From Desulforudis sp. (lineage in GTDB: Bacteria > Bacillota > Desulfotomaculia > Desulfotomaculales > Desulforudaceae): a stretch of DNA of 45,730 bases. Shown here piece by piece: positions 1 through 45,730 of the stretch. The stretch is from contig JAHRFU010000024.1 in NCBI GenBank assembly GCA_019084485.1, forward strand, positions 1 through 45,730. The letters are read 5' to 3'. A program made the position numbers and the translations under genes. How positions within the stretch are numbered: position 1 is the first letter of the stretch; each line of letters opens with the position of its first letter. The notes beneath the pieces are model-generated. The model made no database searches, had not been told where the DNA came from, and saw only the letters and a program-made list of their open reading frames with translations.

Positions 1-222
1 CTCCTCTCGGTCTTGGGGATAACCCCAGAGCTACACCTAAAGCTTAATTATATATTTTAGCACGTTGATACACCTTTGTGCTAAAGTTATTTCTGAATTT
101 ACCACTCGGGTGTACGGTGGCGCAATTCAGAAATAACTTTAGCACAAAGGTGTATCAACGTGCTAAAATATATAATTAAGCTTTAGGTGTAGCTCTGGGG
201 TTATCCCCAAGACCGAGAGGAG
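1..222. repeat. Perfect 99-bp inverted repeat with 24-nt spacer
   Basis: Positions 1-99 are the exact reverse complement of 124-222, with 100-123 as spacer; I compared the two arms base by base and saw no mismatch. The right arm ends inside the ribosome binding site of the first gene (GAGAGGAGG, about 215-223), so the left arm is a mirror copy of that gene's 5' region. The left arm starts exactly at window base 1, so the repeat may continue beyond the edge. Each arm also contains a smaller dyad. The structure is either a natural cruciform or a fold-back artefact of amplification or assembly at a contig end. Confidence 0.95.
138..167. promoter_or_regulatory. Dyad in the 5' region of the first gene
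   Basis: TTTAGCAC at 138-145 pairs with GTGCTAAA at 160-167 around a 14-nt spacer, in AT-rich DNA about 65 bases upstream of the DUF294 gene. A mirror copy lies in the left arm of the large inverted repeat. It could be an operator or part of a leader hairpin; no regulator is identified. Confidence 0.35.
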
Positions 223-231
223 GTTGCCGGC

Positions 232-2175
232 TTGCACGAAGAGTTAGATACTTTTGAGGTTCTAAAGGCGCTTATTCCCTTTAAGGAACTGAACTGGGAA
301 GCTTTGGATGAGTTGGCACCTCAGGTTGAGATCCGCGAGTACCCCGAGGGTACGTATGTTTTCCGGCGGGGCAGTGCCAGCCTGGGTCTGCTGTTCATTG
401 TCCTGGACGGGTTGGCCGAGGTTACCTTGAATAATGACAGAGGCGTGGAAACGGTAGTTGGGTACCGGCGTCGCAGTGATATGTTTGGCGAAACAGTCGT
501 CCTAACCGGTGGGAACTATTCTGGTAACGTCCGCGTAAAAGAGGCGCTCACCTGTCTGGTCATTCCCCGTGAAGTGTTCGAAAACCTGATTCATAACCAT
601 TCCGAAGTAGCCACATTCTTCAGCCGGGTGATGCTCGACCGGATGCGAATGCTTTATGACGAGATTGTTTCGGAACAGTCACTGGATACTTTTTCGCGTG
701 CCGAAAGCAGCCTGTTTAAGCGGCATGTCGGCGAAATAATGTCGCGCCCCGCCATTACCTGCCGACCGGAAGACAGTATTACGGGCGTGGCCGGATTAAT
801 GGCCGAGCATAATATCAGTTCCGTAGTCGTCATTGACGACGTTGGGCAGCCTCTAGGTCTGGTTACCGAACGTGACCTAGTTAGTCAGATGTTTGCTGAG
901 GGACTGAGCCCCAGTGACCGCCGGGCCGGAGACGTCCTAAACACCAATCTGGTCACTCTCCCCTCAGACGCTTTCCTGAGCGAGGCCTTACTCGCCGTGA
1001 TTAAATCGGGCGCTAAACACGTTACGGTTACAGAGTCCAACCTGCTGGTCGGTATCGTCAGCCTGGTTGATTTACTCAAGGCACAGAGTACTGGTTCCCT
1101 TTGGGTGGCTCACCGGATTGAGAGTGCGAACAGTCTAGCCAGCCTGCGGGAAACCGGTAAAGAAGTGGATAATTTCCTCTACGCCCTGGTTACTGAGAAG
1201 GCACCGACCCGGGAACTAATGGAAATCATGGCGGCATTGAACGATAAGCTGACGCGCCGGGTGGTTCACCTTTGTGAGGAGCAGATGGTGGAGGACGGTC
1301 TAGGTGCTGCCCCGGTACCCTACTGTTTCGTTAACATGGGGAGTGCTGCACGCCGGGAGCAGACGCTGCGTACCGACCAGGACAATGCCGTTATTTATGC
1401 CGATCCTGAGCCGGATCAGGCCGAATCAGTGAGACGCTATTTTCTTACATTGGGCGAGAGAATTGTAGAGAGCCTGGCGGAGTGCGGCTTCCAGAAGTGT
1501 AAGGGGAACGTTGTGGCCTCTAATCCGGCATGGTGCCGGTCGATGAGTGAGTGGAACGGTGCCTTGCACCGTTGGATTTATAGTCCTGAGCCGGAAGGAA
1601 TCCGGATGCTCACTATCTTCCTGGATCTCCGGCCGATGCACGGTGACAAAGGTCTCACCAGTATCCTCTGGGAGAGAATATTCGAAGCCTTCGAGCGGCA
1701 GACGGTGATCACCCATATGCTGACCAACGACGAGGTTCAGCTCCGGGTGCCGCTGACCATGTTGGGCGGATTCATCACCGAGAAGTCCGGCCCCCACAAG
1801 AATGAACTAAACCTGAAATCCGGCGTCTGCATCCATATCGTAAACTGTATCCGCGTCTTTGCAATGCGTTACAAGATCACCGAACCATCAACCTTCGGCC
1901 GGCTGGAGCAATTAGTTAAGCGCGGTGCGATTTCCCGCGACGATGCCGAGTTTATTCAGGCCTCTTTTGAGACGGTGATGATGTTCCGGATTCGGGAAAA
2001 CGTCATCAAGCACCGTCAGGGTTTAGCGGCCGATAACTACATTAAGCCGCAGACACTAAGTAAGCGGGAACAGGCCGTGCTCAAGGACGCGCTTTCCGTG
2101 ATCAGCCGGCTGCAGAAACTGACCAGTAGCAACTTTACCGAGGTCTGGTTGAACTATCTGAAGCCGGGTTCATAG
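232..2175 (+). CDS. cNMP-binding / CBS / DUF294 nucleotidyltransferase-like signalling protein
   Basis: A 647-aa soluble protein with the architecture of the DUF294 signal-transduction family. There is a cyclic-nucleotide-binding-like beta-barrel at about residues 14-140, two CBS domains at about 165-285, a nucleotidyltransferase-like domain at about 310-440 with G370-SAARRE and TDQD at 381-384, and a C-terminal DUF294 substrate-binding region at about 480-630. The TTG start at 232 lies 8 nt after GAGAGGAGG. CBS domains usually sense adenine nucleotides, and the nucleotidyltransferase part resembles GlnD/GlnE-type domains, but the family's substrate is unknown. A DnaQ-like exonuclease gene follows after 18 nt; this pairing recurs in bacteria and suggests co-transcription. 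The 5' region lies inside the large inverted repeat. Confidence 0.9.
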   Translation: MHEELDTFEVLKALIPFKELNWEALDELAPQVEIREYPEGTYVFRRGSASLGLLFIVLDGLAEVTLNNDRGVETVVGYRRRSDMFGETVVLTGGNYSGNVRVKEALTCLVIPREVFENLIHNHSEVATFFSRVMLDRMRMLYDEIVSEQSLDTFSRAESSLFKRHVGEIMSRPAITCRPEDSITGVAGLMAEHNISSVVVIDDVGQPLGLVTERDLVSQMFAEGLSPSDRRAGDVLNTNLVTLPSDAFLSEALLAVIKSGAKHVTVTESNLLVGIVSLVDLLKAQSTGSLWVAHRIESANSLASLRETGKEVDNFLYALVTEKAPTRELMEIMAALNDKLTRRVVHLCEEQMVEDGLGAAPVPYCFVNMGSAARREQTLRTDQDNAVIYADPEPDQAESVRRYFLTLGERIVESLAECGFQKCKGNVVASNPAWCRSMSEWNGALHRWIYSPEPEGIRMLTIFLDLRPMHGDKGLTSILWERIFEAFERQTVITHMLTNDEVQLRVPLTMLGGFITEKSGPHKNELNLKSGVCIHIVNCIRVFAMRYKITEPSTFGRLEQLVKRGAISRDDAEFIQASFETVMMFRIRENVIKHRQGLAADNYIKPQTLSKREQAVLKDALSVISRLQKLTSSNFTEVWLNYLKPGS

Positions 2176-2193
2176 CACGGGGGTGATGACGAA

Positions 2194-2910
2194 TTGGTTT
2201 TTGCCGGACGCTGTGCTTATCCCGGGCCTCCGCCTGATAATGAGACCACAGAGTTCATCCGGAGGCAGTGTCTGGACAAACGGAAGAAGCCTAATCCGGC
2301 CCAATTGTTGGATGACCACTGCTTCGTGGTTTTTGACACCGAAACAACAGGCTTTGCCCACCGGGGCGGTGATGAAATAATCTCCGTCGGTGCGGTGAAG
2401 GTCGAACGCGGCCAAATTCAAACCGTGAAATCTTTTCACCGTTTGGTGAATCCCTTCCGCTCCATCCCACCGGAAGTGGTTACTCTAACCGGAATTACGC
2501 AGGACATGGTCGAAGGGCAGGACGATGTCTTTTCCGTGCTCTCGGAATTCTTGGAGTACACAGGGGACAGTATCCTGATCGGTCACTATGTTACTTTTGA
2601 CCTGGACTTTGTAAACGAAAAACTGCGGTTATGCAACAGCAAGCTGCACAGTTCCTATTTGGACACATGTGTCATCTCTAAGGCTGTCTACCCGCATCGG
2701 TCTTCTCATTCCCTCGACAGCCTGCTTAAGGTGCACGGCATCGACGCCGCCGGACGGCACACCGCCCTGGGCGATGCTTTGCTCACCGCCCGCCTGTTTG
2801 AAGACCTGATTGGGCAGTGTCGTCGTCGCGGGGTGTACACCCTGGGTGACTTACAGGCGTTTGTGCAGCAGCAGATGGATTATTACTACCAAGGCGGATT
2901 CAGCTTCTAG
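2194..2910 (+). CDS. DnaQ-like 3'-5' exonuclease (DEDDh family)
   Basis: A 238-aa protein with all DEDDh exonuclease motifs: FDTETTG with D48 and E50, GHYVTFD with D136, and RHTALGD with H189 and D194. These residues bind the two metal ions that cleave DNA or RNA from the 3' end. No polymerase domain is attached, so it is a stand-alone epsilon-like exonuclease. The 40 residues before the first motif are not typical of the fold. The TTG start at 2194 follows a G-rich SD at 2179-2183. It lies directly downstream of the DUF294 gene and probably shares its transcript. Whether it proofreads for a polymerase, acts in repair or trims RNA cannot be told from sequence. Confidence 0.88.
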   Translation: MVFAGRCAYPGPPPDNETTEFIRRQCLDKRKKPNPAQLLDDHCFVVFDTETTGFAHRGGDEIISVGAVKVERGQIQTVKSFHRLVNPFRSIPPEVVTLTGITQDMVEGQDDVFSVLSEFLEYTGDSILIGHYVTFDLDFVNEKLRLCNSKLHSSYLDTCVISKAVYPHRSSHSLDSLLKVHGIDAAGRHTALGDALLTARLFEDLIGQCRRRGVYTLGDLQAFVQQQMDYYYQGGFSF

Positions 2911-3009
2911 AGGAGACCAGTGCTAACTAGAAGTGCGAGGTGAGATATGCGAGGTGGGATGCTCGCGCCGGCTGGGCGGGGGGCTTTTTTTTGTTTGCCT
3001 TCTTATGGT

Positions 3010-3492
3010 TTGGCGGTCTTCGGGGTATGCTAAGTCGACAGCTACGATGATCTGGGTCTCGGCGTCAACGGTGGCCTGAGCATTGTAGGCCTGAATGAAC
3101 GCCTCGTCCGAGTTACGCATGATTCGAGACTCAGGACCGGTGAAATTGCGCTGGTCTTTGTCTTTTGGTTTAGGGTCTTTGCGCTGGCTTTTGCGCTTCG
3201 ATTGTTTCGGCTTTCCGTTCCTTTCGCTCTTTGCCTGGCGCTGGGCCTCTTCCTGTTCCTGTTTAGCCCGGGCTTCAGCTTCGAGTTCGGGCTTTTGGCC
3301 TTCTTAATGGCTTCAAGACGTTTTTCCCGGGTGGCCAACTCCGGCGGAAGTTCGTAGCCCCGCCGGTCGCCGTATTCTTGGTCTTCGGCGCGGTCGTTGG
3401 CCTCAACTTGCTCCAGGAGACCGTCGATCTCTTGGCGTAAGCGACGTTCCTCTTTCTCCTGATCCGCTACGTAATTCCGCTGGTCATCCTAA
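3010..3492 (-). pseudogene. Decayed IS1182-family transposase fragment
   Basis: Reading the minus strand gives a stretch typical of the middle of IS1182-like transposases: a lysine/glutamate-rich coiled segment, then a sequence close to QRNFTGPESRIM, then FIQAYNAQATVD and IVAVDL. The reading frame changes once, near 3293, within the coiled segment. No N-terminal part is seen upstream of about 3492, and the C-terminal catalytic part is absent after about 3010. No terminal inverted repeats were found. It is a dead remnant, not an active element, inserted after the exonuclease gene. The family call rests on the QGYNAQA-type motif and the preceding PxSRIM motif. Confidence 0.8.
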
Positions 3493-3852
3493 TAATCATG
3501 GTCACAGGCATCCTGGATACGATCCGAAATTAGCCGAAAAGAGCATAAGACGGTATCCGGTTGCCTTGCTTTAAGACTGGTTTTCTAAGGTGGTGCCTAT
3601 TGCTGAAACAGGGGGACAGACAACTGTTAGGATTAGTACAAATATTCTCGAAATAAAGCAGGGATGTTTCGGTATCTGCCGAATACATGTTTTAGAGACA
3701 TCGGTGTATTTCAGGTAGTTCTAATCGTCAATGTACCGCGGCATTGCCCGGTGATCGACGCAGGCAGTCCCGGCATCAGACGAAGTTATGTCTTGTAGCT
3801 TCGTTTTTGATTTTTTCCGATAGTTATTATATAAAAGGGGAGGATGCGGGGA
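3493..3852. other. Gene-free stretch after the transposase relic
   Basis: I see no convincing coding sequence here. The segment becomes AT-rich toward 3840 and presumably holds the promoter of the small protein that follows. Around 3608-3622 there is a short GGGGGACAG-containing sequence related to the dispersed repeat found elsewhere in the window. Confidence 0.6.
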
Positions 3853-4038
3853 ATGTCTCTGAACATCAAAGCTTCCATTGATCAGGGCGTGACGGATATG
3901 ATTAGGCGGTATGCCCCACCTCAAGCGGCCTCCGAAGCCGCACCGAAGGCCGAATCGCGAACCGAACCGAGTGCCTCCGCTCAGGAAGCACCGAAGAAGT
4001 CCTTTTTCGGGCGGCTTTTCGGTAAGATATTCGGTTAA
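3853..4038 (+). CDS. Small hypothetical protein with basic amphipathic C-terminus
   Basis: A 61-aa protein of unknown function. ATG at 3853 is preferred over ATG at 3844 because the SD (GGGGAGG, 3837-3843) abuts the earlier codon but sits 9 nt before the later one. The N-terminal 25 residues could form a helix, the middle is rich in Ala, Pro, Glu and Ser, and the end is KKSFFGRLFGKIFG, a short amphipathic helix that could touch the membrane. There are no cysteines or catalytic motifs. A DsrE-like gene follows after 44 nt, so the two may be co-expressed. Confidence 0.6.
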   Translation: MSLNIKASIDQGVTDMIRRYAPPQAASEAAPKAESRTEPSASAQEAPKKSFFGRLFGKIFG

Positions 4039-4082
4039 CGAGAAAGCCTAGAGTTAATGGTTTTTTCCAGGAGATGAAGTCT

Positions 4083-4430
4083 ATGTCCAAGTATTTGCTT
4101 GTCGCTTTTCAAGGCGAGCAGATGTGCTTCACGCACGTGCTTCTGAATGCTCTGGACATGCACTCCAGAGGACTGGAAGTACGAATCATTATGGAAGGCA
4201 TGGCTACCCAGTTGGTCAAGATACTGGGGTATGAAAGTCACGCCTTTTCCGGTTTGTATAATCAGGTAAAGGAAACAGGGCTGATAGAGGGTGTTTGCCG
4301 GGCTTGTGCCACCAAGACCGGCTCGGTGGAATCCGCTGAAGCCCAAGGCCTTTCCCTTTTCGGAGACATGTCCGGGCACCCGTCGCTGGGTAGGTACATC
4401 CAGGACGGCTGGACCATCCTGACGTTCTAA
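4083..4430 (+). CDS. DsrE-like family protein
   Basis: A 115-aa protein resembling the DsrE/DsrF-like fold: an N-terminal beta strand (KYLLVAF), a following helix containing ALDMHSRGLEV, a second strand (VRIIMEG), and a C-terminal GxISLFGDMSGH-like stretch. Start ATG 4083 is chosen because SD AGGAG (4069-4073) lies 9 nt upstream; ATG at 4074 would abut it. Cysteines occur in CRACATKTG and near the N-terminus (QMCFTH). DsrE proteins can carry sulfur on a conserved cysteine, but I cannot place the reactive one, so sulfur transfer is only a possibility. nfnAB lies downstream but 139 nt away. Confidence 0.6.
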   Translation: MSKYLLVAFQGEQMCFTHVLLNALDMHSRGLEVRIIMEGMATQLVKILGYESHAFSGLYNQVKETGLIEGVCRACATKTGSVESAEAQGLSLFGDMSGHPSLGRYIQDGWTILTF

Positions 4431-4569
4431 CCCGTTCGAATAGTGGTTACCAGCTGACAGGCTTGCTTTCCCGGCAGGTTCTGTTGGGCTGTTGTCGAAA
4501 AGGTGATCAGCCTACTTCGGTGGACGACCGGGTACCTGTACGGTTAAAATATAGATGCTGAGGTGATCG

Positions 4570-5412
4570 TTGTTGTATCCTATCGTGGTGAAACGGACAC
4601 TGGCTCCGGGAGTGCGGTTGTATGAGATCAGAGCCCCGTTGGTCGCCCGTAAAGCCCAACCGGGACAGTTCGTGATCATCCGGGTGAATGAGACAGGGGA
4701 ACGCATTCCTTTGACTATTGCCGATTTTGACCGTGAATTCGGCATGATCACAATGGTCGTGCAGGAGATCGGTTTTACGACCAAGACACTGGCCAAGATG
4801 GAGGTTGGAGATGACCTCCTCGATTTTATCGGTCCGTTGGGTAACCCGTCCAAGTTACCGGATTCGGGGACGGTGGTCTGTATCGGCGGCGGTGTCGGCT
4901 GCGCCCCGCTCTATCCGCAGGTCAGGGCATTAGGCGAAAAGGGCGTAAATGTGATCACCATCGTCGGTGCGCGCAGCGCCGAAAACTTGATTTTGACCAG
5001 GGAACTCGGCCGGTACAGTAAAGAGCTGCATATTACCACTGATGACGGCAGCGAGGGGCGGAAGGGTTTCGTTTCGGACGTGCTTAAAGAGTTGATTGAA
5101 AAGGGGACGCCGATTGATGAGGTAATCGCCATTGGCCCCATGATTATGATGAAAGTGGTCTCGGGAGTGACCAAACAATACGCGATTCCCACAGTGATCA
5201 GCCTGAATTCCCTGATGGTGGATGGCACCGGGATGTGCGGATCCTGTCGGGTGACGGTGGGCGGCGTGACCAAGTTTGCCTGTGTGGACGGGCCGGAGTT
5301 TGACGCCCATCAAATTGATTTTGATGAACAGATGAAGCGGTCCGCAGTCTACCGGGATCAGGAGGCCAAAGCCTTAGAACGGTTGAATTGCGGTTGCCGT
5401 AACGGTCATTAG
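4570..5412 (+). CDS. nfnA: NfnA-type ferredoxin-NADP+ reductase subunit (PyrK-like)
   Basis: A 280-aa FAD and [2Fe-2S] protein of the PyrK / sulfide dehydrogenase / NfnA group. RIPLTI (45-50) is the FAD-binding motif, GGGVGCAPLYP (106-116) is the NAD(P)-binding loop, and C223, C226 and C238 are iron-sulfur ligands in a typical DGTGMCGSCR...CVDGPEFD block. In characterised NfnAB one ligand is an aspartate, here probably D218. It is followed after 12 nt by the large subunit. NfnAB couples NADH and reduced ferredoxin oxidation to NADP+ reduction by flavin-based bifurcation. Two TTG codons (4570, 4573) are possible starts after GAGGTGATC. A SudB-type sulfide dehydrogenase subunit is the alternative. 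Confidence 0.85.
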   Translation: MLYPIVVKRTLAPGVRLYEIRAPLVARKAQPGQFVIIRVNETGERIPLTIADFDREFGMITMVVQEIGFTTKTLAKMEVGDDLLDFIGPLGNPSKLPDSGTVVCIGGGVGCAPLYPQVRALGEKGVNVITIVGARSAENLILTRELGRYSKELHITTDDGSEGRKGFVSDVLKELIEKGTPIDEVIAIGPMIMMKVVSGVTKQYAIPTVISLNSLMVDGTGMCGSCRVTVGGVTKFACVDGPEFDAHQIDFDEQMKRSAVYRDQEAKALERLNCGCRNGH

Positions 5413-5424
5413 GGAGGCGAGAAG

Positions 5425-6846
5425 GTGTCCGATAAGCCGAAAAAGAAGCCACTGGTCAAGTTAAAGCGTCCTATGCCGGAACAGGATCCTCACGCCCGTG
5501 TCGGAAATTTCAACGAGGTCGCCCTGGGTTATGCTGCGGAAGACGCCATCGCCGAGGCGGGGCGCTGTCTACACTGTAAGGATGCTCCTTGCAAGCAGGG
5601 TTGCCCGGTGGAGGTCGACATCCCCGAGTTCATCAGTGAGATTATAGAAGGTCGATTTGACGAGGCCGCTGACGTGATCCGCCTGAAAAACAATCTTCCG
5701 GCCATCTGCGGCCGGGTTTGCCCGCAGGAGAGCCAGTGCGAGAAATTCTGTCTGATGGGAAAGAAGTTCGAACCGGTCGCTATCGGTCGCCTGGAGCGCT
5801 TCGTGGCCGACTACGCCCTTGAGAAAGAACAGTCTGAAGAGTCCCCGGTCAAGTCCGCTGACGGACAGGGGCGGCGGGTGGCCGTGGTCGGTTCCGGTCC
5901 GGCCGGGCTGACCTGTGCTGCTGATTTGGCCAGGATGGGGTATCAGGTGACCATTTTCGAGGCGCTGCACAAGCCTGGTGGGGTGTTGGTCTACGGCATT
6001 CCCGAGTTCCGCCTGCCGAAGCAGGTCGTCCAGGCAGAGATTGAATACGTGCAGTCGCTCGGTGTGGAAATCAAGGTAAACATGGTGATTGGGAAGACCC
6101 TGAGTGTCGACGAACTGCTGGGTGAATTCGAATTTGATGCTGTATTTATCGGGACCGGAGCGGGTGCTCCCCGGTTTATGTGTATTCCCGGGGAAAACCT
6201 GAACGGGGTCTATTCGGCGAACGAGTTTCTAACCCGGGCCAACCTGATGAAGGCCTACCTGTTTCCGGAGTACGCCACTCCGATTCGGGTCGGCCGCCGC
6301 GTGGCTGTGGTCGGGGCCGGCAATGTAGCTTTAGATGCGGCGCGGACCGCGCTGCGCTTAGGGGCCGAGTCGGTCTCGATTGTATACAGACGTTCGCGGG
6401 AAGAGATGCCGGCTCGTCTGGAGGAGTTCCTGCACGCCGAGGAGGAAGGTATCGAGTTTAACTTCCTGAGGAACCCGGTCCGGATCATCGGTGATGACCG
6501 AGGTTGGGTAACCGGGATGGAGTGCATCCGCATGACCCTGGGTGAGCCGGACGATTCCGGACGCTGTTCACCGGTCTGCGTGGAAGAGTCCAACTTTGAG
6601 ATGAAGGTCGACACCGTGGTGATCGCCATCGGCCAGAGCCCGAACCCGCTGGTAGGGCGTACCACCCCCGGGTTGGAGATCGGCCGCCGGGGTACCATCG
6701 TTGCGAACGAGGAGACCGGGCAGACCAGCCGGGAAGGCGTATTCGCCGGGGGCGACATCGTGACCGGCGCCGCCACCGTAATCCTAGCCATGGGTGCCGG
6801 CAAGAAAGCGGCCCGCACTATCGACGCCCACCTAAAAGAAGGGTAA
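5425..6846 (+). CDS. nfnB: NfnB-type / GltD-like NADPH oxidoreductase large subunit
   Basis: A 473-aa protein of the glutamate-synthase small-subunit-like family. Eight N-terminal cysteines (C48, C51, C56, C60, C95, C99, C105, C109) form two [4Fe-4S] sites. A first Rossmann motif GSGPAGL (157-162) binds FAD, a second GAGNVALD motif near residue 297 binds NAD(P)H, and the C-terminus has the GDIVTGAATVILAMGAGK signature. GTG start at 5425 follows AGGGAGG. With nfnA upstream it would form the bifurcating NADH:ferredoxin:NADP+ oxidoreductase. This class is often annotated gltA or glutamate synthase; the pairing with a PyrK-like gene and the absence of gltB argue for Nfn or SudA. Confidence 0.87.
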   Translation: MSDKPKKKPLVKLKRPMPEQDPHARVGNFNEVALGYAAEDAIAEAGRCLHCKDAPCKQGCPVEVDIPEFISEIIEGRFDEAADVIRLKNNLPAICGRVCPQESQCEKFCLMGKKFEPVAIGRLERFVADYALEKEQSEESPVKSADGQGRRVAVVGSGPAGLTCAADLARMGYQVTIFEALHKPGGVLVYGIPEFRLPKQVVQAEIEYVQSLGVEIKVNMVIGKTLSVDELLGEFEFDAVFIGTGAGAPRFMCIPGENLNGVYSANEFLTRANLMKAYLFPEYATPIRVGRRVAVVGAGNVALDAARTALRLGAESVSIVYRRSREEMPARLEEFLHAEEEGIEFNFLRNPVRIIGDDRGWVTGMECIRMTLGEPDDSGRCSPVCVEESNFEMKVDTVVIAIGQSPNPLVGRTTPGLEIGRRGTIVANEETGQTSREGVFAGGDIVTGAATVILAMGAGKKAARTIDAHLKEG

Positions 6847-6858
6847 AAGGGGACTACA

Positions 6859-6895
6859 AAAGAGCAGGCCGTAAAAAAGGCCTGCTCTTTTTGAT
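6859..6895 (+). terminator. Strong intrinsic terminator after nfnB
   Basis: AAAGAGCAGGCC (6859-6870) pairs perfectly with GGCCTGCTCTTT (6879-6890), followed by more T. The A-run upstream gives the reverse strand a T-run too, so it may also stop transcription arriving from the DUF1657 side. Confidence 0.92.
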
Positions 6896-6909
6896 TCCAG
6901 GAAGGCGGT

Positions 6910-7131
6910 TTACTGTGGGGCCTGCTGCTGTTGCTGATACATCGGATTGTTCTTTTCCAGGTAGCTCAGCCTCGCATTGAGCGAATCAACGTGCCGCTGC
7001 ATGTCCTGAGCTAGTTCCTGGTACATTTTCTTGGCCATCTGATCCTGGGTGCTGGAAGCAGCCATAGAATAGGCCCCGAGCATGGACTGGGCCTGGGCGA
7101 CATTCTTCTGGATGTCGGTCTGTACGGTCAT
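6910..7131 (-). CDS. DUF1657 family small protein
   Basis: A 73-aa helical protein matching the DUF1657 pattern: an N-terminal MTV, a helix with QAQSML and AxSTQDQMAKKMYQELAQDM, and a Gln-rich tail (QQQQQAPQ). DUF1657 genes repeatedly accompany spoVAC-spoVAD-spoVAE groups in spore formers, as here. Three starts are possible near GAGGAGG (GTG 7143, ATG 7140, ATG 7131); the last has the most usable spacing (11 nt). Its role is unknown, probably in spores. It lies 151 nt after spoVAE, with a repeat and DnaA-box-like motifs in between. Confidence 0.8.
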   Translation of the reverse strand: MTVQTDIQKNVAQAQSMLGAYSMAASSTQDQMAKKMYQELAQDMQRHVDSLNARLSYLEKNNPMYQQQQQAPQ

Positions 7132-7226
7132 TGGGTTCATCACCTCCTCTTTAGCTTAGGTTAGGCCCTTTTCTTAGAACGAGCTTTTTGACGCGGGTTT
7201 GACCCCTTGAAAAGCTGTCTCACAAG

Positions 7227-7254
7227 TTATCCACATTATCCACACCAATCCACA
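7227..7254. promoter_or_regulatory. Three tandem DnaA-box-like 9-mers
   Basis: TTATCCACA occurs at 7227-7235 and again directly at 7236-7244, and a degenerate CAATCCACA follows at 7246-7254. The first two match the DnaA box consensus TTATNCACA exactly. They run straight into a copy of the dispersed repeat core (7251-7271). The site lies between spoVAE and the DUF1657 gene, not near any replication gene. Confidence 0.5.
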
Positions 7255-7271
7255 AAAGTAGCCTGTCCCCT
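7251..7271 (-). repeat. Dispersed repeat copy (GGGGACAGGCTACTTTTGTG type)
   Basis: Read on the minus strand this is GGGGACAGGCTACTTTTGTGG, identical in core to copies at about 17835 and 18342. On the minus strand it continues directly into the DnaA-box-like motifs. Confidence 0.75.
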
Positions 7272-7282
7272 TTTACTTTCTT

Positions 7283-7642
7283 TTAGCCCTTGGGGTTGAA
7301 GATCAGGGCTACGAAAAAGGCGAATACAATGGCGGCGGTGATACCGGTGCTGGTCAGCTCGAACATGCCGGTCATCACGCCGATCACACCGTTGCGCTCG
7401 GCCTCGGAGATGGCCCCCTGGACGAGGGCATTACCGAAACTGGAGATTGGCATGCTTGCTCCGCCCCCGGCAAACTCAATCAGTCTGGGATATATTCCGA
7501 GACCACCCAGGATGCCCCCGCCGACTACAAATCCGGATAATACGTGACCGGGTGAATAGTTGGTGAAGTCGAGGATCAACTGTCCGAGCATGGCGAGCGC
7601 CCCACCGACTAGAAATGCCCAGATGTAGATTTGCCATTCCAT
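7283..7642 (-). CDS. spoVAE: Stage V sporulation protein AE
   Basis: A 119-aa membrane protein with about four hydrophobic segments and the SpoVAE signature region (GHVLSGFVVGGGILGGLGIYPRL and GASMPISSFGNALVQGA, read as two shorter blocks). SpoVA proteins form the inner spore membrane channel for dipicolinic acid uptake during sporulation and release in germination. ATG 7642 follows GGGAGG. It is the third gene of spoVAC-D-E, 15 nt after spoVAD. Length fits the SpoVAEb form. Expression in the forespore is expected from known biology. Confidence 0.92.
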   Translation of the reverse strand: MEWQIYIWAFLVGGALAMLGQLILDFTNYSPGHVLSGFVVGGGILGGLGIYPRLIEFAGGGASMPISSFGNALVQGAISEAERNGVIGVMTGMFELTSTGITAAIVFAFFVALIFNPKG

Positions 7643-7657
7643 ATGCCCGACCTCCCT

Positions 7658-8677
7658 TTATGGTTTCTCGATGCTGATGGCGTGTGCGATACCGGGGATG
7701 TTGTCGCCCTGCTGAAATGAGGTGGGGCTGTGCAGTGCTCCGGTGGGCACCATCAACAGGCGCCGAATTTGGCCCTCCATCAGCTGCCGGTAGAGGTAAC
7801 CGTAGACGACCACCGCTGAGGAGGCACATCCGCTCGCACCCGCGTGCACGTCCTGTTTCTCGGTATCGTACAGAATCAGGCCGCAGTCCTCGTAATTATC
7901 CGAAAGATCGAATCCACCCTTGGAGACGGCCAGTTTTTTGGTCAGATCCTTCCCAAACTTGCCTAAGTCTCCGGTGACGATCAAGTCGTAATAACCGGGG
8001 CTTCGTCCAGTGTCGGCAAAATGGCGTACAAGCGTGTCGGCCGCTGCGGGAGCCATTGCGGCACCGACATTCTGCACGTCCTTGATCCCCAAGTCAACCA
8101 GTTTGCCGACTGTAAACATGGTGATCTGCGGTCCATCTCCGGTACCACCGGGCGCAACCAGAGCCGCCCCGGCACCGGTAACAGTCCACTGTGTGGTCGG
8201 CTTGCGGTGGCTACCGTATTCAGTGGGGTAACGGTACTGCCTCTCGGCTGTCGCGTTATGGCTGGAAGTTGCGGCCAGTACCAGGTTGGCATAGCCGCCG
8301 TCAACCAGCATAGTAGCCAACGCCAGCCCTTCCCCGGAGGAAGAGCAGGCACCGTAGATGCCAAGGTAGGGAATAGCCAGTTCAACCGCGGAAAAGGCGG
8401 ATGTGGTGATCTGGTTTAGAAGATCCCCGGCCAGGAAGAAATCTACTTCCTGCGGTGTTTTTCCGGCCTTGTTCATGCAAGTCCAGCAGGCGTTCAAAGC
8501 CATTTCCCGCTCGGCAGCTTCGAAACTGCGCTCGCCGGCCATCATATCGGTATAAATATGGTCAAAGTAGGGCTGAAGGGGTCCCTGACCCTCAAAAGGG
8601 CCTACGACAGCGGCGGTGCTGATGATTACCGGCGGATTCTCCGGCTGGTAGGTCTGTTTGCCGATTTTGCGGGCCAC
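7658..8677 (-). CDS. spoVAD: Stage V sporulation protein AD
   Basis: A 339-aa soluble protein with a thiolase-like fold and strong SpoVAD features: an N-terminal VGPFEGQGPL-type stretch, IYGACSSSGEGLALA near the centre and a C-terminal HSPTSFQQGDNIPGIAHAIS motif. SpoVAD binds dipicolinic acid and works with SpoVAC and SpoVAE in its transport into the forespore. The start is GTG at 8677 after GGGAG. Length (about 338 aa) is full. spoVAC lies 36 nt upstream and spoVAE 15 nt downstream, so this is one operon. Confidence 0.95.
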   Translation of the reverse strand: MARKIGKQTYQPENPPVIISTAAVVGPFEGQGPLQPYFDHIYTDMMAGERSFEAAEREMALNACWTCMNKAGKTPQEVDFFLAGDLLNQITTSAFSAVELAIPYLGIYGACSSSGEGLALATMLVDGGYANLVLAATSSHNATAERQYRYPTEYGSHRKPTTQWTVTGAGAALVAPGGTGDGPQITMFTVGKLVDLGIKDVQNVGAAMAPAAADTLVRHFADTGRSPGYYDLIVTGDLGKFGKDLTKKLAVSKGGFDLSDNYEDCGLILYDTEKQDVHAGASGCASSAVVVYGYLYRQLMEGQIRRLLMVPTGALHSPTSFQQGDNIPGIAHAISIEKP

Positions 8678-8713
8678 GTCAACACTCCCGTTTCTTGTTA
8701 CGCTGTAGCTGTA

Positions 8714-9184
8714 CTAAAAGATGAATATCGCGTAGATTAGACCGATAACAAAGGCTGTAACCACGCCAAAGGTGATTACGCTCCCGGCCAGGATAAACAT
8801 CTTGCTGCCCACGCCAAATACCAGCCCTTCACGTTTAAATTCCAGGGCCGCAGACGCGAGCGAATTGGCGAAGCCGGTGACTGGTACGGAGACGCCGGCC
8901 CCCGCTACGCGGGCGATCTTATCGAACAAGCCAAGGCCGGTCAGTAGGGCGGCAATGAAGATCATCGTGGCCACAGCCGGACTGGCTGCCTCTTTTACGT
9001 CCATATCTAAGGTGAAACGGTAGAAGTCAATAAAACCCTGACCGATGAGGGCGATCAGGCCGCCGAAAAAGAAGGCCAGCAGGGCGTTCTTGCCATACCT
9101 TGGCCGTGGCACGGTGTCACGAACCAGTTCGGTGTAGCGTTTTTGGTCAACCGTCAGTTTTTTCTTCTTTGGGTCTCGAGCCAC
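8714..9184 (-). CDS. spoVAC: Stage V sporulation protein AC
   Basis: A 156-aa membrane protein with a basic N-terminus (RDPKKKKLTVDQKRY) and about four hydrophobic segments; ALIGQGFIDFYR and VPVTGFANSLASAALEFKR are typical of SpoVAC. In Bacillus SpoVAC behaves as a mechanosensitive channel for dipicolinic acid. The GTG start at 9184 follows GGAGGAGGG. It is the first gene of spoVAC-D-E; no spoVAA, spoVAB or spoVAF is beside it. A sigma-G-like promoter sits just upstream. Confidence 0.93.
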   Translation of the reverse strand: MARDPKKKKLTVDQKRYTELVRDTVPRPRYGKNALLAFFFGGLIALIGQGFIDFYRFTLDMDVKEAASPAVATMIFIAALLTGLGLFDKIARVAGAGVSVPVTGFANSLASAALEFKREGLVFGVGSKMFILAGSVITFGVVTAFVIGLIYAIFIF

Positions 9185-9205
9185 TGATATGATCCCTCCT
9201 CCGCC

Positions 9206-9235
9206 TATTTTGTTTCTTCGGCACTTGCTTAATGC
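9206..9235 (-). promoter_or_regulatory. Possible sigma-G promoter for spoVAC
   Basis: On the minus strand GCATT (9235-9231) resembles the sigma-G -35 element (GHATR), and CAAAATA (9212-9206) matches the -10 element CATNNTA at six of seven positions, with an 18-nt spacer. The SD of spoVAC lies just downstream. This fits forespore expression but is a motif match only. Confidence 0.4.
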
Positions 9236-9243
9236 ACCAAGAG

Positions 9244-10041
9244 TCAGGCGATATCCCGCCGATTCAGGAAGGTAAAGGAAGCAGCCAGCAGGACTAGCCC
9301 TACCGTGAAGAGGATGATCAGGTTTTCCGCCGGACTGGCGATACCCTCCAGAGTAACACCTGGTGTGTAATAGGTGAAGATGGTGAATGGGAGCAGGAAT
9401 TCAGCGCGATCCCACAGGTTTCCGATGAAGTGCATGAAGAAGAACAAGGAGGTCAGGCCAGCAGCCAGCCCGTTCGAGCGCGCCGTGTCCGAGGTGAGGG
9501 CGGAGATGGCATAAGCATAGCCGGCAACAGCGAAGAACAGGGCAAAAAGCCCCAATGAAGCCAGCGCCAAGCGCCCCAAGTCCGGTTCAATCAGACCGAG
9601 AAAAGCACCGAGCACCACTCCCAGCCAAGTGGCCAGAGCCAGCAGAAACAGACCGATTAAGGTCACGGCCAGATGCGAGGCCAGGACATAGGTGCGCGAT
9701 ACCGGCCGGCTGAGGATTAAATCGGCGGTGCGCCGGTCGATCTCACCGGCCACAGCCTGGGTGGCCGAGGAAATGATGAAGGCGGCAAAGAGCACCAGAA
9801 TTAGAGGGTGTGACAGGCCCAACCCCAGGTAACCGGGAAGGGAGGCAAACGGTAGGTTTGCGTCACCGACCAAGTTCTTGATGGTCGGAGGCAGTGCCTC
9901 CATAAACTCCGCACCGGCCTGGTGCACGGTTGGGAATGTGGCGGCAATCAGGTACATGAACGAGGAAAGCGCCAAGAAATAGACGAGGATCAGGTTGCGC
10001 CGGCGGCGAAAGACATTGGCGATCAGGTTGGCGTGGAACAT
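9244..10041 (-). CDS. ABC-2 type transporter permease
   Basis: A 265-aa protein with about six hydrophobic segments, ending shortly after the last one (FLNRRDIA). EIDRRTADLILSRPVSR between the second and third membrane segments is typical of ABC-2 permeases. The start codon (10041) lies inside the 3' end of the ATPase gene, which overlaps it by 19 nt, so translation is probably coupled. The pair would form an exporter in the cytoplasmic membrane. The substrate is unknown; similar pairs export drugs, peptides or polymers. Confidence 0.87.
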   Translation of the reverse strand: MFHANLIANVFRRRRNLILVYFLALSSFMYLIAATFPTVHQAGAEFMEALPPTIKNLVGDANLPFASLPGYLGLGLSHPLILVLFAAFIISSATQAVAGEIDRRTADLILSRPVSRTYVLASHLAVTLIGLFLLALATWLGVVLGAFLGLIEPDLGRLALASLGLFALFFAVAGYAYAISALTSDTARSNGLAAGLTSLFFFMHFIGNLWDRAEFLLPFTIFTYYTPGVTLEGIASPAENLIILFTVGLVLLAASFTFLNRRDIA

Positions 10042-10937
10042 CGGGCGGACTCCTCCCTGTAGAACTCCAAAAAGATATCTTCCAGGGACGCCCGCTGGAC
10101 GCTAAGGTCGGAGACATTCGTTCGGGCCAGTGTGCTGAGCAGGGGGTTTAGGTCTCCCCGAACCTTGAGTTCGGCCCGCTGCCCATTACTGAAAACCACG
10201 TCCACGCCAGGGATATCGAAGATGCCGTCACCGGCAGGTTGCTCCAAGACGACCTCCACGTGGTGCACGAGCTTGGCTTGAAGGTCTTCTATCCGTTCAT
10301 CGGCGACCAGCCGGCCCTGACGGATGATGCCAACCCGCTCGCACACCCGCTCCACCTCGCCCAGGTTATGCGAGGACATAAAGATGGTCTTGCCCCGTTC
10401 CCGCCAATCCCGCAGCACTTCATAGAACCGCCGCTGAATCAAGGGATCCAGGCCTTCGGTCGGCTCATCCAGAATCAGGAGATCCGGGTCGTGCTGAAAG
10501 GCCTGGATGATGCCCAGTTTCTGCTTCATTCCGCGGGAGTACTTCTTAACCGGGGTGCGCAGAGCTGATGGGGGCAGCTCCAGAGTCTCAATCAGATGAT
10601 CACGGATGACGGTGTCCTTAAGTCCGTAGAAACGTCCGAGGAAACGCAGCACCTGGCTTCCGCGCATGTCCTCATAGAGTCGCAGTTCACCGGGCAGGTA
10701 GCCGATTTTCCGCCGTAGCTCCGGATTGGTCAAACAGACCTCTTTACCTAAGACCCAGGCCTTCCCGGCAGTCGGACGGATCAAGCCGAGTAGCAGGCGG
10801 ATCAGCGTTGTTTTACCGGCCCCGTTGGCGCCCAGGAAACCGAAGATGGTTCCTTCGTCGATCTCCAGGTCCACTTCGCTGAGTGCGGTAGTCGTCCCAT
10901 AGTGTTTGGTAAGACCCTTGGTTACAATAACGGGCAA
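10023..10937 (-). CDS. ABC transporter ATP-binding protein
   Basis: A 304-aa ATPase. The Walker A motif is GANGAGKTT (near residue 36), the signature is YSRGMKQKLG, and Walker B is LLILDEPTEGLD, followed by the H-loop SSHNLGEVE. A C-terminal extension of about 80 residues after the ATPase core is typical of CcmA-like drug and antibiotic exporters. TTG start at 10937 follows AAGGAG by 10 nt. It is the first gene of a two-gene operon with the ABC-2 permease and is divergent from buk. Nothing in the pair identifies the substrate. Confidence 0.9.
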   Translation of the reverse strand: MPVIVTKGLTKHYGTTTALSEVDLEIDEGTIFGFLGANGAGKTTLIRLLLGLIRPTAGKAWVLGKEVCLTNPELRRKIGYLPGELRLYEDMRGSQVLRFLGRFYGLKDTVIRDHLIETLELPPSALRTPVKKYSRGMKQKLGIIQAFQHDPDLLILDEPTEGLDPLIQRRFYEVLRDWRERGKTIFMSSHNLGEVERVCERVGIIRQGRLVADERIEDLQAKLVHHVEVVLEQPAGDGIFDIPGVDVVFSNGQRAELKVRGDLNPLLSTLARTNVSDLSVQRASLEDIFLEFYREESARCSTPT

Positions 10938-11105
10938 AAGGCGGTTGCTCCTTACTTTGAATATTTTTGGGTGTAGTGCATATTATTTGCGCGGACGGTG
11001 TCTCCTATCCGGTGTAACCAACCGGTGACTGCTCTGGAAGGATTGTCCTTCCCCGGGGTCGAAATCTAGCCAAAGCCGAACTGTTGTAATCTGGAGGACA
11101 GATAG

Positions 11106-12182
11106 TTGCATCGGATACTGGTAATCAATCCGGGCTCCACTTCGACCAAAATCGCGGTCTATGAAAACGAACAGAATCTCCTGCACAGGGTTCTGTCCCA
11201 CTCCAGCGCTGACCTGGCCCGTTTTAGCTCAGTGAACGACCAGCAGGACTATCGCTGGGAACACCTTTTGGAGGCATTGCAGGAGAGCAACTGTTCACTT
11301 TCCGGGTTTTCGGCGGTTGCGGCCAGGGGAGGCCTTCTGAAACCGCTCTCCGGTGGGGTGTACCTGATCGACGACGAGATGGATGATGACTTGGTACAGA
11401 GTCGTTACGGCGAGCATGCCTCCAACCTCGGTGGGCTTTTAGCCCGCAGATTAGCCCTGGAATTGGGGATACCGGCCTTCACGGTGGATCCGGTTTCTGT
11501 GGATGAACTCGAGGAGCCAGCCCGGTTTTCAGGTCTTAACGGGATCACCCGGGTAAGCCTTTCTCACGCGCTCAATACTAAAGCCGTTTCCCGTCGGGTG
11601 GCGGAACGCATGGGACGTGAATACGGTGAGGTTAACCTGGTCGTGGCGCACCTCGGAAGCGGGATTTCGGTTTCGGCCCACCGCAAGGGCCGCATGGTCG
11701 ATGTTAACAACGCTAACAACGAAGGGCCGTTTTCCTTGGAACGGTGCGGAACCCTCCCGGCGCTAAGCCTGATCAACTTGGGCACGGACGGGAAGCATAC
11801 AAGACAGGAATTGATCGGGAAGGTCACCCGGACCGGCGGGGTGTACTCATACCTTGGAACCAAAGACCTCCAAGCGGTTGAACAGCGGATTGCACAGGGA
11901 GACCGGGAGGCAGAAACGGTGATTGAGGCCATGTGCTACCAGGTAGCTAAAGAAATCGGGGCGATGGCCGCCGTTTTAGAGGGAAAGGTAGATTGGGTAA
12001 TACTGACCGGTGGGATGGCATTTTCTAAACGGGTTACAGGGAGTATCGAACGCCGGGTGGCATTCATCGCCCCGGTTGTGATTGAGTCCGGTGAGGCGGA
12101 GTTGGAGGCGCTCGCTCTCGGGGCCCTCCGGGTGTTGCGGGGAACAGAAACGGTGCGTGCCTACGGTACGAAGGAGGAGTAA
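11106..12182 (+). CDS. buk: Butyrate kinase
   Basis: A 358-aa acetokinase-family protein. The N-terminal VINPGSTSTKIAVY is the phosphate-binding motif, and VAHLGSGISVSAH and the C-terminal LTGGMAFSKR are typical of butyrate kinase. It converts butyryl-phosphate and ADP to butyrate and ATP, or works on branched short acyl-phosphates. The TTG start at 11106 follows CTGGAGGACAG. ptb starts 5 nt after its stop, so the two form an operon in the order buk-ptb, opposite to the common ptb-buk order. Length is normal. The substrate could be isobutyrate or isovalerate from amino-acid degradation. Confidence 0.92.
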   Translation: MHRILVINPGSTSTKIAVYENEQNLLHRVLSHSSADLARFSSVNDQQDYRWEHLLEALQESNCSLSGFSAVAARGGLLKPLSGGVYLIDDEMDDDLVQSRYGEHASNLGGLLARRLALELGIPAFTVDPVSVDELEEPARFSGLNGITRVSLSHALNTKAVSRRVAERMGREYGEVNLVVAHLGSGISVSAHRKGRMVDVNNANNEGPFSLERCGTLPALSLINLGTDGKHTRQELIGKVTRTGGVYSYLGTKDLQAVEQRIAQGDREAETVIEAMCYQVAKEIGAMAAVLEGKVDWVILTGGMAFSKRVTGSIERRVAFIAPVVIESGEAELEALALGALRVLRGTETVRAYGTKEE

Positions 12183-12187
12183 CCGGC

Positions 12188-13108
12188 GTGGCCTTTGAAA
12201 ACTTCAGGCAGGTTTTTACGGAACTAAAGAATTACCGGAAACCAAAGCTGTGTGTGGCGGCTGCCGCAGACGAGACGGTACTCCAGGCCGTACGGGACGC
12301 CCGTAAGGAGGATCTGGTTGATTTCATCCTGGTCGGCCACGAGGAAAAGATCTGGCGGATGGCGATGACAATCAGCCTGAATCTAGGCGGCATCGAGATC
12401 ATCAATGTCCGGGATCCACTGGAAGCGGTGCAGCGGGCGGTTGGCGCAGTCGCCAAAGGACAGGCCGATTTCCTGATGAAGGGGATGGTAAACACCACGG
12501 ATTTGCTCCGCGCAGTTCTTAACCGGGAGTCAGGGCTACGTACCGGAAACCTCTTAAGCCATATTGCCGTTTATGAAATCCCGGGGTACTATCGCCTAAT
12601 TTATATGACCGACGGGGGCATCAACATCACCCCCGACCTGGAGCAAAAGAAAGCGATTATCCAAAATGCGGTGGACTTCATGCGGTCGGTCGGGTTAGAA
12701 CGCCCCTGCGTGGCTGTACTCTCCGCTAATGAGCTGATCAACCCGAAGATGCCGTCCTCGGTGGACGCTGGACGACTTAAGGAAATGGCGCAATCCGGTG
12801 AGATCCGGGGCGCGGAGATTGACGGGCCGATCGCCCTGGACGTGGCGATCAACCTGGAGGCGGCGGAACACAAGGGCCTTGAAAGCCCCGTGGCTGGACG
12901 GGCCGATCTCCTCGCCGTCCCCAACATTGAGGCCGGCAACCTGCTCGGGAAGTCGATAATGTATTTCGCCGGCGGCAAGATGGCCGGTCTGGTACTGGGT
13001 GCCGCCAGACCGATCGTGGTTACTTCCCGCCACGAAACCCCTTATGGAAAGATGGCTTCAATTGCCCTGGGTGCCTACTCGGTGGTCCGTAACGAAAGCA
13101 ATTCCTAG
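12188..13108 (+). CDS. ptb: Phosphate butyryltransferase
   Basis: A 306-aa protein of the phosphate acetyl/butyryltransferase family, with ADFLMKGMVNTTDLLRAVL and a C-terminal GKSIMYFAGGKMAGLVLGA block typical of Ptb. It exchanges phosphate for CoA on butyryl-CoA or related acyl-CoA, feeding butyrate kinase. GTG start at 12188 follows AAGGAGGAG inside the end of buk. In a complete pathway the pair conserves one ATP per acyl-CoA. No acyl-CoA dehydrogenase or thiolase gene lies next to it here. Confidence 0.92.
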   Translation: MAFENFRQVFTELKNYRKPKLCVAAAADETVLQAVRDARKEDLVDFILVGHEEKIWRMAMTISLNLGGIEIINVRDPLEAVQRAVGAVAKGQADFLMKGMVNTTDLLRAVLNRESGLRTGNLLSHIAVYEIPGYYRLIYMTDGGINITPDLEQKKAIIQNAVDFMRSVGLERPCVAVLSANELINPKMPSSVDAGRLKEMAQSGEIRGAEIDGPIALDVAINLEAAEHKGLESPVAGRADLLAVPNIEAGNLLGKSIMYFAGGKMAGLVLGAARPIVVTSRHETPYGKMASIALGAYSVVRNESNS

Positions 13109-13112
13109 ATAT

Positions 13113-13142
13113 TTGACGCCGGTCGGTTGTAAATGCTAGTAT
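13113..13142 (+). promoter_or_regulatory. Sigma-A-like promoter for the flavin-reductase-like gene
   Basis: TTGACG (13113-13118) and TAGTAT (13137-13142) with an 18-nt spacer and a TG extended -10 (TGC before TAGTAT). It lies just after ptb, so the next gene can be transcribed on its own. A near-identical pair of hexamers precedes ald. Confidence 0.6.
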
Positions 13143-13186
13143 ATGATCAAAATTAGGCACATCACCCATTTAAAGGGGGAGTTATC

Positions 13187-13756
13187 ATCAGTAAGGTAGT
13201 ACGTAAAGCAGTTCCGGCCCTGATGCCGGTGCCGGTGGTGTTGGTGACGGCTGCGGCGGAAGGTTTTCGGCCGAATATGATCACTATTGCTTGGACGGGC
13301 ATTGTCAACTCGGAGCCCCCGATGGTGTATGTCAGTATCAGGCCGTCCCGCCACACGTATGAACTGGTGCGCCGGAGCGGGGAATATGTGATCAACGTGC
13401 CGTCAGTAGATCAGGTTCGGCAAACGGACTACTGTGGAGTGGTCTCGGGTCGTGATGTGGACAAGTTCAAGGAAACCGGGCTGACTCCGGTGCCTGCCGC
13501 TCACGTGAAGGCCCCTCTGATCAAAGAATTCCCTGTAAACCTGGAGTGCCGTGTGGTTGAAACGGTCAAACTCCCGACGCACGACGTGTTTATCGGGGAA
13601 GTGCTGGCCGTGCATTTTAATGAGGAAGTTCTGAACGAAAACGGCCGGGTAGACGTGGACAAGGTCAGACCCTATGCCTTCTGTATGCAGGAATACCGTA
13701 CAGTGGTTGAGCAGATCGGCGGATACGGGTTCTCCAAAGGGGTAGAGCACAAATAG
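13187..13756 (+). CDS. Flavin reductase-like FMN-binding split-barrel protein, apparent AUC start
   Basis: A protein of about 189 aa of the flavin reductase-like family (FMN-binding split barrel), with MPVPVVLVTA, MITIAWTGIVNSEPPMVYVSIRP and EYVINVPS as recognisable family blocks, each short. Such proteins bind FMN and reduce flavin or act in electron transfer. The frame has no ATG, GTG or TTG between the stop at 13154 and ATG 13223, which lacks an SD and would cut into the barrel. AAAGGGGGAG (13172-13181) is instead spaced 5 nt before ATC 13187, giving an ISKVVRKAVPAL N-terminus where relatives have MSK-like starts. I therefore place the start at ATC 13187 (or 13184), tentatively. Confidence 0.8.
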   Translation: MSKVVRKAVPALMPVPVVLVTAAAEGFRPNMITIAWTGIVNSEPPMVYVSIRPSRHTYELVRRSGEYVINVPSVDQVRQTDYCGVVSGRDVDKFKETGLTPVPAAHVKAPLIKEFPVNLECRVVETVKLPTHDVFIGEVLAVHFNEEVLNENGRVDVDKVRPYAFCMQEYRTVVEQIGGYGFSKGVEHK

Positions 13757-13799
13757 CATTCCGGGTTCTGCCACTATCAATACAGATACCATGCAGTAT

Positions 13800-13830
13800 A
13801 GGTGGTAGCTTCAGGTTGCCGCCTTTTTTG
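13800..13830 (+). terminator. Possible terminator after the flavin-reductase-like gene
   Basis: AGGTGG (13800-13805) can pair with CCGCCT (13819-13824), one G-U pair included, followed by a T-run. The stem is short and the loop is 13 nt. Confidence 0.35.
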
Positions 13831-13867
13831 TTTGTCTGGTTCTGCGGAGATTCGGTCACGGCCTCTA

Positions 13868-13966
13868 AACGCCAATTCAATACGCGCCCGTCTGAGCATC
13901 ATTTTGGATTGGTGGGTGAGTGAGAGCCCGGATGTGCTCTGCCTGCAGGAGACCAAAGTGCAGGAT
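13868..13966 (+). pseudogene. xthA: Fragment of exodeoxyribonuclease III
   Basis: The frame reads NANSIRARLSIILDW and then SPDVLCLQETKVQD, which is the N-terminal metal-binding region of exonuclease III, including the catalytic LQETK motif. Before it the normal start (MKIATF-like) is replaced by unrelated sequence, and after about 13966 similarity ends and a stop follows at 14006-14008. Only about 33 residues of an enzyme of roughly 250 remain, so this is a relic. The flanks carry a terminator-like hairpin on the left and the ald promoter on the right. Confidence 0.8.
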
Positions 13967-14044
13967 CATTTGATCAAAAAAGATCCTGCCGCTAGTTCAC
14001 TGCGTTGAGACTTATATTTCCAGAATTAACCTGGGGACATGACG

Positions 14045-14073
14045 TTGACGCTTTTGCTAACCAGTGTTAGTAT
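14045..14073 (+). promoter_or_regulatory. Sigma-A-like promoter for ald
   Basis: TTGACG (14045-14050), a 17-nt spacer and TAGTAT (14068-14073). The spacer contains a dyad, CTAAC with GTTAG, that could be an operator for control by alanine or another signal. The start codon lies 55 nt downstream of the -10. Confidence 0.65.
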
Positions 14074-14128
14074 CTTCTGGATATCAGAATCTGTTTTACA
14101 TAAACTACCATAAGGAGTGTGTCCAGAC

Positions 14129-15226
14129 ATGATCGTGGGCGTACCAAAGGAGATAAAGAAAGACGAGACTCGCGTGCCTCTCACTCCGGGCGGGGTGGAG
14201 ATGCTGTCGCGCGGCGGCCACCAGGTACTTGTGGAGCGTGGCGCCGGTGCGGCCAGCGGTTTTCTTGACGACCAGTACGTTGGGGCCGGGGCCGTAATCG
14301 TCGATAATGCCGCCGACGTCTTCGGCGTGGCCGATATGGTGGTTAAGGTAAAGGAACCACTGCCTTCGGAGTTCGGGTACTTCCGGGAGGGGCAGGTGCT
14401 CTTCACCTTCTTGCATCTGGCTGCGGCTCCGGCCTTGACCAGAGCGCTTATGGAGAGCAAGGTGGTGGGAATCGCCTACGAAACGGTACAGACTGCGGAC
14501 GGGGCCCTGCCGTTGCTGCTACCGATGAGTGAAGTGGCGGGGCGGATGGCGGTTCAGATCGGAACGCGCCTCATGGAGAACGCCTTTGGCGGCAAGGGTG
14601 TCCTGCTTGGCGGCGTGCCGGGCGTGGCACCGGCTGAAGTAGTGATTGTCGGCGGCGGTATTGTGGGCACCAACGCGGCCAAGATCGCCCTCGGGCTCGG
14701 AGCACACGTAACTGTTTTCGATATCAGTGGGCAGCGCCTGCGCTACCTGGACGACGTGTTCCACGGACGGGTTACCACGATAGTGTCCAATCCGATCAAT
14801 ATTGCGGAATATGCGGGGCGGGCCGACCTTCTGGTGGGGGCGGTTCTGGTACCCGGCGCCAGAGCGCCGCGTCTGATCTCCCGCGAGATGGTGCAGAATA
14901 TGGCACCCGGAGCGGTTGTCGTGGACGTGGCCATTGACCAGGGTGGCTGTATCGAGACCATTGACCGGGTTACGTGTCATACCGACCCGACCTACCTGGA
15001 ATACGACGTGGTACACTACGCAGTACCGAACATCCCCGCCGCTGTCGGCCGTACGGCGACAATGGCTTTGACGAACGCGACTTTGCCTTATGTATTGGAA
15101 CTGGCCGGCAAGGGTTGGGAGAAGGCGGTAGACGAAAATCAGGCCCTAGCTAAGGGGATCAATATCCTGGACGGCTCTATCACCAATCAGGGTGTGGCCG
15201 AGGCCCTCTCGGAATTTCTGAACTGA
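14129..15226 (+). CDS. ald: Alanine dehydrogenase
   Basis: A 365-aa enzyme starting MIVGVPKEIKKDETRV, with the family's N-terminal signature and an NAD-binding GGGIVGTNAAKIALGLGA loop in the middle; the C-terminal PNIPAAVGRTAT block is also typical. It oxidises L-alanine to pyruvate and ammonia with NAD+, or runs in reverse. ATG 14129 is chosen because SD AAGGAG (14112-14117) lies 11 nt upstream; a GTG at 14117 overlaps the SD. In spore formers alanine dehydrogenase also serves alanine use during growth and sporulation. It has its own promoter. Confidence 0.95.
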   Translation: MIVGVPKEIKKDETRVPLTPGGVEMLSRGGHQVLVERGAGAASGFLDDQYVGAGAVIVDNAADVFGVADMVVKVKEPLPSEFGYFREGQVLFTFLHLAAAPALTRALMESKVVGIAYETVQTADGALPLLLPMSEVAGRMAVQIGTRLMENAFGGKGVLLGGVPGVAPAEVVIVGGGIVGTNAAKIALGLGAHVTVFDISGQRLRYLDDVFHGRVTTIVSNPINIAEYAGRADLLVGAVLVPGARAPRLISREMVQNMAPGAVVVDVAIDQGGCIETIDRVTCHTDPTYLEYDVVHYAVPNIPAAVGRTATMALTNATLPYVLELAGKGWEKAVDENQALAKGINILDGSITNQGVAEALSEFLN

Positions 15227-15345
15227 CTTTTCAAATCCCAGGCAGGCATAGGGACTAATATGTAGAATCATTATTCTAGGAGATTATTATCACCGTCAAA
15301 CAGTCAAAATAAGGTAATCAACGGCAGAATGGAGGTTGAGTCTAT

Positions 15346-15996
15346 TTGTCTGTTAAGGAAGATGTAGACCGCCTGCTGTACACGCGTCAGTATGCCGGGC
15401 TTGCGAGTCTGGCTGAAAAGGACAGGGCGGCGATCAGTCACTTGTTTTCCCTGATCTATAACCCGGAAGGGTTGACGCGGTGGCGGGCTATCGAGGGTTT
15501 GGGCTACGTTGGAGGCGAATTGGGCCGGCGTGATCCGGACGTCGGCCGGGAGATAATCAGACGTCTTTTCTGGTCTTTGAGCGATGAATCGGGTGACTTT
15601 GGCTGGAGTGCGCCCGAGGCGATCGGTGAAGTAATAAAAAATCAGCCTGACCTGTACGGGAGTTTCACCCCCCAGGTCTTTTCATTTTTTGAGGACGAAA
15701 GGCTACGCCGGGGTGTGATCTGGGCGATGGGTCGGATCGGTAAACGCAACCCCGAACTGGTGCAGGATGCCATTCCGTCCTTGATTGCCGCCCTCAGTGA
15801 TGCAAACCCTCAGGTGCGCGGTTTTGCGGCTTGGTCTCTCGGCGAAATCGGAGTCGAGGATGCTGCCCTGGAACTCAGCCGGTTGCGCGGGGACGTTAAC
15901 ACCGTCCTAATCTACGAGGCCGGAAAGCTCTGGCAGCGTACCGTCGGTGAGGTCGCGATGGACGCTCTGGCCAATATCCGGGGGCGGGTCGGCTAA
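15346..15996 (+). CDS. HEAT-repeat protein (DVU0298-like)
   Basis: A 216-aa helical repeat protein. Paired helices are visible at RWRAIEGLGYVGGEL, FGWSAPEAIGEVIK, LRRGVIWAMGRIGK and VRGFAAWSLGEIG, the pattern of HEAT or PBS-lyase-like repeats. The GDFGWSAPEAIGEV stretch is characteristic of a group found in sulfate reducers and their relatives (DVU0298-like). No catalytic motif is seen; a scaffold or protein-binding role is inferred. The TTG start at 15346 follows GGAGG. The upstream gap contains a small TAGAAT/ATTCTA hairpin. Confidence 0.8.
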   Translation: MSVKEDVDRLLYTRQYAGLASLAEKDRAAISHLFSLIYNPEGLTRWRAIEGLGYVGGELGRRDPDVGREIIRRLFWSLSDESGDFGWSAPEAIGEVIKNQPDLYGSFTPQVFSFFEDERLRRGVIWAMGRIGKRNPELVQDAIPSLIAALSDANPQVRGFAAWSLGEIGVEDAALELSRLRGDVNTVLIYEAGKLWQRTVGEVAMDALANIRGRVG

Positions 15997-16039
15997 TTCT
16001 CGAGGTGCTTGGCAAGGGCTAATGGAGGTATAACCGGGT

Positions 16040-17338
16040 TTGTCCGTTGAACCAAATGCAGCAACAGTTCAGATTGACGGCGGCGGTCTTAAGAAGTCAA
16101 TCGGGTTGACTCAGGCCGTAGCGTTATATGTCGGATCGGTTCTTGGTTCCGGTGTGCTCCTGATACCCGCCCTGGCGGCGGATGTGGCGGGTCCGGCCTC
16201 ACTCCTGGCCTGGGCCTTTATGTCGGTGTTGGTCATCCCAATGGCGCTTACGATGGGCTTGCTTTCAGCTCGCTACCCCGACGCTGGTGGTGTCTCCACC
16301 TTTGTCCGGCTGGCGTACGGCCCGGTACCGGGGGCGCTGGTGGGGTGGTTCTTTTTTGTCTCCGTACCGGTGGGAGCGCCCATTGTAGCTGTGACCGGAG
16401 CGGCCTATCTCGGCGCTGCTCTCTATCTATCCCACTTCTCCCAGGCCGTTGTCGCGGCGCTAATCTTAATTGTCGTTTTCTTTACTAACTATCTAGGAAT
16501 GAAGGCGGCTGGCCGGCTGCAGGTCGCTGTGGTTTCGGCGATTCTACTGGTCATCATCCTAGCGGCGGCCGGTGCCCTGCCCCGGGTGGATCCTGAGCAC
16601 TTCACTCCCTTTGTCCCTTTTGGCTGGTTGTCTGTGGCTCAGGCCGCAGCAATCATGTTTTGGTGCTTTATCGGCTGGGAAGCTGTAACCCATCTCTCCG
16701 AAGAATTTGTTGATCCCCAGCGGGACGTAATGCGCAGCGTGATCATCAGCATCGTGGTGGTTGGCGTAATGTACTTTGCCGTGGCCGTGGCTACGGTGGG
16801 GACTGCGTCTTACGGACCGGACAAGTCTGCCGCTTCATTAGCGGTGATGATGCGGGAAACCCTGGGGCCGGTTGCTGCTTGGGTAACGGGAATCACCGCG
16901 CTGTTCATCTGTGTGGCCACCGCCAATGCCTATGTCGGTGCCGCCTCCCGCGTCGGTTTTGCCCTGGCCCGGGCCGGTGCGGCCCCCCGAATCTTCGGGC
17001 ATCTCCACCCGAAGCACCGGACACCAGTCTTTTCATTAGCGGTCATCGCATTTGGAGCCGGGATTACCCTGTGGCTGATTGCCGGAGGGGTGGTCGGCTT
17101 GAAGGAACTGATCGTATTTCCAAACGCCACCTTTATGGCTACGTACATCGGCGGGTGTCTGGCTGGTATCCGCCTCCTGGAAGATCATAAGTGGGGTCGC
17201 CTGATGGCCTGGAGCGCTTTCTTTGCCACGGCCGGGGTCTACTTTTTCCTTGGATGGGCGGCCCTGGTACCGCCGGTGGTGATCCTGCTGGCCCTGGCCT
17301 TCAAGCGGCTGACGAACGGACTCCAGCGAGCGAGCTAG
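16040..17338 (+). CDS. APC-family amino-acid permease
   Basis: A 432-aa integral membrane protein with about 12 hydrophobic segments. The N-terminal VGSVLGSGVLLIPALAA is the APC-family substrate-binding loop after the first helix, and FWCFIGWEAVTHLSEE is the family's helix-6 region. It probably imports or exchanges an amino acid or amine; YjeH/ YfnA-like members are similar. TTG 16040 follows GGAGGT by 10 nt. It lies 43 nt after the HEAT-repeat gene, so they may be co-transcribed. Alanine dehydrogenase nearby suggests, weakly, alanine or a related substrate. Confidence 0.85.
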   Translation: MSVEPNAATVQIDGGGLKKSIGLTQAVALYVGSVLGSGVLLIPALAADVAGPASLLAWAFMSVLVIPMALTMGLLSARYPDAGGVSTFVRLAYGPVPGALVGWFFFVSVPVGAPIVAVTGAAYLGAALYLSHFSQAVVAALILIVVFFTNYLGMKAAGRLQVAVVSAILLVIILAAAGALPRVDPEHFTPFVPFGWLSVAQAAAIMFWCFIGWEAVTHLSEEFVDPQRDVMRSVIISIVVVGVMYFAVAVATVGTASYGPDKSAASLAVMMRETLGPVAAWVTGITALFICVATANAYVGAASRVGFALARAGAAPRIFGHLHPKHRTPVFSLAVIAFGAGITLWLIAGGVVGLKELIVFPNATFMATYIGGCLAGIRLLEDHKWGRLMAWSAFFATAGVYFFLGWAALVPPVVILLALAFKRLTNGLQRAS

Positions 17339-17444
17339 TGTCATATTGCAGGGGCTTGTGCAACCTCCGGAGGAGCATCGGCATGCTAAGCCCTGTGTGA
17401 GGGTAAACACTCTGAGCACCCCTTGCGCGGGGCAGGCAGCAGTC

Positions 17445-17768
17445 TTAGTGGACACGGGTAACCTGAATGACCTCGTCCTCACTGAGAATGACCAGGCGGT
17501 GGTCTCGGATATCGTATACGGTTTCGTCACCGACGTGCACGATTAAGGCGTGCATCTTCCCGTCTCCGTGGAAGACCAGAAAGCGGGCGTCACGGTCCGG
17601 ATAACGCTGCCGAATAACCGGAGGCACTTCTTCCGGTCCGACCAGGCGGGTGTCTTCCAGCGTAAAGCGGATTTCGGGTGTGGGCTCGGTTTTAGTCACG
17701 ATTACCGTCTTTCCAGTCCAGTTTTCCTTCACGACCCTATCAAATTCCGATGCCGAATTCAAGATCAA
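17445..17768 (-). CDS. Hypothetical protein, 107 aa
   Basis: A soluble 107-aa protein that I do not recognise. It is rich in charged residues and beta-strand-like segments (KTVIVTK, RFLVFHGD, ALIVHVGDETVYDI, HRLVILS), has no cysteine and no membrane segment. TTG start at 17768 follows AAAGGAG with 8 nt spacing. It is convergent with the permease gene. Codon use and the SD argue that it is real. Confidence 0.6.
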   Translation of the reverse strand: MILNSASEFDRVVKENWTGKTVIVTKTEPTPEIRFTLEDTRLVGPEEVPPVIRQRYPDRDARFLVFHGDGKMHALIVHVGDETVYDIRDHRLVILSEDEVIQVTRVH

Positions 17769-17834
17769 CGGCGTTACTCCTTTCGCGGTGATTGATCATA
17801 GTATGCTTTGCCGTCGGTCATTGGATACGGCAAT

Positions 17835-17861
17835 GGGGACAGGCTACTTTTGTGGATAACT
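17835..17861 (+). repeat. Dispersed repeat copy with DnaA-box-like end
   Basis: The core GGGGACAGGCTACTTT runs into TGTGGATAAC, whose TGTGGATAA is the reverse complement of the DnaA-box consensus TTATCCACA. The same joined unit appears at 7227-7271 on the other strand. Confidence 0.75.
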
Positions 17862-18341
17862 GTCCTTTTCTGTGGAGAACACCAACACCTGGCAGGTGCA
17901 GTGCGCGCTGAGGGTATTGCCGGAACAAACGATCGGGAGACTTGTAATGACAGCACGCCTTCAGGGCTTTCGGACTTTGAAACGCTTGTTTTTTGTTACG
18001 AATCTAGAGAAGTCTCAATTGGACTGTGTCCAATCAAAAATGCGCAGTGGAGCCGCGGATCAGCGTCGACCGCCTGTTTGAGTGAGCGCCACCGGGCAGG
18101 AAACGGGGACAGGCATCTTTTTCGAGACGTAATCTACCCGACCACCTAGCGTTTTGTATCATTGAGGGCTTAGAACGGGGATGTGTCTTGCATACAAGAA
18201 AAAGCAGCCTGTCCCCGATTTCCGCCCTGAGCAGATTCCTCTGTCACTTACGTGTTTGTGTAGGCAATCCCTCAGGAAAGCGCACTGCACCACACAACAA
18301 TTTTCATCATGGTTGTGCCGGTCGTTGGACGGAATGGGCGT

Positions 18342-18373
18342 CAAAAAGTAGCCTGTCCCCTTTTGTGGATAAC
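18342..18373 (-). repeat. Dispersed repeat copy
   Basis: The core is in reverse orientation (AAAAAGTAGCCTGTCCCC), followed by TTTTGTGGATAAC on the plus strand. The DnaA-box-like part therefore keeps the plus orientation while the core is flipped relative to the copy at 17835. Confidence 0.75.
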
Positions 18374-19090
18374 TTAGCAGTGGGGGCAGGTGGGGCGCTT
18401 GGGGAAGGTCATTTCGTCGAAGCGGGCGCTGAGGGCGTCCCAGATCAACAGACGCCCGACCAGCAGTTCGCCGAGTCCTGTCAGGTATTTTACGGCTTCA
18501 CCGGCTTGAATGGTGCCGATCAGGCCGGCGACCGGTCCGAAGGTACCGGTGGTCTCGGGTTCACGGGAGTCCCCGTCTTCGTATAGGCAGGACCAACATG
18601 GTCCCCGGTTCGGTAGGAAGGTGGTCACGTGACCGTAGTACTCACTGATCGCCCCGTGTACCCACGGCTTACCGGTTTTCCGGCAAGTGTGGTGCAAGAG
18701 CCGGCGAGTGGCGAGGTTGTCCGTGCAGTCGAGAATGATATCGTAGTCTGCGATGGTTTCGGCCGCGTTGCCGAATCCCAGGCGATAGGGATAGAGCCGG
18801 ATGTCGATTTCCGGATTCAGCGCGCCTAGGCGTTCAAGAGCGGCCTGCCCTTTCGGGTGCCCGATGTCGCCTGTGGTATAGAGAACTTGCCGCTGCAGAT
18901 TTGACTGGTCCACCCGATCCCCTTCCACAATCCCGATCCGGCCCACCCCGGCCGCGGCCAGATAATACAGCACCGGGGAACCGAGCCCCCCGGCACCCAC
19001 CACCAGCGCCGTCGAATCGGCCAAACGCTCCTGTGTCTCCTGCCCCCAACCCGGCAGGATCAGGTTTCGGCTGTAGCGTTCTGTGTTCAT
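18374..19090 (-). CDS. moeB: MoeB/ThiF-family sulfur-carrier adenylyltransferase
   Basis: A 238-aa E1-like enzyme. VVGAGGLGSPV (31-40) binds ATP, D121 lies in LDCTDN, and two CxxC pairs (C165/C168 and C235/C238) form the zinc site; the protein ends exactly at the last cysteine. It adenylates the C-terminal glycine of a MoaD/ThiS-type carrier before sulfur transfer. The carrier gene lies directly upstream (stop 5 nt before this start), and its last codons contain this gene's SD. With aor further upstream, the pair probably serves assembly of the tungstopterin cofactor. A ThiF or HesA role is possible. Confidence 0.87.
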   Translation of the reverse strand: MNTERYSRNLILPGWGQETQERLADSTALVVGAGGLGSPVLYYLAAAGVGRIGIVEGDRVDQSNLQRQVLYTTGDIGHPKGQAALERLGALNPEIDIRLYPYRLGFGNAAETIADYDIILDCTDNLATRRLLHHTCRKTGKPWVHGAISEYYGHVTTFLPNRGPCWSCLYEDGDSREPETTGTFGPVAGLIGTIQAGEAVKYLTGLGELLVGRLLIWDALSARFDEMTFPKRPTCPHC

Positions 19091-19095
19091 ATTGG

Positions 19096-19338
19096 TTACC
19101 CTCCAGCTACGGGAGGGAAAACCCCCACCCGGTCTGCCTCACGCAGGACGTATTCCATTTCGGCGTGGATACCGTTAACCATCACAATCTTCACTTGTTC
19201 CAGGGGAACGCCCAGCGTCCGGAGCAGTCCGTCCACGGTTGTGCCCTCGGGAACCTCCAGTGCAGTCCCCTCGCCGGGTGCAGGGGGCCGCAGATAGCGC
19301 TGTAGGGTGGCAAAGAGGCGGATGCTGATCCTGATCAT
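19096..19338 (-). CDS. moaD: MoaD/ThiS-family sulfur carrier protein
   Basis: An 80-aa beta-grasp protein ending in VAGG, the di-glycine tail that becomes the thiocarboxylate. ISIRLFATLQRYL at the start and KIVMVNGIHAEMEYVL in the middle fit MoaD. Such carriers donate sulfur for the dithiolene of molybdopterin or tungstopterin. It lies between aor and moeB, and a hairpin terminator sits just upstream, so it may receive only part of the aor transcription. The SD is GGAGAG. Confidence 0.87.
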   Translation of the reverse strand: MIRISIRLFATLQRYLRPPAPGEGTALEVPEGTTVDGLLRTLGVPLEQVKIVMVNGIHAEMEYVLREADRVGVFPPVAGG

Positions 19339-19368
19339 TCGTCAAATAACTCTCCCTGTAGTTAAAGA

Positions 19369-19397
19369 ACGGGGTGAGGTTCTTAGCCCCACCCCGT
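19369..19397 (-). terminator. Terminator or attenuator between aor and moaD
   Basis: On the minus strand ACGGGGTGGGG pairs with CCTCACCCCGT (19397-19387 with 19379-19369), with one mismatch and a 7-nt loop, followed by TCTTTAA. It could cut transcription from aor before moaD-moeB. Confidence 0.7.
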
Positions 19398-19433
19398 CTC
19401 TGTCAGATCTAGTCTATCCTTTGACTGCCGGTA

Positions 19434-21173
19434 TTAGAAGTTGTATACCGAGTCCAGCTCTTCGTCCGTGACATCGAAGACCACATCGTGCGGCGCGAGC
19501 TTCTCGTACTTCATGAAATCCGGGAGCCGGTCGTGGGCTTTGGTAAAGCCGGCGGCCTCGTTGAACTTCCGCTCTTTACGCAGGACTTCCTTTCCGGCCT
19601 CGATGGCGTCCGCCACGGTGTAGGGACGGCCCAGCCGTGCGGCGTACATGTCCGCCACCGCAGGTAGCGCGTAGTCAATATCCAGTAGCGGGAAGGCCGT
19701 GAACAGGCAGAGGCCGGAGGCGTCCACGAAGGCTGTGGCGATTTGCAGGTTTCGGGCCAGGTCGACCTGACCTTCGGCCTTCAGCGGATCCACGAATCCG
19801 CCGACCTTCAGGATGTTGCTGGTAACCGAATATCCGGCAGTATGGTCGGCACCCATGGTTGAGGTCGCATAGGTGACCCCAATGCCCTTTACGGCGCGCG
19901 GGTCGTAGGCCGGCATACCCTGGCCCTTGACGGTTGGGACACGAACCACGCCGAAAACGCGGCCGGTGACCTCTGCGCCTGCGCCGACGATGCGTCCGAG
20001 CGGGGTAGCGTTACGCACTTCCTTGTCGAGTAGGGCGATAGCCCCATCCCCGTCGCCAAAGGGTAAGAGTCCGGCTTCCATCAGGACACCGATGGTGACG
20101 CCGGTCTCGATGGTGTCCAATCCGACATCGTTGCAAAGGTAGTTCAGCCTGGCGATGGTGTCTAAGACCCCGATGCCGCAGTTGGCACCTAGAGCCCAGG
20201 ACGATTCGTACTCCAGCGGGGCGCAGGCGACCTCGCCTTTCTCGTCGGGAATGATGTTTGAGCAGCGGATGATGCAGCCTGGATGGCAGCCGTGACCCAT
20301 TTTCCCTTTGCCCCCACGGGTCTTGCACAACTCGGCCATTGCTTCCCCGCCGGTCTTGGCGGCGTCATCAAAACGACCGGAGCTGAAGTTGTTAGTGGGC
20401 AGTCCGCCTGCTTCGTTCAAGATGTTAATCAGGACGGCAGTGCCGAAAGCCGGCAGAGCCTGTGCGGTTACAGGATGCTCAAGGATCGCTTTGGAGAGGA
20501 GCTTCTGGGCTTCCTTAAAGCTCTCCTTGTCCGCCACCGGTGCCTCAAATGTCTTGTCGCAAACCAGTACAATAGCCTTGAGGCCCTTGGAGCCCATCAC
20601 GGCACCCAGCCCACCGCGCCCGGCGTAGCGTCCCGGGTGGTTTTCCCGGTCGTTTGTGGAAACCCCGGCGTTCGGCATTCCGGCTTCGCCGGCCGGTCCG
20701 ATGCACATGATGCCTGCTCCGGTGCCGTACTTCTCCCAGAGCCGCGTATTCAGCTCATAGCAACCCAGCCCGGCTAGAGCACCGGCCGGTTCGAGCTTGG
20801 CCCCTTCAGCGGAGACAACCAGGACGTAGAAACCCTTTTCGGCGGGCTGGCCTTCCACAACCAGCGCCCGGATACCGAGGCTAGCCAGTTTCTGGGCGGA
20901 GATACCCCCAGCATTGGATTCCTTGATCGTTCCCGTCAGGGGGGACTTGGCTCCTACGGACAATCTCCCGGAAGATGGGGCCGTGGTTCCAGTTAGGATT
21001 CCTGGTGCAAATACTAATTTATTGCGTTCGCTGAGTGCGTGTGCTGTTGGTGGTACTTCTGCGGCGACAATGGTGGATGTCATGGCGCGGCCGCCCAGCA
21101 GGGAATACTCGTCCGGCAGTTCCTCAGAGCGGACCTCCAGGTCTGACATGTTTACGCGCAGTAGTTTCTCCAT
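19434..21173 (-). CDS. aor: Aldehyde:ferredoxin oxidoreductase, tungsten type
   Basis: A 579-aa AOR-family protein. The N-terminal domain has LLGGRAMTS, PGILTGTTAPSSGRLSVGAKSP (as two blocks) and AGRGGLGAVMGSKGLKAIV, which bind the bis-pterin tungsten centre. The [4Fe-4S] ligands are probably C296, C300 and C304 (CHPGCIIRC) with C489 near the C-terminus. AOR oxidises aldehydes to acids, or reduces acids, with ferredoxin. The Cys spacing CxxxCxxxC differs from the CxxCxxxC of Pyrococcus AOR, so substrate range is uncertain. Start ATG 21173 follows GGAGGTG. Sulfur-carrier genes follow downstream. Confidence 0.93.
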   Translation of the reverse strand: MEKLLRVNMSDLEVRSEELPDEYSLLGGRAMTSTIVAAEVPPTAHALSERNKLVFAPGILTGTTAPSSGRLSVGAKSPLTGTIKESNAGGISAQKLASLGIRALVVEGQPAEKGFYVLVVSAEGAKLEPAGALAGLGCYELNTRLWEKYGTGAGIMCIGPAGEAGMPNAGVSTNDRENHPGRYAGRGGLGAVMGSKGLKAIVLVCDKTFEAPVADKESFKEAQKLLSKAILEHPVTAQALPAFGTAVLINILNEAGGLPTNNFSSGRFDDAAKTGGEAMAELCKTRGGKGKMGHGCHPGCIIRCSNIIPDEKGEVACAPLEYESSWALGANCGIGVLDTIARLNYLCNDVGLDTIETGVTIGVLMEAGLLPFGDGDGAIALLDKEVRNATPLGRIVGAGAEVTGRVFGVVRVPTVKGQGMPAYDPRAVKGIGVTYATSTMGADHTAGYSVTSNILKVGGFVDPLKAEGQVDLARNLQIATAFVDASGLCLFTAFPLLDIDYALPAVADMYAARLGRPYTVADAIEAGKEVLRKERKFNEAAGFTKAHDRLPDFMKYEKLAPHDVVFDVTDEELDSVYNF

Positions 21174-21309
21174 TGAAACACCTCCACAAATTCCCGATTA
21201 TTATTGGTGGTATCATCTACTTACAGACTAATTGATTAACCTGCGGATGGTCAATACATTCCGCTTGTCGAATGAACCCGAATCCCGAATATTTGTGTGT
21301 TCTGAACTG

Positions 21310-21645
21310 CTAGCGGGCGAGGGCGGCCCCGAACATAATCAGCCCGATGCCGACCAGGGTGCGGGCGCTGATGGTGCCGTTGAGGAGCAGGACGGAGAGC
21401 AGGGCCAGAGCTAGGGTATAGATGCCCACCTGAAAACCGACCACTCCGGGCAGGTTGTACGAAAGCGCGGTGGCTCTGGTGAAGGCGATAAAGATCAAGG
21501 CGTTAGCCAGGATGATCAGTGGTACGACCATCGTGTTGTACTTCAGGGCCGGCCAGAGGGTTGGCTCCACATACCGGATCTGGCCGATGGCGACCAGAGC
21601 GATCAACAGGCTACCGGCCACGATGAAGGCAATAATCTGCAGCAC
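21310..21645 (-). CDS. Small multi-drug-resistance / EamA-like membrane protein
   Basis: A 111-aa protein with four hydrophobic segments: IIAFIVAGSLLIALVAIG, a second around VVPLIILANALIFIAF, a third at GFQVGIYTLALALLSVLL and a fourth at LVGIGLIMFGAALA. This is the size and topology of half-size drug/metabolite transporters. It could form dimers and export small molecules. GTG start at 21645; the SD is weak. It is unlinked to aor, from which 136 nt separate it. Confidence 0.65.
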   Translation of the reverse strand: MLQIIAFIVAGSLLIALVAIGQIRYVEPTLWPALKYNTMVVPLIILANALIFIAFTRATALSYNLPGVVGFQVGIYTLALALLSVLLLNGTISARTLVGIGLIMFGAALAR

Positions 21646-21798
21646 AGCATTTAACTCACTTTTCTTAGACTCTACCCCTTAGTATATGGTAAGAGTGTCC
21701 ACGGATAAATAAACATTTTGATGGAATGACCCGGGAAACCATGCAACCGCACGTCTGATTGCAGCGTCTAAGGGTATGAAGGGGGTCAGGGGTAGGGA

Positions 21799-21990
21799 TG
21801 AATTCAGTCAGCGAGGCAAGACCTGGTGCAGGGATTAAGGTCAAGCGATCCCGGTGCCGTTAATCGCTTGGTCGGCCTGTACGCGGACCGGATGCTGCGG
21901 GCAGCCTACCTGATCTGTGGTGACCCACCATCTGGCCGAGGAATGCCACGGTGGTCGGTGAGGCGAATCAAGGTTTTCAAAGCATTTCAG
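21799..21990 (+). pseudogene. Relic of an ECF-type RNA polymerase sigma factor
   Basis: The frame reads DLVQGLRSSDPGAVNRLVG and LYADRMLRAAYLICGD, the start of sigma-70 region 2 of an ECF factor, then shifts by one base into HHLAEE, the continuation of the same region, and stops soon after. A potential ATG at about 21797 is out of frame with this. Regions 2.4 and 4 are missing. It is a broken gene, followed by a second relic. Confidence 0.7.
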
Positions 21991-22006
21991 GAGGCATCAG
22001 CACCTT

Positions 22007-22365
22007 ATGATCGGAGCTACACTGAGAATCAAGAACAAAACCATTATCGTCTCAATCCTCCTCCTACTGTTAGGCATCATTGGGTGTGTGCCGGCCGGGC
22101 CGGGCTACCTGATGGGGCAGGCCCGAGCGGCACAGGCGAACGGAGATCAGGCCCGGGCCGTAGCTTTGTACGACCGTGTGCTTAAGCTTTTCCCCTGGAA
22201 TGAATACCGGGCTGGTGAGGCTCTTTATTGGTCGGCTCAGGTTTTACCCGGTGAAGAGAAGTTCGAGGCTTACATTTTTGCCGGCGCCTCGCCGATCTGA
22301 CTATGGATGAACGCGTCGTCTCGATTGTCCGTGATCTTAAGGTGGAATACGAGGGGGCTAGGTAG
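22007..22365 (+). pseudogene. Broken lipoprotein gene with a TPR-like repeat
   Basis: ATG 22007 opens a 97-aa frame with a signal sequence, a lipobox (LGIIGC) and a TPR-like helix pair (MGQARAAQANGDQARAVALY). The frame ends at 22300, but an overlapping frame continues as LADLTMDERVVSIVRDL to a stop at 22363-22365, which suggests one frameshift near 22270. It follows the sigma-factor relic, so both may come from one lost regulatory operon. The protein might still be made in short form. Confidence 0.5.
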
Positions 22366-24082
22366 GTTTCAGAAGCAGTTCCTGCTGGTGACGGCCCCTA
22401 TTCGCGATCACGTCGCAGAAGGCCCAAGTCAACTCAGGGTCGAACTGGGTGCCGGAGCAGTTCTTCAACTCAGACAGAGCCTCGGCGCCCGTCATTGCTC
22501 TACGGTGCGGACGGTTGTTGGTTATCGCCTCATAGGCATCCACAATGGCCAGGATGCGCGCTTCCACGGGGATCGCTTCACCCGCAAGCCCAAGCGGGTA
22601 TCCCTGTCCGTTCCACCACTCGTGGTGCTTAAGGATTAAGTCGGCAATCATTACTAGGCTAGGAAGCGATTGTGCGATTCGGTATCCGATTTCACTGTGC
22701 CGCTGCACTTCCATTTTTTCCTCAGGACTTAGTGATGCCGGTTTAAAGAGAACATGGTCAGGGATGGCCACCTTGCCGATGTCGTGAAACTGGGCCAGTA
22801 GGCGGAGTTCGGTTATCCCCTGTTGGGCCAGTCCAATTCTCTGACCCAGAGCGACTACCAGGTCTTCCATGTGCTCAGCGTGTCCTTCGGCCAGGAAGTC
22901 TTTTTCTTTCAGGGCTTTTGTCAGGATTTGAAGTGTGACGCTGTGGGTACTTTCGCTTCGGAGCAGCTTGTCGCGATACATATTGTTGTCTGCTTCCCTG
23001 AATAGTTCATTCACCCCCACCGTATCGCCGCTACTTACCGCAAACCCCACGGACAGACTCACGGGCAACTCCGGATTCGTTTGGTTGTAGTCGGCTATTG
23101 AGATCCTGATTCGATTGCAGGCTTCCTCAACACTTACAGCATCGCTCCGGGGGAGAATAGCGGCGAATTCATCCCCCCCGATCCGGGCGACGACATCATT
23201 TGTCCGGAAACAGCTCTGGATCAACTCAGCCGCCTTTTTGAGCAGCAAATCACCGACTGCATGTCCCAGGGTGTCGTTCACAAACTTCAGAGCATCCAGA
23301 TCACAGACGATAAGTCCCACTGGAGTGTAGCGACCTCCCGCCAGTCGGCGCATCTCCTCTTCAAAATAGGAGCGATTATAGACTCCGGTCAGCGAATCGT
23401 GCAGGCTTAGAAACCGGAGCTGCTCCTCCGCCTGTTTACGTTCGGTGATGTTTCGGGCAATGCTCTCGAGGGCCACGATTTCCCCCGCCTCATTAAAAAC
23501 GGGTACAATATTCTGTTCAGCCCAGACGATACCCCCATCCTTACGAACATACCTCACCAGAAAAGGCTCGTTCCGGGAGACCAAAGATTGGCTGATGCCG
23601 GTAACCAGTTTAATGTCATCCGGATGTACAATCCGTAGATGGAGGGTGGGGTCATTGTAAAACTCTTCCGGACTGTACCCCGTAATGGCTGTAACTGCTG
23701 GGCTCACGTATTCCCAATGATGGTTTGGCTTGATCCGGAAACGGAAGATTACGTCCTGGCCGTTTTCAATGAGCTGCCGGAAACGCTCCTCCGTTCTTAA
23801 GAAGTCACGCTCGCGCTTCAGGTTTGTCAGCAACACCCGGCGAAAACTGAAAAGGAACACGGTACTGATCAGAGCGGCGAAGCCTACACACATGAACCAA
23901 TACAGGGGTATCGTGGGATCCGGAAAGAGGGTTTCGTGAAGATGCAGGAATAGCGTGAAGGCCAGGGTTATCCCAATCACGTAGTAAATGGTAAGGGACA
24001 GAGTTCGCTTCCTTGCCGCAATACCTGTGTCATCACGGCTACAACCAGTCGTGCCATATTTTTGTTGATTCGGCTGGTCCAT
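22358..24082 (-). CDS. Membrane PAS-GGDEF-HD-GYP protein (cyclic-di-GMP turnover)
   Basis: A 574-aa protein. Two N-terminal hydrophobic segments (about residues 25-45 and 55-78) are followed by a PAS domain with LTGVYN linker, a GGDEF domain (RIGGDEFAAIL) and a C-terminal HD-GYP domain (FHDIGKVAIPD and HHEWWNGQGYP). The GGDEF domain has a product-inhibition site, RTND, five residues before GGDEF. It can thus in principle both make and break cyclic-di-GMP. ATG 24082 is chosen because GGGGAG lies 5 nt upstream; ATG 24109 has no SD. Its C-terminal end overlaps the lipoprotein relic by 8 nt, convergently. Confidence 0.9.
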   Translation of the reverse strand: MDQPNQQKYGTTGCSRDDTGIAARKRTLSLTIYYVIGITLAFTLFLHLHETLFPDPTIPLYWFMCVGFAALISTVFLFSFRRVLLTNLKRERDFLRTEERFRQLIENGQDVIFRFRIKPNHHWEYVSPAVTAITGYSPEEFYNDPTLHLRIVHPDDIKLVTGISQSLVSRNEPFLVRYVRKDGGIVWAEQNIVPVFNEAGEIVALESIARNITERKQAEEQLRFLSLHDSLTGVYNRSYFEEEMRRLAGGRYTPVGLIVCDLDALKFVNDTLGHAVGDLLLKKAAELIQSCFRTNDVVARIGGDEFAAILPRSDAVSVEEACNRIRISIADYNQTNPELPVSLSVGFAVSSGDTVGVNELFREADNNMYRDKLLRSESTHSVTLQILTKALKEKDFLAEGHAEHMEDLVVALGQRIGLAQQGITELRLLAQFHDIGKVAIPDHVLFKPASLSPEEKMEVQRHSEIGYRIAQSLPSLVMIADLILKHHEWWNGQGYPLGLAGEAIPVEARILAIVDAYEAITNNRPHRRAMTGAEALSELKNCSGTQFDPELTWAFCDVIANRGRHQQELLLKPT

Positions 24083-24231
24083 AATTACTCCCCAAAGCGG
24101 TGCTCGCATTTTCGGGTTGACTCGGACAGAAATTCTCTATCCACAAGCTAATTCCCTGCATCTGGTAGAAATAAAAATTCGGGTCTATTTGGGGCTGCCT
24201 TCAAAGCTGGTGTCTTTTGGTGCTACTGTTA

Positions 24232-24237
24232 TATAAT
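24232..24237 (+). promoter_or_regulatory. Possible -10 element for degV
   Basis: TATAAT occurs about 47 nt upstream of the degV start. No good -35 hexamer is seen at the right distance. Confidence 0.35.
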
Positions 24238-24283
24238 CTGTGGTATGGCAGGTTCTTGATATTATTAGTTGGGGGTGTTTTTG

Positions 24284-25138
24284 ATGGCCGTCAGAGTAGT
24301 CACAGACAGCACGTCCTATGTGCCGTACGATTTGCGAGAGGAACTGGACATCCAAGTGGTCTCCTTAAGCGTGAACTTTGAGACCGAGACCTTTCTGGAA
24401 GAGGACATAGACAACGCCACCTTTTATCAGAAAATGGCCGCCAGTAAGCGTGTACCTACTTCCTCGCAGCCCAGCCCGCTAGACTTTCACCGGGTGTTTG
24501 AGAATTGTGTACGAGCAGGCGATCAGGTGGTAGGAGTCTTCATCTCATCGGATATGAGCGGTACCTGCCAAAGCGCCCTGTCAGCCTTGAAAACGGTTAA
24601 AGAAGAGTATCCGAAGGCGGAGATTGAGGTTGTTGATTCCCGCTCAAACTGTATGGAGTTGGGCTTTGCGGTGCTGGCCGCGGCTCGGGCCGCGAAGGCT
24701 GGTCTGGCCCTGGATGAAGTCGTGCGTCAGGCCCGTCATGTAATCGAACGCAGCCGCTTTCTGTTTGTGCCTGAGACTTTGGAGTACCTGAAAAAGGGCG
24801 GTCGAATCGGAGGCGCCGCAGCACTCATGGGTGCTATATTGCAGATCAGGCCGATTCTTACCGTGAGCGATGGCAAAACCGAAGTGTTTAATAAGGTGCG
24901 CACCAAAAACCGTGCTATTCAGACCATTGTGGAGGCTTTTCTCGCTGATGTTCAGAAAAGGGGTCTGGGAGAAGTGGCTGTTCACCATATCAATTGTGGG
25001 GCTGAAGGGCAAAATGTGGCTGAGCGGATTAAGGAGAAGCTCGGAACAACCGTGCCGGTTTATCCCATCGGCCCCGTAATCGGCCTGCACGTCGGGCCGG
25101 GGACGGTCGGAGTAGTCTATTACACTAAAGACGTGTAG
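24284..25138 (+). CDS. DegV family fatty-acid-binding protein
   Basis: A 284-aa DegV-family protein with VTDSTSYVPYDL at the N-terminus, TSSQPSPLDF, ISSDMSGTCQSA and YLKKGGRIGGAAALMG, all family landmarks. DegV/FakB proteins bind a fatty acid and present it to the kinase FakA for phosphorylation. No fakA gene is adjacent. ATG 24284 is chosen because GGGGG lies 8 nt upstream; TTG 24269 would include the SD. The next gene starts 41 nt downstream. Confidence 0.9.
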   Translation: MAVRVVTDSTSYVPYDLREELDIQVVSLSVNFETETFLEEDIDNATFYQKMAASKRVPTSSQPSPLDFHRVFENCVRAGDQVVGVFISSDMSGTCQSALSALKTVKEEYPKAEIEVVDSRSNCMELGFAVLAAARAAKAGLALDEVVRQARHVIERSRFLFVPETLEYLKKGGRIGGAAALMGAILQIRPILTVSDGKTEVFNKVRTKNRAIQTIVEAFLADVQKRGLGEVAVHHINCGAEGQNVAERIKEKLGTTVPVYPIGPVIGLHVGPGTVGVVYYTKDV

Positions 25139-25179
25139 CAGTTCTTTGCCTACAAACAGCAATGGGAGATGAATAATTT

Positions 25180-26259
25180 TTGCAGATCGGATTGGTCGGA
25201 CTGCCCCTGGCGGGTAAGACCACGTTTTTTAACCTTCTAACCGGTGCCAACTGCGAAACTGGGTTCACCGGGGCAGGGGAGGTACACCTCGGAAGCGCCA
25301 TAGTGCCCGACGCACGCATTGATTTTCTCTCGGGCCTGTACAAGCCTCGGAAGACGATTTATGCGCAGATCCAGTTCAAGGACATTCCCGGCGTGCGCTC
25401 GGACGAGGGTGCCTCGAATCTGGCCGTTAAGCTGCTGGACGAAGTCCGGGGTGCCGATGCCCTGGTTCAGGTCGTAAGGGCCTTCAATTCGGACGAAGTC
25501 TCGTCTGTTGCCGGTGAACCGAACCCGTTTCGGGAGTTGAGTGATTTTGCCGCCGAACTGTTGCTGGCGGACATGGGTGCGATCGAGAACCGGATCAACC
25601 GGATGAAGAACACCCGTAAACTGCCCAAGGAGGCTCCGGCCCAGCTGGCCGTGCTGGAACGTCTCCTAGCCGCCCTGGAAAACGAGCAGCCCGTCAGCAG
25701 TGTGGAACTGACCGAGGCCGAGCAGGAGATAATGGTTGGCCAGAGTTTCCTTACCGAGAAGCCCCTGATTCTGGCCGTGAATATCGATGAGGCCCAGTTG
25801 GCTGCCGGAGACTATCCGGATCGGGATCGGGTGCGTGCTTTCGCCTCCGAGCGGGGCATCCCGGTGATCGAGATCTGTGCCCAGACCGAGATGGAGATCA
25901 GTCAGCTCCCACCGGAGGACCGGGCGGATTTCATGGCCGATCTTGGCCTTACCGAGTCCGGTGTTGGCCGTCTGGCACAGGCCGCCTATGAACGCTTAGG
26001 TCTGATCTCCTTCTTTACAGTAGGAGATGACGAAGTGCGGGCCTGGACTATTCGCCGGGGTACGATTGCCAAGAAGGCGGCCGGCAAGGTGCACTCCGAC
26101 ATCGAGCGCGGTTTCATCCGGGCCGAGGTTTTCCGCTACGACGACATCTTTGAACTGGGAAGCCAGGTGAAGATTAAGGAGAAAGGCCTGTTCCGGCTTG
26201 AGGGCAAGGAGTATGTCGTGAAGGATGGAGACATTATCAACTTCCGTTTCAATGTATAG
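25180..26259 (+). CDS. YchF/Obg-like P-loop NTPase
   Basis: A 359-aa protein with Walker A GLPLAGKT (7-14), a G3 motif DIPG (68-71), AVNIDE in place of the NKxD specificity motif, and a C-terminal TGS-like domain ending FRLEGKEYVVKDGDIINFRFNV (key end residues FRFNV). The N-IDE motif is like the ATP-preferring YchF group. Length fits (about 360). YchF proteins bind ribosomes and act in translation or stress. TTG start at 25180. It is convergent with thrC. This could be a divergent YchF paralogue rather than the standard one. Confidence 0.82.
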   Translation: MQIGLVGLPLAGKTTFFNLLTGANCETGFTGAGEVHLGSAIVPDARIDFLSGLYKPRKTIYAQIQFKDIPGVRSDEGASNLAVKLLDEVRGADALVQVVRAFNSDEVSSVAGEPNPFRELSDFAAELLLADMGAIENRINRMKNTRKLPKEAPAQLAVLERLLAALENEQPVSSVELTEAEQEIMVGQSFLTEKPLILAVNIDEAQLAAGDYPDRDRVRAFASERGIPVIEICAQTEMEISQLPPEDRADFMADLGLTESGVGRLAQAAYERLGLISFFTVGDDEVRAWTIRRGTIAKKAAGKVHSDIERGFIRAEVFRYDDIFELGSQVKIKEKGLFRLEGKEYVVKDGDIINFRFNV

Positions 26260-26283
26260 GTCAAGCGGGATTGTTCACAGTTA

Positions 26284-27774
26284 TTATTTCCGGAGTGTCT
26301 GTAGCACTGCGTCCTGCATCCCTTCCCGGTCAACAACTCGATCGTGACGGATCGGCTTCTTATCCAAATCCCGCAGTCCGGGGGGGATTATCCACCCGGT
26401 AAGCCCCGAGAGGATCTCCAGAAGCTCAAACTCACTTCGGCCAGCGACGGTCTCTTTGTCCAGCAGAGCCTTAGAGACGCTCTCGTTGAACTTAAACGGG
26501 CTGGCTGTGGAGACAACCACGGTCTTTGTGGCATCACCGGTGGCAGACCGGTACTTGTCATAAACCGCCCTGCCTACCGCAGTGTGGGTGTCCATCGGGT
26601 ATCCGGATTCACGGTAGGTGGTGCGTATGGTGTTGATTGTTTCCGTGTCGTCGGCAAAGTCCGACCAGAAGAGGTCGGTAACCGCCCGTACGGTCTCAGT
26701 ATCCACGGCATAACGTCCGGTTTTGCGTAGCTGTTCCATCCATATGGCGGCCCGGTTGTCGTGACCGGTCAACTCGAAAAGCAGACGCTCTAAGTTACTG
26801 GAGATCAGGATATCCATTGAAGGCGACAGGGTACGCACAAACGCCCGGTTCCGGTCATAGACCCCGGTGCGGATGAAGTCCGTCAATACGTTATTTCGGT
26901 TGGCGGCGCAAATCAGCCGACCGATCGGCAGGCCCATCCGTCTGGCGTAGAATCCGGCCAGGATGTTGCCGAAGTTGCCCGTGGGAACCACGAAGTTGAT
27001 CGCCTCCCGGGGACCGATCTCACCGTCCCGCCGGAGATCCAGATAAGCGGAAAAGTAGTAGGCGATCTGTGGAACCAGGCGACCCCAGTTAATCGAATTG
27101 GCGGATGAAAACTTGAAACCCCGATTGGCCAGATCTGCTTTTACGGTGTCGTCGGTGAATATTGCCTTTACGCCGGACTGGGCATCGTCGAAGTTGCCCC
27201 GCACAGCAATAACGGATACGTTATTACCCTCCTGAGTGACCATCTGCCTTTTCTGGATCTCGCTCACACCCTGCTCCGGGTAGAAGACAATGATCCGGGT
27301 TCCAAGCACATCCCGAAAACCCTCCAGGGCCGCCTTTCCCGTGTCGCCCGAGGTCGCCACCAAAATCACGATTTCCGCATCTTCCTCGGTCTTCTCGGTT
27401 GATTTCTTGAGCAGATGAGGCAGGATCTGCAGGGCCATGTCCTTAAAGGCACAGGTCGGACCGTGCCAAAGCTCCAGCAGATGCAGGCCGGGGGCAAGTT
27501 TGTGCAAGGGGGCAATCGCCGGGGTGTCAAACCTGGTTGCGTTGTAAGCGGAGTGTACACATTCCCGGACTTCATCATCGGAAAAGCCGGTCAGGAAGGG
27601 CTGTAGGACGGCTTGCGCCCGCTCCTGGTAGGTCGAATTCACCAGACGTTCGGGGTTCTCGATGGTAACGGAATCCGCCGGAACAAACAGACCGCCGTCG
27701 GGGGCAATCCCCAGCTTTATGGCCTGAGACGCGCTGACCGGTTCGAACCGGCCCCTCGTACTGCGATAGAGCAT
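26284..27774 (-). CDS. thrC: Threonine synthase
   Basis: A 496-aa pyridoxal-phosphate enzyme. HGPTCAFKDMALQ contains the lysine that binds PLP (K111), and TSGDTGKAAL and PTGNFGNILAGFYA are the phosphate-binding and active-site loops. It converts O-phosphohomoserine to threonine and phosphate. ATG 27774 is used because GGAGG lies 8 nt upstream and the sequence then begins with the family's MLYRSTRG; a longer frame to 27906 adds 44 residues that do not fit. The length and the family start suggest the long form (class 1). No hom or thrB gene is adjacent. Confidence 0.93.
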   Translation of the reverse strand: MLYRSTRGRFEPVSASQAIKLGIAPDGGLFVPADSVTIENPERLVNSTYQERAQAVLQPFLTGFSDDEVRECVHSAYNATRFDTPAIAPLHKLAPGLHLLELWHGPTCAFKDMALQILPHLLKKSTEKTEEDAEIVILVATSGDTGKAALEGFRDVLGTRIIVFYPEQGVSEIQKRQMVTQEGNNVSVIAVRGNFDDAQSGVKAIFTDDTVKADLANRGFKFSSANSINWGRLVPQIAYYFSAYLDLRRDGEIGPREAINFVVPTGNFGNILAGFYARRMGLPIGRLICAANRNNVLTDFIRTGVYDRNRAFVRTLSPSMDILISSNLERLLFELTGHDNRAAIWMEQLRKTGRYAVDTETVRAVTDLFWSDFADDTETINTIRTTYRESGYPMDTHTAVGRAVYDKYRSATGDATKTVVVSTASPFKFNESVSKALLDKETVAGRSEFELLEILSGLTGWIIPPGLRDLDKKPIRHDRVVDREGMQDAVLQTLRK

Positions 27775-27886
27775 TACAGAAGCCTCCGTAGAAGAAGAAT
27801 GTCTAACCCTCATTAAACACCATCCGGTGGGCTTAGTAAAGCGATTCTGCCGGTAATTGCTGGGGGAGTACGACTCACCTTCTACC

Positions 27887-28201
27887 TCACACTTCACACT
27901 TATCATGTCGCAGTGATTGAACCAGCTGTCCGAGGCTCGCCGAGGCCTGGCGAAGGTCTGTCGAAAGGTCGGTCTCCAGCCGTTTCAACTGACTGATGGC
28001 ACGCAAGCGTTCGTCCTGCCGGTCGGCGAGGTGGAACAGTAGCCGGGGACTTACACCCTCCGGTAGCTCTTCAAGATAGGGTTGAACATCGATCTCGTCT
28101 GCTTCGATCTCACGGACAATCGCCTTCACGCCGGCCAGTTGGTAAATGATGCGGTGGATAACGGAAAACTCCTGGGTCAGACGGTACTGAAGCATGTCCA
28201 C
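27887..28201 (-). CDS. Hypothetical protein, 104 aa, helical
   Basis: A 104-aa soluble protein I do not recognise. It is rich in alpha-helix formers (QYRLTQEFSVIHRIIYQL and a leucine-rich C-terminal half). GTG start at 28201 follows AGGTG weakly. It ends just upstream of the thrC start region. Its length and composition resemble a small spore-coat or regulatory helical bundle, which is a guess. Confidence 0.5.
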   Translation of the reverse strand: MDMLQYRLTQEFSVIHRIIYQLAGVKAIVREIEADEIDVQPYLEELPEGVSPRLLFHLADRQDERLRAISQLKRLETDLSTDLRQASASLGQLVQSLRHDKCEV

Positions 28202-28325
28202 GAGCTAAGAACACCTGCCTTATTAGGCTGATCCTTTCTATAATTATCGAAATTCGACGCCCTTTCTGTAGTGTCCTTTTGCTTCCAATGTTTTCTGCAC
28301 GGTCCAGTGACATGCTATAATGTGA

Positions 28326-28348
28326 AGGGATACGGGGACTGTCCCCCT
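28326..28348 (+). repeat. Palindromic copy of the dispersed repeat
   Basis: GGGGACTGTCCCC is a near-perfect palindrome, like the copy at 43893-43905. It lies between the 104-aa gene and the COG2426-like gene. It may be a variant family related to GGGGACAGGC. Confidence 0.55.
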
Positions 28349-28418
28349 TCCCTTTAACGGGCGAAGCATCCTCTTCAGTAGAAATTAAGGAAAGAACACA
28401 GGGAAAGGAGCTGGCCTA

Positions 28419-28910
28419 GTGCTCGAGCGGCTGACCGGGATACTGCCCGAAGAATTGCTGGTGATGCTGATTGCGACAACGCCGATCTTTGAACTGCGCG
28501 GGGCCATTCCTTTTGCCCGAGGCTTTCTCGGAATGTCTCCGGAGTCGGCCTTCTTCTGGGCTGTTCTTGGTAACATATTGCCGGCTGTGCTGCTTCTGAA
28601 ATACCTCGGTCCGCTTTCCGATTTTCTCTCCCGGTACTGTGTTTATTGTCGAAGCTTCTTCAATTGGCTGTTCGGTCGAACCCGGCGTAAGAGTAAGCCC
28701 ATCCAGCGCTACGGATACCTGGGCCTTTTTTTGATCGTGGCTATCCCTCTGCCGTTTACCGGGGCGTGGACCGGTTCAATTGCCGCCTGGCTCTTGGGTC
28801 TTCCCGTTGCCAAGTCGATGGCTGCGGTAATTACCGGTATTCTAGTCGCCGGGGTGGTCGTGACCATGGCTGTTAACGGGACACTTTCGGTAATCCGTTC
28901 CTTCATTTAA
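28419..28910 (+). CDS. Small multidrug export family membrane protein (COG2426)
   Basis: A 163-aa membrane protein with about four hydrophobic segments. TPIFELRGAIPFARGF near the N-terminus and AIPLPFTGAWTGSIAAWLLG in the C-terminal half are the signatures of the Sm_multidrug_ex family. The role is named from its family; transport has not been shown for most members. GTG start at 28419 follows AAAGGAG. Its last 8 nt overlap the GH18 gene on the other strand. Confidence 0.85.
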   Translation: MLERLTGILPEELLVMLIATTPIFELRGAIPFARGFLGMSPESAFFWAVLGNILPAVLLLKYLGPLSDFLSRYCVYCRSFFNWLFGRTRRKSKPIQRYGYLGLFLIVAIPLPFTGAWTGSIAAWLLGLPVAKSMAAVITGILVAGVVVTMAVNGTLSVIRSFI

Positions 28911-29727
28911 TTTGGAGAAGGCGTCGCAGAACGGCTTGGAAATCTTCGTTAAGGAATGAAATCTTCCAGAGGGCAATCCCTCCGATCCGGTGTTTTTGAG
29001 CGATCCCGACCTTTTCCGCCAATGTTTCCGGGATCTCGTACGGTTTGAGGGTCAGGATCCCGAGGATCAGCTTCTCCTGCGGGACGCCCGAGGCCAGAGC
29101 CAGAGTCACAGATTGTTCCACCGGTTCATAAGGTTCCGGGGTGGGTCCGTAATGATAAGCCATTACCACCAGCCCGTCGGAAAGGCGGGCGATTTCCCGG
29201 TAATCGTAGCCGAGAAACCAGCCGTTTAAGGGGTGGACACAGACATATAGCCTCTTGTTCAGTCGTTGGAGCCGATCCCGCAGTTTGTTTAGGAACCGGT
29301 TGAAATTGTAGCGTACCAAGGTCCGCGAGTCGGCCTGGTGTACGCTCTTGGAACCGAGTCCCTCGAGGTCGATGTTCACCCCGTCAAACAGGGCAACCTC
29401 CCGCTCGATTCCAGCGATGATTCGATCTGTGATGCTGTCGTCAGCCAAGATTTTCTCCAGCTTGGGTCCATCGAGATAAGCCACGGTCATATCAACCGCA
29501 ATGCCGCGCCCACGGCACGCGTCAACCATCTTTTCCCAACCCTTTGGACGGTTGGCATAAGCATTCTGGGTGGTCATATTCCCAGCTTCATCAAAGGAAA
29601 ACCAGACGACCGGCACCCGTGACAGCAGCGGGGCGACACCGGCCTGGTCCGTTGTCTGTGGGAAAGAAGCGCCGAAAAGCCGCTCCCAGTTCCCCTGCCA
29701 AGCGTAGAAACCAAGACACTCCTGCAT
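28903..29727 (-). CDS. Glycoside hydrolase family 18-like protein
   Basis: A 274-aa protein with a TIM-barrel GH18 motif FDGVNIDLEGL, in which D, D and E are the catalytic set. VMAYHYGP is the second GH18 landmark, and GIALWKISF ends the barrel. No signal peptide or LysM domain is seen, unlike the Bacillus cortex-fragment enzymes YaaH and YdhD, so it may act inside the spore or cell. ATG 29727 follows GGAGGG by 6 nt; ATG 29748 has a poorer site. Peptidoglycan or chitin-like oligomers are possible substrates. Confidence 0.82.
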   Translation of the reverse strand: MQECLGFYAWQGNWERLFGASFPQTTDQAGVAPLLSRVPVVWFSFDEAGNMTTQNAYANRPKGWEKMVDACRGRGIAVDMTVAYLDGPKLEKILADDSITDRIIAGIEREVALFDGVNIDLEGLGSKSVHQADSRTLVRYNFNRFLNKLRDRLQRLNKRLYVCVHPLNGWFLGYDYREIARLSDGLVVMAYHYGPTPEPYEPVEQSVTLALASGVPQEKLILGILTLKPYEIPETLAEKVGIAQKHRIGGIALWKISFLNEDFQAVLRRLLQIK

Positions 29728-29774
29728 AAGCATCCCTCCGTGCCCCATCCTATGCAGCAGACTTCATACGGGCA

Positions 29775-29813
29775 AACAAAAAGATGGGGAACGTACTAGG
29801 CACGTTCCCCATC
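29775..29813 (-). terminator. Intrinsic terminator after the NMO-like gene
   Basis: GATGGGGAACGT (29813-29802 on minus) pairs perfectly with ACGTTCCCCATC (29794-29783), with a 7-nt loop, followed on the minus strand by TTTTTGTTT. Confidence 0.9.
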
Positions 29814-29844
29814 CGAATATCGGTATTGCCGTTCCAGGAAGCAG

Positions 29845-30792
29845 TTAGGCTTCGCCAAACTCCCTGATCAGATTTTCAAAGATGACCCCTACTGGGAGTA
29901 TCTCTTTAATTTTGAACACATTCTGGCCCGAGAATACCACACCTTCGTCCGTGTTGCCGAGACGACTGTTGTCCAGAGCCTGAATGATGCAGTACTCCTT
30001 GGAGCACACCTTAAGACACTTACGGCACTCCACCGGCTTCGGCGCTTCACCCCCGGCGATCCGCTCGGAAAACGGGTTGCGGATCGCCCGGCCCGGCATT
30101 CCCACCGGGCTTTTGATGATTACCACATCCTCTTCCCGGGCGTCGAGGTAATGCTGTTTGAATCTATCGGAAACAGTGCATTCCTCGCTGAGCACGAACC
30201 GGGTGGCCAGCTGCACGCCGTCAGCACCCAGTCTCATCATCTCGGCGATGTCCCGCCCGTCCACCATACCCCCGGCAGCAATGACCGGGATGCTTACCGC
30301 TGCCTTGATTTCAGGAATGATGTCTTTGGTGGAGCGGTCTGTCCCCAAATGCCCCCCAGCCTCAAAGCCCTCTCCGACGATGGCGGAGGCTCCCTGTTTT
30401 TCAGCCATCTTCGCCAGGCGGGCGGATGAAACGATAGAGACAATGGGGATGCCAAATTTCTTACCCCAGGCAAAGATGTCCCGGGAAAAACCGGCGCCAG
30501 TGAAAATGACGTCGATTTTTTCCTGCATGGAAATAGCCACCATTTCCGCGAAATCGCGCACCGCAAACATTATGTTAACGCCGATAATCCCGTCTTTGGA
30601 GAGCCTCTTGGCCTTGCGAATTTCCTCACGGAGTTCGTCGTGGGGCAGGCCGGTCGCACCAATGATGCCGATCCCGCCCGCGTTCGCCACTGCGGCCGCC
30701 AGAGGAGCGGTGGAAACGCGCAGCGCCATCCCACCTTGAATAATCGGGTACTTCGGTTTCAGGTGTCCGATACGCAGTTCTGGAAATTGCAA
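29845..30792 (-). CDS. Nitronate monooxygenase-like FMN oxidoreductase
   Basis: A 315-aa TIM-barrel flavoprotein with PIIQGGMALRVS at the start, an FMN phosphate site (EAGGHLG...AAGGMVDG) and VQLATRFV. This matches the 2-nitropropane dioxygenase / FabK group. A C-terminal Cys cluster, ECRKCLKVCSKEYC, may bind an Fe-S cluster and is not typical of simple NMO. It may act as an enoyl reductase-like or electron-transfer enzyme. TTG start at 30792. A strong terminator follows. Confidence 0.82.
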   Translation of the reverse strand: MQFPELRIGHLKPKYPIIQGGMALRVSTAPLAAAVANAGGIGIIGATGLPHDELREEIRKAKRLSKDGIIGVNIMFAVRDFAEMVAISMQEKIDVIFTGAGFSRDIFAWGKKFGIPIVSIVSSARLAKMAEKQGASAIVGEGFEAGGHLGTDRSTKDIIPEIKAAVSIPVIAAGGMVDGRDIAEMMRLGADGVQLATRFVLSEECTVSDRFKQHYLDAREEDVVIIKSPVGMPGRAIRNPFSERIAGGEAPKPVECRKCLKVCSKEYCIIQALDNSRLGNTDEGVVFSGQNVFKIKEILPVGVIFENLIREFGEA

Positions 30793-31108
30793 TCCTCAAT
30801 TACCCCTTCCCGGAAAAAGATCATCTATCCTATTAAAGCAGATTGGAAACTGTTTTACAAATATCTTTTTCCATAATGCGCAGAAATCAACAGTTTAAAG
30901 ATAGATATGGTCTTATGGAAAATTACTTGAGAGGCAGAATCCGATAATGTCCCAGCCTTTCTCTGTGATATTTCGACAAGTTCCGCAGAAACAGAAAAAA
31001 CCCTCTTTAGGGAGTAAAATGTAGAAATATTCCTTTTGGTGGAAATTTGCTGCCGTTTGGCAGGAATAGAGGCCCGGAATCTCGAATTAGCAACAGCGGA
31101 GGCGGATT
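30793..31108. other. Gene-free stretch between divergent genes
   Basis: About 316 bases with no convincing gene. It is the shared upstream region of the NMO-like gene and the small membrane protein. A small CCCTCTTTAGGG hairpin lies near 31003. I see no clear promoter pair. Confidence 0.5.
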
Positions 31109-31420
31109 GTGCAGGTGAGTATAGAACACGTGGGACTGACCAGAATGGAGCGGCGCATGCTCCGCCAGAACCGGCACATGCGCAAGATGCTGGCGATCCT
31201 GTATCTGTCTATCGCGATCGTTCTGATCAGCGGTCTCCTGTGGTTTGTCTATCCGCAGGTGCAGGACATCCGGAGCAGCGCTCAGGCCTGGCGTCAGGCT
31301 GTCCCGGAATACCAAGCTGCGTTCGCTCCTTACTCTGAAGTCCGCAAACAGGCTATCTCCCCCGTCACTTTACGTCCTCCAGACTGGCGAAACGGTATCC
31401 CTGTGCCTTCAAATCCTTGA
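31109..31420 (+). CDS. Small single-pass membrane protein
   Basis: A 103-aa protein with a basic N-terminus (RRMLRQNRHMRK), one membrane segment (LAILYLSIAIVLISGLLW) and a short extracytoplasmic tail. It is not recognised. GTG start at 31109 follows GGAGG by 6 nt. Its last 56 nt overlap the deacetylase gene on the other strand, so the C-terminal 18 residues are constrained by that gene. The SD and membrane segment make it plausible. Confidence 0.55.
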   Translation: MQVSIEHVGLTRMERRMLRQNRHMRKMLAILYLSIAIVLISGLLWFVYPQVQDIRSSAQAWRQAVPEYQAAFAPYSEVRKQAISPVTLRPPDWRNGIPVPSNP

Positions 31421-32303
31421 TGATCCGGGCGAGAGCCTCGGCGTTGGATGAAGAGACATTGTGCAGGAGAATCACCGCTCCTTCGTGCACGTAATCCATA
31501 ACGTGTCGGTAGGTGGCCTCTGCTCCAGGCTGGTTATCCACATCCCAGTCCCGATAGGCCATACTCCAGAAAACCGTGGTATAGCCTTGCTGTGAGGCTA
31601 GCTCCAACACCCTTCCGTTGAACTGGCCGTACGGCGGCCGGAAGTGCTTCATTTCCTTCCCCGTCAGGTTCTTTACTAACTGGTGCACCGTGTCGATTTC
31701 GGAGCGCACTCGGTTGTTGTCTAATGTCGGCATGCTCGGGTGGTTCATGGAGTGGTTTCCGATAGTGTGTCCCTCCCGCGCCATCCGCAGCACCAGTTCC
31801 TGATTCAGTTGCACATAGCCTCCAGTGACAAAGAAGGCCGCCTGGACTCCGTTATCCCGGAGGGTGTCCAGGATTCTAGCGGTGTACCCGTTTTCATAAC
31901 CCGCATCAAAGGTAAGGTAGATCTCCTTCTGAGTAGCAGGACCCAGATAAAACCCGCGGCCATCCAGCATCGAGACGTAGCGGGTGTCGGTGGCAGGGGG
32001 ACGGTGCTCCTTACTGCGCACGAAATACCAGTCATAAATGGTTTGGTCCGGTGCGGGCTCCTGAACAGGGGCGGATGGGACCGTGACTACAGGTTCACTG
32101 TCTGAGCGCAGGCGGTTCAGCAGGTCATCCCGCTGTTGTTCCAGGGCGGTGATGGCGGCTTCCATCTGTTCAATCTGCACGACAAGTTCAACGTCGGGAA
32201 GCGGATTTGTTCCTGCAAATCCGTGATCCCGGAGCAGGAAGGCTCCCAGAACCAAATTGGTTACTACAGATACACACAGCAAAGCAATTACTAACCGCCG
32301 CAC
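31365..32303 (-). CDS. Polysaccharide deacetylase, PdaA-like
   Basis: A 312-aa protein with an N-terminal membrane segment (LVIALLCVSVVTNLVLGAF), a coiled region and a NodB-type deacetylase domain. TFDAGYENGYT holds the catalytic D and NHSMNHP the metal histidines; FRPPYGQ and LLHNVSSS follow. The DAGYENGYT version is typical of PdaA, which makes the muramic delta-lactam of spore cortex. GTG 32303 is chosen because AAGGAGG lies upstream; starting at 32348 would include the SD. It probably acts outside the membrane in sporulation. Confidence 0.87.
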   Translation of the reverse strand: MRRLVIALLCVSVVTNLVLGAFLLRDHGFAGTNPLPDVELVVQIEQMEAAITALEQQRDDLLNRLRSDSEPVVTVPSAPVQEPAPDQTIYDWYFVRSKEHRPPATDTRYVSMLDGRGFYLGPATQKEIYLTFDAGYENGYTARILDTLRDNGVQAAFFVTGGYVQLNQELVLRMAREGHTIGNHSMNHPSMPTLDNNRVRSEIDTVHQLVKNLTGKEMKHFRPPYGQFNGRVLELASQQGYTTVFWSMAYRDWDVDNQPGAEATYRHVMDYVHEGAVILLHNVSSSNAEALARIIKDLKAQGYRFASLEDVK

Positions 32304-32403
32304 GGATTCTTTCGCCTCCTTGGGCAAGTCCTGACAGTGTCTCTCCAAGCGTCAGTATAGCACGTAATTATTGCACCACAATGAAGCACTTGTTACAAAT
32401 CGG

Positions 32404-33189
32404 TTAAGCTCCAGGGGCGGATTCCGGGCGGAAGAAAGCGCACTTTTCCCGGCGGCAGCCGTGTGGGTGACGGTGGCTATCACGACAGGTGACACGGGAC
32501 ACATCTGCAGGAATCTCCACGTGCAGGTATTCGTGGGCCAGAGCAGCAGCTTCCTTAAGTGCCACCCGGAGAAAGTTCTTGCAACAGGACGGACCGGCAT
32601 TGGAGGACATTGCATCCGTCACCCGGGCGGTAATGCGCATGGTGATTGCGGTCTCGCGGTTTCGGGGACAGGACGCCCCCAGCAGGACACTGAAACAGGC
32701 TCCGATCGCCGGGGAGAGGCCGCACACCCCGGTCAGTCCGCAGAACGCGGCGATCGCTTGCCGTCTGGTGCGCAGCATCGCTTCGTTCACTTTTTCATCC
32801 GTAACGGCCAGGCTGCCCTCGTTTCTGACGGCGACCATCAAGGCGGCGGAGGCCACCCAGGCATGTTCACAGCCCAGCATTGGCAGATCAAGGGTGTGCA
32901 CCAGCCTTTCGGCCACGGCAATGACATCTTTTTCCTGAGCGGCGAGAGCCAGAGTACGGATACGGTCGAACAATTCCGCACCGTGGCAGCGATTACAGAT
33001 GAAATGACCCTTCGGACACACCACGTATGCCTGTTCAGAGTTCCCGCACCGGCTGCACTGAATATCCCGGCCTTCAGTCAGGTAGGTGAGGGGAGAGCCG
33101 CAGATCTTGCAGTTTTCCCGGTGGTCTTCAGATGCGGCCCGGCCCGGCCCGCACGCAGTCGGCCCTCAGCCACGACTAAAACTGGTCAT
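32404..33189 (-). CDS. DUF5714 protein, candidate selenoprotein (in-frame UGA at codon 8)
   Basis: The frame opens with ATG 33189, 11 nt after GGAGG (33205-33201), reads MTSFSRG, then UGA (33168-33166), and continues without a break to TAA at 32404. If UGA is selenocysteine the product has 261 aa, with U8 and C13, two zinc-ribbon-like pairs (C27/C30 and C45/C48), then C58, C65 and C68, and the DUF5714 core (FCGLTGVCGLSPAIGACF). The only usable later start, GTG 33024, would remove the conserved ribbon. A hairpin at 33153-33133 (TGCGG with CCGCA, then CC with GG, loop GGGCC) lies 12-33 nt after UGA, in the place of a bacterial SECIS. A nonsense mutation is the alternative. Confidence 0.75.
33133..33168 (-). 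promoter_or_regulatory. Possible bacterial SECIS after UGA
   Basis: UGA is at 33168-33166. The stem TGCGG (33153-33149) pairs with CCGCA (33137-33133); after a G-G mismatch CC pairs with GG, closing a five-base loop that starts with GG. The apical loop begins 20 nt after UGA, in the range of bacterial SECIS elements, which need a G in the first loop positions. GC-rich sequence makes chance pairing possible. Confidence 0.5.
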
Positions 33190-33205
33190 AGTCCTAACTA
33201 CCTCC

Positions 33206-33646
33206 ACATACAGTGTTAAGGCCCTATTCCTATTGTACTAGACTGCGGGAGAATTAAAATCCCTTTTTTCTTAATCCACGTTGTCGGTCAGCTAAGTTTT
33301 CAATATTTTCCAAGAGTCGACTTCAAGCAGGAATTCTCCGGGAGCCGCAGAATATTAAACCATTCACAACTGAGGCCGGATCATCTCCTTTCCATGTACG
33401 CCCAAGGTCTCGAACAACGGTTGGTTGTGGGAGCCTCCAGCAGTTTTAGCAAATAAATTTTGGTTTACTTCCTGCTTTTGCAGGAAAGCCGACGCTTAAG
33501 GTTGAACGTGTTTTGTTGGCCTAATATGGGAGCATTCTCTGTTTTTTGCGGAATTGCAAAAATTGAGCGGGAGGTGGTGAGCCAGTTTCTGGAATGGTTC
33601 TGCCTTTGATATCATTTTTCATTAAAGTTGAGGAGGGGAAAGACTA
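33206..33646. other. Gene-free upstream region of the liv operon
   Basis: About 440 bases without a convincing gene. A hairpin TTCCTGC (33469-33475) with GCAGGAA (33480-33486) lies near the middle, without a T-run. The stretch probably holds the liv promoter and its control sites and the start region of the DUF5714 gene, but I see no confident -35/-10 pair or known riboswitch. Confidence 0.5.
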
Positions 33647-34801
33647 GTGCGTGTTTCCAAATGGGTGGCTCTGATTACGGTAATCCTGTTTTCCATGTCC
33701 ATCATTGCCGGTTGCGGCGGTGGCTCCGGCGGTACGACCCCGGCTGGCGGCGAAGAGATCAGAATCGGCTTGATTGCCCCGCTTACCGGCGACGTAAAAA
33801 CCTTTGGCGAATCTGTAAAGAATGCTTTTGAAATGGCGATGGAAGAGGTCGACTATAAAGTTGGCGACTTCACCATCAAGGTCTTCATCGAAGACGACCG
33901 CAACATGGCGACTGAGGCCGTGAACGTGGCCGACAAGCTCATCACCCAGAACAAGGTCTCCGCGATCGTGGGCTCGGTTACTTCTTCGAGCACCATTCCG
34001 ATCTCCGAAGTGGCCCAGGCCAACAGTGTGGTCCTGATCACCCCGACGGCGACCAACCCCAAGGTTACGGTTGATGCTGCCCGCAAAGACTTCGTCTTCC
34101 GTGCCTGCTTCATCGACCCATTCCAGGGCACCGTAGCAGCCCGCTTCGCTCTTACTGAACTGAACGCGAAAACCGCAGCCGTTCTGTATGACCAGGGCAA
34201 CGACTACACCATCGGCCTGAAGGACTTCTTCAAGGAATCCTTTGTAGCCGGCGGCGGCCAGATGCTGGCTGAGGAAGCCTACACCAAGAACGACACCGAC
34301 TTCTCCGCGGTGCTGACCCGTATCGCCCAGCAGAAACCCGATGTCCTATTCCTGCCCGACTACTACCAGAAGGCCAGCCTTATCGGCAAGCAGGCCCGTG
34401 ACAAGGGCATCACCGCGACCTTCGTTGGCGGTGACGGTTGGGACAGCCCCGAGCTCGACTTTGTTGCCATGGACGGCGGCTACCATACCAACCACTACTC
34501 TGCTGACGACCCGCGTCCGGAAGTGCAGGAGTGGGTAGCCAAGTATACCGCCAAGCACGGCCAGACCCCGGATGCCCTCGGCACCCTGGCCTACGATGCT
34601 ACCAAGCTTCTCCTCAAGGCGATCGAGGATGCCGGCTCCACTGATCCGGCTGCGATCCGTGACGCAATGAAGGCTCTCAACGGCTTCGGCGTAGTGAGCG
34701 GTAGCATCACCTTTGACGAGAACGGCAACCCGATCAAGTCCGCTGCGATCCTGCAGATCAAGGACGGCACCCAGAAGTTCATAACCATCGTTAATCCTTA
34801 G
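33647..34801 (+). CDS. livJ: Branched-chain amino acid ABC transporter substrate-binding protein
   Basis: A 384-aa lipoprotein: basic start, hydrophobic segment and lipobox IIAGC, then a low-complexity Gly/Thr linker and a type I periplasmic-binding fold (IRIGLIAPLTGDVKTFGES). It is anchored outside the membrane and delivers the substrate to LivHM. GTG 33647 follows AGGAGG by 10 nt. A hairpin separates it from livH, which may leave this protein in excess. The substrate is leucine-like by family; other amino acids or amides are possible. Confidence 0.92.
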   Translation: MRVSKWVALITVILFSMSIIAGCGGGSGGTTPAGGEEIRIGLIAPLTGDVKTFGESVKNAFEMAMEEVDYKVGDFTIKVFIEDDRNMATEAVNVADKLITQNKVSAIVGSVTSSSTIPISEVAQANSVVLITPTATNPKVTVDAARKDFVFRACFIDPFQGTVAARFALTELNAKTAAVLYDQGNDYTIGLKDFFKESFVAGGGQMLAEEAYTKNDTDFSAVLTRIAQQKPDVLFLPDYYQKASLIGKQARDKGITATFVGGDGWDSPELDFVAMDGGYHTNHYSADDPRPEVQEWVAKYTAKHGQTPDALGTLAYDATKLLLKAIEDAGSTDPAAIRDAMKALNGFGVVSGSITFDENGNPIKSAAILQIKDGTQKFITIVNP

Positions 34802-34814
34802 ACCCAGGTTTTAA

Positions 34815-34856
34815 GGGGGAAAGAGCCTAGGCTCTTTCCCCCGATACCTGTTTTTT
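34815..34856 (+). terminator. Hairpin between livJ and livH
   Basis: GGGGGAAAGAGCCT and AGGCTCTTTCCCCC (34815-34842) form a perfect 28-nt palindrome, and a T-run follows at 34851-34856 after an 8-nt gap. The displaced T-run suggests partial termination or protection of livJ mRNA. Confidence 0.75.
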
Positions 34857-34875
34857 GGTAGGGGGGAGAGTTTAG

Positions 34876-35760
34876 TTGGACTATTTTATGGAGCAAGTGA
34901 TTAACGGGCTCCAGCTGGGTCTGGTGTACGCCCTGATTGCCTTGGGCTACACAATGGTCTATGGCATCGTCAAGCTGATCAACTTTGCCCACGGTGATGT
35001 CTTCATGGTGGGTGCCTTTATCGGCTATTTCGGCTTTTCAAGCTGGGGCCTGCCTTGGCCGCTAGCCATCCTGGTCTCGGCGTTGTGTTGTGCCTGTTTG
35101 GGTATGCTCATTGAGCGCATCGCCTACCGTCCCCTGCGGTATGCCACCAGGATTGTGGCGCTGATTAGCGCCATCGGTGTCTCCTTCTTTCTTGAATACT
35201 TCTGCAGCCTGAAGTTTATGTTTGGCCCCAATTACCGCGTTGTCCAGAGGCCTTTCGATGAGGTTTACTGGAGTATCGGTGGAGTTACCATTTCGAACAT
35301 TCAGGTCCTTATATTTTGTACCGCGGTATGTATGCTGGTCGGTCTCCAGTATCTTGTAATGCGAACCAAGATGGGAGCGGCGATGCGGACGGTGTCCTTC
35401 GACCACGACACGGCCCGTCTGATGGGGGTTAACGTGGACCGCACCATCTCGTTTACCTTCGGTATCGGCGCGGCGCTCGCAGCGGTGGGCGGGGTACTCT
35501 ACGCCATTGCCTACCCGCAGATCTGGACATTTATGGGAATTATGCCCGGTCTTAAAGCCTTTACTGCGGCTGTACTGGGCGGCATCGGTCTGATTCCGGG
35601 TGCCATGCTTGGAGCCTTGATCATGGGACAGGCTGAGGTGATGACGGCGGCGTTTATCTCTTCCCAACTGCGTGATGCCATCGCCTTTTCCATCCTAATC
35701 CTGGTGCTTCTGGTCAGGCCGTGCGGCATCCTCGGTAAAACCCAGCCGGAGAAGGTTTAA
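34876..35760 (+). CDS. livH: Branched-chain amino acid ABC transporter permease LivH
   Basis: A 294-aa membrane protein with about eight hydrophobic segments. QLGLVYALIALGYTMVYGI and NFAHGDVFMVGAF at the start, and FTAAVLGGIGLIPGAMLGA near the end, are LivH signatures. It forms the channel with LivM. TTG start at 34876 follows GGGGGAGAG. livM starts 18 nt after its stop. Confidence 0.93.
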   Translation: MDYFMEQVINGLQLGLVYALIALGYTMVYGIVKLINFAHGDVFMVGAFIGYFGFSSWGLPWPLAILVSALCCACLGMLIERIAYRPLRYATRIVALISAIGVSFFLEYFCSLKFMFGPNYRVVQRPFDEVYWSIGGVTISNIQVLIFCTAVCMLVGLQYLVMRTKMGAAMRTVSFDHDTARLMGVNVDRTISFTFGIGAALAAVGGVLYAIAYPQIWTFMGIMPGLKAFTAAVLGGIGLIPGAMLGALIMGQAEVMTAAFISSQLRDAIAFSILILVLLVRPCGILGKTQPEKV

Positions 35761-35778
35761 GTAAGGAAGGTTTAAGAT

Positions 35779-36777
35779 ATGGGAGTGAAAGACGGAAAAC
35801 GAATTCTAATCTACATCGTCGGGGTCATTCTGGTCTACGCCGTGATTAAGATGCTGGCCGTAACCGGGGTTTTCAACCCGTACTGGCAGCGCATTCTTGA
35901 TCAGGCGATGATTATGACCATCGGCGCACTTGGTTTGAGCATCATCTTCGGCATTTCCGGTCAGTTCTCCATTGGGCATGCCGCCTTTTTCGGTATTGGT
36001 GCCTACAGTGCGGGCCTGGTGACTAAATCACTGGGCGGAGACATATTTACCTTCTTACTCGCGTTAGCGGTGGGAACCTTTATGGCGGGTCTGGTCGCTT
36101 TCTTGATCGGCTTGCCGGTTCTGCGCCTGACCTCGGACTACCTGGGTATTGCCACCCTCGGTTTCGGTATCATTATGAAGGTCGGTTTTGACAACGCCAA
36201 CAAGGTGATTCCGGAGATGGGCGGAGCGACCGGGATGACCGGGATTCCCCAGGTGGCCAACTTTGAATGGATCTTCCTGTTTTGCATCATCAGCATCATC
36301 TTGGCCCGTAACTTCGTACAATCCGGCCACGGTCGGGCTTGCATGGCCCTGCGTGAAGATGAAGTGGCGGCCAACGTGGTCGGGATCAACATCTTCCGTT
36401 ACAAGGTCTTGGCCTTTGTGTTCGGTTGCAGTCTGGCTGGCCTGGCGGGCGCATTGTATGCCCACCGCTATCCCTTTTTGCACCCGACCAACTTCGACTT
36501 CCTACCCTCGATCGACTTCCTAATCATCGTTGTTTTAGGCGGGATGGGGAGTCTCACGGGGACGATCGTCACCGCTATCGCCTGGGTGTTCCTGCTAGAG
36601 GGGCTGCGCGCCATACTCGGTACCACCTTCTTGGAATGGCGGGGTGTGATCTACGCCCTGATCCTGATTTCCGTGATTCTAATTCGTCGCCAGGGGCTTT
36701 TCGGGAACAAGGAATACGGATTCCTGGCCCCGGTAGTCCGTCGGAAGGAGGCTCGCAATGTCACTACTGAAAGCTGA
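35779..36777 (+). CDS. livM: Branched-chain amino acid ABC transporter permease LivM
   Basis: A 332-aa membrane protein. GQFSIGHAAFFGIGAYSAG and LRLTSDYLGIATLGFGII are LivM signatures, and the ABC-contact loop and VVLGGMGSLTGT lie near the end. ATG 35779 follows AAGGAAGG. Its 3' end overlaps livG by 20 nt, suggesting coupled translation. Confidence 0.93.
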   Translation: MGVKDGKRILIYIVGVILVYAVIKMLAVTGVFNPYWQRILDQAMIMTIGALGLSIIFGISGQFSIGHAAFFGIGAYSAGLVTKSLGGDIFTFLLALAVGTFMAGLVAFLIGLPVLRLTSDYLGIATLGFGIIMKVGFDNANKVIPEMGGATGMTGIPQVANFEWIFLFCIISIILARNFVQSGHGRACMALREDEVAANVVGINIFRYKVLAFVFGCSLAGLAGALYAHRYPFLHPTNFDFLPSIDFLIIVVLGGMGSLTGTIVTAIAWVFLLEGLRAILGTTFLEWRGVIYALILISVILIRRQGLFGNKEYGFLAPVVRRKEARNVTTES

Positions 36778-37528
36778 AAACCTGGGCATTAATTTCGGCG
36801 GTCTAAAGGCTGTAAGCAACTTCAACCTGGAGATCCAGTCGGGGGAGATTGTAGGTCTGATCGGGCCTAATGGTGCCGGAAAGACGACGGTGTTCAACCT
36901 GATCACCGGTTACTTTTCGCCCAGCACCGGTACTATGGCTTTTGAAGGACACCCTTTGAATGGGCGAAAACCATACCAGATATGCCAACTGGGTATTGGA
37001 CGGACCTTTCAGAATATCCGTCTGTTCGGCCAGAACACCGTGCTGGACAATGTGCGGGTGGCCTTTCACCCCCGCACCCGCTACTGGATAATCGATGCTT
37101 TCCTGCGCACGCCACGCTTCATGGCCGAGGAAGCCAGGATTACCGAGCAAGCAGAGGAACTGCTGGATACCCTGGGACTGTTACCGCGGGCTTACGACCG
37201 GGCCGCTTCCCTGCCCTATGGTGCTCAGCGCCGGCTGGAGATCGCACGGGCTATTGCCTGTCAACCGAAGCTCCTTCTGCTCGATGAACCGGCGGCCGGG
37301 ATGAACCCGTCAGAGGTACGTGACCTAGTTCAACTGGTTAAGTTTGTCAAGGAAAAGTTCGACCTCACGGTTCTGCTTATCGAGCACCAGATGGGCCTGG
37401 TAATGAACGTCTGTGAAAGGCTGGTGGTCATGGACTTTGGAGTGACCATCTCTGAAGGCCTGCCGCACGAGGTGCGTGAAGACCCGAAGGTTCTCAGCGC
37501 TTATCTCGGTAAGGGGGCTGTGGCCTAA
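36758..37528 (+). CDS. livG: Branched-chain amino acid ABC transporter ATPase LivG
   Basis: A 256-aa ATPase. Walker A GPNGAGKTT, Walker B LLLLDEPAAGMNP, H-loop IEHQM and the LivG-type insert around the FQNIRLF motif are seen; the C-terminal EGLPHEVREDPKVLSAYLG is typical. The signature motif reads LPYGAQRRLEIARA, as in LivG proteins. ATG 36758 follows GGAAGGAGG within livM. livF begins in its stop codon. Confidence 0.94.
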   Translation: MSLLKAENLGINFGGLKAVSNFNLEIQSGEIVGLIGPNGAGKTTVFNLITGYFSPSTGTMAFEGHPLNGRKPYQICQLGIGRTFQNIRLFGQNTVLDNVRVAFHPRTRYWIIDAFLRTPRFMAEEARITEQAEELLDTLGLLPRAYDRAASLPYGAQRRLEIARAIACQPKLLLLDEPAAGMNPSEVRDLVQLVKFVKEKFDLTVLLIEHQMGLVMNVCERLVVMDFGVTISEGLPHEVREDPKVLSAYLGKGAVA

Positions 37529-38238
37529 TGCTGACGGTTAGGAATATCAGTGTTTACTACGGGGCGATTAACGCCGTCCAGGACATCTCTTTTGAAGTGA
37601 AGGAAGGCGAAGTCGTTACCCTGATCGGAGCCAACGGCGCCGGTAAGAGTACGAGCCTGCGCACCATCTCTTCGCTGATCAAGGCTAAGAGCGGGGAAAT
37701 CACTTTCGAGGATAAGAACATTACCACGCTTAAGCCGCACCAGATCGTGGCTATGGGCCTGATTCACGTGCCTGAGGGCCGCAAGATTATCGGTAGCTTC
37801 ACTGTGCGCGACAACTTGAAAATGGGAGCGTTCTTGCGCAAGGACAAGGCCGGAATCTTGGAGTCAATGGAGGAAGTGTTCACCCGGTTCCCCCGGCTTA
37901 AAGAGCGGGAAAAACAGTTGGGGGGGACCCTTTCCGGTGGTGAACAGCAGATGCTGGCTATCGGCCGGGGCCTAATGGCGAAGCCGCGGCTCCTGCTGCT
38001 GGATGAGCCTTCGATGGGCCTTTCTCCGATTCTCACGGAAGAGATCTTCGAGATTATCCGCACCATCAACCAGAAGGGTACCACGATCCTGCTCGTGGAA
38101 CAGAACGCCTACATGGCCCTCCAGGTTGCACACCGGGCCTATGTTCTGGAAACCGGGCGGGTGGTAATGTCCGGCGATTCCAATGTCTTAAAAGACGATA
38201 AACGCATTCGCGCCGCCTATCTAGGCGAAATCGCCTAG
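37528..38238 (+). CDS. livF: Branched-chain amino acid ABC transporter ATPase LivF
   Basis: A 236-aa ATPase. Walker A GANGAGKST, signature LSGGEQQMLAIGR, Walker B LLLLDEPSMGLSP and H-loop VEQN are present, and VPEGRKIIGSFTVRDNL is a LivF landmark. The start codon shares one base with the livG stop (TAATG). It is the last gene of livJHMGF; two tandem repeats and a terminator follow. Confidence 0.94.
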   Translation: MLTVRNISVYYGAINAVQDISFEVKEGEVVTLIGANGAGKSTSLRTISSLIKAKSGEITFEDKNITTLKPHQIVAMGLIHVPEGRKIIGSFTVRDNLKMGAFLRKDKAGILESMEEVFTRFPRLKEREKQLGGTLSGGEQQMLAIGRGLMAKPRLLLLDEPSMGLSPILTEEIFEIIRTINQKGTTILLVEQNAYMALQVAHRAYVLETGRVVMSGDSNVLKDDKRIRAAYLGEIA

Positions 38239-38242
38239 ATAT

Positions 38243-38296
38243 CCACAAATAGGGACAGGCTACTTTTTGCCACAAATAGGGACAGGCTACTTTTTA
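38243..38296 (+). repeat. Tandem pair of dispersed repeat copies, 27-bp period
   Basis: CCACAAATAGGGACAGGCTA plus CTTTTT occurs at 38243-38269 and again, directly joined, at 38270-38296, with a single difference at the end. It is the same GGGACAGGCTACTTTTT core as elsewhere, with CCACAAAT before it. It lies just after livF. Confidence 0.9.
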
Positions 38297-38405
38297 CCTC
38301 GCTGAAGGGCTTCTGGGGTAAGGTGTATAGGTATCGCCTGATAATACAGACAACACAGTAAGGAAAACGTTCTTTAGTTATGGTCGTTTCAGGTCTGCAT
38401 TTGGT

Positions 38406-38440
38406 AAGGCTTTCTCCGGAAGCGGGGGAGAGCCTTTTTT
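38406..38440 (+). terminator. Terminator downstream of livF
   Basis: AAGGCTTTCTCC (38406-38417) pairs imperfectly with GGGAGAGCCTT (38426-38436) followed by TTTT. It lies about 170 nt after livF. Confidence 0.75.
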
Positions 38441-38512
38441 ATGTTTTTACTGCCGAAGAATAGGAATCCTGGCAGGATTTTGTAGTATAGCGCACGAAAT
38501 ACCTGTCAGACA

Positions 38513-39118
38513 TTGGAATGGGTGGTGTGGCCGGTGTTAGGACGGCGGGAGCAACTGGCGGTGCTGATTGTTATCGCGGTTATAGTCTTTGGCTTAGGGT
38601 ACAAGTATGCTGTGGTTAAAACCCGGGTTGAACTAGTGCCTGCCGTCGAGAGGGCGGCGGATATTATTGCCACCGAGATCTCGGTGCACGTTGCGGGGGC
38701 CGTTGAGAGCCCAGGGGTTTACCGCTTGGAACGGGGTAGCCGTGTGACTGATGCGGTGACCGCAGCTAAACCGTTATCCTCGTCGGAATTGAATGCTTTG
38801 AACCTAGCGGCTGTCCTTCAGGACGGTCAGAAGGTTTTCGTACCGGAAAAACCGCCTCTAGTTACTGATACCCCTAATGAGCCGGGTGTTGCGCATACTC
38901 TCCGGCCGGGTATCGGCGCAGAGGGGAAAATCAACATCAATACTGCAGATGCTGGCCAGCTCGAGCAACTTCCGGGAATCGGCCCTTCTCTGGCTAGTAG
39001 CATACTTCGATACCGCCAGGAAAACGGGCCGTTTGCTTCAGTCGAAGATATTTTGAATGTCTCGGGGATTGGGGAGAAAAAGCTGGAGGGGTTAAGGGAC
39101 TTCGCCACCATTTACTGA
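38513..39118 (+). CDS. comEA: Competence protein ComEA
   Basis: A 201-aa protein with an N-terminal membrane anchor, a SLBB domain (VHVAGAVESPGVYRLERG) and a C-terminal pair of helix-hairpin-helix motifs (ININTADAGQLEQLPGIG and VSGIGEKKLEGL). ComEA binds double-stranded DNA at the cell surface and passes it to ComEC. The TTG start at 38513 has a weak SD. comEC lies downstream, separated by a 315-nt gap containing a palindromic element. Confidence 0.93.
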   Translation: MEWVVWPVLGRREQLAVLIVIAVIVFGLGYKYAVVKTRVELVPAVERAADIIATEISVHVAGAVESPGVYRLERGSRVTDAVTAAKPLSSSELNALNLAAVLQDGQKVFVPEKPPLVTDTPNEPGVAHTLRPGIGAEGKININTADAGQLEQLPGIGPSLASSILRYRQENGPFASVEDILNVSGIGEKKLEGLRDFATIY

Positions 39119-39433
39119 TAGAGGAGACCGCTCAGAAACGCGTCTGGCTTTGTCAGGCTCGTCGACCAGTGCTCACGTACGTTCCAAGTACGTTCCGCCC
39201 CTGTGCAACTTCGCCTTCCGCGCCATACGCGCTTTTGAGCCCCCTGTGAGGACAAGCGGTCTCCATACGTTGGTGTTTTTGAGGAAGTACTGGTAGAAGA
39301 GCATCTTTGCTAGCTGGAGACCGCCTGCTTATCCTTGAAGAGGGCCCTCGCAGGGGGTTGATAGACTTGGTCTCGCTTTGTTCAAGCGAAGTTATTGGTT
39401 GTCCGGTGTTATGTAAGGGGGAAGGAGTGTCTG
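39119..39433. other. Gap between comEA and comEC
   Basis: This 315-nt gap holds no gene that I can support. Its main content is the palindrome-bounded element at 39123-39264 described separately. The last 40 bases carry the SD of comEC. Confidence 0.6.
39123..39264. repeat. 142-bp palindrome-bounded structured element
   Basis: GGAGACCGCT (39123-39132) is the exact reverse complement of AGCGGTCTCC (39255-39264). Inside, GCTCA (39130-39134) matches TGAGC (39236-39240) and CGCG (39139-39142) matches CGCG (39228-39231), so longer or alternative stems are possible. GTACGTTCC occurs twice at an 11-nt step (39177-39185 and 39188-39196). It could be a non-autonomous element or a structured RNA. Confidence 0.6.
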
Positions 39434-41899
39434 ATGACGTCAAGACCGCTAGTGCTGTTCGTCTTCCTTTTTGCACTGGGGATTATCCTGGCCCCCTATA
39501 TCACGGTACCCGTAGGGTCGACTCTTTTGGCCTCATCGGTTGCTGTGGTTGTGGCGGGCCTGTTGTATTTCTCGTCGCATAAGTCCACCCGGTTTCTCTT
39601 CTTTGTCTTATTTGTAATGCTCGGCGTAATCACTGCCCAGTTGGACCTTAGGGCGGCCGTATCGCCTCTCGAACGCTGGGTGGGCCAACCCGTTGTTGTG
39701 GAAGGGATGGTCGACCGTGACCCAGAGGTTAGGGACGACCGGGCGATGTACACCCTCACGGTGGAGAAGGCCACTATCGGTTCGGAAACACTCGACAGTT
39801 CGGGGGGGCGGTTGTTGGTCACCCACTACCAGCCGGACGCAGTGTATGGATACGGGGATGTGCTGGAGGTCCGCGGACTACTGCAGATGCCAGCCGATCC
39901 CGGCAACCCCGGAGCTTTTAACTACCGGGCCTACCTGGAGCGCCAAGGTATTTCTCTAGTAGTCATGGTCAACGGCGACCAGGCTTTGGTTAAAACCGGA
40001 GTAGGCGGAAACCCGCTGGTAACCCAGGCCCTTTGGGTTAAAGGGCACTTATGCCGAGGTCTCGACTGGGCGTTGGAACCGGCTGCTGCGGAAGTCGTTA
40101 AGGGCATCATTCTGGGGATGCGCAGCGGTATTGATCCCCAGGTTCGAGAAGCATTCACGGCAACAGGGGTGGTTCACATCCTGGCGGTCAGTGGGTTGCA
40201 CGTCGGTTTCCTCCTAGGGCTGGTCATGTTTCTCCTAAACGCCGCTCGTCTCAAGCCGGTTTGGATTATTATCCTGGGATCCTTGGTGCTGCTGGGTTAT
40301 ATGTTAATGGTTGGCTTCAAGCCTTCTGTCGTACGGGCTTCTACGATGGCGATAATGCTGTTGGTTGCCTATCAGATCGGACGTCTCCGAGACTGGCCTA
40401 CCGCTTTAGCCGTAGCCGCCTTCGCGATCTTGTTGGCTAACCCCTTGCTGCTGTATGACCCTGGATTTCAGTTGTCCTTTGCTGCTACCTGGGGCATCCT
40501 TTACCTCGGCCCGCTATTGGTAAAAGCGATCAATGCGGGGGCTGCCGGAGTCGGACTCGGCTTCTGGCGTCCCGCCTTCAGTTGGGTTTTGGTTGTACCC
40601 CTGGGTGCTCAAGTGGGCACGGCACTACTGGTCGTCTACTACTATAACCTGGTTTCACCGGTGGCCCTTTTGGCAAACGTCGTGGCTGTCCCGATCGTAG
40701 CCCTGATTTTTATTCTAGGTCTGTTCACCGCTGTTACTGGGGCCATCGTTCCGGCGTTGGGCTGGCTTCCCGGCAGCGCCACCGGGGCCCTGGTCGACCT
40801 CTTTCTCTGGGTGATAAACCTGTTTGCCGCTCTCCCCGGCGCCTACTTCTATGTGGCAACCCCTGCCCCCGGGTGGATTGCGGTGTATTTTGTATTTCTG
40901 TTTGCCCTCGGACAGGTTTGGACAGACGGTAGTTGGCGTGAAAAAGTGGTGCTTCTTAGAGGATCCTTGGAGCGTTCGAGGCGAACGGTTATGCCTATAG
41001 CCGTAATGCTTGCGGTCGGCCTAGTCCTGGTCTGGGTGATGATGCCCAGTACCGGTGATCTGGATGTCCATTTCATTGATGTTGGTCAGGGAGACAGCTG
41101 CCTGATTCGGACACCGTCGGGAAAGACCATGTTGATCGATGCCGGAGGCCGGGTGGGTGAGTTAGAAAACCCGGATTCGGGGGTGGGGAAGAACGTCGTA
41201 GTGCCTTATCTGCAGCGCCTGGGGGTAAAAAAGATCGACGTCTTGGTAATGACCCACCCCCACGAGGACCATATCGGCGGGGTGCGGGCGGTCGTGAATA
41301 CACTGCCTGTAACTATGGCCGTGGTTGCCAGCCCGGATTCACGGTCCGGAGTGCAGCCCCCGGAACAGTACGTCGCCCTCCTCAAGGAGATGCAGGATGA
41401 TGGCATCAACATCCACGGAATCTCGGCGGGAGACCGGATTCGGCTTGATCCCAGAGTACGAATCGACGTCCTCGGCCCGCTCCTACCGCTCATGGTTGGC
41501 GGCCGCGCCGATCTCAACAACAACTCGCTGGTTCTGCGGCTAGCGTATGGTCGACACACCTTTTTGTTTACGGGCGATGTGGAGCAGGAGGCCCAGGCCC
41601 GGCTGATAATGTCCGGTGCCGATCTGCATGCCCACGTCCTTAAAGTGCCTCATCACGGCAGCGGTGCGTTTGTACCCGCCTTTTTCGAAGCTGTGCATCC
41701 CGAAATCGCGGTAGTCCCCGTGGGGGCCAATAACCGCTTCGGTCTGCCTAAGGAAACCACACTGGAGAAGCTCGAAGCACTGGGTTCACGTGTTTACAGG
41801 ACGGACCTGGACGGTGCGGTGATCATCCGGAGTGACGGGACGCAATTGGACGTCCGGACAGGCCGCGAGAACGGGCGGGTCGAAAAACCGGCCGCCTGA
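39434..41899 (+). CDS. comEC: DNA internalisation protein ComEC/Rec2
   Basis: An 821-aa membrane protein. An N-terminal DUF4131-like region is followed by the ComEC channel domain (ILAVSGLHVGFLLGL and KPSVVRASTMA) with several membrane segments, and then a metallo-beta-lactamase-like domain (FIDVGQGDSCLIRTP, THPHEDHIGG, FTGDVE, VPHHGS). It forms the channel for single-stranded DNA; the C-terminal domain may degrade the other strand. ATG 39434 is used, with AAGGAG 6 nt upstream; GTG 39395 would include the SD. All three domains are present. Confidence 0.95.
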   Translation: MTSRPLVLFVFLFALGIILAPYITVPVGSTLLASSVAVVVAGLLYFSSHKSTRFLFFVLFVMLGVITAQLDLRAAVSPLERWVGQPVVVEGMVDRDPEVRDDRAMYTLTVEKATIGSETLDSSGGRLLVTHYQPDAVYGYGDVLEVRGLLQMPADPGNPGAFNYRAYLERQGISLVVMVNGDQALVKTGVGGNPLVTQALWVKGHLCRGLDWALEPAAAEVVKGIILGMRSGIDPQVREAFTATGVVHILAVSGLHVGFLLGLVMFLLNAARLKPVWIIILGSLVLLGYMLMVGFKPSVVRASTMAIMLLVAYQIGRLRDWPTALAVAAFAILLANPLLLYDPGFQLSFAATWGILYLGPLLVKAINAGAAGVGLGFWRPAFSWVLVVPLGAQVGTALLVVYYYNLVSPVALLANVVAVPIVALIFILGLFTAVTGAIVPALGWLPGSATGALVDLFLWVINLFAALPGAYFYVATPAPGWIAVYFVFLFALGQVWTDGSWREKVVLLRGSLERSRRTVMPIAVMLAVGLVLVWVMMPSTGDLDVHFIDVGQGDSCLIRTPSGKTMLIDAGGRVGELENPDSGVGKNVVVPYLQRLGVKKIDVLVMTHPHEDHIGGVRAVVNTLPVTMAVVASPDSRSGVQPPEQYVALLKEMQDDGINIHGISAGDRIRLDPRVRIDVLGPLLPLMVGGRADLNNNSLVLRLAYGRHTFLFTGDVEQEAQARLIMSGADLHAHVLKVPHHGSGAFVPAFFEAVHPEIAVVPVGANNRFGLPKETTLEKLEALGSRVYRTDLDGAVIIRSDGTQLDVRTGRENGRVEKPAA

Positions 41900-41970
41900 G
41901 GAATCTAAAGAGGGTTGAACTACGTCAATTAGTTAAACACAATAACGGGTAAAATGGGGAGGAACTGCTG

Positions 41971-42915
41971 TTGAAGGAGCAAAGTAAAGGGAAGCAGATT
42001 GCCAAGATACTGATGATCATCATCGGCACCATTGTACTGCTGTATGTCCTGGGAACCGTAGCATTGTTGGCTTTCTTGACGCCGATGGGGAGTTCTGACA
42101 GCATCAAGGTGACAGTTGCTGAACAGTCGGTTCGCTACTCGGGCAAGAACGAGACAACGTATGACCGTGCTATGCCAGAGCCAGGATCACCGGAAATGAT
42201 CGCAGGCGCGCAGGAGCGCAAGATTCAACGCGAAGCGGATCTAAGGGTACGCGTGGATTCGATACCGGAAGCGATGCAGGCTGCCATTGACTTGGCGCAG
42301 CGCTTGGGAGGCTTCGCCTCATCGTCATCGATTCACATTCACAGTGGTGCTGGCGGCGAGATCACCATCCGGGTACCTGAAGCTCGGATGGACGAAGCAA
42401 TTGCCGAACTGTCCGCACTGGGACGCCTCCTCTCCAGGAACATCTACCAGTTGGACATTACCGAACAATACGTTGACGTAGAAGCCCGGTTGCGCAACCT
42501 CCGGGCCACCGAAGAGCGGCTGGTCGCCATTCTGGACCGAACCGGGGAAATTGCAGACGTACTGGCTACGGAGAAGGAAATCAGCCGGGTGCGCGGCGAG
42601 ATTGAGCAGTTGCAGGCACAGCTGCGCAATCTGGACAGCCTGACCACCCTCGCGACTATCCGGGTGAGTTTCCTGCCGGAACAGTCCGACCTGCAACCAG
42701 GTACCCTTACCCTCGGAGACAGCCCGTCAGGGTTTGCAAAGGCTTTTGTTGCCTCAATTAACAAGTTAAATGCGCTGGCCGCGGGATTTGTGGTGATAAT
42801 CGGGGCCCTATTACCCTTCCTGATTGCACTGACCGTAATCTTGACCCCCGTGACCCTTTGGATTATCCGTCGCCGTCGGGCGTCGGCCAACCGGGGCGAA
42901 GAGACTGACTCCTAA
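41971..42915 (+). CDS. DUF4349 membrane protein
   Basis: A 314-aa protein with an N-terminal membrane segment, a periplasmic-like domain with IQREADLRVRVDSI and VEARLRNLRATEERL, a coiled coil around QLQAQLRNLDS, and a C-terminal membrane segment (LLPFLIALTVILTPVTLWII). This is the DUF4349 pattern. Its function is unknown. TTG start at 41971 follows GGGGAGG. It lies 71 nt after comEC. No Cys cluster is seen. Confidence 0.88.
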   Translation: MKEQSKGKQIAKILMIIIGTIVLLYVLGTVALLAFLTPMGSSDSIKVTVAEQSVRYSGKNETTYDRAMPEPGSPEMIAGAQERKIQREADLRVRVDSIPEAMQAAIDLAQRLGGFASSSSIHIHSGAGGEITIRVPEARMDEAIAELSALGRLLSRNIYQLDITEQYVDVEARLRNLRATEERLVAILDRTGEIADVLATEKEISRVRGEIEQLQAQLRNLDSLTTLATIRVSFLPEQSDLQPGTLTLGDSPSGFAKAFVASINKLNALAAGFVVIIGALLPFLIALTVILTPVTLWIIRRRRASANRGEETDS

Positions 42916-43009
42916 AAATTACTATTCGGTTTTCGGATCACGGCCGGAAAAACATGCCGCCCTGCGCCATAGGTTTGTATTAAGAGCGAGAGCCTGGCAG
43001 GTGGTGTCT

Positions 43010-43828
43010 ATGTCCGGGGTGTGGCGAAGAGTAGCGGTTATTGGGATCCTGATGCTGACGGTGACTGTTGCCGGATGCGGCTACCATTCTGCGCAGAAAA
43101 CGCTTGTGCAGGACTACATTCAGGCGGTTGCCACTGGTGATTGGGAGAGAGCTTACGAAAGTGCCTATCTAGGCGGTATCCCAGGGATGTACCCGAATTT
43201 GGATGGGTATGTAATGGCCGTGAAAACCATCGGCTTAGATGAGCTTTTTCGTAGTCGGGTGAGTCTCAAACGGGTGGTTATCCGGTCGCATCAGGTCGAT
43301 GTGCCTGTGTTCTTCAAGCTGCCTGACGGGAGGGAGTTTGAAGGGAACTTCATCTTGGATGACCGGATGGGATATTGGACCTTACGCTCCGGATTCCCGG
43401 AGATCCGTGGTAAGGAGCCCAACGGCGTTACCGGGCAGGGCTACGGGCAGTTCTGGCACATCGAGGTTTCGTATCACATCAGGCCGTGGGCGGAAAACCG
43501 GCGGCTTAGCGAGCTGGGTACGGTGTATCGGATTTCCAGCCTTGAGGGGAGTATCCTCAGCTATTCGTGGCGGGGCACATCGGTACTATCCAGTGCGTCT
43601 GGACAGTTTACGGCGGACGGGGCGGTGAAGGTGCTGGAACCGATCCGTTCCGACCAGGCGGATGTATCATTCCGCCGGTTGACGTTTGTAGACTTGCGGA
43701 AAGCGTTGGCGTCAACTGAAGTGACGATCGCCTGGCGCGGCTACGACGGGATCGAACGTTACGAGCAGCTGAAGCTCGACCCGGGCTCTTTCCGTGAAGG
43801 CTACATCAAACCGATCTCCGGATGGTAA
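43010..43828 (+). CDS. Hypothetical lipoprotein, 272 aa
   Basis: A 272-aa protein with a signal peptide and lipobox (VTVAGC at about residues 20-25) and a beta-rich mature part. I do not recognise it. ATG 43010 is preferred over GTG 43001 because GCAGG at 42996-43000 abuts the earlier codon. It lies 94 nt after the DUF4349 gene and about 98 nt before holA. Its surface position suggests an envelope role. A near-palindromic repeat copy follows it. Confidence 0.72.
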   Translation: MSGVWRRVAVIGILMLTVTVAGCGYHSAQKTLVQDYIQAVATGDWERAYESAYLGGIPGMYPNLDGYVMAVKTIGLDELFRSRVSLKRVVIRSHQVDVPVFFKLPDGREFEGNFILDDRMGYWTLRSGFPEIRGKEPNGVTGQGYGQFWHIEVSYHIRPWAENRRLSELGTVYRISSLEGSILSYSWRGTSVLSSASGQFTADGAVKVLEPIRSDQADVSFRRLTFVDLRKALASTEVTIAWRGYDGIERYEQLKLDPGSFREGYIKPISGW

Positions 43829-43888
43829 AGGAATCCACAGTTATCGTGGTATAATCAGAACATCGGATACGGGGAGTTACACCTCGAA

Positions 43889-43909
43889 AAAGGTGGGACA
43901 GTCCCCACT
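43889..43909 (+). repeat. Palindromic dispersed-repeat copy
   Basis: AGGTGGGACAGTCCCCACT is nearly self-complementary and shares GGGACAGTCCCC with the copy at 28334. It lies 18 nt before the holA start. Confidence 0.6.
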
Positions 43910-43926
43910 CGGTATGGAGGAAGCCG

Positions 43927-44982
43927 GTGAAATACTACCAGGATTTTGTAGACGCCCTGTCCCGGGATCAGGTTGCTCCGGTGTACCTGTTTCATGGAGA
44001 CGAGGTTTTTTTGCACCGGAAGGCGTTGGAGCGTTTAAGGGACAGGCTCCTCGCCCCTGGTACGGCTGACTTTGATATGACTTTACTGGACGGAGAGACA
44101 GTACCCCTGTCGAGTATTGTCCGGGCGGCCCAAACCACTCCGGCACTGAACCCCGTGCGCCTGGTAGTCGTGCGGTCGGCCCCGTTCCTCGGGGGCACCG
44201 GTAAGAAGCGCAATACCGGGGAAGATAGCCCGGAACCGGAAAGCGACCCAAAGGCTCAGGCCCCGCTAATAAACTACCTGGAGGCCCCGCTCCCTTCCAC
44301 TTGTTTAGTTTTCTACAGCCCCGGGCCGGTTGATCGCCGCCGCAAGGCCTATAAGCAGATCGCCGCTCACGGAGTGGTAATCGATTTTCAGTTACTGACC
44401 CGAGCGGACACCGCGAAATGGCTCCAGCGGGAGGCCCGCCGCGCCGGCAAGCAGTTTGCCCCCGGAGCGTTGGACAGGCTACAGGATTGGGCACCGCCTG
44501 GTCTGGAGGGGCTGTCTCGCGAACTTGAAAAGGTGATTTTGCACGCCGGAGATTCCAAGCTGGTACAGATTGCGGACGTTGAAGCGGTGGTAGTCCCCAA
44601 CAGAGAAGAGACCATCTTCCAAGTGGTCGATGCCATCGGTGCCAAGAACGGCCGAGCGGCCCTCGAGGGGATTTGCAGCCTGCTCGCGGCCAAAGAGGCC
44701 CCGTTAAAGATACTGGCGATGCTCTCCAGGCAGTTCCGGCTCACCCTCTGTGTCCAGGAACTGGTCGCGTCCGGCCTGCGCGAGCACGAGATCGCCTCCG
44801 CCCTGCAGACCAAGCCTTTTGTGATTCGCAGGATTCAGGGGCAGTCCGGCCAGTTCACCCGGAGCCAGGCGCTCCACGCTCTGGAAGGATGCCTTGAGAT
44901 TGACAGCGACATCAAATCCGGCCAGCGCGAATTCCTGCCGGCCGTTTCCGACCTGCTCATCCACGTTTGCCTGAGCAAGTAA
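43927..44982 (+). CDS. holA: DNA polymerase III delta subunit
   Basis: A 351-aa protein with YLFHGDEVFLHRKALERL at the N-terminus, a HolA landmark, an AAA-like lid, and the C-terminal helical collar (LAMLSRQFRLTLCVQEL). It opens the beta clamp as part of the clamp loader. GTG 43927 follows GGAGG by 9 nt. The neighbours comEC upstream and rpsT (convergent) downstream match the usual Gram-positive order. Length is normal. Confidence 0.93.
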   Translation: MKYYQDFVDALSRDQVAPVYLFHGDEVFLHRKALERLRDRLLAPGTADFDMTLLDGETVPLSSIVRAAQTTPALNPVRLVVVRSAPFLGGTGKKRNTGEDSPEPESDPKAQAPLINYLEAPLPSTCLVFYSPGPVDRRRKAYKQIAAHGVVIDFQLLTRADTAKWLQREARRAGKQFAPGALDRLQDWAPPGLEGLSRELEKVILHAGDSKLVQIADVEAVVVPNREETIFQVVDAIGAKNGRAALEGICSLLAAKEAPLKILAMLSRQFRLTLCVQELVASGLREHEIASALQTKPFVIRRIQGQSGQFTRSQALHALEGCLEIDSDIKSGQREFLPAVSDLLIHVCLSK

Positions 44983-45074
44983 GTGGCCAGATGATGACTA
45001 ATTGAAAAGAGGGGGCTGCTGTTCCTTCTAGCGCGGAGGAGAATAGCGGAGGTGCTTTTGGAGACGCCTGAAAA

Positions 45075-45107
45075 TAAAGGAACGCGATGCACTAGGTGCT
45101 CGCGTTC
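45075..45107 (-). terminator. Terminator at the end of rpsT
   Basis: GAACGCG (45107-45101 on minus) pairs with CGCGTTC (45086-45080), and GCAC with GTGC inside, with one internal mismatch; the rpsT stop codon lies within the hairpin. On the minus strand a T-rich tail (CCTTTATTTT) follows. Confidence 0.7.
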
Positions 45108-45349
45108 ATTCTCTTCGTCAGCCGTGACTTCTTGCGGGCGGCTGTTCTTTTGTGCATAATCCCCTTGGTTACGGCTTTATCGATTCTGACCAGCGCGGTG
45201 CGGAGTCTGTCCTGGACTTCCTCCCCGGTCCCCAGCGCTGTCTCGTACTTCTTGATCGTCGTTTTGAGCGCCGATTTCACCCGACGGTTGCGTTCTGTAC
45301 GCTTCCGTGCAGTCTCGATGCGCTTCAAAGCGGAGCGACTATGTGCCAA
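45092..45349 (-). CDS. rpsT: 30S ribosomal protein S20
   Basis: An 85-aa basic protein, MAHSRSALKRI at the start and HKRTAARKKSRLTKRMN near the end, the S20 pattern. It binds 16S rRNA in early 30S assembly. TTG 45349 follows GGAGGTGATT. Its promoter lies just upstream, and a hairpin terminator closes it. The TTG start fits known S20 start-codon habits. Confidence 0.96.
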   Translation of the reverse strand: MAHSRSALKRIETARKRTERNRRVKSALKTTIKKYETALGTGEEVQDRLRTALVRIDKAVTKGIMHKRTAARKKSRLTKRMNAST

Positions 45350-45371
45350 GCTTAATCACCTCCCACAGGGC

Positions 45372-45400
45372 ATTTTATCATCCCAGTGGGCAAGATGCAA
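45372..45400 (-). promoter_or_regulatory. Sigma-A-like promoter of rpsT
   Basis: On the minus strand TTGCAT (45400-45395) and TAAAAT (45377-45372) are separated by 17 nt and lie 22 nt upstream of the rpsT start codon. The short leader contains the SD. Confidence 0.6.
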
Positions 45401-45629
45401 GCGAAAGCTAACAAAAAGCGTTTTGCGTTGTAACCATTTTTGCCCCCGATAACGCAATGCCCACGCCCGGCATGGTATTCCCCAAGTCGCAAAACAGGGG
45501 GCATTAGCCGAATATAGGGATATATGGCTTATAGGCGTTGTTGTGGTATAACAGCCATAAGGGAAAACCTCCTTGTGGTTCTTTTTTGCTTCAACAAAAA
45601 GAATTCTCCACAAAAGGGGGTTTGCCTTC
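45401..45629. other. Right-edge gap without a firm gene
   Basis: No gene can be supported here. On the minus strand AAGGAGG precedes an ATG at 45553, but that frame closes after nine codons (MAVIPQQRL), which may be chance or a leader peptide. The longer overlapping frame lacks an SD and family features. Confidence 0.4.
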
Positions 45630-45730
45630 TTATTTCTCATTATCTTTCGCTTTTTCTTCGCTTTTCTCCTCTGGGGTCAATTTTGCCAATCCGCCGGCTA
45701 CCCATCCCCACAACCCGCATAAAACCTGGA
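45630..45730 (-). CDS. C-terminal end of an unidentified protein (partial)
   Basis: On the minus strand an open frame enters from the right edge, reads VAGGLAKLTPEEKSEEKA and ends in TAA at 45632-45630 after a Lys/Glu-rich tail. Only about 32 residues are visible. The tail composition looks like a real C-terminus, but I cannot name the protein. In many spore formers a gpr protease gene sits upstream of rpsT, but nothing here shows that. Confidence 0.35.
   Translation of the reverse strand, partial: QVLCGLWGWVAGGLAKLTPEEKSEEKAKDNEK

Follow-up and report, generated by a model that had tools for sequence, protein, structure and literature searches.

A stand-alone DUF5714 protein with a predicted N-terminal selenocysteine in Desulforudis sp., homologous to the first half of the double selenoprotein MbdU

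A gene on the minus strand of a 45,730-nucleotide stretch of Desulforudis sp. DNA (contig JAHRFU010000024.1 of assembly GCA_019084485.1; the whole stretch is referred to as the window) very probably encodes a genuine selenoprotein. Judged from comparative sequence analysis, its product corresponds to the N-terminal half of MbdU, to which it is homologous, but consists of DUF5714 as a stand-alone form, with an in-frame UGA at codon 8 read as selenocysteine (Sec). The original prediction had proposed such a protein from the letters of the window, and it is upheld by conservation of both the UGA and a downstream hairpin in relatives and by the presence of a Sec system in the genome.

Direct reading of the minus strand reproduced the proposed order of Shine-Dalgarno sequence, ATG, a few codons, UGA and an unbroken frame, and the limits of the locus (32404–33205) are correct. 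A GGAGG motif (33201–33205) is separated by an 11-nt spacer from the ATG (33189–33187); GGAGG also lies upstream of the gene in a congener (locus L025). The codons ACC AGT TTT AGT CGT GGC follow, then the TGA (33168–33166), from which the frame continues without a stop up to the TAA at 32406–32404. With UGA read as Sec, the coding sequence (32404–33189) yields 261 aa, starting with MTSFSRGUGPTACGPGRAASEDHRENCKICG and ending with GA. An N-terminal tail is followed by a Cys-rich ribbon (residues 27–69; 32983–33111), which carries invariant Cys and His residues and gives weak zinc-ribbon/RING-like Pfam matches, and by the DUF5714 domain (residues 77–253; 32431–32961). The latter contains further invariant Cys residues and scores 155.4 bits against PF18978, where the Pfam threshold is 26.2 bits, placing the protein in the DUF5714 family.

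An ordinary gene caller sees less of this gene: as had been anticipated, the mechanical open reading frame is a 206-aa fragment starting at GTG 33024 (32404–33024, minus strand). If the UGA were a true stop, the gene would consist of this fragment or start at a rare codon downstream, and the seven codons in front would be a leader peptide. The gene-caller result agrees with this, and the 47 codons between the UGA and 33024 would be open by chance with P ~0.29 at 65% GC; the open frame taken alone is therefore weak evidence, and the case rests on comparison. However, the fragment lacks the invariant residues C27, C30, C45 and C48, and no in-frame ATG, GTG or TTG exists between the UGA and GTG 33024, so that, as the original prediction held, no other start keeps the ribbon. 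Moreover, 20 of the 35 differences between the window and L025 in this stretch fall at third positions. This bias and the conservation of the UGA column across the family indicate that the frame is open for more than chance reasons. Given that the conserved UGA is accompanied by a covarying hairpin in relatives (see below), we regard termination at this codon as highly improbable.

Comparison with homologues supports Sec at residue 8 (UGA at 33166–33168). The L025 gene, which comes from an independent assembly and is 83–84% identical, has UGA at the same codon, and in the congener genome G007 the gene reads as in Desulforudis sp. SURF_60 (L024, L025). UGA occupies the same column at 29 distinct loci including the window, and in further members of the class. 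Homologues were found in Moorella, Desulfofundulus, Desulfoscipio, Acetoanaerobium, Alkaliphilus, Syntrophomonas and other Bacillota genera, nearly all of them with UGA. Scanning 113 genomes of the class gave strong matches (>350 bits) in 16, of which 15 have UGA and one (L075) has TCA. The usual tail is of the Cys-Sec type, e.g. NCUDPAPAGVGQHQ...ENCLICG, a Cys codon commonly preceding the UGA; in the window's genus the residue in front of Sec is Gly. More distant homologues have Cys forms, namely VVCCCPDEDH (L090, L091) and IICSCNTDH (L088, L096), whose spacing to the ribbon differs, making their alignment to the Sec column approximate. Thus, the position expected to hold Cys or Sec in homologues holds Sec in relatives and is matched by Cys tails in distant ones.

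These data also bear on the idea that the UGA has taken the place of a normal sense codon through a sequencing or assembly error or a recent nonsense mutation. The assembly is a draft of 137 contigs and one relative does read TCA at this codon, but the occurrence of UGA at the same codon in L025 and other loci nearly refutes this explanation, which we consider negligible. The TCA (Ser) reading is shared by L032 (~4990) and L075, where the hairpin GGTGTTGGTCAGCACC is still in place; it reflects either the loss of Sec by a recent single-base change or a fault in the assembly. Hence, either Sec is not absolutely required or the assembly of these loci is wrong. A divergent DUF5714 group (L087, L089/L095) has UGA in other tail contexts, EKDUSCAPVSPVKEK and QKGCUMAPEPSPVQEK, and possibly represents a second Sec-type subfamily.

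The GG-opening hairpin noticed some 20 nt past the UGA is real. It spans 33154–33132 (minus strand) and reads GUGCGGGCC-G-GGC-C-GGGCCGCAU, with nine pairs, one mismatch and a free energy of -15.3 kcal/mol. Its apical loop, GGC (or GGGCC), opens with GG at nt 22 after the UGA, leaving 21 nt between them. Published rules for bacterial SECIS elements specify a loop of 3–9 nt, a stem of 4–16 bp, a G within the first two loop positions, a distance of 16–37 nt from the UGA and an MFE <= -7.5 (PMC13188914). With a 3-nt loop, nine pairs, 21 nt and -15.3 kcal/mol, the window hairpin lies within all of these limits, giving a positive outcome to the SECIS check that had been recommended. Its stability is matched by 7 of 300 synonymous re-codings. 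The hairpin at the same place in L025 has -9.9 kcal/mol, and again 7 of 300 re-codings are as good.

A hairpin at a similar distance is present at 27 other loci, with a loop that is mostly GGUC and starts ~18–22 nt after the UGA. The SECIS statistics exclude loci L065, L067 and L068, since an ordinary ATG appears to follow their UGA. Among 22 distinct sequences, 91.7% of cells are paired as compared to 24–55% for slid partners, and two-sided (compensatory) changes occur at 6/6 pairs tested; the hairpin register was chosen on the same sequences as these covariation statistics. Double changes were counted in 25 cells vs 7.9 ± 2.8 after shuffling, a comparison that may be inflated by relatedness; the slid control keeps relatedness and also falls far short. 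A covariance model built from the other family members found neither the window hairpin nor that of L025, indicating that the Desulforudis hairpins have diverged in sequence. As the window hairpin is GC-rich and escapes the model, its role as SECIS element rests on position, the published rules and stability. Similarity in sequence is no defining feature of bacterial SECIS elements, many of which share little with one another (PMC13188914). The best window hit of the covariance model, at 22724–22688, was rejected: it starts at a UGA, yet many stops occur in the frame around it. An Rfam search returned nothing beyond a sub-threshold chance match.

The machinery required for Sec insertion was sought in the genome that holds the window (as contig 66), and selA, selB, selD and tRNA-Sec were all found, as the prediction demanded. 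SelA (618 bits) and SelB are encoded adjacently on contig 54, the tRNA-Sec gene has the anticodon TCA, and the active-site motif of SelD (L019; contig 44, 3645–4568), GGGUAAK, also includes an in-frame UGA. Among carriers of the DUF5714 gene, 35/35 have a selA match over the cut-off, as compared to 28/40 comparison genomes, and all comparison genomes of the same order carry selA. Since the trait is common in the phylum, this co-occurrence lends weak support, amounting to consistency more than proof.

The original prediction knew of no described DUF5714 selenoprotein, but the N-terminal half of MbdU (NF045648) is one. As listed in a 2026 review from Haft and Tolstoy 2025 (cited in PMC13188914), MbdU is a metal-binding double selenoprotein with the motif CU and two Sec residues. 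NF045648 is the sole NCBIfam match of the window protein, aligning residues 18–257 with model positions 32–270 at 322.8 bits (cut-off 600). A full-length MbdU (L041, 780 bits) consists of DUF5714 and DUF2284 and has UGA sites in SDCUGSSSGAGQHNESQTENCQICGG and GGAPTUQK, the first Sec aligning with U8 of the window protein. Thus, a DUF5714 selenoprotein had already been described, in the form of a fusion. The window protein shares with MbdU the N-terminal Sec in the same column, the ribbon and DUF5714. In contrast to MbdU, which continues into DUF2284 with a second Sec, it ends after DUF5714; with 322.8 bits, one Sec and no DUF2284 it is not a full-length MbdU. Of the CU motif that precedes ENCxICG in MbdU it keeps the Sec, whereas the preceding residue is Gly, giving Gly-Sec for Cys-Sec. 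A search for a split MbdU with a separate DUF2284 gene found no DUF2284 in the genome. Within the set of papers searched, to which neither Haft and Tolstoy 2025 nor Haft and Gwadz 2023 belonged, DUF5714 is not named, nor does it appear in the main text of the deep-Sep paper. A phage search gave no match.

Other relatives place DUF5714 in further contexts. PF18978 proteins without Sec (the MHGPEHH clade and the CCC and CSC forms) share the ribbon and the motifs CGxxGxCG and GxxCC, and some carry a Cys near the N-terminus in place of Sec. L088:154–2217 (minus strand) encodes a single chain in which a Cys-type DUF5714 is joined to the radical SAM protein TrsS (NF045646, 659 bits), directly linking the two families; the window protein itself has no radical SAM domain. 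Minus-strand open reading frames at L043 and L046 encode DUF5714-AhpD/CMD proteins with a second UGA in CEPU. At L043, L046, L048 and L049, a conserved CKT-UGA occurs one to three codons from the end (CKTUGEY-stop, CKTUS-stop); L048 and L049 keep CKTUS and are devoid of AhpD. The CKT-UGA proteins are possibly triple selenoproteins resembling the C-terminus of MduS, although their final UGA could just as well be an ordinary stop.

Conservation of potential metal ligands is pronounced. In 25 relatives, C27, C30, C45, C48, C58, H62, C65, C68 and H69 of the ribbon as well as C107, C150, C156, C174, C202, C203, C235, C245 and C250 of DUF5714 are invariant. In a broader set that includes members without Sec, the ribbon, the equivalents of C150/C156/C202/C203 and the last three Cys residues are still invariant. 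This pattern in the alignments would fit a zinc ribbon with a structural role and, in addition, a further site for metal, and we give even weight for and against the protein being an Fe-S/Zn metalloprotein.

Structural models provide a lead as to the fold. The model of the window protein has a pLDDT of 83.7, with values <50 for residues 1–22, which together with the Sec they contain are probably disordered. Its best solved neighbours are four CyuA entries (Z 7.3–7.9 over 139–152 residues; next match 4.0). For a second model, made for another member with a broader alignment (pLDDT 85.7), PrpD and IRG1 came out on top (Z 6.1, 5.3, 5.2; next 4.3). The catalytic domain of CyuA is reported to be similar to the catalytic domains of serine dehydratase, of IRG1 (7BR9) and of iminodisuccinate epimerase, which belongs to MmgE/PrpD (PMC12647591), so that both models point to one fold group comprising the catalytic domains of CyuA L-cysteine desulfidase/L-serine dehydratase and of MmgE/PrpD. 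The structural Z scores stay below 8, and the serine dehydratase alpha family has no significant sequence similarity to DUF5714 (PF03313, SDH_alpha/CyuA; hhalign E 0.039, probability 1.3%). Foldseek comparison of the DUF5714 models with the PDB gave no significant match, and a PDB sequence search gave no match. We therefore treat a CyuA/PrpD-like fold as a lead. CyuA is a [4Fe-4S] cysteine desulfidase whose cluster is held by C287, C329, C336 (and C289) (PMC12647591). By a simple offset of the aligned ends, which is not an alignment, C336 of CyuA would fall near C203 and C287 near C150–C156.

With Sec accepted, its task might be thiol-disulfide redox chemistry in a Sec8-Cys13 site rather than metal handling. 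Sec is often catalytic in redox reactions, the vicinal Cys-Sec of many members could form a selenenylsulfide, and DUF5714 proteins weakly match the C_GCAxxG_C_C 'putative redox-active protein' family (best E 3.5e-4). However, the Cys five residues after U, which the original prediction had taken for a redox partner, is Tyr in L025 and not a family feature; the partner seen in the family is the Cys directly before Sec, and this vicinal Cys is absent from the window's genus. A thioredoxin-like fold is likewise absent among the structural matches. We consider a redox site rather unlikely.

Genomic neighbourhoods add further hints. Inspection of individual loci showed that genes for corrinoid activators resembling RACo, for methyltransferases of the MtaA type and for a LarA lie close by in some relatives, and cobalt-transport or cobalamin-type neighbours of relatives were named by reading sequences only. 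The neighbours in the window, a polysaccharide deacetylase and a branched-chain amino-acid ABC transporter (also named by reading), are uninformative on function. The invariance of Cys and His residues, the fold leads, the TrsS fusion and the corrinoid-methyltransferase neighbours incline us towards a metalloprotein with a Sec tail that takes part in metal or methyl chemistry of anaerobes, while any specific role in such chemistry is assigned with low confidence.

By analogy with established Sec biology, SelB with Sec-tRNA would bind the hairpin (33132–33154) and insert Sec at residue 8, whereupon translation would run on through the ribbon and DUF5714. The Sec would then sit on a flexible N-terminal tail ahead of the Cys/His ribbon, which probably binds zinc. 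In the helical DUF5714 domain, C150/C156 and C202/C203 may bind an iron-sulfur cluster within a CyuA/PrpD-like fold. The selenolate of the tail might serve the DUF5714 centre as a metal or methyl/alkyl ligand or as a redox partner, perhaps in a setting of anaerobic corrinoid, methyl-transfer or TrsS-linked chemistry. Sec-type DUF5714 proteins could accordingly be imagined as CyuA/PrpD-like enzymes with an Fe-S cluster on the invariant Cys residues and a mobile N-terminal Sec as reactive ligand, a proposal we offer as a long shot. That the substrate of such enzymes would be metal-bound or of methyl/alkyl type, and their setting TrsS- and corrinoid-linked anaerobic metabolism, is likewise speculative.

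Taken together, the sequence comparisons strongly suggest that the window protein is a stand-alone, Gly-Sec form of a selenoprotein family whose description is recent. Sec-type DUF5714 proteins of the stand-alone kind occur widely among anaerobic Bacillota and lack a dedicated NCBIfam model; they are therefore probably truncated by annotation, which, depending on the next start codon, would often cut before the zinc-ribbon-like cysteines. Recognising them enlarges the known selenoproteome and provides a clean SECIS series with covariation. The links among DUF5714, DUF2284, AhpD, TrsS and corrinoid methyl-transfer genes point to an undeciphered selenium-dependent pathway, and the CyuA/PrpD-like reading of the Sec-type proteins, if true, would define a new class of selenium-iron-sulfur enzyme.
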